Part shown: positions 1-59,820 of the stretch, piece after piece
Layout of the letters: each line of letters starts with the position of its first letter
Numbering within the stretch: position 1 is the stretch's first letter
Source of the DNA: Clostridia bacterium
Lineage (GTDB): Bacteria > Bacillota > Clostridia > Oscillospirales > CAG-272
Length of the DNA: 59,820 bases
Reading direction: 5' to 3'
NCBI GenBank assembly: GCA_017938205.1
Contig: JAGBCA010000042.1
Span: forward strand, 1-59,820
Notes under the pieces: model-generated
What the model was told of the DNA's origin: nothing
Databases searched by the model: none
What the model saw: the letters and a program-made list of their open reading frames with translations, nothing else
Program-made: the position numbers and the translations under genes

Positions 1-20
1 AGGAGAAATCGTCGGATGAC

Positions 21-53
21 GAGCGAGAGGTGTACAAGGGTACACCGAGCGAG
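21..53. repeat. small hairpin flanked by direct repeats
   Basis: GGTGTAC (29-35) and GTACACC (40-46) form a 7-bp stem with a 4-nt loop, flanked on both sides by GAGCGAG. I recognise no gene in the first 200 bases. The segment looks like a dispersed intergenic repeat rather than the end of a coding region. Confidence 0.35.
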
Positions 54-140
54 GAAACGGCGATAGAATAAAAAACGAATTCAAACGGAGAAAACCGTAG
101 GTTTTCAACCTCGATACCATTTAAATACCTATATAACAAA

Positions 141-177
141 AGTGGAGGCACTATTTCAATGTCTCCACTCGTTTTTT
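141..177. terminator. rho-independent terminator
   Basis: A 9-bp stem (GTGGAGGCA with TGTCTCCAC, one G-T pair) is followed by a run of six T on the plus strand, with a weaker T-rich run on the minus strand. It lies just past the stop of the M20 peptidase gene, so it can end that minus-strand operon and any plus-strand transcript entering from the left. Confidence 0.7.
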
Positions 178-209
178 ATTCGGTTATCCCTAAATGCGAA
201 AGCCCCATG

Positions 210-1658
210 TTAAGAATTCTTTATTAGTCGGATATAAAACTCCACAGCCTTGTGAAGCGTTTCAACGGGAATGCGCTCGTTGTTTCCGTGGATGGTAGCG
301 CGCTCCTCGGTCGTAAGCTTCATAGCAGAGAAGCGGTATACGCGATCCGAGATCTTGCTCCAATGGCGGCTGTCCGAGCACTGCACCATGAGGTAGGGAG
401 AGATCATCGTGCCCTCCCAGGTCTCGCCAACGGCACTTGCCACGCGGTCGTAGCCCTCCACGTCCGTGCGCGAGATCGCGCTGGGATTTTCGCCCATCAT
501 CAGCGAAATATCCACCTTTTCGTCATTCACGGTCTTTTTGAGATAAGCAAGCGCATCGTCCACGTTGTCAAGCGGATTCAGGCGCATATTGGAAACGAGC
601 GTTGCCTTGGGGGGCAAAACGTTCGCACCCGCCGAGCCCTCGCTCTGCGTGAAGGCAACGGTCGTGCGCAGAAGCGCGTTCAGCTCACCGCCCGTCATAC
701 GGCAGATCAGATCAAGCAGTCCCTTAAAGAGCCAGAGGTTCGAAAAGATCATGCGGAAAAGGAAGGTAGACTCTCTTGCCACGGTATCAAACATCTGCAT
801 GGCAGCCTCGTTGGGGTGGAGGGGGAAGGGGTGCTTTTCGAGCTTCAGGCAGGCCTTGGAGAGCTGTACCAAGGGAGAGCCGGGCTTTGGCGCGGAAGCA
901 TGACCGCCGCCGGAGGAAACCGTATACTGCACGTTCATCATGCCCTTTTCGGCAATGCCGATCATAGCGCAGGAGCGCTTCACGCCGGGGAAGAAGTTTT
1001 CCACAACGGCACCGCCCTCGTCCAAAACGAGCGAAGGATGGATGCCTGCCGCCTTGAAGTGCTCAACGATGTTTCTTGCGCCGGGGCCGTTGACCTCCTC
1101 ACCGCCCGAAAAGGCAAGATAAAGATCGTTTTTCGAAACGAAGCCCTGAGAGAGCAGTGTGTTCACGGCAAAGAGCGAGCTGTGGAAGGTCACCTTCGTA
1201 TCAAGCGTACCTCTGCCCCAGATCGCGCCGTCAATGATGTCGCCGCAGAAGGGCGGATGCTTCCAGTCCTCCGCGTGAACGCTCACGACGTCGTAATGTG
1301 CCATCAGAACGGTCGGATCGCCGTCCTCTGTACCCTTGATATGGTAGAGAAGCGCACGGCCGGGGAAGGTCGTGAGCGTTGCCTTTTCATAAACGGCGGG
1401 ATACAGCGAAGGCAGTTCCTCGATCAGACGGGCAAATTCGCCCTCGTCCTCCTTGGAAGGATCAAGATCCGAGATCGTCTTAAAGCGAACCAAGGTCTGC
1501 ATTGCTTGCACGTTTGCATCCTTATCAAAGGAAACCGCTTCGCCGCTATAGGGCTTGATGGCCTTGGGGCGAAAGCGCAGCGTGCGGATCAGCACCACTG
1601 CTATCAGCAGTAAAAGTGCGCCGAGAAGAGCAAAGAGAAGATAAAAATACCATTCCAT
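210..1658 (-). CDS. M20 family metallopeptidase, membrane-anchored (PM20D1/carboxypeptidase-like)
   Basis: A 482-residue protein with one N-terminal membrane segment (about residues 4-25), followed by an M20 dizinc peptidase fold. Visible motifs are H121-x-D123 in MAHYDVV, D153 in GRGTLDTK, and the catalytic/metal pair E187-E188 in SGGEEV. M20 enzymes hydrolyse peptide or N-acyl amino-acid amide bonds; the anchored form resembles PM20D1-like and carboxypeptidase S enzymes. It is the last gene of a four-gene minus-strand operon. Its ribosome site (GGAGG) overlaps the stop of the preceding membrane-protein gene, which implies translational coupling. The substrate cannot be told from sequence. 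A peptide or acyl-amino acid handled together with the DUF5058-type membrane pair is an inference. Confidence 0.9.
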   Translation of the reverse strand: MEWYFYLLFALLGALLLLIAVVLIRTLRFRPKAIKPYSGEAVSFDKDANVQAMQTLVRFKTISDLDPSKEDEGEFARLIEELPSLYPAVYEKATLTTFPGRALLYHIKGTEDGDPTVLMAHYDVVSVHAEDWKHPPFCGDIIDGAIWGRGTLDTKVTFHSSLFAVNTLLSQGFVSKNDLYLAFSGGEEVNGPGARNIVEHFKAAGIHPSLVLDEGGAVVENFFPGVKRSCAMIGIAEKGMMNVQYTVSSGGGHASAPKPGSPLVQLSKACLKLEKHPFPLHPNEAAMQMFDTVARESTFLFRMIFSNLWLFKGLLDLICRMTGGELNALLRTTVAFTQSEGSAGANVLPPKATLVSNMRLNPLDNVDDALAYLKKTVNDEKVDISLMMGENPSAISRTDVEGYDRVASAVGETWEGTMISPYLMVQCSDSRHWSKISDRVYRFSAMKLTTEERATIHGNNERIPVETLHKAVEFYIRLIKNS

Positions 1659-1664
1659 TTGGAC

Positions 1665-2366
1665 TTATTCCTCCGTGGGAGCAGGGGTGCTCTTCTTTTC
1701 GTCAAGCAAGCCCTTCTTATACATGATACGGGAAACGATCAGCGTGAATACGGCAGAAACGGGAACCATGATACCAACGGTGCCTTCGTTGAGCGCCGGG
1801 ATGGAGATAAAGAGGATCAGCATCAATGCGATGGGCGCGACCGCGATCTTCCAGCTCTTGGAAATAAATACAACGCCAAGCGCGCCGAAAAGTGCGGGCA
1901 GCATCTGCGCAAAGGCGGGGTCAAGCACGGGATTTTTCAGAACGGGGGTCAGCGGGATCATCAGCAAAACGCCGAGAAAAACGATGACCGTGGTCGTGAT
2001 AGAGGAAACGGCGATCGAGATCGTGGAGATAATATCGCCCTCCTCCGTGCCTGCCTTCACGTCGCATTTCTCCATTGCGGAGAGTGCACAGGGAAGCTTG
2101 AGGTTGGAGATGTTACCGGTAACGAAGGAAAGATACGAGCCGCCCGCGCCGAGCATCGGAACGTAAGTGATCACCTCGATCACACCGATCGCCCAGTACA
2201 TGGGAAGCGTTGCGATCAGGCCCTGAAGAAGTCCGCCCCAATTGGGCAAAACCCGAAAGATAATACAAAGAAGTACGGGGAAAAGGAAGAAGATCGCCGC
2301 CATGGAATAGTTCCAGATCTTGCCGTCCTTGTGTACCTGTTCAAGATAAGATGTAGTCTTTTTCAT
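1665..2366 (-). CDS. small polytopic membrane protein, partner of DUF5058 protein
   Basis: A 233-residue integral membrane protein with about six predicted hydrophobic segments and a short charged C-terminus. I chose the ATG at 2366 because GGAGG lies directly upstream; the longer reading frame starts without a ribosome site. The ribosome site overlaps the stop region of the upstream DUF5058-type gene and the M20 gene follows after 6 nt, so the three are probably made together. I do not recognise a named family. Pairing with a DUF5058-like protein and an M20 peptidase suggests a two-subunit transporter plus a cytosol-facing hydrolase, but that is inference. Confidence 0.75.
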   Translation of the reverse strand: MKKTTSYLEQVHKDGKIWNYSMAAIFFLFPVLLCIIFRVLPNWGGLLQGLIATLPMYWAIGVIEVITYVPMLGAGGSYLSFVTGNISNLKLPCALSAMEKCDVKAGTEEGDIISTISIAVSSITTTVIVFLGVLLMIPLTPVLKNPVLDPAFAQMLPALFGALGVVFISKSWKIAVAPIALMLILFISIPALNEGTVGIMVPVSAVFTLIVSRIMYKKGLLDEKKSTPAPTEE

Positions 2367-2383
2367 TTTTGTGTCCTCCTTTC

Positions 2384-3121
2384 TCAGCCAAGCCACGCCG
2401 TATAGGGAATGGCGAGAAGCATACCGCCAACCATGCTGATCGGCAATGCGTAATCATTCAAGAATTTCCACCCGGTCACCTTCATCAAAGCACCGCAGCC
2501 CGCCATTAGGATCGCGGAGGAGAACATAACGAGCACGGGAACAAGACCGGCAAGCTCGCCAACGAAAACGCCGGAGAAATCGCAGAAAACAAAGCCGAGG
2601 AAGGCCGCGATCATACCCATAAAGAGTGCATCGGAGAAGATCGCGCTCCAGCGCTTGTCCTTGGTCTCCATCTTCTTGAGACCGCCCTGGATCTTCTTGC
2701 TTGCGATCGGCGTGAGCAAAACGCCCGCCATGATCGAAATGGTCATAACGAAAACAACGGTAACGAACTGCGAGCCCGTCAGTCCCGTCACCTCGCCAAG
2801 CTTGAGTCCCATGCCCGAAAGCGCGTTGTTGGCGGCCACGGTCTCATAGGAAAGCGAGCCGACAACCGAGAGGCGAAGCCAGGGAAGCGCAACGCCAAGG
2901 CTCTTCGAGAGCGTGATCACGCAGATGATGATGGAAACGGCGGGCGCGATCGTAAATATTAAGGAAGAGAGGATCGTGCCACGGATCTTTTTCCGATCCA
3001 TGCCGATCTCCTTTGCTCGCTTCATTGCACGCCAAAGGAAGAAAACGGACTGCGCAAGCACCGCGACGATCGTCACGGCAACCAACGCGTAAATCACGGG
3101 ATGGTCCATACGGAATGTCAT
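2384..3121 (-). CDS. DUF5058-like integral membrane protein
   Basis: A 245-residue polytopic membrane protein with about seven hydrophobic stretches. The start at 3121 (MTFRMDHP) is preceded by AAAAGGAG; the reading frame extends further upstream but has no ribosome site there. The overall pattern (an N-terminal helix followed by an RAMKRAKEIG basic loop, small-residue-rich helices, and the C-terminal ending AIPYTAWLG) matches what I recall of the DUF5058 family, whose function is unknown to me. It sits between the acyltransferase gene and the small partner membrane protein. A transporter role in the M20 operon is inferred from context only. Confidence 0.65.
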   Translation of the reverse strand: MTFRMDHPVIYALVAVTIVAVLAQSVFFLWRAMKRAKEIGMDRKKIRGTILSSLIFTIAPAVSIIICVITLSKSLGVALPWLRLSVVGSLSYETVAANNALSGMGLKLGEVTGLTGSQFVTVVFVMTISIMAGVLLTPIASKKIQGGLKKMETKDKRWSAIFSDALFMGMIAAFLGFVFCDFSGVFVGELAGLVPVLVMFSSAILMAGCGALMKVTGWKFLNDYALPISMVGGMLLAIPYTAWLG

Positions 3122-3173
3122 GATAATAACTCCTTTTGTAAATAAATATTTGCAATTATGAATAAATATCAAA

Positions 3174-4472
3174 TCAACGGCTGCGGATTTTTTGTTCTGC
3201 AGTCCTTGCCTTTTGATGCACGATCTTGTATAATTCCTCGGTTGCAAGCCGTGCCTTGGTCACCACATCGTGATCTCCCTTGGGAAAACAGTAGAAGAGT
3301 GCGGAGCGGTTGCCGATCGAGATAATATCTCCGATCTCATACCAGTTGTAGTCGGCATTGAGGCTGTAGGAGGCGAGCGGTCCTTGCTTATAATCCAGCT
3401 TGCCGTCGCACCCCGTGAGATGAAAGCCGAACACGTCGTGATGCAGGTGCCCCTCACCGATCATATAAAGTGCCTCGGAGTCGATCAAAACGCCAATGTC
3501 CACGTCTGTTTCCAATGCGTAGGACTTGTCGAGGATCTCTTTTTTGACGCATTCTCTCTCCCATGCATACCATGCGGGAACGTGGGAAAATTCGGTTTCT
3601 CCCTCGGTGGCGCGCATTTCGCCCTCCTCGGTCAGCTCATAGGTCTTGCCGCAGGCGAGGCATTCAAGAAGCGTTTCATGTCCGCGCATCTGTCCCTCTG
3701 CGCCGCAGTGCGGGCATTTATACAGAACGCGGCCGATGCCGTCTGCACGGAATTGCTCGGTCAGACGAATATGATTCTCCTGCTGCCAACGAAAGCTGTC
3801 GAAGGTAAAGCATTCGTGCAGAATGCCGTTGATCTCGTCTGCCGATTTTTCTGCGATCTCTTCGGGAGAGAGCATATATTCCATCTGCGCACTCACGTTC
3901 ACCTTTCGCAACTGCAGATTGTTATAGAGCGGATCGCGCGCAAACGCACCGTACGTACGGATCATCACCACGGGCACACCGAGGAGCTTGATGCATTTTC
4001 CGAGCGTATCGGGGAGCAGAGTCGCCGTTCCGTCAAAGGTGTATCCCGCCTCGGGGTACATTAGTACAGAGCACTTGAGGTTTTTGAGTGAATGCATCAT
4101 ATCGCGTATGAGCATCAGATCGGGCACGAATTTTTGCGTTGGAATACATCCGAGATTGCGCATCAGCCATTTCTTTCCAACAAAGCCGTCCGAGGTGCAA
4201 ACGATATTGTAGGGGCGTGGATAGAGGAGCTTGGATGCGATCTTGAGGTCAATGAATGAGGAGTGATTCATCAGGTATAGGCAGGGCTCGCGCTTTCCGA
4301 GGCGGTCCATGCCGATTTTCTCCGCCTTGAAATGCGTGGCACGCAGATCGGGCTGGGAGAGCACGCGCATCAGCGTGCGAAAAAGAAGATTCGGCTTCTT
4401 GGGGCGTTGATGCTGCATCGGCGGCAGCTTTAGCACCTTGTCATAAGCCATTTTCTTTGTCTTGATCTTCAT
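3174..4472 (-). CDS. PlsC-like 1-acyl-glycerol-phosphate acyltransferase family protein with C-terminal zinc ribbon
   Basis: A 432-residue protein. The first half has the PlsC/LPLAT signature: N-H70-S-S-F-I-D75 (HX4D catalytic motif) and a YPEAG motif in the place of the usual FPEGT. The second half carries a C-x-x-C...C-x-x-C zinc ribbon (CPHC and CLAC, about residues 254-275) and a further domain rich in aromatic residues. The family transfers acyl groups to lysophospholipids at the membrane. The zinc ribbon extension is not typical of housekeeping PlsC, which suggests a specialised lipid or another acyl acceptor. An AAAGGAT ribosome site supports the ATG at 4472. First gene of the minus-strand operon; promoter at 4515-4543. 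Confidence 0.8.
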   Translation of the reverse strand: MKIKTKKMAYDKVLKLPPMQHQRPKKPNLLFRTLMRVLSQPDLRATHFKAEKIGMDRLGKREPCLYLMNHSSFIDLKIASKLLYPRPYNIVCTSDGFVGKKWLMRNLGCIPTQKFVPDLMLIRDMMHSLKNLKCSVLMYPEAGYTFDGTATLLPDTLGKCIKLLGVPVVMIRTYGAFARDPLYNNLQLRKVNVSAQMEYMLSPEEIAEKSADEINGILHECFTFDSFRWQQENHIRLTEQFRADGIGRVLYKCPHCGAEGQMRGHETLLECLACGKTYELTEEGEMRATEGETEFSHVPAWYAWERECVKKEILDKSYALETDVDIGVLIDSEALYMIGEGHLHHDVFGFHLTGCDGKLDYKQGPLASYSLNADYNWYEIGDIISIGNRSALFYCFPKGDHDVVTKARLATEELYKIVHQKARTAEQKIRSR

Positions 4473-4514
4473 AAATCGATCCTTTCGGAAGGGATTTTTG
4501 ATAAGCTGCCTTAT

Positions 4515-4543
4515 ATTTTAACATAAAAGAGGCCTTTTGTCAA
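4515..4543 (-). promoter_or_regulatory. sigma-A promoter for acyltransferase-DUF5058-M20 operon
   Basis: On the minus strand TTGACA (4538-4543) and TAAAAT (4515-4520) are separated by 17 nt, upstream of the acyltransferase start at 4472. Confidence 0.75.
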
Positions 4544-4595
4544 CCTTTTGCGCATTCGCCGCCTTTTGAAATCGAAAGCATTTTTTGCCCCGCTC

Positions 4596-4624
4596 TTTAC
4601 ATTTTATAGAGAACATGCTATAAT
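4596..4624 (+). promoter_or_regulatory. sigma-A promoter for DUF6273-like lipoprotein gene
   Basis: TTTACA (4596-4601) and a perfect TATAAT (4619-4624) with a 17-nt spacer, about 40 nt upstream of the lipoprotein start. It is divergent from the operon promoter at 4515-4543. Confidence 0.8.
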
Positions 4625-4662
4625 AAAATATAGATCACTTATAGGGAATACCAAGGAAAGGA

Positions 4663-5829
4663 ATGGCAAGAATGAAAAAAATCTACTGTGCGTTTCTGTC
4701 TTTATGGATCGTATTGATCTGTCTTACCTCCTGTGACCCGAAGCACACCTGTGTGGCAGAGGGAACGGAAAGAGAAAAGGAAACGGCGGCCACATGTGTT
4801 GCCGAAGGGCACTATGATCTGGTTGCCCGTTGCTCCGTTTGTCGTAATGAATTAAGCCGAACAACGGAAACGGTAGAAAAGCAGAAGGCGCATATCTATG
4901 AAAACGGAAAATGCCGTACCTGCGGCGCAACAGAAACGATTCCGGATCCCAAGGGCTACCTTCGTTGCAAACAAAATGGTGATGCGGATCCGAACGGTGC
5001 TTACGTTTTGTTTGGAGAATATCCGCAAACCGTAAAAGCCGATAATGTAACCGTAACGGACGTGCAGGATTTTCGCGGATATTATCTCGGGAGCGACGGC
5101 TACTTTTATGCGGCTGTAAAGGCGGAGCCTTTTTTAGGCGGCTATACCTTTACAACGGGAACAAACATCGAGAAATCGTCCGTTTATTATTTTAAGGTAG
5201 AGCCCATCCGCTGGAGAATTTATTTGGAGAATGAACACGGCGCATCGATCCTCTGCGATAGCATTATAGATTCCAAAGCATATCAATCGAGCTATAAATT
5301 CGATAGTGAAGCGGGCGTATATTATGCAACCGTGAGCGATGCCCCGGCTGAAACCTTTCAAAACAATTATGCCTATAGCGAGGTGCGCGCATGGTTAAAT
5401 GCGCAGTTTTATGAGATCGCATTCAGCGATCTTCAGCGCTCCGCCATTATTGCAACAACGGTGTCAAATGGCGTGAGTACCACGGGATATCCCACCAATC
5501 CGTATGTTTGCGAAAACACGGAGGATTTCGTATTTTTGCCCGCGCACCTTGTAGTTACGAAAAGTGCATACGGATTTTCGGCCGTTGCGTATAACCGTGA
5601 TGAGGCGCGGCAGATGCAGACCAGTGATTATGCCAGAGCGAACGGTGCGTATATGCAAACGAATGAAGCGGATTACGGTATGGGGAGCTGGTGGCTGCGC
5701 TCGCCGTATTATGAGTATAGCAATCACGTGCGCGAGGTCAGAAGCGGTGGAGATGCAAGCTATAGAAATTCCGCCCGCGCAGAAGCGGAAAACGGCGTTG
5801 TTCCCGCATTGAAGCTTCGGTTGCAATAA
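4663..5829 (+). CDS. secreted lipoprotein with DUF6273-like domain
   Basis: A 388-residue predicted lipoprotein: a hydrophobic signal segment ends in the lipobox LTSC, with Cys24 as the expected lipidation site. Residues about 27-95 contain paired Cys-x-x-Cys repeats (CSVC, CRTCGA) of the kind seen in extracellular Clostridia proteins. The rest fits the DUF6273 pattern: VLFGEYPQ, EPIRWRIY, a VRAWLN block, SWWLRSP and a C-terminal GVVPALKL. The function of the domain is unknown to me; surface or envelope binding is plausible. It has its own promoter and terminator, so it is monocistronic. The start could also be the ATG at 4672, three codons later, with no effect on the signal peptide. Confidence 0.75.
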   Translation: MARMKKIYCAFLSLWIVLICLTSCDPKHTCVAEGTEREKETAATCVAEGHYDLVARCSVCRNELSRTTETVEKQKAHIYENGKCRTCGATETIPDPKGYLRCKQNGDADPNGAYVLFGEYPQTVKADNVTVTDVQDFRGYYLGSDGYFYAAVKAEPFLGGYTFTTGTNIEKSSVYYFKVEPIRWRIYLENEHGASILCDSIIDSKAYQSSYKFDSEAGVYYATVSDAPAETFQNNYAYSEVRAWLNAQFYEIAFSDLQRSAIIATTVSNGVSTTGYPTNPYVCENTEDFVFLPAHLVVTKSAYGFSAVAYNRDEARQMQTSDYARANGAYMQTNEADYGMGSWWLRSPYYEYSNHVREVRSGGDASYRNSARAEAENGVVPALKLRLQ

Positions 5830-5848
5830 ATGCAAATCTTGATAAACC

Positions 5849-5883
5849 AAAAAGCATCCGCTTTTCGAAAGCGGATGCTTTTT
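5849..5883. terminator. bidirectional rho-independent terminator
   Basis: AAAAAGCATCCGC and GCGGATGCTTTTT form a long stem with U-runs on both strands. It lies between the convergent lipoprotein and EamA transporter genes. Confidence 0.9.
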
Positions 5884-5904
5884 CTATAAAAAACGGAAAA
5901 CGGC

Positions 5905-6846
5905 TCAATCCTCTTTGTTTGCTTCTTTTTTCTTTGGCTCGTAGTTGAGAAGGAAGATACCGCCGCTGATGAAGAGGAGCGTGAGCAGAAGGATCGGCCA
6001 GGTAACCTTGCTGTCTTCATTTAAAAGTAAGGAGGAAAGAATAACGCCCATCACAGGGGTAGAGAAGCTGAAGATCGTTACCTTGGAAACGGGGTTGAAT
6101 TTTAAAAGCATACCCCAAAGCGCGTAAGCAACGGCCGAAAGCAAAGAAAGATAGAGCATCACGAGCACACTCTTAAACGAAGGGAACTGCACGTAACCGC
6201 CGAGGATCAGACCTACAACCACCATGACCGCACCGCCGAGAATAAACTGATAGCCCGAAAGAACCACGGGATCCTCGTGCTTCGAGAAGCGCTTCATGAG
6301 AACGGAGGAGATCGCCAGCGAGATCGCCGAGAAAAGCACGAAGGCATCTCCGAGAAGGTTCATCTGAAAGGAAAGTCCGTTGATATTCACAAGAATGATG
6401 CCCGTAAAGCCGAGCAGGCAGGCCACTATCTTTTTGAGATTCAGCTTTTCCATACGGAAGATCAGACAGGAAACCAGGATCGCAAAGAAGGTAGATGAGC
6501 CGGAAAGGATCGTGCCCTTCACACCGGAGGTGTGTGCAAGTCCAATGTAGAAAAAGAGATATTGGATGATCGTCTGGAAGCAGCTGATGATGCCGACTCT
6601 GCCGAGATTCTCCTTCCTCGGATATAGCAGCTTGCGTCTTGCAACGCTGTAGATCAGAACGGTCAGCACGCCTGCAAAGAAGAAGCGAATGCCTGCAAAA
6701 ACAAGTGTGGAGGGGGTACCGCCGTGTGGCATGATCAGTGAGTATCCGATCTTGATAAAGGGCGTGGCACTGCCCCAGAGCGCACAGCAGAGCAGAGCGC
6801 AAAGCGTGATCACCAGCGGGTGTGTAAAAATATTTTTCTTTTCCAT
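5905..6846 (-). CDS. EamA/DMT superfamily transporter
   Basis: A 313-residue membrane protein with ten predicted helices arranged as two EamA repeats; the first repeat starts near GSATPFIKIGY. The C-terminal tail is short and basic (EPKKKEANKED). Drug/metabolite transporters of this family export amino acids, nucleotides or drugs by proton exchange; the substrate here is unknown. The ATG at 6846 follows an AGGA ribosome site. It lies downstream of the M3-like lipoprotein gene on the same strand with a gap of about 50 nt, so read-through is possible. Confidence 0.85.
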   Translation of the reverse strand: MEKKNIFTHPLVITLCALLCCALWGSATPFIKIGYSLIMPHGGTPSTLVFAGIRFFFAGVLTVLIYSVARRKLLYPRKENLGRVGIISCFQTIIQYLFFYIGLAHTSGVKGTILSGSSTFFAILVSCLIFRMEKLNLKKIVACLLGFTGIILVNINGLSFQMNLLGDAFVLFSAISLAISSVLMKRFSKHEDPVVLSGYQFILGGAVMVVVGLILGGYVQFPSFKSVLVMLYLSLLSAVAYALWGMLLKFNPVSKVTIFSFSTPVMGVILSSLLLNEDSKVTWPILLLTLLFISGGIFLLNYEPKKKEANKED

Positions 6847-6897
6847 GATAGGCTTCCTGTTCGTATTGTTATTCTGAAAAGTCTTTTTTGAAGGGCC

Positions 6898-8823
6898 TTA
6901 TGCCTTGCCGAGTGCCGCCGAGATGTGCGGTGCTCCGTTATAGGCGTATCCGGTCAACACCTCGTAGAGTGTTGTTGCCAGTGTACGTACGGCATCCGGA
7001 TCCGCAGGGCTTTGAAGGGAAAGTGCGGAGAGCACCTCTGCATAGGTCTTTCTGCCGGCATTTGCTGCGAGAAGCGCATCAAAGGCGGCAAAGCCCGCGC
7101 CGCTCGTCGCCGCCTCTTTTGCGTAAAGCGAAACGGCCACGTAAACGGAGGTAAGCTCGGAGAAGGTGCGGCACGGTGTGTGCAGCATATCGGCGCTGAG
7201 AAGATTTTCCGTGGAGAGGGAGAGTGTGACGGGCGCACCGTTTTGTATTTCAAAGCAATCAAAACGATCTGCCGCGCGCGCAATGATCTCGTTTATTCTA
7301 TCGAGCGTGATCTCTTCCTTCCGGAGCGCATAAGCCTCCCATTCGATCTGCGTGCGCATGCACTGCGTCAGCATGATCTGAAAGGCGTTATACATTTCCT
7401 GCTTGAGAAGTATAAGATAGGTTGAGTCCTCCATGGAGCTCTCGGTCTTGGAAAGTGCCTCCTTCATGCCCTGCAGAGTGAGCAAACGGAGCGAAAGACC
7501 GTAAGCATCCGAGATCTCGGGCGCATTGAAAAGAGAGGCGAATGCGCCGTTTTTCGTGTTGTTATAGTAAAAACAGAGTGCGTCGCCAAGTGCATCGGCC
7601 GCCGTCAGATAATCTGCTGCAGAACCACCCATTCCAACGTAAAGGAAGGGTTGATTGCGATTGTAAAAATGGGCTGCAAAGGCGCCGGATGCGCGTGCGT
7701 CGGTCGCGTTTCCAATGGAGTAAAGCGAGCGGTGCAACAGATAATTGTATCCCTCAAAAAGCTTTCCGCCCTTAGCCTCATAAAAATGTGTCAGCGTATT
7801 CAGCGTCTGCTCCGCGAACTTGATCTTTTCCACCTTTCCGGTATTGGATCGGAAATAATCCGAGGAGGAAAGCTGCTGGTATACGGGCAGAAGATAAGCC
7901 TCCACCGCGGCAAGAACGGAATGCACATCCCCCGGCGTGGCACTGTAACCGAGCCGCTCGGAGGAAAGATGCGCGTAGGATTCGTAGCCCAAAGCATCGG
8001 CGATCTCACGGCGCACCGCAAGCAGAGAAAGATAAAGATCGGCACGCTTCTTGTTCGCCTCTCGTTTGTAAAGGGTCACACAGCTCATGTGTGCCTGCTG
8101 ATATTCGGCAGAGCCCTCGCCGTAAATTGCCGCCATCTGCGCAAGAACGTTCGCTGCGGTATCCGTGATCTGCTTATAGGTGATCTTCACGGTGTCGTAG
8201 GAAATGTTGTCGGCTTCAAGTAAAAGCTGCGTCTCTTCCTCAAAAAGCGGAAGCGTTTGCTCCGTGTAAATGCCACCGTTTTTGTATCTTTCTACGATGT
8301 CCGAGGAAAAATATTCGGTCTCTGAAAGAGCCGCGCCGTGCGGCGATGCGGAAACGGCAGAGAAAAGCTTCTCCAGCGCGAAGGAAACCGTAGGCAGTGC
8401 GGCATACAGCCGCTTGTATTCGCCCGAAAAATATGCATCCGCACTGTTGCTTGAATAGCGGATCTGCGCATAAGAGAGCATAGACGTAAACTCCGCATAT
8501 ACCTGCTCTAAGGCGGTGATCGTAGCAAGCGCGCTGTCGTAGCTCGTTTCTTCACTTTCCAGCCGCTCGGTCGTGAGCGCCAATGCGCCGAGAAGCGCCT
8601 CCGTGCTCGGAGCGGAATAAACGAAGTTGGAAAAATTCTCCGTGGAATGTCCTTCAAAGCTTCCCGCCGTTGGCAGATAGAGCGCAGGCGCCTTTTCCTC
8701 GGGAGGCTGCGGCGGCGTGGCAGGCGGTGTCACGGGATCGTTTCCTCCCTTGCAGGCCGTCAGTATGAGAAGGCAGGGCAAAAGCATGGAGAAAATAAAA
8801 AAGAGTGAAAGTATTCGGCTCAT
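6898..8823 (-). CDS. lipoprotein homologous to M3 oligoendopeptidases with a destroyed zinc site
   Basis: A 641-residue lipoprotein starting at MSRIL (GGAG ribosome site); the lipobox is LTAC with Cys24. The middle looks like an M3 peptidase: an EIADALGYESYAHLSSER block, then a segment where family members carry HELGHxxHxYY. Here that segment reads D410-A-L-G-D414 followed by ALCFYY, so both histidine ligands and the catalytic glutamate are gone. About 29 residues later, where the third ligand Glu sits in the family, the sequence is EISDAYG. I infer a non-catalytic, surface-exposed peptide-binding or structural protein. The loss of all metal ligands is seen directly; homology to M3 is my judgement from motif order. 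Confidence 0.65.
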   Translation of the reverse strand: MSRILSLFFIFSMLLPCLLILTACKGGNDPVTPPATPPQPPEEKAPALYLPTAGSFEGHSTENFSNFVYSAPSTEALLGALALTTERLESEETSYDSALATITALEQVYAEFTSMLSYAQIRYSSNSADAYFSGEYKRLYAALPTVSFALEKLFSAVSASPHGAALSETEYFSSDIVERYKNGGIYTEQTLPLFEEETQLLLEADNISYDTVKITYKQITDTAANVLAQMAAIYGEGSAEYQQAHMSCVTLYKREANKKRADLYLSLLAVRREIADALGYESYAHLSSERLGYSATPGDVHSVLAAVEAYLLPVYQQLSSSDYFRSNTGKVEKIKFAEQTLNTLTHFYEAKGGKLFEGYNYLLHRSLYSIGNATDARASGAFAAHFYNRNQPFLYVGMGGSAADYLTAADALGDALCFYYNNTKNGAFASLFNAPEISDAYGLSLRLLTLQGMKEALSKTESSMEDSTYLILLKQEMYNAFQIMLTQCMRTQIEWEAYALRKEEITLDRINEIIARAADRFDCFEIQNGAPVTLSLSTENLLSADMLHTPCRTFSELTSVYVAVSLYAKEAATSGAGFAAFDALLAANAGRKTYAEVLSALSLQSPADPDAVRTLATTLYEVLTGYAYNGAPHISAALGKA

Positions 8824-9030
8824 AAAATCTCCGTTAACTCGAAATTTGAGCAAGTGTGGGGCGCGAGATACACGCAAAGGGCGCATTTTTCGCCAAAGGT
8901 GCATACATCTCCCATTTTGCACCTCTATTTTAGCAAAGATTTTATAACTCCTCTATCACAAAACATAAACGATTTGCAAACAAACGGTAAATTGCGTGGG
9001 ATTTTTATTCCTTGCGTGCATGCGGATGGA

Positions 9031-9084
9031 TAGCCTCCCTCCGAGAGGGAGGTGGATTTTGCGAAGCAAAAGACGGAAGGAGAT
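9031..9084. repeat. dispersed two-hairpin intergenic repeat, copy 1
   Basis: CCTCCC...GGGAGG makes hairpin one, then TTTTGC-GAA-GCAAAA makes hairpin two, then ACGGAAGGAG. The same architecture recurs at 41784-41833 and 49793-49840, with different but still complementary second stems. Confidence 0.6.
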
Positions 9085-9132
9085 AGCAAAAGCAAAGCGG
9101 AGAGACAGAAATTTGAACCTTGCTTCGCAGCC

Positions 9133-9169
9133 AAAAAACGACAATCTTCGACAGAAGGTTGTCGTTTTT
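9133..9169. terminator. terminator-like hairpin
   Basis: AAAACGACAATCTT pairs with AAGGTTGTCGTTTT (one G-T pair) and a T-rich tract follows on the plus strand. No gene obviously uses it, and it may be part of a dispersed repeat. Confidence 0.5.
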
Positions 9170-9367
9170 ACTTTTTCACTTTTCACTCTTCACTTTTCAC
9201 TAAAACCTCTTGTCGTTTTTTGGCAGGTAATAAGTAATAGTGAATAGTGAAAAGGTGCTGATGTAGCTTTTCTCCCGTTAGTCGAAAAACATTGTATTTT
9301 ACTCGGGTTCGAATCCTTATTGCGAACCTCAAGAAATATCTTTTCCGTCGCCTTTATACAAAAAACA

Positions 9368-9400
9368 AAACCGGATACCCGAAATGAGTATCCGTTTTTG
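9368..9400. terminator. rho-independent terminator after barstar gene
   Basis: CGGATAC (9372-9378) pairs with GTATCCG (9388-9394), with T-runs on both strands. It sits about 30 nt beyond the stop of the barstar-like gene. Confidence 0.7.
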
Positions 9401-9428
9401 TTTGTGAATGGGCGAAAGAGTCTAAAAA

Positions 9429-9746
9429 TTATTTTATTTCCTCGCGAGTTCCATCATTATGAACCAATATCACGATAAATGAATTTGAATACTTATCATT
9501 GTATGCATGCTTTGCCATTTTGAAAATACTTATAATCATATCCCAATCTTTTTTGTACCGCATCTGCACATTTTCAAATCCGGAAAGCTCTATATATGAC
9601 GGATCTCCGAGCATATCCGTAAGGCAATCCCATAATGCATCCGGGTTTCCGCCATAATAATCGGGAAAATCCAAATCACGTTTTAGTACCTCATGAATTT
9701 CAATGTAGTACTTAACTTTGGAAAAATCAACCGTGTATTTATCCAT
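9429..9746 (-). CDS. barstar family ribonuclease inhibitor
   Basis: A 105-residue protein. The barstar signature is clear: an IHEVLKRDLDFPDYYGG block, then NPDALWDCLTD, the helix and Asp-rich face by which barstar plugs the barnase active site. Barstar proteins neutralise cytoplasmic or incoming secreted RNases. No barnase-type RNase or polymorphic toxin gene is adjacent, so this is an orphan immunity or regulatory inhibitor here. The gene is AT-richer than its surroundings and lies inside a repeat-rich island next to tRNA-Ser, which is compatible with recent acquisition. The start at 9746 has only a weak GAGG site. Confidence 0.88.
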   Translation of the reverse strand: MDKYTVDFSKVKYYIEIHEVLKRDLDFPDYYGGNPDALWDCLTDMLGDPSYIELSGFENVQMRYKKDWDMIISIFKMAKHAYNDKYSNSFIVILVHNDGTREEIK

Positions 9747-10120
9747 CTTGTCGCCTCACTTTGTTATTTCATTTCACTCATTGCATCTCCTTGATTATAC
9801 ATTAAAATTTTAAAGTTGTCAAATCGATTTGTACTATTATTTTAACATAAAATAAATAAGACACCATTGCGGGAAAAGGATTTGAACCTTACTCCCTTGC
9901 AGGCAAAATGCGTGGGCATTTTGGCGCGGAGCGCCCTGTTGCGCTGAGGAGCGCAACGCCTGCGGGAGCAACCTTCGCTCGCGCACTTGCAAGCGAGCTT
10001 GCAGACGCGCTTCGCTCGGTTATCTGCGCCGCCGCCCGCAGGGCGTGCGTACGGCGCAGGGTTCAAAGCCTTGCTCTGTCAAAAAAAGAACAGCCACCGC
10101 GAGGGTGGCTGTTCTTTTTT
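9747..10120. other. GC-rich nested palindromes with a tRNA 3'-end-like fragment
   Basis: This stretch without a gene includes 9873-9890, which reads on the minus strand like a tRNA T-arm and 3' acceptor strand (AAGGTTCAAATCCTTTTC...CCCGC) but has no matching 5' half. From about 9900 to 10060 it holds overlapping short palindromes (for example GGCGCGGAGCGCC and TTGCGCTGAGGAGCGCAA). I see no coding potential. It looks like degenerate repeat DNA downstream of the tRNA gene. Confidence 0.5.
10081..10120 (-). terminator. rho-independent terminator of tRNA-Ser
   Basis: GAACAGCCACC pairs with GGTGGCTGTTC, with T-runs on both strands. On the minus strand it lies immediately past the encoded CCA of the tRNA. 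Confidence 0.9.
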
Positions 10121-10210
10121 TGGCGGAGAAGAAAGGATTTGAACCTTCGCGCCGGTTGCCCGACCTACACCCTTAGCAGGGGCGCCTCTTCACCACTTGA
10201 GTACTTCTCC
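10121..10210 (-). tRNA. tRNA-Ser (anticodon GCU), CCA encoded
   Basis: Read on the minus strand, the acceptor GGAGAAG (10204-10210) pairs with CTTCTCC (10125-10131), then discriminator G and an encoded CCA (10121-10123). The anticodon loop CTGCTAA gives anticodon GCU, which reads AGC/AGU serine codons. A long class-II variable arm (with GTCGGGCAACCGGC) and a T-arm (AAGG-TTCAAAT-CCTT) are present. All elements of a tRNA-Ser are visible. Confidence 0.95.
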
Positions 10211-10344
10211 ATCGCAGGCGGGTGTTTTTGAAGCCTGCCATAGTATTATACCAAGTCTTTTCTCGTTTGTCAAGTCTTTTTTGAGAAATTGTAGCGAAAT
10301 TGTGGTGAAGCGTCGGTGTTTTATGCTTTTTTATCTTATGTCAT

Positions 10345-12195
10345 TTACCAGAGTGCAAGCTTTGAAAGCTTTGGTAGCGCCTTGGGGGCATCCTCACCGT
10401 CGGCAAGGGGAAGGAATGCAACAGCAAGCGTATACGCATCCTTGCCCGTAGCGTCGATCACAAGCTTTTGGTATCCTGTATTGACGGTCTGCGGCTTGAA
10501 GGTGTTGCTGCCTTCGCTTCTTGCAGGCTCAACCTCGGGCGAGAGCTCGGTTGGTGCACAGTCCGCAACCGAAAGCGTAAGTTCATCGGAAAGAAGTGCC
10601 GCGTAGAGCCGCTTGCCGTCCAGCGTGAGGATCGCGCTCTTTTTATCCTCGGAAAGCAGAATCTCTGCCTTGGTTTGCGCCGCCCAAACGATGCGGTCCT
10701 CGGGCAAGCAACGGATCTCGTCCTGCACGATCACGCAGGGCAGATCGGCGGTGAGCTTCAATCCGCGCACGGATTCCTTGCCGGGGAAGGCCTCGGACAT
10801 ATCCGCGATCGCAAAGCGATCCTTGCCTACCTCTGCCTGCACGCGCCCAAGCGTCGCCTTAGCGGTGCGGAGCTGATCGTGCTCCTTGGAGGGATTGATC
10901 ACGAGCGTGCTGTGTCCCTCCGCACGGAAACGGTAGGTGCCGGAGTAGGGCTTCAGATTGTAGTTATCCGGTGGGAAATCGTGGAAAAAGCGCGTGCTTC
11001 CCACATTCAGAATGAAGGTGCCCATATCGAGGTGGCCGTGGTAGGCGTTGTTTTTGCCGAAATGGATCGCGGCAAAGAGATCCTCCGCTCCCCAACCGGT
11101 ACGGAAGGAGGCGTTGTCGTTTCCTTTGATCGCAAAGCTCGTCGGCAGAGCAAGTGCCTTATCCTCTACGCCGGGAACGTAATAAAAAAGTGTTTCGCTT
11201 CCCGTGACGGTAGGATTCTTTATGATCAAATTTTTTCTCAGCGTGGAAAGCTCATTGTCGCCGAAGCGGTTCGCGATCCAGAAAAAGAGATCGGAGCAAA
11301 CGTTTGCGGATGCGGCATCACCGAAGTTGAAGGACATTTGGTCGTTTGAGGCCATGTTGATGAGCCAGACGGGAGATTTTCGCAAGCCCTCCCAATTCGT
11401 CAGTTCATAGTCTGTGCCGCAGCTGGCGCACAGCGTTTTGGAATAATATGCGAGGTACATGGTGGCATAGCCCCAATACGTCGGCCCCTCGGAATAATTG
11501 CCGTCAATGGCGGAATAGAAGGTGCGAACGGCCTCGTGCGTGTCAAGAAAAGCACAAGTCAGCGCCTCCTCGCAAATATCGGCAGGGAAGTCCTCGAAGG
11601 CAGAGAGGATCGCCATCGTAATACCGCCGTTGCAAACCATCTTCCAGTTGTCGCCGGGCTTATCCTGATACCAGCGGTAGGTGCGGGAACGCTCGTTATT
11701 GCGATAATCATCGAGCACGGCCATTACGCCCTTCTGCCACATGGCATCGCGCAAAACGGCGCGGCGCTCCTCTGTCAGATAATCGTAAAGCCAGTCGTAA
11801 CCAAAGGCAAAGGCGGCAGAAAGCTCCGCCGTGTCAAGAAAGTGGCGGGGATTCCAGTTTTCCCAACTTGCCGCCTCCTCAAGTTCAAGGTAGGCACGCT
11901 CAGCATATGCCTCGTTCCCTTCGATCTTATAAAGCTGTGCCAGCGTGCGCACGCGTGCAAGCACGTTTCTGGATGCAACAAGCAAGCGAATACCGTCCGG
12001 GATGGCAAACTGCGTGCAAGGTGCTTCCATTGCCTTATTGGCGATCTCGTGCATTTTTGCAATGGCCGCAGAGATCACGGGATCGTCTTTATTTTCCTTA
12101 ATGCGAACAAAGTCTGCATCGCTTAAGAGAATACGCGGATGGTTATGATCGGGATGCTTCTTTTTTGCATCCGCGAGGATCTGCTTTCCTATCAT
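10345..12195 (-). CDS. heparinase II/III family protein (polysaccharide lyase-like)
   Basis: A 616-residue protein. The first half is an alpha-toroid as in PL12/PL15/PL17/PL21 lyases, with the block DGNYSEGPTYWGY and many aromatic residues. The second half is the heparinase II/III beta-sandwich, with the YHGHLDMGTFIL motif that carries a conserved histidine. Such enzymes cleave uronic-acid-containing polysaccharides by beta-elimination. No signal peptide is visible at the chosen start (ATG 12195, AAAGGAG upstream), so it probably acts on imported oligosaccharides in the cytoplasm. Heparin, hyaluronan, alginate or another uronan cannot be distinguished. It is monocistronic, divergent from sstT-proBAC, with a likely promoter at 12233-12262. 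Confidence 0.88.
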   Translation of the reverse strand: MIGKQILADAKKKHPDHNHPRILLSDADFVRIKENKDDPVISAAIAKMHEIANKAMEAPCTQFAIPDGIRLLVASRNVLARVRTLAQLYKIEGNEAYAERAYLELEEAASWENWNPRHFLDTAELSAAFAFGYDWLYDYLTEERRAVLRDAMWQKGVMAVLDDYRNNERSRTYRWYQDKPGDNWKMVCNGGITMAILSAFEDFPADICEEALTCAFLDTHEAVRTFYSAIDGNYSEGPTYWGYATMYLAYYSKTLCASCGTDYELTNWEGLRKSPVWLINMASNDQMSFNFGDAASANVCSDLFFWIANRFGDNELSTLRKNLIIKNPTVTGSETLFYYVPGVEDKALALPTSFAIKGNDNASFRTGWGAEDLFAAIHFGKNNAYHGHLDMGTFILNVGSTRFFHDFPPDNYNLKPYSGTYRFRAEGHSTLVINPSKEHDQLRTAKATLGRVQAEVGKDRFAIADMSEAFPGKESVRGLKLTADLPCVIVQDEIRCLPEDRIVWAAQTKAEILLSEDKKSAILTLDGKRLYAALLSDELTLSVADCAPTELSPEVEPARSEGSNTFKPQTVNTGYQKLVIDATGKDAYTLAVAFLPLADGEDAPKALPKLSKLALW

Positions 12196-12232
12196 AAAAT
12201 ATCTCCTTTGTGCGGCATACCGCCGTGGTTTT

Positions 12233-12262
12233 ATTGTAGCACATATGCTCGGCAAAAAGCAA
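12233..12262 (-). promoter_or_regulatory. probable promoter of the heparinase-like gene
   Basis: On the minus strand TTGCTT (12257-12262) and TACAAT (12233-12238) are spaced 18 nt apart. A short palindrome (GCGGCATACCGC, about 12212-12223) lies just downstream and could be an operator or a leader hairpin. Confidence 0.5.
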
Positions 12263-12310
12263 GCGTTTTTGTAATAAAAACCGATAGAAAAAAACTTCTC
12301 TTTCCTCTGC

Positions 12311-12339
12311 TTGACAAAATGCGCCGTGCGTGCTACAAT
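12311..12339 (+). promoter_or_regulatory. sigma-A promoter of sstT-proBAC operon
   Basis: TTGACA (12311-12316) and TACAAT (12334-12339) with a 17-nt spacer, about 38 nt before the sstT start. Confidence 0.85.
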
Positions 12340-12376
12340 ATATAAGTCAAAATATTATATTTTAAGGAAAGATAAA

Positions 12377-13657
12377 ATGAAAAAGATTTTTGAAAAATGG
12401 AACAGCATCAATCTCGTGATCCGCATTCTTTGCGGCATCGTTCTCGGTGCGGTGCTTGGTTTGATCGCAAATCTCTGCGGTGTTGCGGAAAGGATGTCCT
12501 TTATCGGCATTCTTGGCGATCTGTTTGTCGGCGCGTTGAAGGCTATGGCCCCTATTCTTGTATTCATTCTGATCATAAGCTCGATCGCAACGGCGAAAAA
12601 CAAGCTGGATAAAAAATTCGGCACGGTGATCGCGCTTTATTTGGGAACCACTCTGACGGCTTCGATCCTTGCTGTCTGTGCATCCTTTATATTTAAAGTA
12701 AAGGTGGATCTCAACGTAGACAAGGCAACGCAAAGCGCTCCTGCAGGTCTCGGCGAGGTGCTGGAAAACCTTTTAAACAACCTTGTGAAAAATCCGATCT
12801 CCTCTATCATTGAAGGAAATTATCTCGGCATCCTTTTTTGGGCGATCCTCTTCGGCATTGCGCTTCGCGCGGCCTCCGATCGCACCAAAACCGTGATCGG
12901 CGATCTTTCAAATGCCGTTTCTGCTTGCATTCGTTGGGTCATTTCGCTTGCTCCCTTTGGTATTCTCGGCCTTGTGTTCACCACCGTTTCCGAAAACGGT
13001 CTGGAGATCTTCAAGGACTACGGCGCGCTTCTCGCCTTGATCGTTGGATGTATGCTGGTCGTTTCTCTCGTGATCAATCCCATCATTGCATCGTTTATGA
13101 TCGGAAAGAACGCATATCCTCTCGTATTCCGTTGCCTTCGCGAAAGCGGATTGACCGCGTTTTTCACCCGCTCGTCTGCGGCGAATATTCCCGTCAATAT
13201 GCGCCTTTGCGAAAAGCTTGGCCTTGATAAAAATATGTATTCCGTATCCATTCCCCTTGGCGCAACCATCAATATGGACGGCGCGGCCATCACCATCGCA
13301 GTCATGTCGCTCACGGCGGCCTTCTCTTGCGGAGAAACGGTGCCCTTCTTCCAGGCGCTTCTTCTGTCCTTCCTGGCCACTCTTGCCGCTTGCGGCGCAT
13401 CGGGTGTTGCGGGTGGATCACTTCTTTTGATTCCCATGGCCTGCTCGCTTCTGGATCTTCCCGTAGACGTTGCCATGCAGATGGTCGGAATCGGCTTCAT
13501 CATCGGTGTGGTTCAGGATTCCGTTGAAACCGCGCTCAACTCCTCGGGTGACGTTCTCTTTGCCGCCGTTGCGGAAATGCGTCAGATGAAGAAGGAAGGA
13601 AGATCCATCGATCACATTCTCTACGGCAAGACCAAAAATGCCGATGTCGTAGAGTAA
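12377..13657 (+). CDS. sstT: sodium:serine/threonine symporter, SstT-like (DAACS family)
   Basis: A 426-residue membrane transporter of the dicarboxylate/amino acid:cation symporter family. The family fingerprints are visible: the hairpin-1 motif TRSSAANIPVNM, the NMDG sodium-site motif in LGATINMDGAAI, and the hairpin-2 motif SGVAGGSLLLIP. Sequence pattern and length fit SstT, which imports serine and threonine with sodium. The ATG at 12377 is preceded by AAGGAAAG. It is the first gene of an operon with proB, proA and proC. Given that context, uptake of glutamate or another proline precursor is an alternative; substrate assignment within this family is unreliable from sequence. Confidence 0.85.
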   Translation: MKKIFEKWNSINLVIRILCGIVLGAVLGLIANLCGVAERMSFIGILGDLFVGALKAMAPILVFILIISSIATAKNKLDKKFGTVIALYLGTTLTASILAVCASFIFKVKVDLNVDKATQSAPAGLGEVLENLLNNLVKNPISSIIEGNYLGILFWAILFGIALRAASDRTKTVIGDLSNAVSACIRWVISLAPFGILGLVFTTVSENGLEIFKDYGALLALIVGCMLVVSLVINPIIASFMIGKNAYPLVFRCLRESGLTAFFTRSSAANIPVNMRLCEKLGLDKNMYSVSIPLGATINMDGAAITIAVMSLTAAFSCGETVPFFQALLLSFLATLAACGASGVAGGSLLLIPMACSLLDLPVDVAMQMVGIGFIIGVVQDSVETALNSSGDVLFAAVAEMRQMKKEGRSIDHILYGKTKNADVVE

Positions 13658-13693
13658 ATGTAAACCATTGTTCTCAAAAAAGGAGAAATACAT

Positions 13694-14467
13694 ATGCGCA
13701 TCGTTATCAAGGTGGGAACCTCCACCCTTACACACAGCACGGGAAATTTAAATATTCGCCACGTTGAGGAGCTTTGCAAGGTCATGAGCGACCTTAAAAA
13801 TGCAGGGCATGAGGTGATCCTCGTTTCCTCGGGCGCCATCGGCATGGGTGTTGGAAAGCTTGGACTTTCGGAGCGCCCGAAGGATATGCCAACCAAGCAG
13901 GCCGCGGCCGCTGTCGGTCAGTGTGAGCTGATGTACGTATACGATAAGCAGTTTTCGGAATACGGTCATAACATCGGCCAGATCCTTCTGACGGGTGACG
14001 ATATTGAAAACGAGGAGCGCAATAAGAATTTCAGAAACACGCTCCATCGCCTTCTTGCACTCCGCGTGCTTCCCATCATCAACGAGAACGATACGGTTTC
14101 CACGGCTGAGATCGCCGTGGGAGATAACGATACCTTGGCTGCTATTGTGGCCTTGGAGGCCGAGGCGGATCTTCTGATCCTGCTTTCGGATATTGAAGGA
14201 CTTTATACCGCCGATCCGCACAAGGATCCGAATGCGAAGCTGATATCCGAGGTCAGGGAAATGACGGATGAGATCCGCGCCCTTGCCGGCGGTGCGGGCT
14301 CGGGCCTCGGTACCGGAGGAATGCAAACCAAGCTGCGCGCGGCATCCATGTGCATGGAGCGCGGCATTGACATGATCATTACGCGCGGTGATCGCCCCGC
14401 ACTTCTTTACGATTGCGTAGAGGGAACGGCGGTCGGAACGCGCTTTTTCGGAGGGAAGAAGGGATGA
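13694..14467 (+). CDS. proB: glutamate 5-kinase (short form without PUA domain)
   Basis: A 257-residue amino-acid kinase. It phosphorylates L-glutamate with ATP, the first step of proline synthesis. Motifs seen are KVGTSTLT (phosphate binding), [16 protein letters not shown] and [12 protein letters not shown]. The usual C-terminal PUA domain of about 100 residues is absent, so this is a kinase-only form as in some lactic acid bacteria. The gene ends in an ATGA overlap with proA, which indicates translational coupling. Proline feedback inhibition is likely, as it resides in the kinase domain. Confidence 0.95.
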
Positions 14468-15723
14468 CGACCACTGAGCAGATCGCGCTTGCCGTTTTGG
14501 CAAAGCCGCGCATGATGGTTGCTACGGTAGAAGAGCGCAACCGTGCACTTCTTTCCATGGCGGATGCCTTAGAGACCTCCATAGCCGAGATCCTCTCGGC
14601 AAACGAGGCGGATATTGCCGCCGCAAGAGAAAAGATCTCAGAGGTTATGATCGACCGCCTTCGCCTCACCGAGGCACGCGTGCATTCCATGGCCGAAGCG
14701 GTTCGCAAGGTGGCACAGCTGCCGGATCCCGTCGGTCGCATTTTGGAAGAAACCAAGCGCGAGGATGGGCTTTTTATCCGCAAGGTCTCCGTTCCGATCG
14801 GTGTTTTGGCCATGATCTACGAGAGCCGCCCGAACGTGACCTCGGATGCCGCCGCGCTTTCCATAAAAACAGGCAACGTCTGCGTGCTTCGCGGCGGTAA
14901 GGAAGCCGCCGCCAGCAACCGCGCCATTACGGCCGCACTTCGCGCAGGGCTTGTAAGTGCAGGCCTTCCCGAGGATGCTATTACTCTGATTATGGATACG
15001 AGCCGTGCAAGTGCCACGGAATTGATGACAGCTGTTGGCAAGATCGACCTTCTGATCCCCCGCGGCGGTGCGGGACTCATCCGCGCCTGCGTGGAAAATG
15101 CAAAGGTTCCCTGCATTGAAACCGGCACGGGCATTTGCCATATTTATATTGATAAGGATGCAAATGCCGAGCGTGCGCTTGCGATCCTTGAAAATGCAAA
15201 AACCTCCCGTCCCTCCGTTTGCAACGCCGCAGAGGTCTGCCTCGTGCATAAGGATAGAGCGGCAGAGCTTCTTCCCAAGATCTACGAGCGCCTTGTCACG
15301 CGCCGCGAGGCGGAAGGAAAAACACCCGTTACGCTTCGCTTGGATGCGGCGGCCGCCGCTATTATTTCGGGCGAGAACGCGGGGGAGAACGATTTTGATA
15401 CCGAGTTTTTGGATTACACGCTTGCGATCGCGGTCGTGGATAGCGTCGAGAGTGCCATTGCTCACATTGCCGCACATTCCACGGGGCATAGCGAGGCGAT
15501 CGTGACCGAAAATACCGCCTCCGCCGACGCCTTTACTCTCGCGGTGGACAGTGCCGCCGTCTATGTCAACGCCTCCACGAGATTTACGGACGGAGGCGAA
15601 TTTGGCCTCGGTTGTGAAATGGGCATCTCCACGCAGAAGATGCACGCAAGAGGACCGATGGGACTTCGTGAGCTGACTTCTTATAAGTATATCATCACCG
15701 GTAACGGTCACATAAGAGTGTAA
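14464..15723 (+). CDS. proA: glutamate-5-semialdehyde dehydrogenase
   Basis: A 419-residue aldehyde dehydrogenase superfamily enzyme. It reduces gamma-glutamyl phosphate with NADPH to glutamate semialdehyde, the second step of proline synthesis. The catalytic cysteine lies in [12 protein letters not shown]; other signatures are [11 protein letters not shown], the [11 protein letters not shown] loop and [13 protein letters not shown]. The start is the ATG at 14464, which overlaps the proB stop and has GGAGGGAAG upstream. An upstream in-frame extension inside proB has no ribosome site and is not used here. Confidence 0.97.
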
Positions 15724-15758
15724 AAAGCAAACAATTCTTTGCAAAAGAGGAATAAACA

Positions 15759-16559
15759 ATGAAAAAAATCGGTTGTATCGGTTGCGGAAATATGGGCGGT
15801 GCGCTTGCTTCTGCAATTGCAAAAACAAACAATTTTCTGTATGTTACGGATACGGATACAAAAAAAGCAGAGGCGCTTGCCGAGCGCCTTTCGGCAAGCG
15901 TCTTGCCCGTAGAAGCGCTTGTTGAGCAGTGCGATATGGTTCTCCTCGGCGTAAAGCCCCAGGGACTTGCCGCACTTGCAAAGGAGATCGCCCCCATTGT
16001 TGAAAAACGCGGAAAAGCCATCACGCTCGTCAGCATGTGCGCAGGTGTTAAGCTAGAAAAGCTGCAGGCTCTTTTCGGCAAAGATGCCAAGATCATCCGC
16101 ATTATGCCGAACACACCTGCCGCCGTTGGTGAGGGAATGATCCTCTACGTGCCCGGAGCCGCCTGTGAGCAGGCGGATACCGACCTCTTTCTTGAAGCAC
16201 TTGCCCCCGCAGGTAAGCTCTCGCTGATCGCTGAGGATAAGATCGATGCGGCCTCTGCCGTTTCGGGCTGCGGCCCTGCCTTTGCCTATATGTTTGCGCA
16301 GGGGCTTGCCGAGGGCGGCGTGCTTTGCGGCCTTTCGCACGCGGATGCGCTTGCCTTTGCAGCACAAACGATGCTTGGCGCAGGAAAAATGCTTCTCGAA
16401 GGGATGGGACATCCCGAGGCGCTGAAGGATGCCGTTTGCAGCCCCGGCGGAAGCACCATCGAGGGTGTAAAGGTATTGGAGGATGCCGCCCTGCGCGGTG
16501 CTTTGATCGAAGCGGTTGAAGCCGCGTATTTGCGCACCAAGGAGCTTGGAAAGAGCTGA
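15759..16559 (+). CDS. proC: pyrroline-5-carboxylate reductase
   Basis: A 266-residue enzyme that reduces pyrroline-5-carboxylate to proline, completing the pathway begun by ProB and ProA. It has an N-terminal Rossmann motif (GCGNMGGALA), the middle block IRIMPNTPAAVGEG, and the C-terminal signature with SGCGPAFAY and SPGGSTIEG. The length is typical. It lies 35 nt after proA with AAAGAGGAA as ribosome site and is followed by a strong terminator, so sstT-proB-proA-proC is a closed operon. Confidence 0.97.
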   Translation: MKKIGCIGCGNMGGALASAIAKTNNFLYVTDTDTKKAEALAERLSASVLPVEALVEQCDMVLLGVKPQGLAALAKEIAPIVEKRGKAITLVSMCAGVKLEKLQALFGKDAKIIRIMPNTPAAVGEGMILYVPGAACEQADTDLFLEALAPAGKLSLIAEDKIDAASAVSGCGPAFAYMFAQGLAEGGVLCGLSHADALAFAAQTMLGAGKMLLEGMGHPEALKDAVCSPGGSTIEGVKVLEDAALRGALIEAVEAAYLRTKELGKS

Positions 16560-16569
16560 TAACCATATA

Positions 16570-16604
16570 AAATGCCTCGGAGCACCAGACGCTCCGAGGC
16601 ATTT
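16570..16604. terminator. rho-independent terminator between proC and the propeller gene
   Basis: AATGCCTCGGAGC pairs with GCTCCGAGGCATT, with T-rich flanks on both strands. It serves two convergent genes. Confidence 0.88.
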
Positions 16605-16606
16605 GC

Positions 16607-18112
16607 TTATTTAAATTGAATTGCGTAAAGATCTGCATCAAAAAGCTCGATCTCGAGCGTAACGGTCTTGCCGCGCAGGCGCTTTACGACCTCGTCATCC
16701 TCAAAACGGATGCGTTTTTCGGTTGAATTTCCGAATACCTCCACGGAGGTATAAGCTTCATCCTTCGATTTCAGCGTAAAATATGCGTGTCCGCGCGCAG
16801 AGGTTGCAATGTTGGCAAAAAGATTTTCGCCGTCATATATGAATTCCTTCGTCACGATCGTTTTCTCCTCGCCGCCCGCATGCAGGGAAACGAAGCCGTC
16901 AAGACGGGTGGTATACTTCACGAGGCGGTTATAGCTGTTCTCCGTGGGGCGGAAGCTTTCGCGAAGGATGAGCATGTATTCGTTCTCTTCGCCGTTGAAT
17001 TCGGAAGGGACCTCGATCAGCACGGGTTGCGCCGTTCCGTCACCGTAAACGAAGGCCTCGGGATTTTCGGGCGGCGGAGGCAGAAGTGCCTCGTCGTATT
17101 TTTCAAAATGGTAGCCGTCACGGCTGCACACGAAAAGCCCGTCGGATATCGCAAGTCCCATGCGCGCCATGATTTTCATTCTCATCAGACGGTCTTCCTT
17201 GCCGCATAGTTCGTCGTAGTTTTTCGTCCAAGCCTTGCGCTCCACGTAGCGGAGCGGAAAGCCGATGAAAAGATGCGGTGCTCGCGGGTAGGGAAAAATC
17301 GTGTTGAAATAAAGCTGAAAGGGCTTGCCCGTATATTCGATTTTCTGTGGCTTCGACCAATGGATAAAATCCTCGGATTCCATCACGCGCACGTCGCGCA
17401 TCATGCGATAGGTGCCCTTGCCGGGGGCGCGGAGTGCAAAGGTTTCGGGATCAAAGAGCTGATTCGCATCTCGATCCGTATAGGAGAAATCGATCTCCTT
17501 GATGCTATCGTTTTCCGGCTCGTGCTCACCGCGGAAAAAGGAGAAATATTTCCCGTGCTCCTTGCTGTAAAAGGCACGGTTTTGGGAATCAAATTCTCCT
17601 TCATCGGTCATAAAGCGGCTCTTCGTGAAATGAATACCGTCCGCGCTGAAAAGCGCGATCAAAGCGGCGTGTCCCATCCACCAGCAGGTCATTTTATATT
17701 TTTCGTCTGCGGGGCAGGCGGGATTCTCGTCATAGAACACGGAAAGATTATCAAAGCCGTTAAAGTCAAACGCCTTTACCGCCTCAAGGTCAAGAATGAT
17801 ATTGTTTTCCTTTGAGCCGTGATAATCGATGATGCCGAGATTGGGGCGCACCCAATGCTGTCCGTCATCGCTCTCCATTAAACACACGAATTTTTCCTTT
17901 GAGGAAACGGTTGTAGTGTAATACATTTTCCACTTGCCCTCGGCAAAAACGGTGGAAAACATCGTGGTGTATTTTGCCTCCCAAGGCATATCCATCGTGA
18001 GAAGCACCTCGCGGCGCACGGGCTTGTGCAGGCGGCGTTCCGCCGTGGTCTTTTCTTCATCGATTAAATACGTGTCAAAAAAGCATTCTCTTCTGCTTCC
18101 GATATTGATCAT
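16607..18112 (-). CDS. predicted five-bladed beta-propeller glycoside hydrolase-like protein (GH32/43/130 fold)
   Basis: A 501-residue protein without signal peptide. It has four repeats of the S-x-D-G-x-x-W/F type at blade edges (ESDDGQHW, SADGIHF, SEDFIHW, SRDGYHF), typical of beta-propeller glycosidases and phosphorylases such as GH32, GH43, GH62 and GH130. I cannot identify the catalytic triad with confidence, so the exact family is open. It is the last gene of a minus-strand run headed by the HpaI-type aldolase. A role in releasing a sugar or sugar acid that the upstream enzymes process is inferred. The ATG at 18112 has AAAGGAA upstream. Confidence 0.6.
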   Translation of the reverse strand: MINIGSRRECFFDTYLIDEEKTTAERRLHKPVRREVLLTMDMPWEAKYTTMFSTVFAEGKWKMYYTTTVSSKEKFVCLMESDDGQHWVRPNLGIIDYHGSKENNIILDLEAVKAFDFNGFDNLSVFYDENPACPADEKYKMTCWWMGHAALIALFSADGIHFTKSRFMTDEGEFDSQNRAFYSKEHGKYFSFFRGEHEPENDSIKEIDFSYTDRDANQLFDPETFALRAPGKGTYRMMRDVRVMESEDFIHWSKPQKIEYTGKPFQLYFNTIFPYPRAPHLFIGFPLRYVERKAWTKNYDELCGKEDRLMRMKIMARMGLAISDGLFVCSRDGYHFEKYDEALLPPPPENPEAFVYGDGTAQPVLIEVPSEFNGEENEYMLILRESFRPTENSYNRLVKYTTRLDGFVSLHAGGEEKTIVTKEFIYDGENLFANIATSARGHAYFTLKSKDEAYTSVEVFGNSTEKRIRFEDDEVVKRLRGKTVTLEIELFDADLYAIQFK

Positions 18113-18203
18113 ATTTCAAATTCCTTTCGGGAAATATTTCTTTTTTTCATTGTACAATAAGGCACATATATTGTCAATCTGCTTTGCGTTGTTTGCACGC
18201 TTT

Positions 18204-18887
18204 CTATATCTCTTCGATATAAAAAGCATCCTTGGTATCTAAGAGCGCAAGATAGGTTGCATAGCGAATGCCGCCGATCTCGGATTCAATGCGCCTATGA
18301 TCATGTCCTTGGAAAACGGCTTTCACGTTGCCGCCCTCCTCCAAAATGCGCATGATCGGATCGGCGTTATGCACGCGCCGCCAAGGCGTTGCGGCGGGAT
18401 CCAGAGGGAAATGCGTGAAAATAAAGGTAGGAAGATTTTTGTTTTCGCTGAGGTTTTTTCGAAGCGCATCGAGATGCGGAAAATAGATCTCTTGCCAGTT
18501 GCCGTTTCCTCTTTGGTAATCGCTTCCGTCCTTGAAGCAGCAGGTATCCAAAAAGAAGAGATTTCTTCCTGCAAAATCGCCGTTTTTCGGGCGGTGATGC
18601 TCGCCGAGAATTTCGTAAAATTCCTCCTTTGAGAAATTCACGATATCGTGGTTTCCGAACATTACGTAAATGGGGAAGGCGTAGCTTTCAAAAAGAGCGC
18701 GCAGGGCGCGAAGACTTTCGATTTCCTTTTCATGCGAGCTTTCCTTATCCGTCAGATCGCCGAGAAATACCGCAAGCGCGCATCCTTCTTCTTGAAAAGC
18801 ATCCAGTGCCCCCTTGAGGCGCTCATAGCCCGCCGCGTGCGCGGAATCCGTAGCGTAGTGCGAATCCGTGAAAATTCCGATTTTCAT
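18204..18887 (-). CDS. calcineurin-like metallophosphoesterase
   Basis: A 227-residue protein with the complete metallophosphoesterase signature: D8-S-H10 in FTDSHYA, GDLTD, GNHD, THFPL and GHDH. Such enzymes hydrolyse phosphomonoesters or diesters with two metal ions. The start at 18887 follows AAAGGAGAG. It lies 11 nt past the PHP gene in the same direction. The position between PHP hydrolase and propeller protein suggests a phosphorylated intermediate in the same pathway, but the substrate is unknown. Confidence 0.85.
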   Translation of the reverse strand: MKIGIFTDSHYATDSAHAAGYERLKGALDAFQEEGCALAVFLGDLTDKESSHEKEIESLRALRALFESYAFPIYVMFGNHDIVNFSKEEFYEILGEHHRPKNGDFAGRNLFFLDTCCFKDGSDYQRGNGNWQEIYFPHLDALRKNLSENKNLPTFIFTHFPLDPAATPWRRVHNADPIMRILEEGGNVKAVFQGHDHRRIESEIGGIRYATYLALLDTKDAFYIEEI

Positions 18888-18898
18888 AGGTCTCTCCT

Positions 18899-19618
18899 TT
18901 AAGGTAAAACAATACTGCCGCCGATCTGCAGCGCGTAATCGCCGCTTCTCAGCACTTCGATGAGTGTCTCCGCATTTTCGGGGCGCTCTCTTGTCCGTAA
19001 AAGACAAGCCCCCTCGCCGCCCGGGTGATGCAGATCCGAGCCGCCAACGATGATGGGAAGCTGTTCCTCTTTCGCCCATTTTGCGCTGATGGCGGTGTGG
19101 GGATTATAGCCGGGGTAAAGATTGAATATCTCCGCTCCGTCCAGAAGCTCAGCATCTGCATGCACCATGCCGTCACGGTCGGGATGCGCTTGTAAAATCA
19201 AAATATCCTCATTGGCAAAGACCTTGCGAAAATGCGCAAGTCCGCCCTCCACAGCATCGTATATGCGCGAAAGATCGCTTTCCTCCACGCCGAGCACGAG
19301 ATAATCGTTTTTGTTCTCCGAGAAGCGAAGCTCAATGCCGAAGATCACCGTTAGATCGTATTTTTTTGCCGCCTCCTTCAGTGCCAGATAGTCGGAAAGA
19401 TATTGCTCGAGAAAGGCCTCCTTGGACGGGAAAAGATTCATATGATACGGCCCGAAATGGTTGGTCAGCGCAACGGCGTGGATCCCCTCGCGTGCAAGCG
19501 TCTGCGCGAGGATCTCTGCCGAAAACGTACTGCAGGGGCTGGCAGGCGCGGTGTGTGCGTGAAGCTCCACACGGATGGGATAGCATTCTTCGATTTTTTT
19601 CTTATATTCTTTTATCAT
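18899..19618 (-). CDS. PHP domain metal-dependent phosphoesterase
   Basis: A 239-residue PHP domain protein. The metal-binding histidines and aspartates are in ELHAHTAP, ALTNHFG, LQAHPDRDG and GGSDLHHPGG. PHP proteins are metal-dependent phosphoesterases (for example histidinol phosphatase) or nucleases; a stand-alone PHP domain near an aldolase is usually a small-molecule hydrolase. Its ATG overlaps the aldolase stop (ATGA), so translation is coupled. Confidence 0.85.
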   Translation of the reverse strand: MIKEYKKKIEECYPIRVELHAHTAPASPCSTFSAEILAQTLAREGIHAVALTNHFGPYHMNLFPSKEAFLEQYLSDYLALKEAAKKYDLTVIFGIELRFSENKNDYLVLGVEESDLSRIYDAVEGGLAHFRKVFANEDILILQAHPDRDGMVHADAELLDGAEIFNLYPGYNPHTAISAKWAKEEQLPIIVGGSDLHHPGGEGACLLRTRERPENAETLIEVLRSGDYALQIGGSIVLP

Positions 19619-20397
19619 TTTTCGTCTTTCCCTTTGAATATCCCGCTCGCTCTTTGAAGCGTTTCTCTGCCCATGCGGAGAATGTAATCATAATCCGCGC
19701 CCGTGGAAATCATATTCACGCCGAGACCACGGTAGGTTTCGAGCGTTTTTTCATCGGTGGCATAGGTGGAGAGGCCAACGATTTTGTTTTTGTTCAAGAA
19801 GGCATCGGCCGCTTTTTTTGCAAGTGAGAGGTTTTCCTCGCAAAAAACGTCGCCGAGCCGCGAGATAGAGCCCGAAAGATCGTGCATGCCGAGAACGCAG
19901 CCGTCAAGATGCGGGATCGCCGCAATGTTCTCTGCATCCAGGGCGGCACTCTTTTGCTCGATCATAACGAAGCGGCAAAGCGCCAGATGCCCCTCCTTGT
20001 AAAAGTGCGGCTCATTGTCAATTCCATAGCGCACAGCACCCTTAGGGCCGCATCCGCGCGTGCCGTACGGCGGATAGAGTGTTTCGGCAAGCAGAGCCTT
20101 CGCGTGCTCCGCATCCCGCACCATTGGGAAAAGAATACCGTCAGGCCCCATTTCGAGAATATGCTTCGTCATTGTCAGGTCGTCCACGGGTACACGCACG
20201 ATTACCGAGGTGCCAACGGATCTTGCCGCCAGCAGGTGATGGTAAATATCCTGCTCCGAAAGCGAAGCGTGCTCTGTGTCAATAAAAAGATAATCGTAGC
20301 CGAGCGCGCCCAAGATCTCGGTGGCAATGGGATCGCGCAGATTCACGTGTGCGCCGACCAGCGGCTTTTTGCTTTGCAGCTTTTCTTTTAAATTCAT
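19615..20397 (-). CDS. HpcH/HpaI family aldolase
   Basis: A 260-residue class II (metal-dependent) aldolase of the HpaI/KDG aldolase type. Motifs are FIDTEHAS, VIRVPVDD, the glycine-rich block around TRGCGPKGAVRYG, VMIEQKSAA and a GMHDLS block in place of the common GPxDLS. The family cleaves 2-keto-3-deoxy sugar acids or 4-hydroxy-2-ketoacids to pyruvate and an aldehyde. The start is the ATG at 20397 (MNLKEK, GAGGAC upstream), not an earlier in-frame ATG without a ribosome site. First gene of a four-gene run (aldolase, PHP, phosphoesterase, propeller protein), divergent from an AraC regulator that probably controls it. Confidence 0.9.
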   Translation of the reverse strand: MNLKEKLQSKKPLVGAHVNLRDPIATEILGALGYDYLFIDTEHASLSEQDIYHHLLAARSVGTSVIVRVPVDDLTMTKHILEMGPDGILFPMVRDAEHAKALLAETLYPPYGTRGCGPKGAVRYGIDNEPHFYKEGHLALCRFVMIEQKSAALDAENIAAIPHLDGCVLGMHDLSGSISRLGDVFCEENLSLAKKAADAFLNKNKIVGLSTYATDEKTLETYRGLGVNMISTGADYDYILRMGRETLQRASGIFKGKDEK

Positions 20398-20429
20398 CAA
20401 TTTGTCCTCGCAAGTATAAATGTACATTT

Positions 20430-20459
20430 ATTATAACATAGAGCGCTTCTCGGTCACAA
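20430..20459 (-). promoter_or_regulatory. promoter of the aldolase operon
   Basis: On the minus strand TTGTGA (20454-20459) and TATAAT (20430-20435) are separated by 18 nt, upstream of the aldolase start. Confidence 0.65.
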
Positions 20460-20500
20460 TTCGATGAAGAGACATTTTTTTATAAAAAACGGACATTCTG

Positions 20501-20529
20501 TTGCTTTTTATACCAAGATGTGTTAGACT
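20501..20529 (+). promoter_or_regulatory. probable promoter of the AraC regulator
   Basis: TTGCTT (20501-20506) and TAGACT (20524-20529) with a 17-nt spacer, divergent from the aldolase promoter. Confidence 0.45.
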
Positions 20530-20585
20530 TATATGTACAGAAAATACACGTTTATTATCGATTTATCTGTGTTTTGGTAGGAAAT

Positions 20586-21464
20586 ATGAGAATTTTGTTT
20601 AAGAAAACGGATCCGGCTGTACATGCGGATAAGCATACGTTTAAAGGACTTGGTATCTCGGAATGCTACGTTAAGGATTTGAACCTTTCCTCGGATAAGG
20701 CATCCACTTTGCGAACGGCGCATCGGCACGCCTTTTATGAGGTTCACATCATCTGCTCGGGCACGCAGACGTATGAAATCGGCAATGAAAAGGTAGTTGT
20801 TTGTGCAGGTGAGCTTTTGTTTATTGCGCCGCAAACGCTGCATTTGGTTGCAAGCGAAACGGATGACTATAAAAAATACGCTGTGAATTTTGCTTTGGCA
20901 GAGGATAGCGAGCTGTTGGCGGGAATTGCGCATCTTTCCTCGTATGTAATCGTCAAGGCCTCCGATACGCTTCTTCGGCTTCTTGATTTTCTCGGTGCGG
21001 AAAGTGCCGCACCTTCATCTTTTTCGGAAAATATAGCCGAGCTTTCCTCGCTCGAATGCGTTCTTTTGATACTTAGGCTCGTTGGCGCAAGGAACGAAGA
21101 TGCCTATAGATTGCCGCAGAGCGATGCGCGAGTTGCGATGGCAAAGCAATTTATAGAGGATAACGTGCAATCCACTTTCACGATTCGGGAGCTTGCATCA
21201 TATTGTTATATAGGAGAAAAGCAGCTTTCGCGCATTTTCTATAGAGAAGAGAAATGCACCGTTGCTGAGTACGTTCGAATGCAAAGAATGAAGCATATAC
21301 AAGCGCTTCTTGCAAGCGATCGGTATTCCATTCGGCAAATTAGTGAAATGATGCATTTTTCCAGTGAGTATTATCTGAATTCATTTTTTAAAAAGCATAC
21401 GGGGATGGCACCGGGAGAGTATCGTGCCGCCTGCCGCAAGGAAAATATAAAGAAACGAGACTGA
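20586..21464 (+). CDS. AraC family transcriptional regulator
   Basis: A 292-residue regulator. Residues about 40-130 form a cupin-like sensor (HRHAFYEVHIICSG, then GELLFIAPQTLH). The last 100 residues hold two helix-turn-helix motifs of the AraC type (FTIRELASYCYIGEKQLSRIFY, ending in the signature FSSEYYLNSFFKKHTGMAPGEYR). The start at 20586 (MRILFKK) has a weak GGTAGGA site; an in-frame ATG at about 20532 is possible but no better supported. Divergent orientation to the aldolase operon suggests it activates that operon in response to a sugar or sugar-acid ligand. Confidence 0.88.
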   Translation: MRILFKKTDPAVHADKHTFKGLGISECYVKDLNLSSDKASTLRTAHRHAFYEVHIICSGTQTYEIGNEKVVVCAGELLFIAPQTLHLVASETDDYKKYAVNFALAEDSELLAGIAHLSSYVIVKASDTLLRLLDFLGAESAAPSSFSENIAELSSLECVLLILRLVGARNEDAYRLPQSDARVAMAKQFIEDNVQSTFTIRELASYCYIGEKQLSRIFYREEKCTVAEYVRMQRMKHIQALLASDRYSIRQISEMMHFSSEYYLNSFFKKHTGMAPGEYRAACRKENIKKRD

Positions 21465-21491
21465 CTTTTTGTGTCAGCCTCGTTTCTTTAT
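21449..21491 (+). terminator. rho-independent terminator overlapping the end of the AraC gene
   Basis: AAAGAAACGAG-ACTGAC pairs with GTCAGCCTCGTTTCTTT around a short T-rich loop. The left arm lies in the last codons of the regulator. Confidence 0.8.
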
Positions 21492-21566
21492 AAATGCGAA
21501 AAAATTATATTATTCGATAGGAAAATGTCGGTTAATATTTGTTTTGTTCCGTCATGATCCCGCGGA

Positions 21567-22685
21567 TTACACCTCGGGATTTGCCGAAATGTGCTTAAGA
21601 TATGCGTTGATAAATCCGTCAATATCGCCGTCCATCACGGCATCGATATTTCCGTTTTCAAATCCGGTGCGCGTGTCCTTGGCAAGCGTGTAGGGCATAA
21701 ATACGTAGCTTCGGATCTGGCTGCCCCATTCAATGTTTACCTTGTTGCCCAGAATATCCTCAATGCGGTCAAGCTTCTCGCGCAGCTTGATCTCCATCAG
21801 CTTTGCCTTCAGCATCTTCATCGCGGTTTCCTTGTTCTGCAGCTGGCTTCTCTCGGTCTGGCATCCGACAACGATACCCGTGGGCTTATGCAGAATGCGG
21901 ATCGCAGAGTCGGTCTTGTTGATGTGCTGACCGCCCGCGCCGCTGGAGCGGTGCGCCGTCACTTCAATATCCTCATCGCGGATGGTGATGGTATCGTCAT
22001 CCTGAAATTCGGGCATGACCTCCACGGAGGCAAACGAGGTGTGCCGTCTTCCCGAGGAGTCGAAGGGCGAAACGCGAACGAGGCGGTGCACGCCGTTTTC
22101 GCTCTTCAGATAGCCGTAAGCGTTGATGCCCTCCACCATAATGGTCGCGGACTTCAGACCGGCCTCATCACCGTCCAGCCAATCCACGAGCTTAACGTTG
22201 AAGCCGCTCTTCTCGCCCCATCTCGTATACATACGGTAGAGCATAGAGGCCCAGTCCTGCGCCTCGGTTCCGCCCGCACCGGGATGGAAGGAAACAATGG
22301 CGTTGTTCTTATCGTAAGGACCGCAGAGAAGCACCTCGATGCGCTTCTTTTCGGCCTCGGTCTCAATAAATTCGGTCTCCGCAAGAACCTCGTCCACGGA
22401 GCTTTCGTCATTCTCCTCTATGGCCATCTCGCAAAGCATCAGCGTGTCCTCAAGTTTTTGGAGAAGTGCCTCGTAACTCTCCACCTTATCCTTGAGCTGC
22501 TTGATCTCCTGGAGCTTTTTGGAGGATTTTTCGGCATCGTTCCAGAAATTCTCCACCATGGTCTCTCTTTCAAGCTCGGTGGCTCTTTCCTTTGCCTCCT
22601 CAATGCGAAGCTGGTTGCCAAGCTCCTGCAGGGTCTCTTCCATATCCAATAGTCTTTTTTTTGCTTCGTCCAGCGCTATGATCAT
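21567..22685 (-). CDS. prfB: peptide chain release factor 2, without programmed frameshift
   Basis: A 372-residue class I release factor. The SPF codon-recognition motif (VSPFDSSGRRH) marks RF2, which terminates at UGA and UAA; the catalytic GGQ is in SGAGGQHINKT. The start is the ATG at 22685 with AAAAGGAG 7 nt upstream. Most bacterial prfB genes contain an early in-frame UGA and CUUUGA slip site around codon 25. Here the frame runs unbroken from the start through the corresponding region (QELGNQLRIEEAKER), so the usual autoregulatory +1 frameshift is absent. Confidence 0.96.
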   Translation of the reverse strand: MIIALDEAKKRLLDMEETLQELGNQLRIEEAKERATELERETMVENFWNDAEKSSKKLQEIKQLKDKVESYEALLQKLEDTLMLCEMAIEENDESSVDEVLAETEFIETEAEKKRIEVLLCGPYDKNNAIVSFHPGAGGTEAQDWASMLYRMYTRWGEKSGFNVKLVDWLDGDEAGLKSATIMVEGINAYGYLKSENGVHRLVRVSPFDSSGRRHTSFASVEVMPEFQDDDTITIRDEDIEVTAHRSSGAGGQHINKTDSAIRILHKPTGIVVGCQTERSQLQNKETAMKMLKAKLMEIKLREKLDRIEDILGNKVNIEWGSQIRSYVFMPYTLAKDTRTGFENGNIDAVMDGDIDGFINAYLKHISANPEV

Positions 22686-22842
22686 AAAAAACTCCTTTTT
22701 TCGCGATCGTTTGCACGGCGCTTCGTGTGTGATCGCAAGAGATGCTTCTCTATGCCGCGTGCCGTGCATATTTTACCAATCATAAAGTATAGCATATTTT
22801 TTAAAAAAAGTAAATAGTTTTTCGAAAAAGTCAGAAAATATC

Positions 22843-22872
22843 TTGACACCGCTTTTCACTTTATGGTACAAT
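22843..22872 (+). promoter_or_regulatory. sigma-A promoter for DUF1858-trmK-Nif3 operon
   Basis: TTGACA (22843-22848) and TACAAT (22867-22872), spacer 18 nt. Confidence 0.8.
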
Positions 22873-22908
22873 AGACCGAAGAAAAGCAAAAAAGAAAGGA
22901 TTTTGGAT

Positions 22909-23106
22909 ATGAAAGTAACGAAGGATACCCTCATTGGTGACGTTCTTGATTTTAACGTAGATACCGCAAAGTTTTTCTTTGAGATCGGTATGCACTGCCT
23001 TGGCTGCCCCCATTCGAGAGGTGAGTCCATTGCCGATGCTTGTCAGGTGCACGGCACGGATGCCGATGCGCTGGTTGCAAAGCTGAACGCATTTTTGGGT
23101 GAATAA
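22909..23106 (+). CDS. DUF1858 domain protein (redox-disulfide-type)
   Basis: A 65-residue protein consisting of a single DUF1858 domain, with the CLGC pair in IGMHCLGCPHS. The family is annotated as a hybrid-cluster-protein-associated disulfide domain; the two cysteines suggest redox or metal binding. The ATG at 22909 has AAAGGATT upstream. First gene of a plus-strand operon; its stop abuts the trmK start directly. Confidence 0.85.
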   Translation: MKVTKDTLIGDVLDFNVDTAKFFFEIGMHCLGCPHSRGESIADACQVHGTDADALVAKLNAFLGE

Positions 23107-23817
23107 ATGAAAAAGCCCGCCTTGGATGCCCGTTTGCGGGCGGCGGCGGCGTATGTGAGGCAGGATGCCGTGTTTGCCGACGTTGGTACGGATCACGCAT
23201 ATCTGCCTCTTTTTCTTCTCGCGGAGGGAAGAATTACGCGTGCCGTTTGCTCGGATGTCAACGAAGGTCCGCTTGCAAAAGCGAAGGAGCATGCCTCGGA
23301 ATATCCTTTTCTTTCAAAAATGTCCTTTCATCTTGCCGATGGGCTGGAGGCGCTCTCCTCGGAGGGGCTCACAGATATTGCCGTTTGCGGCATGGGCGGT
23401 GAGCTGATCGCGGATATTCTTTCCCGTGCTGCCTTTGTGAAAAATAATGATATACGGCTGATCCTTCAGCCTATGTCGCGCCCCGAGCAGCTGCGCCGCT
23501 ATCTTGCGGCCGAGGGCTTTTGCATCGAGGATGAAACCTTTGTGCGCGCCGCAGGGAAGTCTTACGTCTGTATGCTTGTCGCGTATAGCGGCACGCCGTA
23601 CGCGCTTTCTCCCTTTGCCGAGCTTTTCGGCGCATTCCCGAATGTGCGCAACGATGCTTTTCTTTCTTACCTTTTCGAAAAGGAGCGTTCGCTCCGCTCG
23701 GCTGCCAAGGGCATAGAGCAGGGCGGTGGCGATGCCGCAACGCAGCGTGCGCTGCTTTCGGATATTGAAAAATTCAAAATGATCAATCACTTGGAGGTCG
23801 CTTATGACGGTACGTGA
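23107..23817 (+). CDS. trmK: tRNA (adenine-N1)-methyltransferase, TrmK family
   Basis: A 236-residue class I SAM methyltransferase. TrmK methylates N1 of adenine 22 in the D-loop of class-II tRNAs such as tRNA-Ser. Motifs are ADVGTDHAYLP (SAM binding), CSDVNEGPL, AVCGMGGELI (motif IV) and LILQPMSRPEQLR. The C-terminus is predicted to be a coiled coil, as in the family. The start codon follows the DUF1858 stop without a gap, and the end overlaps the Nif3-like gene by 14 nt. Confidence 0.92.
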   Translation: MKKPALDARLRAAAAYVRQDAVFADVGTDHAYLPLFLLAEGRITRAVCSDVNEGPLAKAKEHASEYPFLSKMSFHLADGLEALSSEGLTDIAVCGMGGELIADILSRAAFVKNNDIRLILQPMSRPEQLRRYLAAEGFCIEDETFVRAAGKSYVCMLVAYSGTPYALSPFAELFGAFPNVRNDAFLSYLFEKERSLRSAAKGIEQGGGDAATQRALLSDIEKFKMINHLEVAYDGT

Positions 23818-24565
23818 GCTTTATAAAAAGCTGATTGCGCGCCTGCCGGATTCCCTTGCGGAGGCATGGGATAACGACGGGCTGATGGTCTGCCCCAATG
23901 CAGATGCCCCCGTGCGCCGAGTTCTTCTTGCCCTGGATGCAACCGAGAACGTGGTGGACTTCGCCATTGAAAATCGCTTTGATCTCATTTTAACGCATCA
24001 TCCCCTCATTTTTCGTCCTCTTGCCTCTCTTTCGGAGGATACGCCCGTTGGCCGCAAGGTCATCAAGCTGATCGAGAGCGGCATTGCCGTGATCTCCTTC
24101 CATACCCGCGCCGATCGCGTGGACGGCGGTGTAAACGACGTGCTGGCAGATCTGCTCGGGCTCTCTGACGTTGAGCCACTCGGCGAGGACGGTATGGGGC
24201 GCGTTGGGTATCTTGAAGAGCCCATGTCGCTGGAGGATTTTTCTGCCTTCATCAAGGCGCGCCTCGGTGCTCCGATCCTCAACGTTGCGGACGGCGGCGA
24301 TCTTGTGCATAAGGTTGCCGTTCTCGGCGGAGAGGGCAAGGATTATCTGAAGGCCGCTCTTGCCTCCGAGGCGGATACCTATCTTTCGGGCAATCTCGGT
24401 TATCACGTTATGGAGGATGCGCCCGAGCTTGGCATTAACTTGATCGAGGGTGGACATTATTACACCGAGAGGGCAGTGCTCGGCTTCTTTGAAGAGCTTC
24501 TCTCGCTGATGGATCCTGCGATCGTATGCCACGCCCTGGCATCCAACAACGCAAGATGGATGTGA
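23804..24565 (+). CDS. Nif3-like dinuclear metal centre hexameric protein (YqfO family)
   Basis: A 253-residue protein of the Nif3/YqfO family. Metal ligands are seen in LTHHPLIF, ISFHTRADR (with the following DGG) and IEGGHYYTE. It is the short version without the PII-like insert found in some Gram-positive homologues. The neighbourhood of TrmK followed by a Nif3 protein is conserved in many Bacillota. The biochemical function is not firmly settled; the name GTP cyclohydrolase I type 2 is often used. It overlaps trmK by 14 nt. Confidence 0.93.
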   Translation: MTVRELYKKLIARLPDSLAEAWDNDGLMVCPNADAPVRRVLLALDATENVVDFAIENRFDLILTHHPLIFRPLASLSEDTPVGRKVIKLIESGIAVISFHTRADRVDGGVNDVLADLLGLSDVEPLGEDGMGRVGYLEEPMSLEDFSAFIKARLGAPILNVADGGDLVHKVAVLGGEGKDYLKAALASEADTYLSGNLGYHVMEDAPELGINLIEGGHYYTERAVLGFFEELLSLMDPAIVCHALASNNARWM

Positions 24566-24575
24566 GGTGTCTTTT

Positions 24576-25175
24576 TTGTCGCGCATACTGAAAAACAGTC
24601 TTCTTTGTCTTGTCGGAAGTGCGATCCTTGCCTTCGGGCTTTGCCACGTGCACGCTATGTCCTCTGTCACGGAGGGCGGTGTCCTGGGGCTTACGCTCTG
24701 GCTCTATCATACCTTCTCGCTCTCTCCCGCACTCACGAGCCTTTTGCTGAACGCCGCGTGCTATCTCTTCGGCCTTCGCGTACTGGGGCTTTCCTTTATC
24801 GGCTATTCGGCCGTTGCCGGGGGCGGCTTCTCGCTCTTCTATTTTCTTTTTGATCTATTGCCGCCCGTGTTCGGTGCACTTTCCGCCCATCCCTTGCTTG
24901 CCGCATTGCTTGGTGCGCTGTTCGTCGGTGTCGGTGTCGGCCTTTGCGTTGTTGCGGGCGGTGCCCCGAGCGGAGACGATGCGCTCGCCATGAGCCTTGC
25001 CGCCAAAACGAAACGGGATATTCGCATCTTCTATCTTATATCGGATCTTCTCGTTCTCGCCCTTTCCTTAACCTATATACCCATCACGCGCATTCTTTAT
25101 TCACTTCTGACTGTGATCCTATCGGGACAGATCATCGGTCTCGTTCAGCATCTCGCCAATAATAAAAGCAGGTAA
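24576..25175 (+). CDS. YitT-like (DUF161) membrane protein without DUF2179 domain
   Basis: About 199 residues, five hydrophobic segments. The DUF161/YitT pattern is visible in VTEGGVLGLTLWLYH near the N-terminus and GGAPSGDDALAMSLA in the third loop. Typical YitT proteins continue into a cytosolic DUF2179 domain; this one stops after the membrane region. I prefer the TTG at 24576 because GAGGTG lies 6 nt upstream; GTG at 24567 is an alternative. The gene is tightly packed between the Nif3-like gene and an MFS gene. Function unknown. Confidence 0.7.
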   Translation: MSRILKNSLLCLVGSAILAFGLCHVHAMSSVTEGGVLGLTLWLYHTFSLSPALTSLLLNAACYLFGLRVLGLSFIGYSAVAGGGFSLFYFLFDLLPPVFGALSAHPLLAALLGALFVGVGVGLCVVAGGAPSGDDALAMSLAAKTKRDIRIFYLISDLLVLALSLTYIPITRILYSLLTVILSGQIIGLVQHLANNKSR

Positions 25176-26377
25176 TGAATATGAAACTCACTCAAAACGC
25201 CAGGAAGGCAGTATACATAGGAACGCTTTGCTCCGTTGCATACTTTGCCGTCTATATTGCAAGAAACGCGCTCAGCGCCGCAACGCCGAAGATGCTGGAG
25301 GCCGGGTATTCTTATGAATACATCGGAAGTGTTTCTTCGCTCTTTTTTGTGTTTTATGCGATCGGTCAGCTGATCAACGGTATCATCGGTGATAAGATCA
25401 AGGCAAAGTGGATGATCAGCGGCGGTCTTTTGTTTGCCGCGATCTCCAACGCACTCTTTCCGTATCTTGGAGACTATCCCACGCTTGCCATGATGATCTA
25501 TGCCTTCTCGGGCTTTTTCCTTTCGATGATCTACGGTCCGATGACGAAGGTTGTCTCCGAAAACACCGAGCCGATCCACGCCGTGCGCTGCAGCATCGGC
25601 TACACCTTTGCCTCCTTCTTCGGATCGCCCGCTGCGGGTATCCTTGCCTCTCTCTTCATCTGGGAGAGTGTCTTTACGCTGAGCTCCGTTGCAATGGCGG
25701 TGATGGCCGTTGCCGTGATCGTTTGCTTCTTGTTTTTTGAGAAGCGTGGCTATGTCAAATACGGACTGTATCAGCCAAAGGCGAAGGGCGCGGGAAATAT
25801 CAAGCAGCTCTTTGAGCTTCAGATCGTCAAGTTTTCGTTGGTTTCGATCCTCACGGGAATCGTGCGCACCTCGGTCGTTTTCTGGTTGCCCACGTATATC
25901 AACGAGTATCTCTCCTATTCACCCACGCAGTCCACTACGATCTTCACGGTTTGCACCTTCGTGATCTCCTTCACTACATTTATCGCTGTTTTCATATACG
26001 AGCGCTTCGGCCGTGATATGAACAAAACGCTTCTTCTTATGTTCGTTTCCTCTGCGGTGTTCTTCCTTCTGACGTTCTTTGTGAAGCTCCCCGTATTGAA
26101 TATTGTATTCATTGTTCTTGCCATCATGGCCGCCAACGGTGCCGCCACGATGCTCTGGAGCTGCTATTGTCCAAGCCTCCGCGATACGGGTATGGTCTCC
26201 TCGGCTACGGGCTTTCTGGACTTCCTTTCTTATATGGCCGCCGCGCTTGCAAACCTCGTTTTCGCAAACGCCGTCAACGCCATCGGCTGGGGCAATCTCA
26301 TTCTCGTTTGGTTTGGCCTCGTTGTCCTCGGCATCATCGTCTCTCTGCCGTATAAGAAAAAGAAAAACCATATGTAA
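25175..26377 (+). CDS. MFS permease, organophosphate:phosphate antiporter-like
   Basis: A 400-residue major facilitator protein with twelve predicted helices. The N-terminal part (YFAVYIARNALSAATPKML) and the overall order resemble the OPA subfamily (GlpT, UhpT), which exchanges glycerol-3-phosphate or hexose phosphates for inorganic phosphate; sequence alone does not fix the substrate. The first ATG overlaps the preceding stop (TAATG); a second in-frame ATG at 25181 is possible. Followed by a terminator shared with dapA. Confidence 0.82.
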   Translation: MNMKLTQNARKAVYIGTLCSVAYFAVYIARNALSAATPKMLEAGYSYEYIGSVSSLFFVFYAIGQLINGIIGDKIKAKWMISGGLLFAAISNALFPYLGDYPTLAMMIYAFSGFFLSMIYGPMTKVVSENTEPIHAVRCSIGYTFASFFGSPAAGILASLFIWESVFTLSSVAMAVMAVAVIVCFLFFEKRGYVKYGLYQPKAKGAGNIKQLFELQIVKFSLVSILTGIVRTSVVFWLPTYINEYLSYSPTQSTTIFTVCTFVISFTTFIAVFIYERFGRDMNKTLLLMFVSSAVFFLLTFFVKLPVLNIVFIVLAIMAANGAATMLWSCYCPSLRDTGMVSSATGFLDFLSYMAAALANLVFANAVNAIGWGNLILVWFGLVVLGIIVSLPYKKKKNHM

Positions 26378-26380
26378 TAT

Positions 26381-26417
26381 GAAAAAAGGCTACACCGTAA
26401 AAGTGGAGCCTTTTTTT
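26381..26417. terminator. bidirectional terminator between MFS gene and dapA
   Basis: AAAAAAGGCTACAC pairs with GTGGAGCCTTTTTTT with one mismatch. The A-run and T-run make it work for both convergent genes. Confidence 0.85.
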
Positions 26418-26419
26418 CT

Positions 26420-27286
26420 TTATTTCATTAGTGATCGAAGCCTCTCCTGCGTTTTCTCCGCGGGAAGCGAAAGAGGAAGCCTTACCTCACAGGTACAAAG
26501 CCCTGAAAGCTCCAAGGCATATTTCAGCGGTGCGGGATTCGTTTCAAGAAAAAGTGCCTCGATCAAGGGCAAAAGCGCCTTTTGCTCTATGAGCGCCGCC
26601 TCGCGCCGTCCCTCGCGAAAGTCTTTAAAGAGGGAAGTGAAGCGCTTTGGCACAAGGTTTGATGCAACCGAGATCACCCCTTTGCCGCCGAGTGAAAGCA
26701 CGGTGTAAAATTGGCTGTCGTTGCCTGCGTAAAGCGCAAGATCCTCCACCGCCGAAAGCGCAACGAGCCGCTCTGCCGAATCGGAGGCTTCTTTGATCCC
26801 GACAATGTGCTCGCACGCCGCAAGCGAAGAAATTTGCTCTAACGAGAGATTCACGCCGGTGCGCCCCGGCACGTTGTAAAGGAGGATCGGAAGGTCGGAG
26901 GAATCCGCAATTTGCAAATAATGATTTACAATTCCTTCCTTTGTGCCCTTGTTATAATACGGAGTGACGACCAAAATTCCATCGCATCCGATGCGCTTTG
27001 CCATCCGTGCATGCGCCACTGCCTTTTTGGTATCGTTTGTGCCCGTGCCAAGGATCAGGCGAGAGCGCCCATCGATGTAGGCGGCACTCTTTGTGTAGAG
27101 CTGCTCACGCTCGGCATCCTCGAGCGTTGCGGCCTCACCGGTCGTTCCTCCGATGATCAGTGCCTGCACTCCGGCATCGATCTGGATATCTATCATGCGA
27201 AAAAGGGCGGGATAGTCGATCTCGTTTTGCAGAAAGGGAGTAGCGAGAGCCGTTCCCACCCCTTCAAAAATCACCCTTTTTTTCAT
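26420..27286 (-). CDS. dapA: 4-hydroxy-tetrahydrodipicolinate synthase
   Basis: A 288-residue class I aldolase of the DapA family. It condenses pyruvate with aspartate semialdehyde, the first step of lysine and diaminopimelate synthesis. Signatures are GGTTGEAATL, YYNKGT, LYNVPGRTGVN and the Schiff-base lysine in GIKEASD. Length is normal. The start at 27286 has AAGGAC upstream. Other members of the NAL superfamily (for example sialic acid lyase) are less likely because the GTTGE and YNVPGR motifs are intact. Divergent from queA. Confidence 0.93.
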   Translation of the reverse strand: MKKRVIFEGVGTALATPFLQNEIDYPALFRMIDIQIDAGVQALIIGGTTGEAATLEDAEREQLYTKSAAYIDGRSRLILGTGTNDTKKAVAHARMAKRIGCDGILVVTPYYNKGTKEGIVNHYLQIADSSDLPILLYNVPGRTGVNLSLEQISSLAACEHIVGIKEASDSAERLVALSAVEDLALYAGNDSQFYTVLSLGGKGVISVASNLVPKRFTSLFKDFREGRREAALIEQKALLPLIEALFLETNPAPLKYALELSGLCTCEVRLPLSLPAEKTQERLRSLMK

Positions 27287-27300
27287 TTTGTCAAAAGTCC

Positions 27301-27329
27301 TTGCAAAACCGTAAGAATTCGTGTATAAT
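27301..27329 (+). promoter_or_regulatory. sigma-A promoter of queA
   Basis: TTGCAA (27301-27306) and TATAAT (27324-27329), spacer 17 nt. The predicted transcript start near 27336 leaves a leader of about 65 nt that contains the hairpin at 27352-27384. Confidence 0.75.
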
Positions 27330-27351
27330 AATTACACATTATTATTTTATG

Positions 27352-27384
27352 AAAAAAGGGGAGCGCGCGTCCGCCCCTTTTTAC
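27352..27384 (+). promoter_or_regulatory. terminator-like hairpin in the queA leader
   Basis: AAAAAGGGG pairs with CCCCTTTTT around the 12-nt loop AGCGCGCGTCCG, between the promoter and the queA start. The right arm ends in five T, as in an intrinsic terminator, so it could act as an attenuator. It does not match the preQ1 riboswitch patterns I know. Confidence 0.45.
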
Positions 27385-27400
27385 GGAAAGGCTCTGGAAA

Positions 27401-28480
27401 ATGGAGAAAGTCATCCCGCAAATCACGAATGAGCGCCCCGAGACTGCGCTTTCCACCCACGATTTTTATTACGATCTGCCCGAAGGTCTGATCGCGCAAA
27501 CGCCTGCCGAAAAGCGCGACGAATGTCGCCTCATGGTTCTTGACCGCAAGAAAGATACGGTGGAGCATAGGATCTTCCGCGATATTATGGAATATATCCG
27601 CCCCGAGGATATGCTGGTGGTGAATGCCTCCAAGGTCATTCCCGCGCGCCTTCTCGGAGAAACGAAAAACGGCGGCGCAATGGAGCTTTTGCTTCTTCGT
27701 ATGCAGGAGGATTTTCGCTTTGAAACTCTTGTTCGCCCCGGAAAGAAGGCGAAGGTCGGCGCAACCTTCACCTTTGGAGGTATTTTGACCGCCACGGTCG
27801 AAGAGATCGTCGAGGGCGGTAACCGTATCGTTGCCTTTGATTATGATAAAGAAAAATATAAAAGCATCTATGAGGTGCTGGACGTCGTCGGTCAGATGCC
27901 CCTGCCGCCGTACATCACCGAAAAGCTGAAGAATAAAAGCGATTATCAGACCGTCTATGCAAAAACCGAGGGCTCTGCCGCCGCCCCCACGGCGGGACTG
28001 CATTTCACGGAAGAATTGCTCGCCGCATTGAAGGCAAAGGGCGTTGGCTACGGCGAGGTCACCCTTCATGTCGGCCTCGGTACCTTCCGTCCCGTGAAGG
28101 TGGAGCGCATCGAGGAGCATCTGATGCATGCAGAATATTTTGTGATCACGAAGGAGGTCGCCGACGAGATCAACCGCCGCCGCGCCCTTGGCGGCCGCAT
28201 CATCGCCGTGGGAACCACCTCCTGCCGTGTTCTGGAGAGCGCCTCGGACGAAAACGGCATCCTCCATCCCATGACGGCTGAAACCTCGATCTTCATCTAT
28301 CCCGGCTACAAATTCAAAGCCGTGGATGCCCTGATCACCAATTTCCATCTCCCCGAATCCACCCTCATCATGCTCGTCAGCGCCCTCGCGGGCAAAGAGC
28401 GCGTGATGAACGCCTACGAAGAAGCAGTAGAGCAGAAGTATCGATTTTTTTCCTTCGGCGACGCGATGCTGATTGTATAA
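27401..28480 (+). CDS. queA: S-adenosylmethionine:tRNA ribosyltransferase-isomerase
   Basis: A 359-residue enzyme that transfers ribose from SAM to preQ1 in tRNA anticodons to make epoxyqueuosine. Motifs are [20 protein letters not shown] near the N-terminus, [39 protein letters not shown] and [10 protein letters not shown]. Length is normal for the family. The last codons (GDAMLIV) and the stop region recur in degenerate form twice downstream, at 28744-28770 and 29611-29640. No tgt or other queuosine gene is in the window. Confidence 0.96.
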
Positions 28481-28583
28481 AATCCGCAATACTGCGTTAA
28501 AGCTTCGACTTGTCGCCCTCGATGTAGGTAACTACGCCGTCGGGCTTCGCGCTCGCTTTGCCTTGTCTTGCGAATTTTCTACT
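28461..28583. repeat. long direct repeat, copy A (begins in queA 3' end)
   Basis: The stretch from the last codons of queA through CCGCAATACTGCGTT, TCGACTTGTCGCCCTCGA and GCCGTCGGGCTTCGCGCT to CCTTGTCTTG recurs with few changes at 29615-29737. The two copies bracket the DUF4160/DUF2442 pair in the same orientation. Confidence 0.8.
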
Positions 28584-28611
28584 AACCAGCATTTGTGTCT
28601 TCGATGATCGT

Positions 28612-28735
28612 ATAAAAGAAATTCCCGCCCGAGATCCTTCACTGCGCCGCCACGCGCTGTCATTCTTGAGCGTAGCGAAGAATCTCGCGTGGCGTCTTCG
28701 TTCGAGGATGACACGGGCGGGGTTCTTATATCGCA
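28612..28735. repeat. imperfect palindromic dispersed repeat
   Basis: The ends AAGAAATTCCCGCCCG and CGGGCGGGGTTCTTA are inverted imperfect copies. The interior contains TGTCATTCTTGAGCGTAGCGAAGAATCT, a kind of sequence I remember from intergenic repeats of many gut Bacillota. A small non-coding mobile (MITE-like) element is possible. Confidence 0.55.
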
Positions 28736-28781
28736 TACACATTGGAGACGCAATGCTGATGATATAATTCTAAAAAAAGCC

Positions 28782-28810
28782 TTGACAATATCACGATACC
28801 GTGATATAAT
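28782..28810 (+). promoter_or_regulatory. perfect consensus promoter with palindromic operator in the spacer
   Basis: TTGACA (28782-28787) and TATAAT (28805-28810) are separated by exactly 17 nt. An inverted repeat, ATATCACG (28788-28795) and CGTGATAT (28800-28807) around 4 nt, fills the spacer and overlaps the -10 box. Such a layout lets a dimeric repressor shut off an otherwise very strong promoter. The DUF2442-HTH protein is the obvious candidate repressor. Confidence 0.85.
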
Positions 28811-28843
28811 ATGATTGAAGATAAAATCAAAAGGAGAATAACA

Positions 28844-29098
28844 ATGCCTGTATTATCGAGATTTTACGGAATTATTATCAGAATGTATTTTTTACAGAGC
28901 GAGCACAATCCGCCGCATATCCACGCAATTTATAACGAAGATGTTGCAGCAATAGATTTTATGACGGGCGAAGTTCTCGAAGGGCATCTACCAAATAAAG
29001 CAATGAATATGGTGCAGGAATGGATTGCGATGCACAAAGACACTCTGATGGAGATTTGGAGAACTCAGGAGTTTCAGAAGATCCCACCGCTTGAATAA
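28844..29098 (+). CDS. DUF4160 domain protein
   Basis: An 84-residue protein consisting of one DUF4160 domain. The conserved core is SEHNPPHIHAIYN, with its H-P-x-H-x-H cluster that may bind metal or act in catalysis. The start at 28844 has AAGGAG upstream. It is followed after 14 nt by a DUF2442 gene, a pairing I recall from many genomes and sometimes suspected to be toxin-antitoxin-like. No activity is established to my knowledge. The cassette is flanked by direct repeats and lies in repeat DNA, consistent with insertion. Confidence 0.85.
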   Translation: MPVLSRFYGIIIRMYFLQSEHNPPHIHAIYNEDVAAIDFMTGEVLEGHLPNKAMNMVQEWIAMHKDTLMEIWRTQEFQKIPPLE

Positions 29099-29112
29099 TT
29101 GGAGGTAGTATT

Positions 29113-29553
29113 ATGTTTCACAAAATCAAGAATGTTTTTGCACTTCCCGAATACAAATTGAGTGTTCAATTTTCGGAGGGTGTAACCAAGATTTATGATG
29201 TAAAGCCTTTATTTGAAAAAATACCTTTGTTTGCTGAATTAAAGGATGATCTGGTGGATTTTGCTTGCGTTTCTGTGGACGTCGGTGGCTACGGTATCGT
29301 TTGGAATGATGATCTTGACCTCTCTTGCGACGAGCTTTGGGAAAATGGCGTTCAGGTGGATACACCCTTTGACGGACTGATGGCGTTCAGCGATGCCACC
29401 GAGCTTTGGGGACTCAACGAAAGCACGCTTCGAAAGGCAATCACTTACGGAAAGCTTGTCAATGGTGTTGATGTTTGTAAATTCGGGAAACAATGGGTTG
29501 TGTCTGTTGATGCAATGAAAAGGGAATACGGAAACGGTCACAAAAGGGTATGA
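29113..29553 (+). CDS. DUF2442 protein fused to a C-terminal helix-turn-helix
   Basis: A 146-residue protein. The N-terminal 80 residues fit DUF2442 (FSEGVTKIYDVKPLF, then YGIVWNDDLDLSCDELWENG). The C-terminus (residues about 93-145) has a helix-turn-helix reading FSDATELWGLNESTLRKAI followed by a wing-like GKQWVVSVDAMKREYG, as in excisionase- or MerR-like DNA-binding modules. It is therefore the likely repressor of the operator at 28788-28807. GGAGG precedes the ATG by 8 nt. The order (possible effector first, DNA-binding partner second) is as in some autoregulated toxin-antitoxin operons, but toxicity is not shown. Confidence 0.8.
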   Translation: MFHKIKNVFALPEYKLSVQFSEGVTKIYDVKPLFEKIPLFAELKDDLVDFACVSVDVGGYGIVWNDDLDLSCDELWENGVQVDTPFDGLMAFSDATELWGLNESTLRKAITYGKLVNGVDVCKFGKQWVVSVDAMKREYGNGHKRV

Positions 29554-29614
29554 TTACCGATTACTTTGTGCACCGATGCCAATTGGTAAAATCTTATATA
29601 GCATCAGCATCGTA

Positions 29615-29737
29615 GACGCAATGCTGATCGTATAAATTCCGCAATACTGCGTTGAAGCATCGACTTGTCGCCCTCGACATAGGTAACTATGCCGTCGGGC
29701 TTCGCGCTTGCTTCGCCTTGTCTTGAACGATTTCTCC
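29615..29737. repeat. long direct repeat, copy B
   Basis: Second copy of the repeat at 28461-28583, in the same orientation. It begins with a degenerate queA 3' end (GACGCAATGCTGATCGTATAA). Confidence 0.8.
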
Positions 29738-29802
29738 GAATCAGCATAATCGCCTTGTCTTACTTTTGCTTTATTTCAATAAAAACATTTTAGGAGTCCA
29801 CT

Positions 29803-30585
29803 ATGAATTTTGATAACGTAAAATTTGATATTATCCTGCTTGCAGGTCAATCCAACGCGCAAGGCTCCGGCTATGGGCCGCTTGTAGAGGAGCATCTGCC
29901 GGATGGCGTTTTATACCGTATGTCCGGTCTCGGAAAGGGCGATGGATATATTGAGGGAAGGTGGCATCTTTCTCTTCCTGTAGACGTCACGATCGAGGAA
30001 GTGGATTCTCGTGAAAAATACGATTTCGCCGTTTCCTTTGCGCGCGAGTACCGCCGCTTGGGACTTCTCGCAGAGGATCGCAAGCTCCTCATTCTCCACA
30101 CCGCGCTTGGTGCTACGTCGTTTATGGCCGAGCAGTGGACGCCGATGGGGCTCTGCTATCGCCGTATGCTCTATCTTCTGGACTGCGCCTTAAATCTGAA
30201 CCCCGAAAACCGCGTGGTTGCGATGCTTTGGCATCAGGGCGAATCGGATGCCTCGCGCGGTGCTACGGAGCAGATGCATTATGAAAATCTCTGCTATCTT
30301 TTTGAAAATACGAGAAAGCGCGTAGGCAATAATATCCCGATCATCACGGCAGACTTCTGCGCCGATTGGAAGAGCGAAAATGCGGAGGCCTGTGCTCCCA
30401 TCGTGGCGGCCATTCGCCGCGCAACCGAAGCGTTCGGCGGTGTATTCATCGAAACCGCAGACCTCCCCTCCAACGCGCAGGACAAGGCCGATCCCGAGGA
30501 TCATATCCATTTTTCCAGAAAATCTCTTGAAATTCTCGGAAAACGATATTTTGAAGCCTTTGATAAAAATTGCCGTTCATTTTAA
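29803..30585 (+). CDS. SGNH-type carbohydrate acetylesterase (sialate O-acetylesterase domain)
   Basis: A 260-residue SGNH hydrolase of the SASA/CE6 type. It removes O-acetyl groups from sialic acid or plant glycans. Catalytic blocks are GQSNAQG (serine nucleophile), WHQGESD (oxyanion and Glu) and DHIHFS (Asp-x-x-His). No signal peptide is visible, so it acts in the cytoplasm on imported sugars. TAGGAG lies upstream of the ATG. It is followed after 12 nt by an rlmA-like gene on the same strand. Confidence 0.88.
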   Translation: MNFDNVKFDIILLAGQSNAQGSGYGPLVEEHLPDGVLYRMSGLGKGDGYIEGRWHLSLPVDVTIEEVDSREKYDFAVSFAREYRRLGLLAEDRKLLILHTALGATSFMAEQWTPMGLCYRRMLYLLDCALNLNPENRVVAMLWHQGESDASRGATEQMHYENLCYLFENTRKRVGNNIPIITADFCADWKSENAEACAPIVAAIRRATEAFGGVFIETADLPSNAQDKADPEDHIHFSRKSLEILGKRYFEAFDKNCRSF

Positions 30586-30597
30586 TAGGAGAAAATC

Positions 30598-31416
30598 ATG
30601 CAAACCATCTATATCTGTCCGAAGTGCAAAGCCCCTCTCGTGCTTGCCGATCGCACGGCAAAATGCGCCGCAGGGCATTGCTATGACCGCGCAAAGGAAG
30701 GGTATTTTAACCTTCTTCTCACAAGCGTCGGCGGCACGCACGGGGATAATAAGGAAATGATCGAGGCACGCCGCGCCTTTTTAGATGCGGGGTATTACGC
30801 GCCTCTCTCGGAGGCCTTGAATGCGCTTGCGCTTCGTTATCTTCCCATCGGCGGCATCGTTTTGGATGGTGGCGCGGGCGAAGGGTATTACACGGGCAGA
30901 CTTGCCGAGTCGCTTGCGGCAGAAGATCGCGGCGCGAAAATATATGCCTTTGACATCTCCAAGGATGCCGTGCGCCGCCTCGCCAAGCGCCGCGCGGATC
31001 TGCATCCCGCCGTCGCAGGGGTGTACGATATGCCCGTGCAGGGCGAAAGTGTGGATCTTTTGCTCAATTTCTTTGCTCCCTTTGCAAGAGAAGAGATTTT
31101 GCGCGTTCTGAAAAAAGGCGGTTATCTCTGTATGGCCGTGCCGGAGAGGGAGCATCTCTTCGGCCTTAAGGAAAAGATCTACGAAGATCCGTATTATAAC
31201 GAGGTGTCCGAAAAGATCCCCGAGGGCTTTTCGCTTGTCGAAAGCATTGAGATCAAAAAGGAGATCGAGATCACCGATCCTCTTCATATCCGCGCTCTCT
31301 TCGCGATGACACCCTATGCCTACCGCACAGGCAAGGAGGGAAGAGAAGCCGTTCTTGCTCTTGAATCTCTTTGCACACCGATCCATTTTCGATTGTTCCT
31401 TTATCAAAAAAAATAA
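30598..31416 (+). CDS. 23S rRNA (guanine-N1)-methyltransferase, RlmA family
   Basis: A 272-residue protein. The N-terminal zinc finger CPKC...C-x-x-GHCYD-x-AKEGYFNLLL is the RlmA hallmark. The SAM domain follows with LDGGAGEGYYTG and FDISKDAVRR. RlmA enzymes methylate G745 or G748 in helix 35 of 23S rRNA, and the G748 form affects tylosin binding. Which guanine is modified here cannot be told. GGAG precedes the start; a terminator follows directly. Confidence 0.92.
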   Translation: MQTIYICPKCKAPLVLADRTAKCAAGHCYDRAKEGYFNLLLTSVGGTHGDNKEMIEARRAFLDAGYYAPLSEALNALALRYLPIGGIVLDGGAGEGYYTGRLAESLAAEDRGAKIYAFDISKDAVRRLAKRRADLHPAVAGVYDMPVQGESVDLLLNFFAPFAREEILRVLKKGGYLCMAVPEREHLFGLKEKIYEDPYYNEVSEKIPEGFSLVESIEIKKEIEITDPLHIRALFAMTPYAYRTGKEGREAVLALESLCTPIHFRLFLYQKK

Positions 31417-31417
31417 A

Positions 31418-31450
31418 ACAGAGGCCGGCGTTTGAATGCCGGTCTCTGTT
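31418..31450. terminator. bidirectional terminator
   Basis: ACAGAGGCCGGC pairs with GCCGGTCTCTGT, followed by T on the plus strand and preceded by an A-run. It lies between the convergent rlmA-like and cyclophilin genes. Confidence 0.88.
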
Positions 31451-31453
31451 TGC

Positions 31454-31927
31454 TTATTCCTCGATATAAACCTTCTTCATGCGCATCGCGATCTTGGGAC
31501 GGTCGCTGAAGTCCGTGGGAATGGAAGCGATCTCGTCCACGGTCTCCATGCCCTCAACTACCTTGCCGAAGGCCGCATACTGGCCGTCAAGGTGCGGTGC
31601 ATCCGCGTGCATGATAAAGAACTGCGAGGAAGCGGAGTTTTTATCCATCGATCTCGCCATCGAGATCACGCCACGCGTGTGCTTCAAGGGGTTGGGATGA
31701 CCGTTGGCGGCAAATTCGCCCTTGATCCTTTTCTCTGCGCCGCCCATGCCGTTGCCGAGGGGATCTCCGCCCTGGATCATGAAGCCGGGGATCACGCGGT
31801 GAAAGATCAGCCCATCGTAAAAGCCCTCCTTCACAAGGGAAAGAAAATTTTCCACGGTGAGAGGTGCCGCAGAGGAATCCAGCTCGAGGCGGATCTTCTT
31901 GCCGTTTTCCATTTCAATAACAACCAT
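31454..31927 (-). CDS. cyclophilin-type peptidyl-prolyl cis-trans isomerase
   Basis: A 157-residue single-domain cyclophilin without signal peptide, so cytoplasmic. Active-site blocks are IFHRVIPGFMIQGGDP, SSQFFIMHA and YAAFGKVVEG. It catalyses proline isomerisation in protein folding. AAAGGAG lies upstream of the start. It is divergent from the YtvI-like gene with an 80-nt gap. Confidence 0.95.
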   Translation of the reverse strand: MVVIEMENGKKIRLELDSSAAPLTVENFLSLVKEGFYDGLIFHRVIPGFMIQGGDPLGNGMGGAEKRIKGEFAANGHPNPLKHTRGVISMARSMDKNSASSQFFIMHADAPHLDGQYAAFGKVVEGMETVDEIASIPTDFSDRPKIAMRMKKVYIEE

Positions 31928-32006
31928 TTCATTTTTCTCCTTTGGTATAAAATAATATTTTCAGAATAATAATGATAATAAAAATATAACTGTCACGGAG
32001 TGCGAT

Positions 32007-33059
32007 ATGAATAAAGAAAAGCTTCAAAGCTATGCATATCTGACGATCTGCGGCTTTGGCATTGCCGCCCTTCTTTTTTTGTTCTTCCGATATGCACTGA
32101 TCCTTCTGCTTCCGTTTGCGATTGCGTTTTTTATATCGTATATTCTGCGCAGTCCTGCAGAAAAAATCGCAAAGCGGTTGCATATATCCAAGCGTTTTTC
32201 GCGCATGATATTCTCTTTGCTCTCGTTGCTCCTGTTGTTTTGCGGGATCGGCTTTCTTGTGTATGCCGTTGCCGCCGAGGCATGGCGCTTCGTGAGTGGG
32301 CTCTCCGAGTCGGGTACTCTGCAGCAAATGCTTTCCGCCGTTCTCCGATTTCCGCACGGCTTTTTAGGGAACGGTGCCTCTGCGGCAGAATGGGAGGAAA
32401 AGCTTTCCTCAGCGATCAGCACGGCCGCCTCCTCGGCTCTTTCGGGCGTGCTCTCGTCCATGACGGCGGTGGCAGCCTCCGTGCCGCGCATCCTTCTCTT
32501 CCTTTTGGTGGCGGTCGTCTCCGTCTTATATATATCCTGGGATCTGGATCGCATCGTTGCCTTGATCAAGCGGCTTTTGCCACCCGCTGCAAGGGCGCAT
32601 ACCGCCGCCTTTAAAAACGGCTTTTTAAAAACGCTGCTTTCGTACGTCCGCTCCTACGGTATACTGATGTTGATGACCTTCGTGCTCGTTTTGGTAGGCC
32701 TCTTGATCCTGCGCGCGGAATACGCCGTGCTTCTCGCCGCACTGATCGCCCTTCTGGACGTTCTTCCCGTGATCGGTGTCGGCACGGTGCTCGTTCCGTG
32801 GAGCATCGTCTCCTTCCTGATGGGAAACACCGCGCGCGGCATAGGCCTCTTGGTGCTTCTCGTGGCGCATGAGATCATGCGCCAGGTGGCAGAGCCGCGC
32901 ATTCTCGGGAAGAGCCTCGGCGTGCATCCCCTCGTCACGCTGATCCTGCTGTACAGCGGCTATTCGCTTTTTGGACTCGGCGGTCTTCTGCTCGTTCCCG
33001 CCATCGGTGTGCTGATCAGTGCCTTAGTCAATAAAAAGAATGCCTCCGAGATCGCATAG
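32007..33059 (+). CDS. AI-2E family / YtvI-like membrane protein
   Basis: A 350-residue membrane protein of the AI-2E exporter family with about eight hydrophobic segments. The family pattern is clear in the C-terminal half: ALLDVLPVIGVGTVLVPW and PRILGKSLGVHPLVTL. In endospore formers the closest annotated relative is sporulation protein YtvI. The family also includes AI-2 exporters and sodium/proton antiporters, so the substrate is open. Its last 36 bases overlap the end of the convergent DUF6873-like gene. Confidence 0.85.
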   Translation: MNKEKLQSYAYLTICGFGIAALLFLFFRYALILLLPFAIAFFISYILRSPAEKIAKRLHISKRFSRMIFSLLSLLLLFCGIGFLVYAVAAEAWRFVSGLSESGTLQQMLSAVLRFPHGFLGNGASAAEWEEKLSSAISTAASSALSGVLSSMTAVAASVPRILLFLLVAVVSVLYISWDLDRIVALIKRLLPPAARAHTAAFKNGFLKTLLSYVRSYGILMLMTFVLVLVGLLILRAEYAVLLAALIALLDVLPVIGVGTVLVPWSIVSFLMGNTARGIGLLVLLVAHEIMRQVAEPRILGKSLGVHPLVTLILLYSGYSLFGLGGLLLVPAIGVLISALVNKKNASEIA

Positions 33060-33740
33060 CGGCTCGCTTGAAAGCGATTTCAGCGAAAAGCCCGCCTCAC
33101 CTGCGAAGCAGTGCATCGCCTCGGCATCCGGATGGCTTGCGAGATCTCCGAAAAAATATACCGTGCTTTGAAAGCAACCCGATGCACCGCCGATAAAGCC
33201 GTGCGCATACGGCACAAGAGCAATGTGCCCCTCGCGGATCGTGAGCACGGAGATCCCCTCGCGCGTAAGCGCCGCCGCCATGCCGCGATCGGCCGTGATC
33301 GCATGCCGCTCTCCAAGGGCACACACCGTGCAGGCCGCATAGCCTTGGCGCGTGTGGCAGGCATATAGCCCGTTTTTTGAAAGAATGCGTGTAAGGGTAG
33401 GGGAAAGTCCCTTGGGATTGAAAAACGCCCTCTCGCCCATTTTTAAAAGATTGTAGGCACAGTCCGAAGGGTATTGCGCCCCCGGCGCATCGGAAAGCCC
33501 AACCACCCGTATATGCGGGCAAAGCGCGGATAGCGCAGAGAAAAACGCACCGTTCTCGGAAAAATACCCCTCGTGGCAAAAAACCGTTTCTCCGAGCTTT
33601 GCCATCACCATATCGGGGTGGTGGGCGATCGGCGCGGGCAGATTTCGCGACGGAGGGCAGGGAAGCACGGCAAAGCCCTCGCTTTCGAGGGCATTTCGAT
33701 GTGCTATGCTTGTTTGTTCGCTCACGATCGCGATCGGCAT
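33024..33740 (-). CDS. DUF6873-like protein (possible guanidino-group-modifying fold)
   Basis: A 238-residue protein. The start at 33740 (MPIAIVSEQ) is preceded by GGGAGG with 6-nt spacing; an earlier ATG at 33770 has no ribosome site. The pattern (HPDMVMAKLGETVFCHEGYF, then FNPKGLSPTL, TRQGYAACTVCALGERHAITADRG, and HGFIGGASGCF near the end) fits what I recall as DUF6873, thought to have a GME (amidinotransferase/deiminase) fold. Catalytic activity is unproven. It converges on the YtvI-like gene and overlaps its 3' end by 36 nt. Confidence 0.65.
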   Translation of the reverse strand: MPIAIVSEQTSIAHRNALESEGFAVLPCPPSRNLPAPIAHHPDMVMAKLGETVFCHEGYFSENGAFFSALSALCPHIRVVGLSDAPGAQYPSDCAYNLLKMGERAFFNPKGLSPTLTRILSKNGLYACHTRQGYAACTVCALGERHAITADRGMAAALTREGISVLTIREGHIALVPYAHGFIGGASGCFQSTVYFFGDLASHPDAEAMHCFAGEAGFSLKSLSSEPLCDLGGILFID

Positions 33741-33772
33741 ACGCATCCTCCCAAATTCTTTGAAATTCAATA

Positions 33773-33817
33773 TCTAAAAGAGGCTCTCTCAAAAGTCTTG
33801 AGAGAGCCTCTTTTAGA
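33773..33817 (-). terminator. rho-independent terminator of rpmB
   Basis: CTAAAAGAGGCTCTCTCAA pairs with TTGAGAGAGCCTCTTTTAG around a 6-nt loop. It is a very strong stem that ends the rpmB transcript. Confidence 0.9.
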
Positions 33818-33826
33818 ACCCATAGC

Positions 33827-34012
33827 TTAAGCGCGCTCGATCTTACCGGAGCGCAGGCAACGGGAGCAAACGTAAACGGTCTTGTTCGTACCGTTAACAA
33901 CTGCCTTTACCTTGCGGATGTTGGGCTTCCAGGTTCTGTTGGTCTTGCGGTTAGAGTGGGAAACGTTATGACCAAAGGTCACGCCCTTGCCGCAAACGCT
34001 GCAATTTGCCAT
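33827..34012 (-). CDS. rpmB: 50S ribosomal protein L28 (zinc-binding form)
   Basis: A 61-residue protein of the large ribosomal subunit. The Cys pairs CSVC near the N-terminus and CSRC near the C-terminus mark the zinc-binding (C+) form. The block GHNVSHSNRKTNRTWKPN is diagnostic. AGGAGGT is upstream of the start, with a clear promoter at 34090-34118 and a strong terminator. Monocistronic, as usual. Confidence 0.97.
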   Translation of the reverse strand: MANCSVCGKGVTFGHNVSHSNRKTNRTWKPNIRKVKAVVNGTNKTVYVCSRCLRSGKIERA

Positions 34013-34089
34013 TTTGACACCTCCTAAAATCTCGCCCTTACGAGCGGAATTTTATATAATTTTTTTGTAATCACAGATTGACACCGATT

Positions 34090-34118
34090 ATTATACCACA
34101 CGAATTGCAAAAATGCAA
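34090..34118 (-). promoter_or_regulatory. sigma-A promoter of rpmB
   Basis: On the minus strand TTGCAT (34113-34118) and TATAAT (34090-34095) with a 17-nt spacer. Confidence 0.8.
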
Positions 34119-34218
34119 GAGGTTTTGGAAAAATATTTTTGAAAACCCCGCCTTTTTAAAAAGGAAAATAAAATGTTAACGAAATATAAATAAAATATAA
34201 TATTTTTGGAGAATAGGC

Positions 34219-34247
34219 TTGACTTTTTCATGTACGTGTGCTAAAAT
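34219..34247 (+). promoter_or_regulatory. sigma-A promoter of the SipW-substrate operon
   Basis: TTGACT (34219-34224) and TAAAAT (34242-34247), spacer 17 nt, about 130 nt before the first gene. Confidence 0.7.
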
Positions 34248-34376
34248 TTGGTCGTAGCTTATTTTAAATACTTTGGGCGATGCGAGACTTTGATCGAGCA
34301 CGGTTAAGATCGGAAGGCGAGAGTCGCTCTTCGCTATTTAAAAAAACGCACAAAAATTTAAGGAGGAAATCCAAAA

Positions 34377-34964
34377 ATGAAAATCAAACTTTTCAGCACC
34401 TTCATTGCACTTGCATTGCTTGTAACCGTTGGCGGCGTATACGCAGCATGGGTATACGGTCAGGATGCATCCGGCGTGAGCAAGGAATTTGAGCTTACGT
34501 CTGCAAACACGATCGTTGTTCAGACCGGTGGCGCCGTAGGTGAGCTCACGATCACGGCGAGCAACCCTAAGATCACGGTCAAGGAATCCGGCACTCAGTA
34601 CATCCCTGCGCTGGAAACCTCCGGCAGCTTTGACGTAAAGTTTGTACCGAGCCCTTCCGCGAGCGTAGCATATCTTGATGAGACCAAGGTGAAGCTGGAC
34701 GTTACGATCACGCTTCCCGCAGGAACGGCATACGAGGCAGCCACCACAAGCTTCCAGCTGACCAAGGACACCTTGGGCTATGATAAGAGCGGCACGGCGG
34801 AAGCACCTGTTTACACCTGGACGGGTGTGAATCTTGATGGCTTCGGTCTTTCGTTTGTTAGCGAATGGGAAGATCCGATCATGAGATACGAGGATTACCA
34901 GACCTTTACCACTGCAGCGAGCAAGGTTGGTAAGATCACCGTATCCCTGGTTCCTGCAGCCTGA
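34377..34964 (+). CDS. secreted protein with SipW-type signal peptide, substrate 1
   Basis: A 195-residue exported protein. The N-terminal hydrophobic segment ends in GGVYAAWVYG, the small-residue plus aromatic pattern of SipW-dependent signal peptides (TasA: FAYFSD). The mature part is acidic and rich in Thr, Val and Ser, probably an all-beta fold; it has no cysteine. It carries no LPXTG or other wall-anchor motif. AGGAGG precedes the start. A stable hairpin follows the stop, then the signal peptidase gene. I infer a fibre or matrix subunit processed by the neighbouring peptidase. Confidence 0.75.
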   Translation: MKIKLFSTFIALALLVTVGGVYAAWVYGQDASGVSKEFELTSANTIVVQTGGAVGELTITASNPKITVKESGTQYIPALETSGSFDVKFVPSPSASVAYLDETKVKLDVTITLPAGTAYEAATTSFQLTKDTLGYDKSGTAEAPVYTWTGVNLDGFGLSFVSEWEDPIMRYEDYQTFTTAASKVGKITVSLVPAA

Positions 34965-34979
34965 TTTTTTTGGATAAAA

Positions 34980-35013
34980 GGATTTGCCGGGATCGCTTTT
35001 GATCCCGGCAAAG
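34980..35013 (+). promoter_or_regulatory. intercistronic hairpin after substrate 1 gene
   Basis: TTTGCCGGGATC pairs with GATCCCGGCAAA around a 6-nt loop. No T-run follows, so it is probably not a full terminator. It may protect the upstream message or lower expression of the peptidase relative to its substrate. Confidence 0.6.
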
Positions 35014-35032
35014 AAATTGGAAAAGAGCGAGA

Positions 35033-36811
35033 ATGAGTAAGTTAGACGTTTACGTATTATTCCTTTGTATCACTGTGTTTGCGATCTTCACGGTGCTCTT
35101 CAGCATCATGATCACGTACATACTGCGCTCCTCCGTGCGGCTGATCCGCGTGGGCGCAGAGGATGCAATGGTGCAAAAGGAAGGCGAAAAAATGAAAAAG
35201 CATCCCTACGGAGAGCGTTCTGCTCTCGGCAGGATTTTTTCTATCGCCCTTTGCGTGATCCTGACCGTCATTTTCGCCTTTTCCATTTTTCTTTCCTGCA
35301 CGGAAGACCGCTATAAGGATTCTCTTTCCACGCTGAAGGTGGTAAAAACCTCCTCCATGGAAAGGCGAAATCCCCTGAACAAATATCTGGAGGCAAACGG
35401 TCTTGATAACCAGATCGGAACCTTCGACCTGATCGTCACCCATCCTCTGCCGGGAGAGATGGAGCTTGAGCTCTACGACATCGTTGTATACGAGGTGGAC
35501 GGTATGCTGATCATTCACCGTATCGTTGAGATCGAGGAGCCAAACGCAAAGCACCCCGGCATAAGACATTTCAAACTGCAGGGAGACTCCATCAGTGCGC
35601 CGGACCGTTATCCGGTGCTCTATGAGCAGATGCGCGCGATATACCGTGATGAGCGCGTGCCCTTTGTTGGCAGCTTGATCGCCTTCCTGCAGTCTCCCGC
35701 AGGTTGGCTTTGTATCCTGCTTGCATTTTTCGTTATCATCATCACTCCCATTGCCGAGAAAAAGCTCGGAAAGGAGATCCTCGCACGCTATGAGATCCTG
35801 CTTAACGCCCCTGCAGAAGAGGTAAGTGAGCCGAAGGAGCGTATCGTAGAGGTAGAAAAGGAAAAGATCGTCGAGATCGAGAAGGAAAAGATCGTGGAGC
35901 GCTTGCATATCAAGTGCGCTCCGGTATACGTTACCCGCAAGGAGCCTGATGTGACGGTTTCGCGTGCGCCGCTCGTGGTCGAGCCGGTAGAAAGCCTCGT
36001 GAAGCTGCACGTGCATTATCCCCCTGCCGAAAGCGGCGAGGGAAAAACCGTTCCCAAATACGTGGGTATGAATATCGCAGGCAAGAACGCGGTATACCGC
36101 GCTTCCCGTCCTGCACCCAAGGAAGAAATTAAAGTAGAAAATAAAGAAGAAGTAAATATAGAAGCGCAAGCCCCGGTAGAGGACACGCAGGCACGTGAAA
36201 GAGCCGAGCAGCTTCGCCGCACGCTTGCAGAAAAAAGAGCCGAGCTCCGCACCGCACAGCCCGAGGCAGAAGCCGTTTCTGTGGCTGAACAGATGTTAGA
36301 GGAGACGCTCGTTCCTGTCGCCGTTGTCGCGGCTGAGGAGGTCCTGCCGATCGCACCTGCAGAGGAGACCGCTCCGTCAGAGGCTGTTCTTCCCGAAGCG
36401 GAGGAAGAGGAGGAGATCCTCGTGGATCGCTTTGGCCATATCCGCTCCCGCAGCTTTGCCGAAAAGCGCGAGATGCTCTCGGATAAGATGCGTGCGCGCT
36501 ATGAGGCCGTAGACGCGCATATCGAAGCCTATAAGCCCATCCGCGTAACGGAGGGCAAGAAATACCGTACCTATAAGAGCGGCCGTGCGCCGATCGCTAA
36601 AATGGCCATCCGCGGAAAAACGCTTTCCGTATATCTGCCCTTGGATCCCAAGGAATATGAGGAATCCAAATACGTCTTTACGGACGAGGGCGAAAGTGCC
36701 GCCTTTGAAAAATATCCGATGCGCCTGCGCCTCTCCTCGGAGCGTCAGACGCGCTGGGCTAAGGAGCTTGTGGACGAGGTCGCAAGCCGCGAGGAGCTCA
36801 AAAAGAAATAA
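35033..36811 (+). CDS. SipW/ER-type signal peptidase I with a 350-residue cytosolic tail
   Basis: A 592-residue protein. Membrane segments lie at about residues 6-30, 68-90 and 224-242. The S26B catalytic pattern lies between the second and third: Ser108 in KTSSM, His162 in IIHRIV (the SipW/archaeal/ER type, His in place of Lys), and Asp185 and Asp191 in LQGDSISAPDRYP. Residues 260-460 form charged heptad-like repeats (VEKEKIVEIEKEKIVE). The last 120 residues form a basic domain (KSGRAPIAKMAIRGKTLSVYLPLDPKEY) like one I recall at the end of other Clostridia proteins. Common SipW has about 190 residues, so the tail is exceptional. It lies between two proteins with matching signal peptides. Confidence 0.85.
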   Translation: MSKLDVYVLFLCITVFAIFTVLFSIMITYILRSSVRLIRVGAEDAMVQKEGEKMKKHPYGERSALGRIFSIALCVILTVIFAFSIFLSCTEDRYKDSLSTLKVVKTSSMERRNPLNKYLEANGLDNQIGTFDLIVTHPLPGEMELELYDIVVYEVDGMLIIHRIVEIEEPNAKHPGIRHFKLQGDSISAPDRYPVLYEQMRAIYRDERVPFVGSLIAFLQSPAGWLCILLAFFVIIITPIAEKKLGKEILARYEILLNAPAEEVSEPKERIVEVEKEKIVEIEKEKIVERLHIKCAPVYVTRKEPDVTVSRAPLVVEPVESLVKLHVHYPPAESGEGKTVPKYVGMNIAGKNAVYRASRPAPKEEIKVENKEEVNIEAQAPVEDTQARERAEQLRRTLAEKRAELRTAQPEAEAVSVAEQMLEETLVPVAVVAAEEVLPIAPAEETAPSEAVLPEAEEEEEILVDRFGHIRSRSFAEKREMLSDKMRARYEAVDAHIEAYKPIRVTEGKKYRTYKSGRAPIAKMAIRGKTLSVYLPLDPKEYEESKYVFTDEGESAAFEKYPMRLRLSSERQTRWAKELVDEVASREELKKK

Positions 36812-36841
36812 TTAGAAAGAAAAACGAAAGGAGGAGCGGTA

Positions 36842-37825
36842 ATGGGTATTTTAAAAATCAGATGGCTTTTGCCGACGCTTCTTTTGGTCGTTTCTCTTTC
36901 GGTGGGGAGCTTGTATGCAGCGTGGTCGTATCCCACGAATGAAGACATATGGAAAGACGAAAGTATTTTGCTCCACAATGAATATTCCTGGAAGGAAATT
37001 TCCTCCGAGCAGGCCGGCATTTCGCACCGTCTGCAGATGATCCTGAACAACGAGATCGATGAGCCCGTTACGATCAACGGCGTTGCCTATACGGATTCGG
37101 ACGATGCGCTGATGGCCGCCTTTGATTACGCCTCCTCAAATAAAAGCAACAGCTGGTGGGGCGGCGGCGGTGTGATCACGCTTCACGACTCCTCTTATAT
37201 CGGAACGATGCAGCCCACCGGCTCGAACGCAAATACCGGTGACGTGGAAGCGGTGAGAACGCTGTTCGGTGAGTCGCTGAATTCCGAGCTGGAGACCAAT
37301 CAGCACTATTCGCTGATGATCAAGCGCGAGAATCTGGACGGAAGTACAAGCACGGGCATGGCCTTCTATAAGGAAAGCAACTATGGATATGGTGGCGGTA
37401 TGCAGCAGGGTGCAGAGATCGCTCTGTTCTCCACGGTGAAGCCTCTGACGAGCGCAGGAGCATCGGTAGAGGTCGTCGTTACCGTCTTTGCCGCTACGAT
37501 CAAAACAGATGAAAACGGCAATTACATCCAGAAAAAGGATGAAAACGGCAATCTTCTTTATCTTAAGACCAACGATGTCGGAACCACTACCACGAGAACG
37601 AATTATCCTGCCTACGAATACACCTGGGAAAACGTTTATGAAGACGGTTTGTTCGTCGGAACGGCTACGGTAAAGTCCTATGACGGCTCGAGCGGTACAG
37701 GCTCGTTTGATACGAGCACCTGGCGTTCCACCGAGGCGTACGGAACCGGAAGCAATAAGGTGAATGCAGGGGCAACGCTTACGCGCGTCGTTCAGGCGGT
37801 TCTTAAGAGCCAGGCAGCATCCTGA
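36842..37825 (+). CDS. secreted protein with SipW-type signal peptide, substrate 2
   Basis: A 327-residue exported protein. The signal peptide ends in SVGSLYAAWSYP, the same YAAWxY pattern as substrate 1. The mature part is rich in Gly, Ser, Thr and Tyr (SNYGYGGGMQQ, DGSSGTGSF) and contains a duplicated ENGN-type turn (KTDENGNYIQKKDENGNLLY). No cysteines and no wall-sorting motif are seen. AGGAGG lies 6 nt upstream of the start, about 30 nt after the peptidase gene. Last gene of the operon; a second matrix or fibre component is the likely role. Confidence 0.7.
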   Translation: MGILKIRWLLPTLLLVVSLSVGSLYAAWSYPTNEDIWKDESILLHNEYSWKEISSEQAGISHRLQMILNNEIDEPVTINGVAYTDSDDALMAAFDYASSNKSNSWWGGGGVITLHDSSYIGTMQPTGSNANTGDVEAVRTLFGESLNSELETNQHYSLMIKRENLDGSTSTGMAFYKESNYGYGGGMQQGAEIALFSTVKPLTSAGASVEVVVTVFAATIKTDENGNYIQKKDENGNLLYLKTNDVGTTTTRTNYPAYEYTWENVYEDGLFVGTATVKSYDGSSGTGSFDTSTWRSTEAYGTGSNKVNAGATLTRVVQAVLKSQAAS

Positions 37826-37834
37826 TAAAAAAGT

Positions 37835-37871
37835 GATCTCCCCGAGGCATACAAGCCTCGGGGAGATCTTT
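37835..37871. terminator. terminator of the SipW operon
   Basis: GATCTCCCCGAGGC pairs with GCCTCGGGGAGATC, followed by TTTG. It also faces the convergent P-II-like gene. Confidence 0.85.
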
Positions 37872-37887
37872 GTTATAAAGAAAGCAA

Positions 37888-38577
37888 TCAATCGGCAATA
37901 CCGATCACGTCCTCGATCGGCAGGGAAACAACAACGCCCTTGGCGTCGCTCTTAATGCCGCAGGCATCCGAGATCGCCTGCATGATGTTGAGCTTGTTTT
38001 CGCTCTCTGCAACGATCAGAACGATCTCTCGCTCATCTTCAACGGCAAAGCCCCATGCGCCGGAGATCGCCTCATTTCCAACGCTGCGGCTGTGGATCAC
38101 AGTACCGCCCGATGCACCGGCCGCGCGTGCGGCTACCATAACGTTCTCGCTATAGCCCTGGTTTACAATGGCTGCAATCATTTCATATTTATTGTTGCTC
38201 ATACGTTGGATTCTCCTTCTGTCGGAATTTTCGGCTTCAGCCGCGGCACTCTCCATAATGCGGAGCGCAAGCTTGCTGACGGCCGTGATCGGAATGGTAA
38301 AGGCGATACCGCTGTTCGTGGTATCCATCTTGAGGCTGCGGCGCAGCTTCGTCAGCGTTTCCTTTGCGATATCACGGGGAAGAACGCTGAGCAATGCGGC
38401 CTTTTCCATGCTATCCAAGCCGAGAATGTCACGCATTTCGCTGGATGCCGTGCCACAGGCGCTGATACGGTAATGGAGCGGAACACTATCGTCCGCGTAA
38501 AGCTTTGTGGCACGCTCCGCAAGCTTTGGATTGCAGATCAAAAACAGGATGCGCGCGAGAATTTTCTTTTCTGTCAT
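37888..38577 (-). CDS. P-II-like signalling protein, partner of DUF1538 membrane protein
   Basis: A 229-residue soluble protein. The C-terminal half follows the GlnB/P-II pattern: YEMIAAIVNQGYSENVMVAARAAG, then GASGGTVIHSR in the place of the T-loop base, and EIVLIVAE. The N-terminal half resembles a second, divergent ferredoxin-like domain. P-II proteins sense ATP/ADP and 2-oxoglutarate or other small ligands and gate transporters. Its gene starts 18 nt after the DUF1538 gene, so it probably regulates that membrane protein. The uridylylated tyrosine of true GlnB is not evident. Confidence 0.82.
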   Translation of the reverse strand: MTEKKILARILFLICNPKLAERATKLYADDSVPLHYRISACGTASSEMRDILGLDSMEKAALLSVLPRDIAKETLTKLRRSLKMDTTNSGIAFTIPITAVSKLALRIMESAAAEAENSDRRRIQRMSNNKYEMIAAIVNQGYSENVMVAARAAGASGGTVIHSRSVGNEAISGAWGFAVEDEREIVLIVAESENKLNIMQAISDACGIKSDAKGVVVSLPIEDVIGIAD

Positions 38578-38594
38578 GGTCGCATCTCCTTTCG

Positions 38595-40112
38595 TCAGGC
38601 CTCGAGCGAAACGATAACGTCGCTATCCTCGGGAACGGTAATATTGCTGAGTCTCTTCTTAAGGGCGTTTGTCTTAATGCGGAAGGTGATGCCCATGATC
38701 TGAATGGCGATCAGAGGCGTAAGCGCAACAAGTGCAACCGCGCCGAAGGCATCCGTCATAATATTGCCGCCGAGCGTGGTGCAAGCGCCGATACAAAGCG
38801 GAAGCAGGAAGGTGGAAGTCATTGGTCCGCTGGCAACGCCACCGGAGTCAAACGCAATACCAACAAAGATCTTGGGAACAAGGCGCGACATTACGAGCGC
38901 AATGATATATGCGGGGATCACGATCCAAAGAATGGAGATCCCGGTGATCACGCGCAGCATTGCAAGGCCCACGGCAACGGAAACACCGACCTGCAGGCAG
39001 GCGTTCATCGAAGCGGCAGAGATCGTACCGTTCGTGATGGACTGCACCTGCTTGTTGAGAATCTGAATGGCAGGCTCGGCCTTAACGATAAAGTAACCGA
39101 TCAGCATACCGAGGGGGATCAAAAGCCATTTGTTCTGCACGGCAACCTCGCTGCCGAGCATCGTGCCGACCGGCGCAAAGCCAACGCTGACGCCGCAAAG
39201 GAAAAGCACGAGCCCCACGTATGTATAAATAAAACCGAAGATGCAACGCAAAAGCTGGCGCTTGTGATACCGCTTTGTCAGAAGCTGGAAAAGGAAAAAT
39301 ACGAAAACGATCGGGATAATGGAAATAAATACGTCAAGCGCATAATGCGGGATCTGCTGTGCGAAGGTGAGCACCACCTCGCGCATATCGGTGGGATTTG
39401 CAAGGATCTCCTCGGTCGTACCGGATGCACCCTCGCCCGAAAAAATGCCAAGCAGCATAACTGCCAAGATCGGACCCACGCTGGAGAGCGCAACAAGACC
39501 GAAGCTGTCGCTCGAAGCATCCTTGTCGGTACGGATGGAGGAGATACCAACGCCGAGTGCCATGATAAAGGGCACGGTGATCGGGCCGGTGGTAACGCCG
39601 CCGCTGTCGAAGGCAACGGCACGGAAGGTTTCGGGGATCACAAAGGCTAAGATCAGCATCACGCCGTAAAAGCCGATCAAAAGATACGAAAGATCAACCT
39701 TGAACATGATTCGGAGCACGGCAAGAGCAAGGAAAATGCCAACGCCGATGGCAACGGTGAGGATCAGAGTCCAGGTATCAACGGAGGGAACTTTGTCGGA
39801 AAGCACGCGCAGATCCGGCTCCGCAATGGTGATCAGCGTTCCGAGCAGGAGCGTTGCCGCGCCGATCAGGGCGATCTTCTTTGAGCGTGCCAGAGAAACG
39901 CCGATGCCCTCGCCGAGCGGACTCATGGACATCTCAGCACCCAGCTGAAACAGGCCCATACCGATGATCAGCATGACCGCACCGAAAAGGAACATCATCA
40001 TGTATCCCGTACCCATCGGTGCAAGAACGATCGATAGGATCAGCACGATCATTGTGATGGGAAGCACGGAGGAAAGAGACTCGTGCATCTTCGCTTTTAA
40101 ATTTGGATTCAT
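38595..40112 (-). CDS. DUF1538 family membrane protein (putative transporter)
   Basis: A 505-residue membrane protein built from two homologous halves. The block GxAFDSGGVxTGPxTxxFxxxLxIG occurs twice (once as AFDSGGVTTGPITVPF, once as AFDSGGVASGPMTSTF). This internal duplication and about twelve hydrophobic segments fit DUF1538. Inverted or parallel repeat transporters often have this layout. It is paired with a P-II-like gene, a combination I recall from other genomes. The transported substrate is unknown to me. GGAGG precedes the ATG at 40112. Confidence 0.88.
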   Translation of the reverse strand: MNPNLKAKMHESLSSVLPITMIVLILSIVLAPMGTGYMMMFLFGAVMLIIGMGLFQLGAEMSMSPLGEGIGVSLARSKKIALIGAATLLLGTLITIAEPDLRVLSDKVPSVDTWTLILTVAIGVGIFLALAVLRIMFKVDLSYLLIGFYGVMLILAFVIPETFRAVAFDSGGVTTGPITVPFIMALGVGISSIRTDKDASSDSFGLVALSSVGPILAVMLLGIFSGEGASGTTEEILANPTDMREVVLTFAQQIPHYALDVFISIIPIVFVFFLFQLLTKRYHKRQLLRCIFGFIYTYVGLVLFLCGVSVGFAPVGTMLGSEVAVQNKWLLIPLGMLIGYFIVKAEPAIQILNKQVQSITNGTISAASMNACLQVGVSVAVGLAMLRVITGISILWIVIPAYIIALVMSRLVPKIFVGIAFDSGGVASGPMTSTFLLPLCIGACTTLGGNIMTDAFGAVALVALTPLIAIQIMGITFRIKTNALKKRLSNITVPEDSDVIVSLEA

Positions 40113-40508
40113 ACGTGTCCTCCGCCTTCATGTTTTTGTTCTTTGCGTATGTGAAAAATGCATTTATATTTTATTATAACATATATACAAAGATAAAAGC
40201 AATGTGAAAAGTATGAACAAACGGATATTTATATAATTTCATATTTGCTCCCAAAGAGTGAGCCTATAACATTGTAGGGACAGGCGTCCCCGACTGTACG
40301 TTTGAATGTAACTTGAGAAAAAGGACAGTTGAGGCAGCGAAGCGGCCGAGCCGCAGCGAGACAGGTGGATGCCGAAGACAGACGGAGAGGGCACCCTAAA
40401 TTTTGTTAAGATTTTCCCTTGCTTTACCGATTGACGGCTGCGCCCATCTCATATATAATAATATTATTAAACCTAAAATATACCAAAGACAAAAGGAAAG
40501 GGAAAACT
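40113..40508. other. intergenic region with degenerate repeats and the fucosidase promoter
   Basis: It holds the leader of the DUF1538 gene, an AT-rich stretch, a short palindromic piece around TAGGGACAGGCGTCCCCGA (about 40276), a degenerate copy of the two-hairpin repeat (about 40360-40395, first hairpin lost) and the promoter at 40431-40459. I see no gene. Confidence 0.55.
40431..40459 (+). promoter_or_regulatory. sigma-A promoter of the GH29 fucosidase gene
   Basis: TTGACG (40431-40436) and TATAAT (40454-40459), spacer 17 nt, about 50 nt before the ATG. Confidence 0.8.
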
Positions 40509-41708
40509 ATGTACGAATACGTAAAGGAATTTGAAGATCTCGGCTTTGGAATGTTCGTCCATTTCGGACTTTATAGCATCCTCGGCAAGGGCGAATGGGT
40601 GAAATCCAAATATAATATCCCGGATGAAAAATACGAGCCGCTCATGAAAAAATTTAAGGTCAAAAAGACCTGGGCAAAGGAGTTGGTTGCCACGGCGAAG
40701 GCCGCAGGCTGCAAATATATCACGCTCACCACGCGCCACCACGACGGTTTTTCTCTCTATGATACCAAAGGGATGAATACCTACGATGCGCCCCACAGTG
40801 CCGCAGGCCGCGATCTCGTGCGCGAGTTTGTGGACGAATGCAACAAGGCAGGCATCCGCCCCTTCTTCTATCACACTCTGATCGATTGGCGCAATAAGGA
40901 TTGCGAGGAAAACTTCCCGAAATACATCGATTATCTTATAAAGAGCGTGGAGCTCCTTTGCACGCAGTACGGAAAGATCGGCGGCCTCTGGTTTGACGGT
41001 TGGTGGGATAAGCCCACCGCAGATTGGCAGTTTGACCGTCTGTACGCTATGATCCGGAAGAATCAGCCCGAGGCCATGATCATCAACAATACGGGCATGG
41101 ATGAGGGTAAGATCGGCACGGTCGGCCACCCCGAGATCGATTCCGTCACCTACGAGCGCGGCGTAGCCCGCCCCGCCCCCAAAACCGAGCGCCCCGTAGC
41201 AGGCGAAATGTGCGAGGTCCTTTTTGACCATTGGGGCTATTCCTCCCACGACATCAACTATAAATCCCTGCCGTATATTTTAGAGGAGCTTGTGCGCACG
41301 CGCGCCTGCGGCTGCAATTTCCTTCTCAATATCGGCCCGATGGGCAATGGCGCGGTGCGTCCCCTCGACAAGGCTTACCTTGCGGAAATAGGGAAGTGGG
41401 TAAAATACAATAGATCCTTTATCTACGAAGCAAGACCTACCGACGTTAAGGCCGAAAATGCCACCGTACTGAAGGGCGCGGACGGCGCGTACTATGCTGT
41501 CAGCATCTGCCCCACGCAGGTGCTCGTCGAGCACGAGAGCCTCGGCGGTCATATCGAAGAGGTGAAGATCTACGATCACAAGATCAAGCGTGCCCGCTGG
41601 CTCGATAACGGCAAAGCCATCAAGGTGAGAAACGGCGCTTATACCATCACCCCCTTCCCCTACGGAGTGAATATGCACCTGCGCGTTGCAAAGCTGATCC
41701 TTGAATAA
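40509..41708 (+). CDS. alpha-L-fucosidase, GH29 family
   Basis: A 399-residue glycoside hydrolase. It releases alpha-linked L-fucose from host or plant glycans. GH29 signatures are FGMFVHFGLYS at the N-terminus, TTRHHDGFSLYDT, and the nucleophile region GGLWFDGWWD, in which the Asp is the catalytic nucleophile. No signal peptide is present, so it acts on imported oligosaccharides. The start at 40509 has AAAGGAAAGGG upstream; an upstream in-frame extension has no ribosome site. Monocistronic, with its own promoter. Confidence 0.93.
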   Translation: MYEYVKEFEDLGFGMFVHFGLYSILGKGEWVKSKYNIPDEKYEPLMKKFKVKKTWAKELVATAKAAGCKYITLTTRHHDGFSLYDTKGMNTYDAPHSAAGRDLVREFVDECNKAGIRPFFYHTLIDWRNKDCEENFPKYIDYLIKSVELLCTQYGKIGGLWFDGWWDKPTADWQFDRLYAMIRKNQPEAMIINNTGMDEGKIGTVGHPEIDSVTYERGVARPAPKTERPVAGEMCEVLFDHWGYSSHDINYKSLPYILEELVRTRACGCNFLLNIGPMGNGAVRPLDKAYLAEIGKWVKYNRSFIYEARPTDVKAENATVLKGADGAYYAVSICPTQVLVEHESLGGHIEEVKIYDHKIKRARWLDNGKAIKVRNGAYTITPFPYGVNMHLRVAKLILE

Positions 41709-41783
41709 AGATCCTTGTATCATAGCCTCACATTTGGGGTAGAGTTGATTTATACCGTAGGGCGGGTATTGCCCCCCGCCGCA

Positions 41784-41833
41784 AGCCTCCCTCGTTGAGG
41801 GAGGTGGCACGGCCTACGCCGTGACGGAAGGAG
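41784..41833. repeat. dispersed two-hairpin intergenic repeat, copy 2
   Basis: CCTCCCTC-GTT-GAGGGAGG forms hairpin one and CACGGC-CTA-GCCGTG-like pairing forms hairpin two, followed by ACGGAAGGAG. The second stem differs from the other copies yet stays base-paired. Confidence 0.6.
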
Positions 41834-41865
41834 TTATTCTCCCCCTTTTTGTAAACAAAAATTTA

Positions 41866-41902
41866 CCGTCCTCGGACATTTCTGCCCGAGGACGGATTTT
41901 TT
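41866..41902. terminator. terminator of the giant surface-protein gene
   Basis: CCGTCCTCGG (41866-41875) pairs with CCGAGGACGG (41886-41895), with T-rich flanks on both strands. Confidence 0.85.
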
Positions 41903-41937
41903 AATTTGTTTTTGCTATTAAATTTTTGTAAGAGATT

Positions 41938-44900
41938 TTAAGGATTTACATACGTACCGATCAAGTCAATGATCTGCTCGTAAGTAACAACGCCTCTGCC
42001 AACGAGAACCTTGAGGTAAGGACCGTTGAAAGCAATGAACTGCTCGTACGTTACGTACTGTGCGAAGTCCTCGTAAGCATACAGACCGTATTTTTCAATG
42101 TCAGCCTGCATCTTTGCCTCGTCGTACTTCATACCCTCGCCGATCTCGAAGTAGTCGAACCAGCCTTCGTAGTGAGGAATGGTGAGAGAGAACATACCTT
42201 CAACCATAAAGTTGTTGTGCATTGCGCTCTGGATCGAGTAGCAACCTGTGTATTCCTCTGTCATCTCATAACCGATCAATTCTACTGCAACGGTATTCAT
42301 TCCATCAACTTTTGTAAAATGATGTCCGATAAATTCCGCAACGTTGTCTGCTGTGATAAACACGAACTGATCCTGTTCAACATCGTAGAATCCGTGGTTG
42401 TTGATAACCTTAACTACAGTACCGTCGGAGAATTTAAGGTTGAGAACGTCGTAGTTTGCATCGCCGTGATAGAAGATGATCGCGGAAGAAACTGCATCAT
42501 AAGTGCCGGTGAAGAAATTCCAAACGAGAAGCTGATCCTCATACGATACTTGATCAATTCTCTTTTGCGTTCCATCTGCCAACATTACAAGCGTATCGCC
42601 GGTAACGCAGCTCTTATCGGGGAAGGTAAATGTAACACCGGTGTTGTTGGAAATCGTTTTTCCGTTGGTTCCCTTGAAGGAATAAGAGGTGACCGTCCAG
42701 GTGCCGCCGGTTGCAGACTTGCTTGCAACCTTTGCTGAAGATTTAATGGTACCGTCGTTTGCGTAGGTGATTTCCTTTGAAGAACCGGGGGCGTTCAATG
42801 ATGGTTTACCAAGAACGATAGTCAGTATGCGTCCATCGTTATAGGTAACAGTAATTGTAGTAGTCCCCGCAAAAGCGCTGGAGGACGATGCATAAACAAT
42901 GTTCGTTGAAGCAATATTGGTAGTCAGATTTACGGTTCCTTCGGCATCGGTAATGGTGATTGCATCCAATGGGTTGAATTTATAGGATCTATCGCCAAAA
43001 CTCTCATTGTATCCGCCATCTATAGCGGTTTTGTCTACCGTTATAACTGCGTCCTTGATCGTGGGTTCTGCAACGACAACGCTCAACGGCACTTCATATG
43101 TTCTCGTTACACTCTTTTCAACCTTTGCACCATCAGGTGCATAAAATTCATTGTCTTCCACGGTAAAGATGAGGGTATAACTGCCGGTGGCATTGAATGT
43201 AATAACACCATTTGTCACAACAATATTACCATTTACATCTTTACATACAGCAGTTACAGTATAATCCACACCTGCATACTTGTAAACCTTCATAAGATTG
43301 GTTATATCAAGCCTGATCGGTGTTTCGCCTTGCATATAACGCACCTCAACGCCGTTAATATCGCCTTTGAGGTATCGATCCTCGCCGGATACGGCTTGAT
43401 CACCAAGGCTAAACTCGGGTGTTGGCAGATAATCGCCCTGCACACCGGATTTGTGGGGATCATTTTCTTCGGAGTAAGCGTTATTCACAGTGCCAACGGT
43501 ATTAAGCTGAGTATATACAAAGCCTTTGATATTATTGATGGTTACACTCTGGCCCTCATACCCTGTATTTACATTGTCTGTAATACTGCTTCCATCGAAA
43601 TTGGGTGTCATGGAAACAATTCCTGCATTTACATAACGATTAGGTTCTGTACCAAAGTGATACATACTGCAAGACGAACCGAACATTGCATCATAGAGTG
43701 CTTTTGCGTAGGTATCGGTGGGAGCATTTGCCTCGCTGATAAAATTATACTGCGTAAGCGTTCCATTTAAAACAAGCTTAGCGGTTTCTGTTGCATCCGA
43801 ATGCACAACGATTCCCAAACCAACAAGATCGCGACCGTCATCAAAATTTGCGGTGGTTACGTTTTCCAAAGTAACGGTACCGGATTGAATTATGAGGTTA
43901 GCAACGGTGCCGCCGTAAAGGGTGGTGTCGATAATTGTTGCATCGGCTCTGGTTTTGATGGGGGCGGCACAATTGGCAATATAGCAATTCTGTATTACCG
44001 TCGGACCCTGTACATCGATTGCTGTATTGTAGTAATCGTTATCCTTATATGCGCCAAATCCTTTATAAACATCACCAACAATTACAAGGTTGTCGAGTGT
44101 TGCGTTTTGGGTGATAATAATACCGTGTCCATTCGATTTATTATACGTTGTCGGTGCGCCGTTGAGAGAATAAGTAAATCCGTTTCCGTAAAGCGTGCAA
44201 TTCCAGTAGTTTACATAGCCGGAGGTGCTGATATCGCAAAGAAGCACAAAGTTTTCTCCGGTTATTGTTCCTTTTGCAGAAGTGAGGTTTGTTGCCTCCA
44301 CGACCTCAACCGTCAGCGTCTTTGCGGTGGTAAATGCATTGCTGTCGATCGTGATCTGTGCAACGCCCGTGCCGGTGAACTTGATCGTTCCTGCATCCCA
44401 AGCAGCGTTTGCAGTGTAAGCTCCGGTAACGTTCCTGGATACAGCGTTGAAAGCAACGGTTGCAGTCGCTCCGGTGGGAAGCGTAGCACCAAACAGGCTC
44501 GAAAGCGCGATTGCGTTGCCATTTCCAACGCGGTAGAGATAATCATTTACGTTGGGGAATTTGATCTCGAAAAGATCCTGCTCTGCGGGATCCGCAATTT
44601 TTACCGTAGCGGTAGCAATGTTGCAGTAATCCTCGTCCGTGATCGTGATCACCGCGATTCCGTTGTCTACGAAGGTCAGCGTGGATTTGGTCCAATCGCT
44701 TGCATCCTTGGTATACTCACCGTTATCAATCGTAACCACAACGTTTGCGCTGTTGATGGAAACGCCGTCCACAGGAGTGAAAATATCACCGAGCGTCGTG
44801 GAAATCGTATCGCCCTCAAGCGTGTGATAGAATGTAAGATCATCCTTTGCGGCAAACTTATCCACTGCGGGATGGTCGGTGACCGTCAGAGCCGCAACGG

Positions 44901-47655
44901 CTTCCTTGCAGTACGTGTAGTCGGTGATAACGATCTTCGCGGCACCAATACCGTCAAAGGTGAGAGTGCCTTGCGTCCAATCGCTGCCGTTCGGTACGTA
45001 TACCGCAGAAACGGTGCTTTCGTTGCCTATGGGAGAAACGAATACCTTCAGATTGTTCTTGTTAATGTCTGCAATACCGGTTGCTGCAAAGATTTCACCA
45101 AGGGTAAGCGTGGTTTCGGTTTCGATGCTCGTATCCTCAAGCACAACCTCAAACTTATCCAAGGAGTTCGCGATCTCTCTGTCAAGAATGGTAATTCCGT
45201 CAAAGGCGTATTCCTCGCCGTTATAAACGGGAACATGCTTCACGCCCCATCCGTCACCTTGGAAAAGCTGGTTAAACGGAAGATAAACGACCTGCTTATC
45301 CTCCTTGAGAACGGTCTTGCCGTTCACGGTCTCTTCACCCGCATCCTCGTGGAGGTGGCGGACAAGAGCACCGTCCTTGCTCACGATGTGGTAGCACTCA
45401 CCCGCAAGGAGGAAGTTTCCGGTTTTGGTCCACGCTTCGCCGCTCTTGATCTCGCTAAGGCTGTCGATCACGGTCAAGCGGCTGAACTGGTGATCGTGCG
45501 TATAGGATGCAAGAGAGTTTGCAACCAGCTCGCAGTAATAGTAGTCGTTCCAGTCGCCGAAATGCACGGTGCAGCCCTCTGCCGTGATGCCCGTCATGTC
45601 GGGAACGGTGTAGCCCTGTGCATCCGTGGTGTTTCTGCCGCGAAGCGAGCCGATCACCATACCTGCGTATCTGTACCAATAATACTGATAGTTACCGCAA
45701 ACGTCGTTGTAAACGTCGATCTGCGCCGCAACGTGGCAGTTTGTAAACTTAACTTCACTATATCCGCGGAACATACCCATAAGTCCGCCGCAGGCAACGT
45801 CCCATGAGCCCCAAAGCGCGGAGATCTTGTTGGAGTTGTCAACGGTGATGTTCGTGAAGGTCATTTTCTTCTCGGAGGTGTCCGCGGAGTTGCCGCCAAC
45901 GCCAACGATACCGCCGTTTCCTGTGTTGTAAACCCTGGGGTTGCAGTTCGTGATGGCGATGTTCTCAAAGCTTGCGTTCTCGGCATACGCCGCGATCACA
46001 CCCGTGGGCGTGAATTCACCGTCGGAGGAGAAATTATCAACGGTCAGATTCTTAACGGTACCGTCAACCACGTAGCCAAAAAGGCCGAATCCGTCGCTGT
46101 AGTGGTTTGATCCGGCAGGATAGCCGTTGTTGTAGTCGCCCTTGATCTCCCAGGTGTTCTGATAGAAGTTTGCGATCGTGTTTCCGTTTCCGTCAAACGT
46201 ACCCTCGAAGGAATAAATCGTGCTGTAAACGTCATCCTCCACGCCGTCCTCGTTTTTATCCAGCGTGAAATAGTATCCGATGGGATGGAAAATGGTATAA
46301 TCGTGATTTTCAACGCCGTAGCCAAGGTTGATATCGGCAACGAGCTTCACAAATTTTCCGTCAAAGCTATCGCGCGTATATCCGCCCATACCGCCAACAA
46401 CCTTGCCAAAATATGCAAGCTGGTCTGCGTTTGCGATCAGATAGGGATTTTCCTCCGTGCCGTCACCGCCGGCAAAGTCGGTCGCAACGCTGCCGTTCCA
46501 AGCATTCTCAGTATCGGCAACGATCGCCACCTCGGAGAAGGTCGCCATAGAGAGAATAACGTCGCCGGTTGCGGGATCGTAAACGAATTCGTTGTGTGCA
46601 TCCAGCTCTGCAAGGCTTGCAACGCGCGTCATAGCAACGCGAATGCCGCCCTCCACGTGATACAGCGTAAAGTTGCCAAGGTTGAGTCCCGGCATCATCG
46701 CCTGCTTGATGGTGATCCGAATCGGCACGGTGTTCGTGGTTGCAACACCCTCAATATGTACGTCGAGAGAGCGAAGAATTTCTTTATCTGCAAGCGTAAT
46801 GTTTGCGCCGCTGCTTTCCATTTCGGAAACCGAGAAGGAAAGCTCGCCTGCCTGCTCTGTCAGCTGCACGTCTTCGGGAACCTCGGCAACGATCGTTTCG
46901 TCCGCATCCTTGATCACAACGTCGTTTGCAAGCTTGCCGTCAGCATCCGTGCTTACGCTCTCGGTAATGCTGCCGGGCAGGCGCAGAGCAGGGAAGCCAA
47001 CCTCCTTGTCAAAGTCCGAACCGAAGGAGTCGCCCTCCTCGTCCACCTGCGTTGCAACGAGGCGGAGTCCGAGATCGATCTTCGGGGTAGCCTCTCCCTT
47101 TTTCGCGTTGGCCTCGTTGCCAACGGATTCAGGAATATAAAGCACGAGTGCAACGTAGTCAGCCTCGTTCTTTGCAAGACGATCCACCTTGGTATAGCCC
47201 TCGCGCAGACCCTTCACGCCGGTTGCGGCGGTCTTGGCCTCACTTCTCGAAGCGTAGGGCGTCTGTACGTCGTCCACGCCGCCGATCTTAATAAAATCAG
47301 AAAGGCGGAAGGCAACGCCGTTTACGTTGATCGAGGCGGTTTCCTCCAAGATCTTAACGCTTAACAGATATTTCAGCGCAAGCGTGCCCGCATTGGTCAC
47401 ACGCAGATATACAACCTCGGTATATCCGGGCTCCCATTTTGCGTTTTTAAACACGTTCGTGTTTTCATCCACGGTTTTCCATGCGCCGCCATCCTTTCTG
47501 TATTCCAGCTCCACGTCAAGATTGCCGGCCTCGATGGTGTTGCGGTCGCTTGTCGCGCTGTCCGTAAACCAGGCCCAGGTCAATCCGAGAAGCATGGAAA
47601 AGCAGAGCAAAAGCGCAATCACGCTCATAAAAAGTGATCTTCCTGCGTTTCTCAA
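41938..47655 (-). CDS. giant SipW/TasA-type secreted protein with C-terminal Hint domain
   Basis: A 1905-residue protein. I chose TTG at 47655 because AGGAGGAAGAATT lies just upstream; it then begins MRNAGRSLFMSVIALLL. The signal segment ends in LTWAWFTDS and continues as a TasA/camelysin-like domain (IEAGNLDVELEY). Residues about 400-740 have GLUG-like repeats (GTFDGNGNTIANF, GLFGYV), followed by Ig-like modules (about 830-1150), a parallel beta-helix region (about 1150-1330) and more beta modules. From Cys1683 (SCVTGDTLVMLADG) a Hint domain follows, with block-B His1754 (INNHGF) and His1813-Asn1814. The C-terminal His-Asn of inteins is replaced (GMFSLT). An 80-residue helical tail ends the protein. 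Probably a surface matrix protein processed by the SipW-type peptidase. Confidence 0.8.
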   Translation of the reverse strand: MRNAGRSLFMSVIALLLCFSMLLGLTWAWFTDSATSDRNTIEAGNLDVELEYRKDGGAWKTVDENTNVFKNAKWEPGYTEVVYLRVTNAGTLALKYLLSVKILEETASINVNGVAFRLSDFIKIGGVDDVQTPYASRSEAKTAATGVKGLREGYTKVDRLAKNEADYVALVLYIPESVGNEANAKKGEATPKIDLGLRLVATQVDEEGDSFGSDFDKEVGFPALRLPGSITESVSTDADGKLANDVVIKDADETIVAEVPEDVQLTEQAGELSFSVSEMESSGANITLADKEILRSLDVHIEGVATTNTVPIRITIKQAMMPGLNLGNFTLYHVEGGIRVAMTRVASLAELDAHNEFVYDPATGDVILSMATFSEVAIVADTENAWNGSVATDFAGGDGTEENPYLIANADQLAYFGKVVGGMGGYTRDSFDGKFVKLVADINLGYGVENHDYTIFHPIGYYFTLDKNEDGVEDDVYSTIYSFEGTFDGNGNTIANFYQNTWEIKGDYNNGYPAGSNHYSDGFGLFGYVVDGTVKNLTVDNFSSDGEFTPTGVIAAYAENASFENIAITNCNPRVYNTGNGGIVGVGGNSADTSEKKMTFTNITVDNSNKISALWGSWDVACGGLMGMFRGYSEVKFTNCHVAAQIDVYNDVCGNYQYYWYRYAGMVIGSLRGRNTTDAQGYTVPDMTGITAEGCTVHFGDWNDYYYCELVANSLASYTHDHQFSRLTVIDSLSEIKSGEAWTKTGNFLLAGECYHIVSKDGALVRHLHEDAGEETVNGKTVLKEDKQVVYLPFNQLFQGDGWGVKHVPVYNGEEYAFDGITILDREIANSLDKFEVVLEDTSIETETTLTLGEIFAATGIADINKNNLKVFVSPIGNESTVSAVYVPNGSDWTQGTLTFDGIGAAKIVITDYTYCKEAVAALTVTDHPAVDKFAAKDDLTFYHTLEGDTISTTLGDIFTPVDGVSINSANVVVTIDNGEYTKDASDWTKSTLTFVDNGIAVITITDEDYCNIATATVKIADPAEQDLFEIKFPNVNDYLYRVGNGNAIALSSLFGATLPTGATATVAFNAVSRNVTGAYTANAAWDAGTIKFTGTGVAQITIDSNAFTTAKTLTVEVVEATNLTSAKGTITGENFVLLCDISTSGYVNYWNCTLYGNGFTYSLNGAPTTYNKSNGHGIIITQNATLDNLVIVGDVYKGFGAYKDNDYYNTAIDVQGPTVIQNCYIANCAAPIKTRADATIIDTTLYGGTVANLIIQSGTVTLENVTTANFDDGRDLVGLGIVVHSDATETAKLVLNGTLTQYNFISEANAPTDTYAKALYDAMFGSSCSMYHFGTEPNRYVNAGIVSMTPNFDGSSITDNVNTGYEGQSVTINNIKGFVYTQLNTVGTVNNAYSEENDPHKSGVQGDYLPTPEFSLGDQAVSGEDRYLKGDINGVEVRYMQGETPIRLDITNLMKVYKYAGVDYTVTAVCKDVNGNIVVTNGVITFNATGSYTLIFTVEDNEFYAPDGAKVEKSVTRTYEVPLSVVVAEPTIKDAVITVDKTAIDGGYNESFGDRSYKFNPLDAITITDAEGTVNLTTNIASTNIVYASSSSAFAGTTTITVTYNDGRILTIVLGKPSLNAPGSSKEITYANDGTIKSSAKVASKSATGGTWTVTSYSFKGTNGKTISNNTGVTFTFPDKSCVTGDTLVMLADGTQKRIDQVSYEDQLLVWNFFTGTYDAVSSAIIFYHGDANYDVLNLKFSDGTVVKVINNHGFYDVEQDQFVFITADNVAEFIGHHFTKVDGMNTVAVELIGYEMTEEYTGCYSIQSAMHNNFMVEGMFSLTIPHYEGWFDYFEIGEGMKYDEAKMQADIEKYGLYAYEDFAQYVTYEQFIAFNGPYLKVLVGRGVVTYEQIIDLIGTYVNP

Positions 47656-47723
47656 AATTCTTCCTCCTGAAAATTCTTTTTTATATATTTTTTTGTTTTT
47701 ACCGTAAAGCAAATGCCCAAACA

Positions 47724-47815
47724 GCAATCAAAGCACATAAATGCCCTTCCAACCGTCCGTTAAAGAAAAGATTTATGTGCTTTGATTGCCGCCCGATCCC
47801 AAAAGCGGGATCGGG
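47724..47815 (-). promoter_or_regulatory. two intergenic hairpins upstream of the giant gene
   Basis: A 19-bp inverted repeat (47724-47742 with 47771-47789, arms GCAATCAAAGCACATAAAT and its complement) encloses 28 nt. Directly next to it CCCGATCCC (47792-47800) pairs with GGGATCGGG (47807-47815). They lie between the TasA-like gene and the giant gene on the same strand, and could act as terminator, attenuator or message stabiliser. Confidence 0.6.
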
Positions 47816-47834
47816 AAGCGAAAAAAGTTAGAAA

Positions 47835-49550
47835 TTACTCGCCAACTACGGGAGCAGAAGCCTCGAAAACGTGCGTGATAACTGCAGCATCGTGAGTATC
47901 GGCCTCGTTCTCGGGATTGGTGAGACGGAGCGTAACCGTGAAGGTAGCACCTGTAAGAGCATCGTCAACGTCGCTGACGCCGCAAAGGAACTCGCCAACG
48001 CTCTTAACTACCTGCTCGTAAGTCCAGGGGTTGTTGGTAACGCTGCCAAGAAGCGGAATCTCGGTGTCTGCAGGGAGCTCAAGATCGCCGTTGTGGAAGC
48101 CGATCCAACCGAAGGAGCCGTAGTTACCGCCAAGGAAGATCTCGTTTGCACCAAGATCACAGTCAAGCTTTACGTAGAAATCGCAGTACCAGTCTGCATA
48201 CGCGCTGGTGATAATGTTTGCGGCAGTGTGCGGAGCCTTGAAGGAGTAGATAACGTCAAGACAGGGATTTTCTTCAACTTCGGGGTTGGGGGACCACTGA
48301 CCGTAGCTGCCCCATTCGATCTCTTCATCGTAGGTGTCGGTAATATCGGTAACGATCGCCTCAGGCTTCGTGGTATCCGAGCCGGGAGTGGCGGGGCCAT
48401 CCTTATAAACAACCGTGTAAGGGCTGAAGGAATCGGTCTCGAAAATTACGTAACCGGACGTTTTATCGTAGGTAACCACATCGGAATTAAGAGCTACGCC
48501 CTCGTGATAAACAACGACGCTATTGAGCTCGGTGCCGGCCTCTGCGATCTTGATGTAAACCTTGATCATCTCGGTGTTGCCGTCCTTAAGGCCTTCCACC
48601 TCGATGTCATAGGACTTCGCGTTTTCGCCATCGTTGATCACGATATTTGCATCGATCTCATCGGTTTCTTCAACGGAGGTCTCGATCTTGGTAACACCGG
48701 CAGCAAGAGCGGCAGCAGGAATGTTGAAGGCAGCGATCTTTGCGTTGGTTGAATTGCTTCTTACCTCAACCTCGTAAGCAACTGCGGGAAGAGTGATCGT
48801 GTAAGAACCGGTTCCGGAGAAGTTAGGAAGCGTAGCGCCTGCATCATAGCCTTCATCGTCGAAGCTGTCCTTCTCGTCCTCGTCATTGAGCTGCGTTGCA
48901 GTGATGGAAACGCCGAGGTCGAGCGTGGGAGCGGCAGTGCCGGGCTTGGTGTTGGCAGCGTTGTCAACGTCGGTGGGCATCCAGAGAACAACAGCAACGT
49001 ACTTTTCGCTTACGTTACCTTCGCCTACGGGCTCAAGCTCTCCCTTAACGAGACCGTCCTCGTTGATATTGCCGATCAGAGACTCCTGCAGCGTCTTTGC
49101 ATCGGTGGTAGCAGCAATTGCGGCTGCACGGTCTGCAAAGTCGCCGGGCTTTTTATCCGCAACGATGTCAAACATAAGATAGTCGGAAAGCTTAAAGGTC
49201 TCATTCTTTACGTTGGTAGCGGCGGTCTCACCGTTCAGGTTTACTGCGAGAACGTACTTGAGAGCAAGCGTTCCGGCGTTGCTTGCCTTGAGGTAAACAA
49301 CCTCAGTGCGGCCGGGCTCCCATTTTGCGTCGGGATCGAAGATGTCACTTGCACCCTCAACGGTGGTCCATCCACCGTCCTTGTAATACTCGAGTTCAAC
49401 GTCCAGATTTCCTGCAACGATCTCATTGTTGTCACTGGTTACGGAATCGGTAAACCAAGCGTAGGTCGTGCCGATCAGCATGCAGAAACAGAGCATGAGT
49501 GCGAGTACGGAAAGGATGAATGCGTGTCTTGCGTGTCTGCTTTGATACAT
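47835..49550 (-). CDS. TasA/camelysin-like secreted protein with SipW-type signal peptide
   Basis: A 571-residue exported protein. The signal segment ends TTYAWFTDSVTS, and the following NNEIVAGNLDVELEYYKDGGW is the TasA/CotN start pattern, closely matching the N-terminus of the 1905-residue neighbour downstream. Residues about 60-230 continue the TasA-like domain (WEPGRTEVVYLKASNAGTLALKY). The rest is beta-rich and acidic, with two Asp/Thr-rich linkers (PATPGSDTTKPEA). No wall-sorting motif is seen. AAAGGAG precedes the ATG; promoter at 49635-49664 next to an A-tract. A major matrix fibre subunit is the likely role, matured by the SipW-type peptidase encoded 12 kb away. Confidence 0.82.
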   Translation of the reverse strand: MYQSRHARHAFILSVLALMLCFCMLIGTTYAWFTDSVTSDNNEIVAGNLDVELEYYKDGGWTTVEGASDIFDPDAKWEPGRTEVVYLKASNAGTLALKYVLAVNLNGETAATNVKNETFKLSDYLMFDIVADKKPGDFADRAAAIAATTDAKTLQESLIGNINEDGLVKGELEPVGEGNVSEKYVAVVLWMPTDVDNAANTKPGTAAPTLDLGVSITATQLNDEDEKDSFDDEGYDAGATLPNFSGTGSYTITLPAVAYEVEVRSNSTNAKIAAFNIPAAALAAGVTKIETSVEETDEIDANIVINDGENAKSYDIEVEGLKDGNTEMIKVYIKIAEAGTELNSVVVYHEGVALNSDVVTYDKTSGYVIFETDSFSPYTVVYKDGPATPGSDTTKPEAIVTDITDTYDEEIEWGSYGQWSPNPEVEENPCLDVIYSFKAPHTAANIITSAYADWYCDFYVKLDCDLGANEIFLGGNYGSFGWIGFHNGDLELPADTEIPLLGSVTNNPWTYEQVVKSVGEFLCGVSDVDDALTGATFTVTLRLTNPENEADTHDAAVITHVFEASAPVVGE

Positions 49551-49634
49551 TGTGTTTGTTCTCCTTTTATATTTTTTTATTGAACACAAAATCCGTGCTG
49601 CAGTATGAAAAAATTCCCAAATTACAGCAGTATA

Positions 49635-49664
49635 ATTCTATCAAAAAATATACGATTCCGTCAA
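49635..49664 (-). promoter_or_regulatory. promoter of the TasA-like gene
   Basis: On the minus strand TTGACG (49659-49664) and TAGAAT (49635-49640) with an 18-nt spacer. A T-run (the A-tract at 49679-49699) sits 15 nt upstream of the -35 box, where an UP element would be. Confidence 0.7.
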
Positions 49665-49678
49665 TTCGTCAATTAGCC

Positions 49679-49699
49679 AAAAAAAAAAAAAAAAAAAAA
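49679..49699. repeat. 21-nt poly-A tract
   Basis: Twenty-one consecutive A on the plus strand, immediately upstream of the TasA-like promoter. Homopolymers of this length can vary in length and can bend DNA. Confidence 0.9.
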
Positions 49700-49728
49700 T
49701 CGATTTTTCGTTACATTGCACAAAACAA

Positions 49729-49758
49729 AAAGGAAACGACAAAAATCGCCGTTTCCTT
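49729..49758 (-). terminator. terminator of the pilus-malic enzyme operon
   Basis: AAGGAAACG-AC and GC-CGTTTCCTT form the stem. On the minus strand CTTTTTGTTTTG follows, as expected for an intrinsic terminator. Confidence 0.75.
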
Positions 49759-49792
49759 CCAAATATAATAGACCCGATTTCATGCAATATTC

Positions 49793-49840
49793 AGCCTCCC
49801 CTGTGTAAGGGGAGGTGGATGCCGAAGGCAGACGGAGGGG
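49793..49840. repeat. dispersed two-hairpin intergenic repeat, copy 3
   Basis: CCTCCCC...GGGGAGG forms hairpin one and TGCC-GAA-GGCA hairpin two, then GACGGAGGGG. Same layout as the copies at 9031 and 41784. Confidence 0.6.
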
Positions 49841-49866
49841 TTGTTTTCAAACTCCGTTACAAACCG

Positions 49867-51039
49867 TTAAATTCTCGCCGCACCGGTGGCCTTGGCCGCC
49901 GCCGCAACTGCCGCCGCAACCGCCTTTCCAACCCTCTCGTCAAAGGCGTTGGGCAGAATATAATCCGCAGAAAGTTCCTCGTCCGAAACGAGCTCCGCAA
50001 TCGCATAGGCGGCCGCGCGCTTCATTTCCTCGTTGATCTCGGTGGCTCTTGCATCCAGCGCACCGCGGAAGATGCCGGGGAAGGCAAGCACGTTGTTGAT
50101 CTGGTTGTTATAGTCGCTCCGTCCCGTACCGATTACGGCCGCGCCGCCCTCCTTGGCAAGCTCAGGCATGATCTCGGGCGTGGGGTTTGCCATCGGGAAA
50201 ACGATCGCTCCCTCGTTCATCGAGGCGATCATTTCCTTAGAAACGATGCCGGGCGCGCTCACGCCGATGAAAACGTCCGCACCGCACAGAGCATCGGCAA
50301 GCGTTCCGTCAAGCCCTGCCCGATTGGTTTTTGCGGCAAGCTCGGCCTGTGGCACGGTCATACCGTCCTTGCCGGTGAGAAGCGTGCCGATCCGATCGCA
50401 AACGATCATATCCGTAACGCCGAGTCCGAGCAGGAAATTCGCGATCGCAATGCCGGCACTGCCCGCACCGTTGATCACAACGCGCACCTTTTCGATCTCC
50501 TTTTTAACCACCTTCAAGGCGTTGAGAAGCGCCGCCGCAAGCACGATGGCCGTGCCGTGCTGATCGTCGTGGAAAACGGGAATGTCACAGATCTCCTTCA
50601 GCCGTCTCTCCACCTCAAAGCATCTCGGTGCGGAAATGTCCTCTAAGTTGATACCGCCGAAGCTGCCTGAGATCAGATAGATCGTGCGTACAAGCTCGTC
50701 TACGTCCTTGGACTTGATGCAGATCGGAATGGCGTCCACATCACCAAAGGCCTTGAAGAGCAGAGCCTTGCCCTCCATTACGGGCATACCTGCCACGGGG
50801 CCGATATCGCCAAGGCCGAGCACGGCCGTTCCGTCCGTGATCACGGCAACGGTGTTCCATCTGCGCGTCAGCGCAAAGGATTTATCCTCATCCTTCTGTA
50901 TTTCAAGGCAGGGCTGTGCAACGCCGGGGGTGTAGGCCAGCGAAAGATCCTCGCGCGTCTTTACCTCCACGCGCGCATTCACTTCGATTTTGCCGCGCCA
51001 TTCATAATGCTTCTTCAGCGACTCTTCTGCGTAATTCAT
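49867..51039 (-). CDS. NAD(P)-dependent malic enzyme
   Basis: A 390-residue short-form malic enzyme. It converts malate to pyruvate and CO2 with reduction of NAD(P). Motifs are YTPGVAQPC, TDGTAVLGLGDIGP, FHDDQHGTA (metal and substrate) and the Rossmann GAGSAGIA. AAGGAG lies upstream. The gene starts 18 nt after pilB on the same strand, so it is probably the last gene of the pilus operon, an odd metabolic partner. Confidence 0.95.
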   Translation of the reverse strand: MNYAEESLKKHYEWRGKIEVNARVEVKTREDLSLAYTPGVAQPCLEIQKDEDKSFALTRRWNTVAVITDGTAVLGLGDIGPVAGMPVMEGKALLFKAFGDVDAIPICIKSKDVDELVRTIYLISGSFGGINLEDISAPRCFEVERRLKEICDIPVFHDDQHGTAIVLAAALLNALKVVKKEIEKVRVVINGAGSAGIAIANFLLGLGVTDMIVCDRIGTLLTGKDGMTVPQAELAAKTNRAGLDGTLADALCGADVFIGVSAPGIVSKEMIASMNEGAIVFPMANPTPEIMPELAKEGGAAVIGTGRSDYNNQINNVLAFPGIFRGALDARATEINEEMKRAAAYAIAELVSDEELSADYILPNAFDERVGKAVAAAVAAAAKATGAARI

Positions 51040-51057
51040 TTTTTTCTCCTTATTCTG

Positions 51058-52743
51058 TTATTCTGCAGTCAGGCTCATAAATTCCTGAATGCTCGTGATT
51101 CCCTTGAAAACGAGATCCTTGCAGCAGCCGGCAAGCGGCGTCATGCCGTTTTCAATGGCAAGCTCGCGCAGCTTTTCGAGATTTCTCTCCACCAGAACCG
51201 CGTTTCTCATTTTTTCATTCATATACATCAGCTCGTGCACCGCAACACGGCCCTTATAGCCGGTGTTGTTGCAGAATTGGCAGCCCTGCGGCCGCGCAAT
51301 GCTCACGGGCTCGGCAATATCAAGGATCTCCATCTCGCGCGCATTGGTCTTGCCGCGCTTTTTGCAGGCGGGGCAAAGCTTTTTCACGAGTCTTTGCGCG
51401 ATCACGCCCACGAGCGCATCCGCAACGAGATAGTCCTTCACCTTCATGTCCTCAAGGCGCACGATCGCACCGGGGGCATCGTTGGTATGCAGGGTGCTGA
51501 AAACGATATGGCCCGTGATGGCGGAGCGCACCGCGATCTCCGCGGTCTCCTCGTCACGGATCTCACCGATCATGATAATATCGGGGTCCTGTCGAAGAAT
51601 GGAGCGCAGCGCCGTGGCAAAGGTCATATTTGCCTTCGGGTTCACCTGCGTTTGGTTGATGCCGGGCATGGAATACTCCACGGGGTCCTCGACCGTAACG
51701 ATATTCACAGAAGGATCGTTTACCTCCTTTAAGAAGGAATAGAGCGTGGTGGATTTACCGCATCCCGTGGGACCCGTCAGCAGAATAATGCCGTGCGGGT
51801 GAGCGAGCATCTTGTCAACGACCGCGTTCTCTTCATCGGTAAAGCCGAGGTCGGCACGCGTGAACTGGAAGGAGGTCTTGTCAAGAATACGGATAACGAA
51901 TTTTTCTCCGAAAACGGTTGGCAGCGTGGAAACACGGAAATCGTACTCCTTGTCGCCGATCGTCATATTGATACGGCCGTCCTGCGGAACGCGGCGCTCT
52001 GCAATGTTCAGCCCAGACATGATCTTAAGGCGCGCCGAGATGGCAGAATATGCCTCGATGGGGAACTCCGCGCGCTCCTGCAGATCGCCGTCCACGCGGT
52101 AGCGCACCTTCACCTTCTGCTCGAAGGGCTCAATGTGAATATCGCTGGCGCGGAAGGGGATCGCCTCCTTGATAATGGAGTCAACGAGTCGCACCGCAGG
52201 GTTATTGATCACGTCGTTTTCGGTGGAGAGCGTGGAATCTCCGCCGAGTGCCATGATCAGCTTGTCGGTTTTCTCGGAATTGAGGTCGTAAAGCGCGTTT
52301 TTCGTCGATTCCACCGCAGAGCGCGAATCGATATACCGATCGATCTGCGACGGCGGAACGAGCACGAAATCATATCTGCCGGGGATCTGCGTGGAGAGGG
52401 CGGAAAGGGCGTGCGCATCCAGCGGCTTTCCCGTCGCAACGGTAACAACGCCGTTTTTGTCCTCCCAGATGGGGATCACCTTGTGCTTCTTCATGAAATC
52501 GTAGGAGAAGAGCGAGAAAAGCTTCTCGTCAATATCCAGCATATCGATCTCCACGGAGGGCATACAGTAGTAAGCGGCGCGCGCCTCAAGCTCGGAGGTC
52601 TCGGTGATCGTCTCGCCGAGCAAAAGGTAATCTCTCGCGCCGATCTTTCTTGCCTCGCATTCTGCAAGAATATCCGGGATCTCTTTTCTTTTGATCAGCT
52701 TCTTGTAAGCGTAAAACTGCAAGAGCTCTTGATTTATATTCAT
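51058..52743 (-). CDS. type IV pilus extension ATPase, PilB/GspE family
   Basis: A 561-residue ATPase. It has an N-terminal MshEN-like domain (residues about 10-140), then the secretion ATPase core with Walker A GPTGCGKST, the Asp box around IVTVEDPVEY, Walker B DIIMIGEIRDEETAE and a His box HTNDAPGAI. The zinc cluster CPAC...CQFC near the C-terminus is typical of GspE/PilB rather than retraction ATPases. It powers pilin polymerisation at the inner face of the membrane. The start at 52743 has AAAGGAATCC upstream; a longer frame overlapping pilC has no ribosome site. Confidence 0.95.
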   Translation of the reverse strand: MNINQELLQFYAYKKLIKRKEIPDILAECEARKIGARDYLLLGETITETSELEARAAYYCMPSVEIDMLDIDEKLFSLFSYDFMKKHKVIPIWEDKNGVVTVATGKPLDAHALSALSTQIPGRYDFVLVPPSQIDRYIDSRSAVESTKNALYDLNSEKTDKLIMALGGDSTLSTENDVINNPAVRLVDSIIKEAIPFRASDIHIEPFEQKVKVRYRVDGDLQERAEFPIEAYSAISARLKIMSGLNIAERRVPQDGRINMTIGDKEYDFRVSTLPTVFGEKFVIRILDKTSFQFTRADLGFTDEENAVVDKMLAHPHGIILLTGPTGCGKSTTLYSFLKEVNDPSVNIVTVEDPVEYSMPGINQTQVNPKANMTFATALRSILRQDPDIIMIGEIRDEETAEIAVRSAITGHIVFSTLHTNDAPGAIVRLEDMKVKDYLVADALVGVIAQRLVKKLCPACKKRGKTNAREMEILDIAEPVSIARPQGCQFCNNTGYKGRVAVHELMYMNEKMRNAVLVERNLEKLRELAIENGMTPLAGCCKDLVFKGITSIQEFMSLTAE

Positions 52744-52774
52744 AGGATTCCTTTCTTCCGTAGCGGAGAGCGGC

Positions 52775-53983
52775 TTAAAATGCGCCCATAATAGAAAGCA
52801 TCGGAGAGTAAACGGCAATAAACATCGTGCCGACAACAACGCCCATGATCACGATCATGATCGGCTGGATCTTGGAGGAGAAGGAGTTGAAGGACTCCTC
52901 CAGCTGTGCGTTAAAGAAGGAGCAGGAGCGTGTCAGAACGTCGTCAAGTGAGTTGGTCTTTTCGCCGATGGTGATCATCTTGATCATCATGGAGGGAAAG
53001 ATATTGATGCTTTCAAAGGCGTTGGTCAGCGTCATGCCGTGCCGCACGTAATCTGTGGCCAGATGAAAGCGCTTTTTCATGTATCGGTTGGTAATAACGA
53101 CCTCTGCCGCCTCCATCGCGCCCGTCAGATCCATGCCGCTGGAGAGCAGAAGTGCAAACGCGCTTGCAAAGCGCGCGGTCACCGTGTTGATCTGTATCGT
53201 GCGAACGAGCGGCAGCTTGAACAGCAGAACGTCGAGGGTGTATTTTCCCTTTTCCGTGCGCAGGAAAAGAAAGATAATAATGCCGAGGATCAGCACGCAG
53301 GAGAGAAGCAGCTGCCACCATTCGGTAACGAAATCCGAAATATCGTACACGACCTTGGTGATCCCCTCGATAGGGACGTCCATATCCGCAAGTGCTTCCT
53401 TGAATTTCGGGATCACGAGCGTCAGCATGAGAATGGCAATGCCAACCGTCATAAGGATCAGCATGATCGGATACGCCATCGCGCCGCGAAGCTTCTGGCG
53501 CATCGCAGAGTCGCGCTCGTAATAATCGGCCAAGGAATTAAAAACAAGCTCCAGCCTTCCGCTCATCTCGCCAACGTAAACCATACTGCGGAAGAAATCG
53601 GGAAAGACCTTCGCGTGCTTCTTGAGCGCCTCGGAGAGCACAAGTCCGCTCTTCACGTCGTCGTAGATCACGTCGAGTATCTTTCGGAAATAGCCCGAAA
53701 ACGGCTGGTTTTTCAGTATATCCAAGCATTCCAGCAGAGGAATATGCGTCGTAAGCATGATGGCAAATTGACGGCAGAAGGTCGTCAGCTCGGAGAGCGG
53801 AACCTTACCCGTTCCGAGGGTGAAGAATGCCGAGGGGGTATTGCCGGAATAGATCTTTGCGGAAATGAGGTAAAGGCTCTGCTTTGCAAGCTGCTCGGCA
53901 AGATCCTTTTCATCCTTTGCAATAAACGTGCCCTTGATCTTCTTGTTTTGTAGGTTGGCCGCTATATATTTATATTTTTGCAA
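52775..53983 (-). CDS. type IV pilus inner membrane platform protein, PilC/GspF family
   Basis: A 402-residue membrane protein with two cytoplasmic GspF domains and three membrane helices (near residues 170, 220 and 380). Family blocks are LTTFCRQFAIMLTTHIPLLECLD and FASAFALLLSSGMDLTGAMEAA. It is the platform on which PilB assembles pilins. I read a TTG start (53981-53983), with AAAGGAG about 11 nt upstream; the reading frame then begins MQKYKYIAANLQNKK, which is normal for the family. Confidence 0.93.
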   Translation of the reverse strand: MQKYKYIAANLQNKKIKGTFIAKDEKDLAEQLAKQSLYLISAKIYSGNTPSAFFTLGTGKVPLSELTTFCRQFAIMLTTHIPLLECLDILKNQPFSGYFRKILDVIYDDVKSGLVLSEALKKHAKVFPDFFRSMVYVGEMSGRLELVFNSLADYYERDSAMRQKLRGAMAYPIMLILMTVGIAILMLTLVIPKFKEALADMDVPIEGITKVVYDISDFVTEWWQLLLSCVLILGIIIFLFLRTEKGKYTLDVLLFKLPLVRTIQINTVTARFASAFALLLSSGMDLTGAMEAAEVVITNRYMKKRFHLATDYVRHGMTLTNAFESINIFPSMMIKMITIGEKTNSLDDVLTRSCSFFNAQLEESFNSFSSKIQPIMIVIMGVVVGTMFIAVYSPMLSIMGAF

Positions 53984-54016
53984 GGAAGCGCCACTCCTTT
54001 CGTGTTGATTTCAAAA

Positions 54017-54814
54017 TTAAAATGCGAGCAGGGAAAGATACCACTCAATGATCGGATCTCCGATAAGAAGCGCGATCGCCGCGCCTCCCGCAATAAAAGG
54101 GCCGAAGGGATATTCCTTTCCGTTCTCATCATCACGCACCCTTTTGAGTATAAGCAGAACAACGCTCGCAACAACGGATGCGATCAGCATCGCAAAAAGC
54201 ATCTTCATCCATCCGAGCAGAAGCCCCGTCACGGCGGCAAGCTTCACGTCACCGAAGCCGAGCCCCTCCTTGTCAAGCACCCAGATGGCAAGATAATAAA
54301 TGAGCAGAAAAACGCCGCCCGCCGCGACCGCACCGATCAGATGATCGTACCAAACGGTGTGCGTATCAAAGAAAATTGCAACGATACCTGCCGCCGCAAG
54401 GATCAAAACAAAACGGTCGAAAATGAGCATATGCTCAAGATCAATAAAGAAAATGCAAATAAATGTTGACAAAACGACTGCACAAAGCGCCGCGTACACG
54501 ATATTCTCTTTCCAAAACAGATGCACGGAAAGAAGCCAAAGCAAAGCGTTTACAATCTCCACGATCATGTATCTTGGCGAAATGCGTTCTCCGCATTTTC
54601 TGCATCTGCCGCGGAGAAAAAGATAGGAAAGCACGGGGATATTGTCATAGGGGCGAAGCGTGTAGCCACAGCGCGTGCAATGAGAAGCGGGCTTTGCAAG
54701 GTTCATGCCGTTTGGCACGCGATAGATCACCACGTTGAGAAAGCTGCCAACGCAAAGACCTAAAACCCCCGCAAGGATATAAACGCAGAGCATAATAAAT
54801 TCTTCGGGTTGCAT
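54017..54814 (-). CDS. prepilin peptidase, PilD/ComC type (A24A)
   Basis: A 265-residue polytopic membrane protease. It cleaves and N-methylates type IV prepilins. The N-terminal domain has the zinc cysteines CTRC and CRKC, with the family block VGSFLNVVIYRVPNGMNLAKP. The two catalytic aspartates are in FIDLEH and GFGDVKLA. The start at 54814 has AGGAG upstream. The pilins of this operon (GFTIVE-type) are its clear substrates. Confidence 0.95.
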   Translation of the reverse strand: MQPEEFIMLCVYILAGVLGLCVGSFLNVVIYRVPNGMNLAKPASHCTRCGYTLRPYDNIPVLSYLFLRGRCRKCGERISPRYMIVEIVNALLWLLSVHLFWKENIVYAALCAVVLSTFICIFFIDLEHMLIFDRFVLILAAAGIVAIFFDTHTVWYDHLIGAVAAGGVFLLIYYLAIWVLDKEGLGFGDVKLAAVTGLLLGWMKMLFAMLIASVVASVVLLILKRVRDDENGKEYPFGPFIAGGAAIALLIGDPIIEWYLSLLAF

Positions 54815-54832
54815 AAGGATCTCCTAACTGCG

Positions 54833-56149
54833 TTATTTTTTGCCGCCGATCGGGGTGGTCGCGATCCTTTTGATCGTGTCGAAAAGCGATCCGGAGCTGC
54901 GCTCAGCCGCCTTCGTCTTGAAGCTGTCCAGCTGGGAAGCGTGGAAATTGTTGGATCTGTTGAATTGCTTTGCAAAGAAGCCGCCGTAAAGCTCCAAATT
55001 CTTTCGCACGAGCTCGTTTGGCTCGTTTGAAAGCGGCTCAAATCGGATGCCGTTTTCAGCCGCCTCGGCATTCACCATATCGTAAAGGAAGGAATACTCC
55101 TCAGGCATATTCACGTAAACGGCCTCGGGCGCACCGAGCGCCGTAATGCTTGCGTTGCTTGCAATAAATTCCAAGGTCCATTTAACGAAAAATCTGAAAT
55201 TCTCGTATACGCATTCCGCCTTGCTCGTGGGATCGGGGCGCTGCATATATTTCGGAAACTTTCGCGGCGTTTTTTTGCGGAGTCTGCCACTGTAAACAAT
55301 CGGCTCTTCGATCTCCTCGTCCTCATCCTCATCGTCGTTTTCGCCTTTTGCTTCCACGGATGCATCCTCTTCCTCTTCATCGTCCGCAGAAAGCGTCATA
55401 AAGTCATCCGCCATCGTAAGTGCCTTTGCCTTTGCCTTTTCCTTGGCGTTCAGCACGATCAGCTCCGCAGGGGAATGATCGAAGAGCATATTTTCCGCCT
55501 CCACGGAGGTGGTTTTTAAAATGCCCGTGCCGAAGGGCAGGGAATAAAAGCCGAAGGTGCGTCCCTTCACAACGAGAACGATCCTCGCAAAATCCTCTTT
55601 CAGATCCAAAAGTGCGAAGGATGCGTTTTTTAACTTGGGATTGAGCATCATGGCCGCATTGGTGGCCGCCGCCGCTCCGTAGGTCACGTTGCCCATGCCG
55701 ATCTGATTTTCGGAAAGAACCCCCTGCAAGCGCACGAGGATCTCCTTTCTCATGCCTGTAACGGCATAGGTGGCAAACTGCTTGTTCTGCATGGCAAGCA
55801 GGCGGTTAAACTTAATATCGGTACTGCCGTAAAGATTGGCAAGCGATGCGCTCAAAGAGGTGTCCATTGCGCGCTTGTTGATGATCGGCAGGTTCACGGT
55901 GTCGGTCAGCACCGAGGAATCCGAAAGCACGATAGATACCTTCTGCAAAGCGCCCGAGGGCTGGCTTTCGCGGAATTTCTCGATCATACTGCTGATCTTT
56001 TCATAAAATGCCTTGCTGAAGGGCTTCGCCTTAAAGCTGCCAACAAAGTAACTGATGGCGTTCTTGTTGCCCTTTTCGGCGGAATAAAAATGGATCTTTC
56101 CTCTGTCGCTGTCGATCCCGATTACCGAATCAAAATTTTTATCAAACAC
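54833..56149 (-). CDS. PilM-like actin-fold pilus assembly protein
   Basis: A 438-residue protein with an actin/FtsA-like fold (VIGIDSDRGKIHFYS at the N-terminus). Position between the pilin genes and the prepilin peptidase gene fits PilM, the cytoplasmic scaffold of type IV pilus assembly. A highly acidic insert (residues about 255-285, ADDEEEEDAS and NDDEDEDEEIEEP) splits the fold. PilN and PilO, its usual partners, are not present in this operon. The reading starts with GTG at 56149, with AAAGGACG upstream. Assignment rests on fold pattern and context. Confidence 0.7.
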   Translation of the reverse strand: MFDKNFDSVIGIDSDRGKIHFYSAEKGNKNAISYFVGSFKAKPFSKAFYEKISSMIEKFRESQPSGALQKVSIVLSDSSVLTDTVNLPIINKRAMDTSLSASLANLYGSTDIKFNRLLAMQNKQFATYAVTGMRKEILVRLQGVLSENQIGMGNVTYGAAAATNAAMMLNPKLKNASFALLDLKEDFARIVLVVKGRTFGFYSLPFGTGILKTTSVEAENMLFDHSPAELIVLNAKEKAKAKALTMADDFMTLSADDEEEEDASVEAKGENDDEDEDEEIEEPIVYSGRLRKKTPRKFPKYMQRPDPTSKAECVYENFRFFVKWTLEFIASNASITALGAPEAVYVNMPEEYSFLYDMVNAEAAENGIRFEPLSNEPNELVRKNLELYGGFFAKQFNRSNNFHASQLDSFKTKAAERSSGSLFDTIKRIATTPIGGKK

Positions 56150-56166
56150 GGCCTTCGTCCTTTCGT

Positions 56167-56493
56167 TTATTTCCAGGATGCAATTTTGTTGTCAACTGTG
56201 ATCTCAACCGTAACAACGGTCTTTTCGCCATTTTTAATTTCGTAGGTATTGCCCGATTGTGTCACGGTATACCCATTATCTTTCACGGCATCAATGCCGT
56301 CCTCATCGATCGTATCTAAGATCCGATAGATCTCGATCCTTTCGTTGAAATCCGCAAGATCCTCTCTGCGGTGGCCGGATTGAAGCCTTGAAACCGTGAG
56401 CAGAATGATGGAGAGCGCGATCATGATCAGCATCATGCCAACGGCCATCTCAATCGCAATACCGCGCCGAAAGCGGTTGCTTTGTTTTCTCAC
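56167..56493 (-). CDS. short single-pass protein, divergent pilin or TadE-like
   Basis: A 108-residue protein with a basic N-terminus, RRGIAIEMAVG, a hydrophobic helix (about residues 13-36) and a small soluble domain with repeated Val/Thr beta strands. The RRG-plus-hydrophobic-Glu pattern resembles a prepilin, but the Glu sits at +4 instead of +5, and G-I replaces G-F. It could be a minor pilin or a TadE-type protein. GTG start with GGGAGG upstream. It lies between the last pilin gene and pilM. Confidence 0.6.
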   Translation of the reverse strand: MRKQSNRFRRGIAIEMAVGMMLIMIALSIILLTVSRLQSGHRREDLADFNERIEIYRILDTIDEDGIDAVKDNGYTVTQSGNTYEIKNGEKTVVTVEITVDNKIASWK

Positions 56494-56511
56494 GCATCAT
56501 CCCTCCCTTGT

Positions 56512-56916
56512 TTATTTCTTGGTATACGTTATTTCTTCAAATATAGCATCGCCTGCGAATGTGGCGTTGACTGTCATGGTATTTCCGGTGATCCGGATGA
56601 TCACGGTCGCACCGTCTTTTTTTATGATGTACGGATCTGCCTCGGTGCCCTCGCCTGTTGTCGAGGAAGCGTAACCGAATACGCTTTCAAAATCCGTCCC
56701 TGTATTCTGCGCATAGCGGAAGCACTCAATGGCATTCTCCGCAATATTCGTTGCCTCAACGGTAGCAACGGACTTGGCCTCCGTGCGTGCCTGCACGCCG
56801 ATCAGCGTCATAGAAGCACTGCTAACGATCACAATGATCGCAATTGCCACCACGACCTCTGCCAAAGAAAAGCCGCGGCGCGCGTTTATTTTTCTCTCAA
56901 AAATACGCTTTTTCAT
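56512..56916 (-). CDS. type IV pilin-like protein (minor pilin)
   Basis: A 134-residue prepilin. The leader ends in RRG with the cleavage site before FSLAEVVVAIAI and Glu at +5, the type III signal recognised by PilD. The rest is a small alpha/beta domain (about 95 residues after the helix). GGAGGAGG lies before the start, which overlaps the stop of the preceding pilin gene by 4 nt. Likely minor pilin or part of the tip. Confidence 0.85.
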   Translation of the reverse strand: MKKRIFERKINARRGFSLAEVVVAIAIIVIVSSASMTLIGVQARTEAKSVATVEATNIAENAIECFRYAQNTGTDFESVFGYASSTTGEGTEADPYIIKKDGATVIIRITGNTMTVNATFAGDAIFEEITYTKK

Positions 56917-57362
56917 CCTGCACCTCCTCCAACCGTCTTGCCAACGTAGGGATATACGCAGAAGGTGTAGATCTGCAGGGCATCCTGCCCGGGAATTGTG
57001 TATTTCAAGGTGCAGTAATATATTTTATCCGCATCACCGCGGGAAGAGACGTTGACCTCTGTCACTCTCTCAAGCGATACGGTCCTCTCTCCAACCTTCA
57101 AAATGTGGTCAGCGTAGGATATGTCATCGGGATTTCCGTTATCGTCAAATGTAATTCCGTTTTTCTCAATATGATCCTCGATCACGGCCTCGGCGATCTT
57201 AATATCGTTCAGCGCATCCAGCCGCGCTTGGCTGGCGGCTCTCCGATTGCTGACGAGCGAGTTAAAGGTAATAACCATCGTACTGATGATTGCAAGCACC
57301 GCGAGCACAACGGCAAGCTCCGTGATCGTAAAGCCGCGCCTGTTTTTCATTCTCTTTCTCAT
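56913..57362 (-). CDS. type IV pilin-like protein (second pilin)
   Basis: A 149-residue prepilin. The leader MRKRMKNRRG is followed by FTITELAVVLAVLAI with Glu at +5. The C-terminal domain ends in YPYVGKTVGGGAG. I chose the ATG at 57362 because GGAAGGAGG lies 6 nt upstream; a longer frame adds residues without a ribosome site. It overlaps the next pilin gene by 4 nt. It lies 145 nt after the major pilin gene, beyond a hairpin. Confidence 0.85.
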   Translation of the reverse strand: MRKRMKNRRGFTITELAVVLAVLAIISTMVITFNSLVSNRRAASQARLDALNDIKIAEAVIEDHIEKNGITFDDNGNPDDISYADHILKVGERTVSLERVTEVNVSSRGDADKIYYCTLKYTIPGQDALQIYTFCVYPYVGKTVGGGAG

Positions 57363-57436
57363 AGCTTGCCTCCTTCCCGCAATCTCGCGTTTTGTAGTCA
57401 AAATTATGTATCTGTATTCTTGTCTTTTTATGTAGA

Positions 57437-57470
57437 ACACCACAACACCCCAAAAAGAGCGTTGTGGTGT
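57437..57470 (-). promoter_or_regulatory. intercistronic hairpin after the major pilin gene
   Basis: ACACCACAAC (57437-57446) pairs with GTTGTGGTGT (57461-57470) around a 14-nt loop, without a T-run. It sits between the major pilin and the rest of the pilus genes and may set the high pilin-to-assembly-protein ratio by partial termination or message protection. Confidence 0.6.
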
Positions 57471-57507
57471 CCCAAAAATCGTTCCGAGTGATTTTTAGAA
57501 AAGGGAA

Positions 57508-57882
57508 TTATTCGTTAACAATCGTAACAACTTTTCCGCAGTTTGTGTGATCGGGATCGGCATCACAAGTGATGGCCTGAGCCTTTTTGCCGGAGGGGAT
57601 TGTATATTTTTCTGCAACGCCGTTGGTTACCTTATAAACATCATCCTTGGTGGTGGTGTTGCCGTCAAGATCAACGTATATGGTGTCCTGCTCAACGGCA
57701 TCGGTATGATCGGACATATACTGCGTTGCAATTGCTCTTGCATCTGCCTTAGCAGCGGTCTCCTTTGCTCTGGTAGTAATGCCCGAGAACGTAGGAATCA
57801 AAACAGCAGCAAGAATCGCAATAACAGCGATAACGACTACAAGCTCTACGATAGTAAAGCCCTTTTTGTTGTTTCTTTTCAT
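57508..57882 (-). CDS. type IV major pilin
   Basis: A 124-residue prepilin. The short leader MKRNNKKG precedes FTIVELVVVIAVIAIL with Glu at +5; a long N-terminal helix follows. The C-terminal domain is small, with a cysteine pair (ITCDADP...NCGK) that can form the pilin disulfide. AGGAG lies 8 nt upstream of the ATG at 57882. It is the first gene of the pilus operon and is followed by a hairpin, which is typical of an abundant subunit. Confidence 0.92.
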   Translation of the reverse strand: MKRNNKKGFTIVELVVVIAVIAILAAVLIPTFSGITTRAKETAAKADARAIATQYMSDHTDAVEQDTIYVDLDGNTTTKDDVYKVTNGVAEKYTIPSGKKAQAITCDADPDHTNCGKVVTIVNE

Positions 57883-58060
57883 GGTTAAAATCTCCTGAAA
57901 AAAAGTTTTTTTGAATGCGTGAGAAGCGTATGTAAGAAAATTGCGGCATCCACTCGGAAGGTGCCGCACGCCATGCGTGCTTCATAACGCAAGATCAACG
58001 TTTTTGGCGTAGGCGATAGCCAACGTTCATTACACTATATAATATGTATGCGCAAAATTA

Positions 58061-58076
58061 TATAGCCTTGGCTATA
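58061..58076. promoter_or_regulatory. palindrome at the pilus operon transcription start
   Basis: TATAGCC (58061-58067) and GGCTATA (58070-58076) around 2 nt. It lies immediately downstream of the -10 box of the pilus promoter, where a bound protein would block initiation. A half site GATAGCC recurs at 58014-58020. A regulator is not apparent in the window. Confidence 0.65.
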
Positions 58077-58104
58077 GTATACAATTTTTTTGTTATTTTG
58101 TCAA
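58076..58104 (-). promoter_or_regulatory. sigma-A promoter of the pilus operon
   Basis: On the minus strand TTGACA (58099-58104) and TATACT (58076-58081), spacer exactly 17 nt. Confidence 0.8.
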
Positions 58105-58281
58105 TAAGATTTTTTATATTTTAACTTTTTTCACCTTTCCCCTATTGAAAAAACAAAAAGAAACGGCCAAAAAACAAAGAAAAAAGAGAACAAAAAACGG
58201 TGGTACGCATTCTATCAAAAAAAGAACGAAAGAACGGTTTTTGCGTAAAATGTAAATTACTATAGTCAAAAACTGCGTTTT

Positions 58282-58318
58282 TATAAAAGAACCCCCCCGA
58301 GACATTTCGCCTCGGGGG
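58282..58318 (-). terminator. terminator of the beta-helix pilin gene
   Basis: CCCCCGAG pairs with CTCGGGGG around an 8-9 nt loop; on the minus strand TTCTTTTAT follows. Confidence 0.8.
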
Positions 58319-58371
58319 TAACGATATTTAAATTTGAATCATGTAAGAACAGGAATCATCAACTGTCCGAA

Positions 58372-59619
58372 TCAGAACTTAAACTTGCTGTCTGCGATAG
58401 CCTGAGCAGCAGATGCGCCGTCGCCGTCAACCTTAACAGCGGCCTCGTTGAAGGTGTTGCCGGTAAGAGTAATTGCAGAGCAGTTCAGAGCAGTCAGCGA
58501 CTCGTGGATACGAACTACGATGTCGGAGCACTCGAATACGTTGTTCTTTATGGTGATCGCGTCAGCGGTCAAGGAATGGATTGCCTTGCTGCCTGCAAAC
58601 TGGATGAAGGGTCTGTTCAAAGACTGATTGGTGCATACGAAGGTGTTGCCCTCAAATACGATGTCACCAAACTTGTTGCCGTTTGCAACAGTGCCTGCAC
58701 CACCGATAACGATACCGCGTCCGGAAGTGATGTAGCAGTTCTTGAAGGTTATGTCAGTTGCACCGTTCGTTTCGATAAATACGTTTGCATCATTCATGTT
58801 GATTACGCAGTTCTCGAATACGTAGCTATCAGCACCCTTGAAGGTTGCGGTTGCATTGTTGCTGCTTGCAGTAAAGTCGAGCGTGGTGTTCTTGAATACA
58901 ACAGCACCGGTAGATGTATAAGTCTTGTTCGAGGTGGAAGCGATTACGGCATCCTTAACCTCGCCGGTAATTGCGTTGTTAGCAGGAGCATAAACGGTCT
59001 TCTCTGCAACATCCGTTCCCTTGGTGAAGCTGGAGCCTGCTTTAACGGTACCGTTTACAAGCGTAACGTTTGCCTTGCCTGCAAGGCCGATATAACGGTT
59101 GTTCAGGTCAAGAGTGTACTGCTTCGTAGTGCCTGCAAATGCGCAGTCATCGCCGCCGAAGGTTGCATCATTGCTGATAGCGGAAAGAGCAACGTACTTC
59201 GTAACGGTCGTGATCACGTCAGCCTTGGAGTTGTTGAAGAAGCCCCAAAGGGTGTCAGCCTCAACGTCTGCGTTCTTCGGGAAGATAATAGCATCGTCCT
59301 CGTCGAGCAGATAGAACGTGTTGGTTTCAAGGCTGTAAGCATAGTGGTGATCCTTGGTAAATGCCTGGAGCTTACCTACGTTGTAGCCGTGCGCATAAAG
59401 TGCATTCACTGCGTCGCCAGCATAGTCAAATTCATCAAGAGACGCTTCCTCTGCAACGACCTTGTTCATGTTGGCGATCGCCTGCTGATCCTTGGAAAGG
59501 TTCGCCTTCTTAATAATACCGCTAAAGGTAGGGATCAGAACTGCGGCGAGGATTGCGATCACGGCGATAACAACCACAAGCTCAACAATCGTGAAACCCT
59601 TTTTGTTGGTTTTTCTCAT
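58372..59619 (-). CDS. type IV pilin with a large predicted parallel beta-helix domain
   Basis: A 415-residue prepilin, about three times the usual size. The N-terminus MRKTNKKG then FTIVELVVVIAVIAIL and Glu at +5 is nearly identical to that of the major pilin. After a linker domain (to about residue 150), at least six rungs of a parallel beta-helix follow, each of the type V/T-F-x-N/G-x-x-I/F (VFKNTTLDF, VFENCVINM, TFKNCYITS, VFEGNTFVC, TIKNNVFEC, TLTGNTF). Such folds occur in pectate lyases and adhesins; no catalytic residues are evident. AAGGAG precedes the start. It is transcribed separately from the pilus operon. An adhesive tip pilin is my inference. Confidence 0.85.
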   Translation of the reverse strand: MRKTNKKGFTIVELVVVIAVIAILAAVLIPTFSGIIKKANLSKDQQAIANMNKVVAEEASLDEFDYAGDAVNALYAHGYNVGKLQAFTKDHHYAYSLETNTFYLLDEDDAIIFPKNADVEADTLWGFFNNSKADVITTVTKYVALSAISNDATFGGDDCAFAGTTKQYTLDLNNRYIGLAGKANVTLVNGTVKAGSSFTKGTDVAEKTVYAPANNAITGEVKDAVIASTSNKTYTSTGAVVFKNTTLDFTASSNNATATFKGADSYVFENCVINMNDANVFIETNGATDITFKNCYITSGRGIVIGGAGTVANGNKFGDIVFEGNTFVCTNQSLNRPFIQFAGSKAIHSLTADAITIKNNVFECSDIVVRIHESLTALNCSAITLTGNTFNEAAVKVDGDGASAAQAIADSKFKF

Positions 59620-59682
59620 TTTTGTTTTCTCCTTAAAATGTTTGTGATTTGTTTTGAGTTTTCAATGGGTTGAGATTTTGGA

Positions 59683-59817
59683 TTACAGCCAGAAAATCAG
59701 CGCAAGGGCGATTGCAACGACGAGAACGCCGCCGAAAACACTCCAAGCAACAACAGGCTTCACGTTGTCATTACGCTTCTTCCAGATGTTGACGATTTTT
59801 GCCTTCAGTTTTTCCAT
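59683..59817 (-). CDS. 44-residue single-pass membrane protein
   Basis: A small open frame that begins at ATG 59817 and ends at TAA 59683-59685. The product has a basic N-terminus (MEKLKAKIVNIWKKRND) and one hydrophobic helix (VVAWSVFGGVLVVAIALALIFWL, broken here into its parts: VVAWSVFGG then VLVVAIALALIFWL). It stops 64 nt before the beta-helix pilin gene on the same strand, so the two may be cotranscribed. The ribosome site lies outside the window. I do not recognise a family; a small membrane helper is possible. Confidence 0.55.
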   Translation of the reverse strand: MEKLKAKIVNIWKKRNDNVKPVVAWSVFGGVLVVAIALALIFWL

Positions 59818-59820
59818 TGA

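Follow-up and report, generated by a model that had tools for sequence, protein, structure and literature searches.

The giant protein encoded in the window (the whole 59,820-nucleotide stretch of Clostridia bacterium contig JAGBCA010000042.1 that was analysed) ends in a module of 223 residues, with Cys1683 as its first residue, in which a Hint domain is followed by a helical tail. We conclude that this Hint-plus-tail module represents a real, portable family with a Hog-like architecture, and that the family is unnamed in the libraries and literature searched; no description of it was found in the open-licence literature among the matches listed. We propose, giving the proposal an even chance, that the module is a bacterial Hog-like, single-turnover device, in which the N-terminal part of the protein would form a thioester at Cys1683 and be passed to an acceptor that the tail selects. 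Taken by itself, cleavage at Cys1683 is quite probable, and it is as likely as not that something other than water accepts the N-terminal part.

The start of the gene (Table 1) was chosen by an AGGAGG sequence at 47663-47668, 7 nt ahead of the TTG codon at 47655. The open reading frame as delimited mechanically opens 24 codons upstream of this TTG, from which the residue numbers used here are counted. The N-terminus was confirmed to be of the SipW type, as claimed in an earlier sequence-only reading, and is joined to a camelysin N-terminus, the combination that defines TasA/camelysin proteins, with a camelysin score exactly at the cut-off. The giant protein is probably exported. A terminator-like stem lies 3' of the gene; the count of such sites in the region is not above that in shuffled sequences. 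A second copy of the module in the same genome forms the C-terminal end of a 3086-codon frame.

Table 1. Features of the giant-protein gene and of its C-terminal module (window coordinates)
Feature	Position	Strand	Basis
Giant-protein CDS, 1905 aa, TTG start 47655, stop 41938	41938..47655	-	ORF and AGGAGG
SipW-type signal peptide region (LTWAWFTDS)	47518..47616	-	TIGR04088, 27.5 bits, cut-off 19
Camelysin/TasA-like N-terminal stretch	47368..47637	-	PF12389, 22.5 bits, exactly at cut-off
Hint domain, residues 1683-1825	42181..42609	-	Alignments and structure prediction
Cys1683, Cys1 of the Hint domain; nucleophile predicted for the N-S acyl shift	42607..42609	-	Invariant in 84 rows
His1730 at position 48 of the Hint domain; may act as general base or bind metal	42466..42468	-	Alignment
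Block-B His (His1754), position 72 of the Hint domain	42394..42396	-	84/84
His1813-Asn1814-Asn1815, block F	42211..42219	-	Alignment
Leu1824-Thr1825, place of intein His-Asn (block G)	42181..42186	-	Alignment
Conserved helical tail, residues 1830-1905, four helices	41941..42168	-	Prediction and alignments A2, A4
Terminator-like stem, 13 pairs, 3' of gene	41866..41895	-	Consensus scan only

Structure prediction returned a Hint (hedgehog/intein) fold for the C-terminal domain, in agreement with the earlier reading, which a different fold would have refuted, and the Hint domain and the tail were predicted as a single compact unit. BIL2 was the best whole-domain sequence match and shared the top rank among fold matches with several other structures. 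The window module scored below the cut-offs of all curated Hint/intein family models. Judged by E-values only, at a threshold of E <= 1, PF01079 (Hint) matched 38 of 68 modules, with a best value of 7.7e-6, and PF07591 (PT-HINT) matched three of 68 (best 1.2e-5).

A whole-protein search of 295 genomes of the order located the module in 14 of them, its own included. The 15 places found correspond to 13 full modules (alignment A1) and two broken-looking copies excluded from A1. One of the latter (L014, G167:C100) lacks a Cys opposite Cys1, and in the other (L015, G076:C34) only the Hint end and the tail are left. A profile search added one weak match to the Hint start (G220), and in a phylum-wide sample of 398 genomes only that of the window itself was recovered, besides weak Hint matches in G502 and G666. 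A scan of a genome collection confirmed 238 relatives, the best 80 of which, representing 79 loci, were used; at least three of the 13 full modules sit on contigs also found among these loci. The hosts of the best 80 of 238 are mostly metagenome assemblies labelled Clostridia, Clostridiales or Oscillospiraceae, many of them titled with a gut or rumen site, with few labelled differently (Corallococcus, L055; Anaeroplasma, L092 and L094). Among 19 loci on viral contigs, four carry the whole module (L095-L098, of two kinds), three are distant (L107, L108 and L110, 27% identity), one is cut and incomplete (L099), and in the remaining 11 the match is confined to Hint residues.

Conservation was assessed in 84 aligned rows, comprising the window, the 79 genome loci (best 80 of 238 relatives) and the four viral loci L095-L098; these include near-copies, and 80 rows are left at 95% identity. 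Alignments A2 and A4 contain 68 and 77 of the 84 rows, respectively. Conservation near DTLVMLADGT and ADIEKYGLYT is partly by construction, because the search patterns fix those residues. Cys1, His1754, residue 1730 and the Hint end are all outside the genome search patterns; of the two viral patterns, one includes Cys1. Both Cys1683 and the block-B His1754, the pair picked out in the sequence-only reading, are present in all 84 rows and in 13/13 full modules of the whole-protein search. Only eight columns are invariant in the 84 rows: these two and six occupied by Gly or Phe. The residue preceding Cys1 is Ser or Gly in 50 of the 84 rows. Such a pattern argues against a reading in which nothing is cut, the Hint domain and tail forming a rigid C-terminal cap, a chaperone or an oligomerisation unit, with Cys1 and the His as structural residues. 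We consider this quite unlikely, though it would agree with the compactness of the predicted unit and with the state of the block-B TxxH motif, whose Thr, three residues ahead of the His, is found in none of the 84 rows (Ile in 58, Val in 18). The motif is typical of inteins and hedgehog proteins, though not taken here as defining the Hint superfamily, and the T326A substitution strongly reduces hedgehog activity (PMC9163320); the missing Thr also counts against the transfer mechanism that we favour.

The loss of the terminal His-Asn, first noticed in the giant protein, proved to be family-wide: the pair occurs in 0/84 rows, with His at 1824 in none and Asn at 1825 in three. Upstream of it, His1813 is kept in 53 of 82 rows, and residue 1815 is Asn in 58 and Cys in 22 of 84.

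At position 48 of the Hint domain (residue 1730), 77 of the 84 rows have His (38), Asp (33) or Glu (six). In the family-BIL2 alignment this position stands, without gaps, opposite H48 of BIL2, a Zn ligand; counting on from H48 puts the block-B His at 69 and the end at 142-143, as published. BIL2 binds zinc through H48 and H125, and zinc swings H69 toward Cys1 (PMC8616854). By our reading of the alignment, H125 corresponds to a Ser (present in 62 of 84 rows), and this second ligand not being kept counts against the favoured mechanism. The zinc ligands of hedgehog are C258, D303 and H329; D303 serves as the general base for the sterol, and the D303H mutant stays active with a wider substrate range (PMC9163320). 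Given the base role of D303, the activity of D303H and H48 of BIL2, Asp or His at position 48 would be expected if the Hint domain activates an outside nucleophile. Drawn from alignments, this argument is suggestive only: the placement of hedgehog D303 (Hint position 46) relative to position 48 is uncertain by 1-2 residues, and hhalign, with middling confidence (E 3e-4, probability 40%), set D46 against residue 1729. This offset of one residue from His1730 is a further point against the favoured mechanism.

The helical tail, likewise noted from the sequence alone, is conserved and, when taken by itself, is predicted as four short helices (pLDDT 93.7). Identity of the window protein to L016 and L017 is 82-84% in the tail, 67-73% in the Hint domain and 41-44% in the N-terminus, and pN in the same comparisons is lowest in the tail (0.09-0.10); dN/dS in the module is not meaningful, because synonymous sites are saturated. 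A tail profile, run against the 295 genomes, found 14 genomes and 15 places, the same as those of the module, broken copies included. The presence of the tail in all 84 rows is partly due to the best-scoring relatives (best 80 of 238) having been kept, and more distant Hint matches (11 of the 19 viral loci, G220, G502 and G666) are without it. No match of note to the tail was obtained in Pfam, PDB-sequence or viral-fold comparisons; DUF4284, described as immunity protein 22, gave three weak matches (best E 0.035). Hint domains adjoining C-terminal toxins are known (PMC3482391), and in the style of polymorphic toxins the Hint domain might set the tail free as an effector. This is scarcely credible here: the tail is one aligned family rather than a polymorphic set, no Pfam toxin family matches more than three of 77 tails even at E 0.1, and the His-Asn needed for C-terminal cleavage is absent.

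Among genome carriers (best 80 of 238), the tail ends within 15 residues of the C-terminus in 76 of 79 cases. The exceptions are L038, with 83 residues after the tail, and L034 and L036, with 546 residues each, which count against the mechanism proposed. An N-terminal hydrophobic stretch was detected by a crude pattern in 59 of 63 genome carriers with a complete start, defined by an in-frame upstream stop codon only; the four without it are L028, L085 and L088 (<330 residues) and L038. A SipW-type signal, also sought with a crude pattern, is present in 10 of the 63 and thus not in most. A scan of 29 carriers (the window, 26 genome and two viral) revealed InlB-type repeats in nine, subtilase in three, camelysin in three, and LRR_5, SLH, dockerin and cohesin in one each. 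The module is not tied to TasA-type proteins; the description as a matrix protein suits some carriers but not those with subtilase, InlB-type repeats, LRR, cohesin or dockerin.

The earlier reading also suggested that the giant protein could be attached to the surface without sortase. Neither LPxTG nor, by a crude pattern, a hydrophobic 19-mer was found in the final 60 residues of any of the 79 genome carriers (best 80 of 238), on which ground a sortase substrate (LPxTG plus hydrophobic C-terminus) was rejected, and no sortase match was obtained in the host genome (84% complete). To this extent the suggestion is supported; module holders are, however, not significantly poorer in sortase, with 8/15 sortase-positive genomes versus 209/280 among the others (Fisher p 0.08). 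Attachment purely to a surface or wall acceptor is opposed by the SLH match in one of 29 scanned carriers and by the phage copies. In both kinds of phage contig, the module forms the C-terminus encoded by a gene located directly behind terminase and portal genes, and no N-terminal hydrophobic stretch or signal peptide was seen in these proteins. Because of these phage copies, the acceptor is more likely to be of a general kind (a lipid, a small amine or alcohol, or an amino group of a protein) than a single polymer of the wall. Behind the phage module gene in L096, L097 and L098, downstream of ca. 10700, one open frame runs to the end of the DNA examined, with 3328, 2457 and 2897 codons, respectively.

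Other genes of note were seen around module loci. The gene adjoining that of the giant protein (47835-49589, minus strand) codes for a protein of 584 aa that shares the SipW-type signal and matches camelysin at 24 bits (cut-off 22.5). In the region 34377-37825 (plus strand), a SipW-like signal peptidase (NF046067, E 5.8e-12, 45.6 bits, below cut-off) has a C-terminal extension of ca. 350 residues and is flanked by two small proteins without a family match, the starts of which were read as SipW-type (YAAWVYG and YAAWSYP). At the level of BLAST clusters, a cluster with SipW-type neighbours occurs at 20 of the 79 module loci (best 80 of 238). Type IV pilus-like genes, coding for a T2SSE ATPase, T2SSF and an N_methyl (prepilin-type) protein, lie at 51058-53983 and 58372-59619 on the minus strand, near the two SipW-type proteins. 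The 505-aa protein at 38595-40112 (minus strand) looks fused, with UmpA and UmpB antiporter models matching one half each (173.9 and 141.3 bits, below cut-offs). At five other loci (L060, L073, L074, L076 and L089) a recurrent gene row lies downstream of the carrier. In L076 it consists of an ABC ATPase, an ABC-2 type permease (weak match) and a protein of 1115 aa that weakly matches Big_2; the last two are common to all five loci.

The predicted fold and the conservation suggest a thioester at Cys1683 and its attack by an acceptor. In the proposed sequence of events, the giant protein would be exported via its SipW-type signal peptide, predicted by family match, and an N-S acyl shift would take place at the bond between residue 1682 and Cys1683, assisted by His1754, a step that we infer because of the Hint fold and the full conservation of both residues. 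Neither Asn cyclisation nor splicing would follow, since none of the 84 aligned copies has the terminal His-Asn. Instead, a nucleophile from outside, which the tail would bind and the position-48 residue (His1730) would activate, would attack the thioester, as cholesterol does in hedgehog and lysine in BIL2. The N-terminal part would then depart, carrying the acceptor at its C-terminal carboxyl group, and the Hint domain and tail would be discarded.

The main rival to this transfer is hydrolysis: water (or a thiol) would take the Cys1683 thioester, the tail would keep the precursor in position or set the timing of the cut, and the N-terminal part would be shed free. Self-release of this kind requires no acceptor, would suit enzymes such as the three subtilase carriers among the 29 scanned as well as the phage copies lacking a signal peptide, and has a parallel in BIL domains without a +1 nucleophile, reported to yield mainly cleaved products (PMC7664689). 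It accounts neither for the fact that conservation is strongest in a specific folded tail nor for the choice of His, Asp or Glu at position 48, and we regard it as possible, if doubtful. As a sub-case of the favoured transfer, a protein lysine might attack the thioester in the manner of BIL2, giving an isopeptide-linked protein network. According to the structure providers, BIL2 links a ubiquitin-like domain to lysines through an isopeptide bond (PMC8616854), and Hint-driven conjugation thus has a precedent; the closeness of BIL2 in sequence and fold is also in line with this variant. The variant is nevertheless unlikely, as 76 of 79 genome carriers (best 80 of 238) have no acceptor domain behind the module and the second BIL2 Zn ligand is not retained.

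A broader version of the transfer proposal, for which the chances are short of even, is that bacteria and phages own a hedgehog-type modification: a portable Hint domain with an adduct-recognition tail that would esterify or amidate the C-termini of many unrelated exported proteins, thereby attaching proteins to the surface independently of sortase, lipobox and S-layer anchors. The shared end on many otherwise different bacterial proteins and on two kinds of phage protein may be an unstudied way to trim or attach proteins. If the module transfers its cargo, gut Clostridia would have a one-protein route of attachment or capping, a bacterial counterpart of hedgehog lipidation that might also serve as a tool for C-terminal labelling, and its tail would count as a recognition domain of a new sort. 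If hydrolysis only takes place, the module would still be an unnamed self-processing unit common to many exported proteins.

Several known systems resemble the module. An intein, with C-terminal His-Asn and a +1 Cys, Ser or Thr followed by a C-extein, does not describe it, as His-Asn is found in 0/84 rows. BIL domains are bacterial Hint domains that have no +1 nucleophile and keep the terminal His-Asn; the same count rules them out, and the module differs from examples such as C. thermocellum 2lwy by its conserved tail as well. BIL2, from the Tetrahymena BUBL1 polyubiquitin locus, possesses a terminal His142-Asn143, which the module does not, and a ubiquitin-like domain behind it, and its solved chain is without a helical tail of the module's kind. 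With the PT-HINT domains of polymorphic toxins the module shares a position close to the C-terminus of large secreted proteins, but a uniform tail family takes the place of the variable C-terminal toxin domain, and this assignment was rejected. Vint and a bacterial C-terminal Hint group also have a C-terminal Hint-like domain that is not of the intein, Hog or BIL type, and some of these proteins may be secreted (PMC2362128). That bacterial group differs as described, coming from Stigmatella, Myxococcus, Reinekea, Photorhabdus, Serratia and Yersinia and having two conserved upstream cysteines (PMC2362128). The Hog region of hedgehog, a Hint domain with a sterol or adduct recognition region, is defined by the absence of the intein-type His-Asn end and by a recognition region directly after the Hint domain (PMC2362128). 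The module has this architecture, with a putative recognition role for its tail. It shares with Hog the Hint fold, Cys1, the block-B His, the missing His-Asn end, a specific region behind the Hint domain and a C-terminal position in exported proteins, and differs from it in lacking the TxxH Thr and in having bacteria and phages as its hosts; the Pfam and PDB-sequence searches with the tail brought up no relation to the sterol recognition region.
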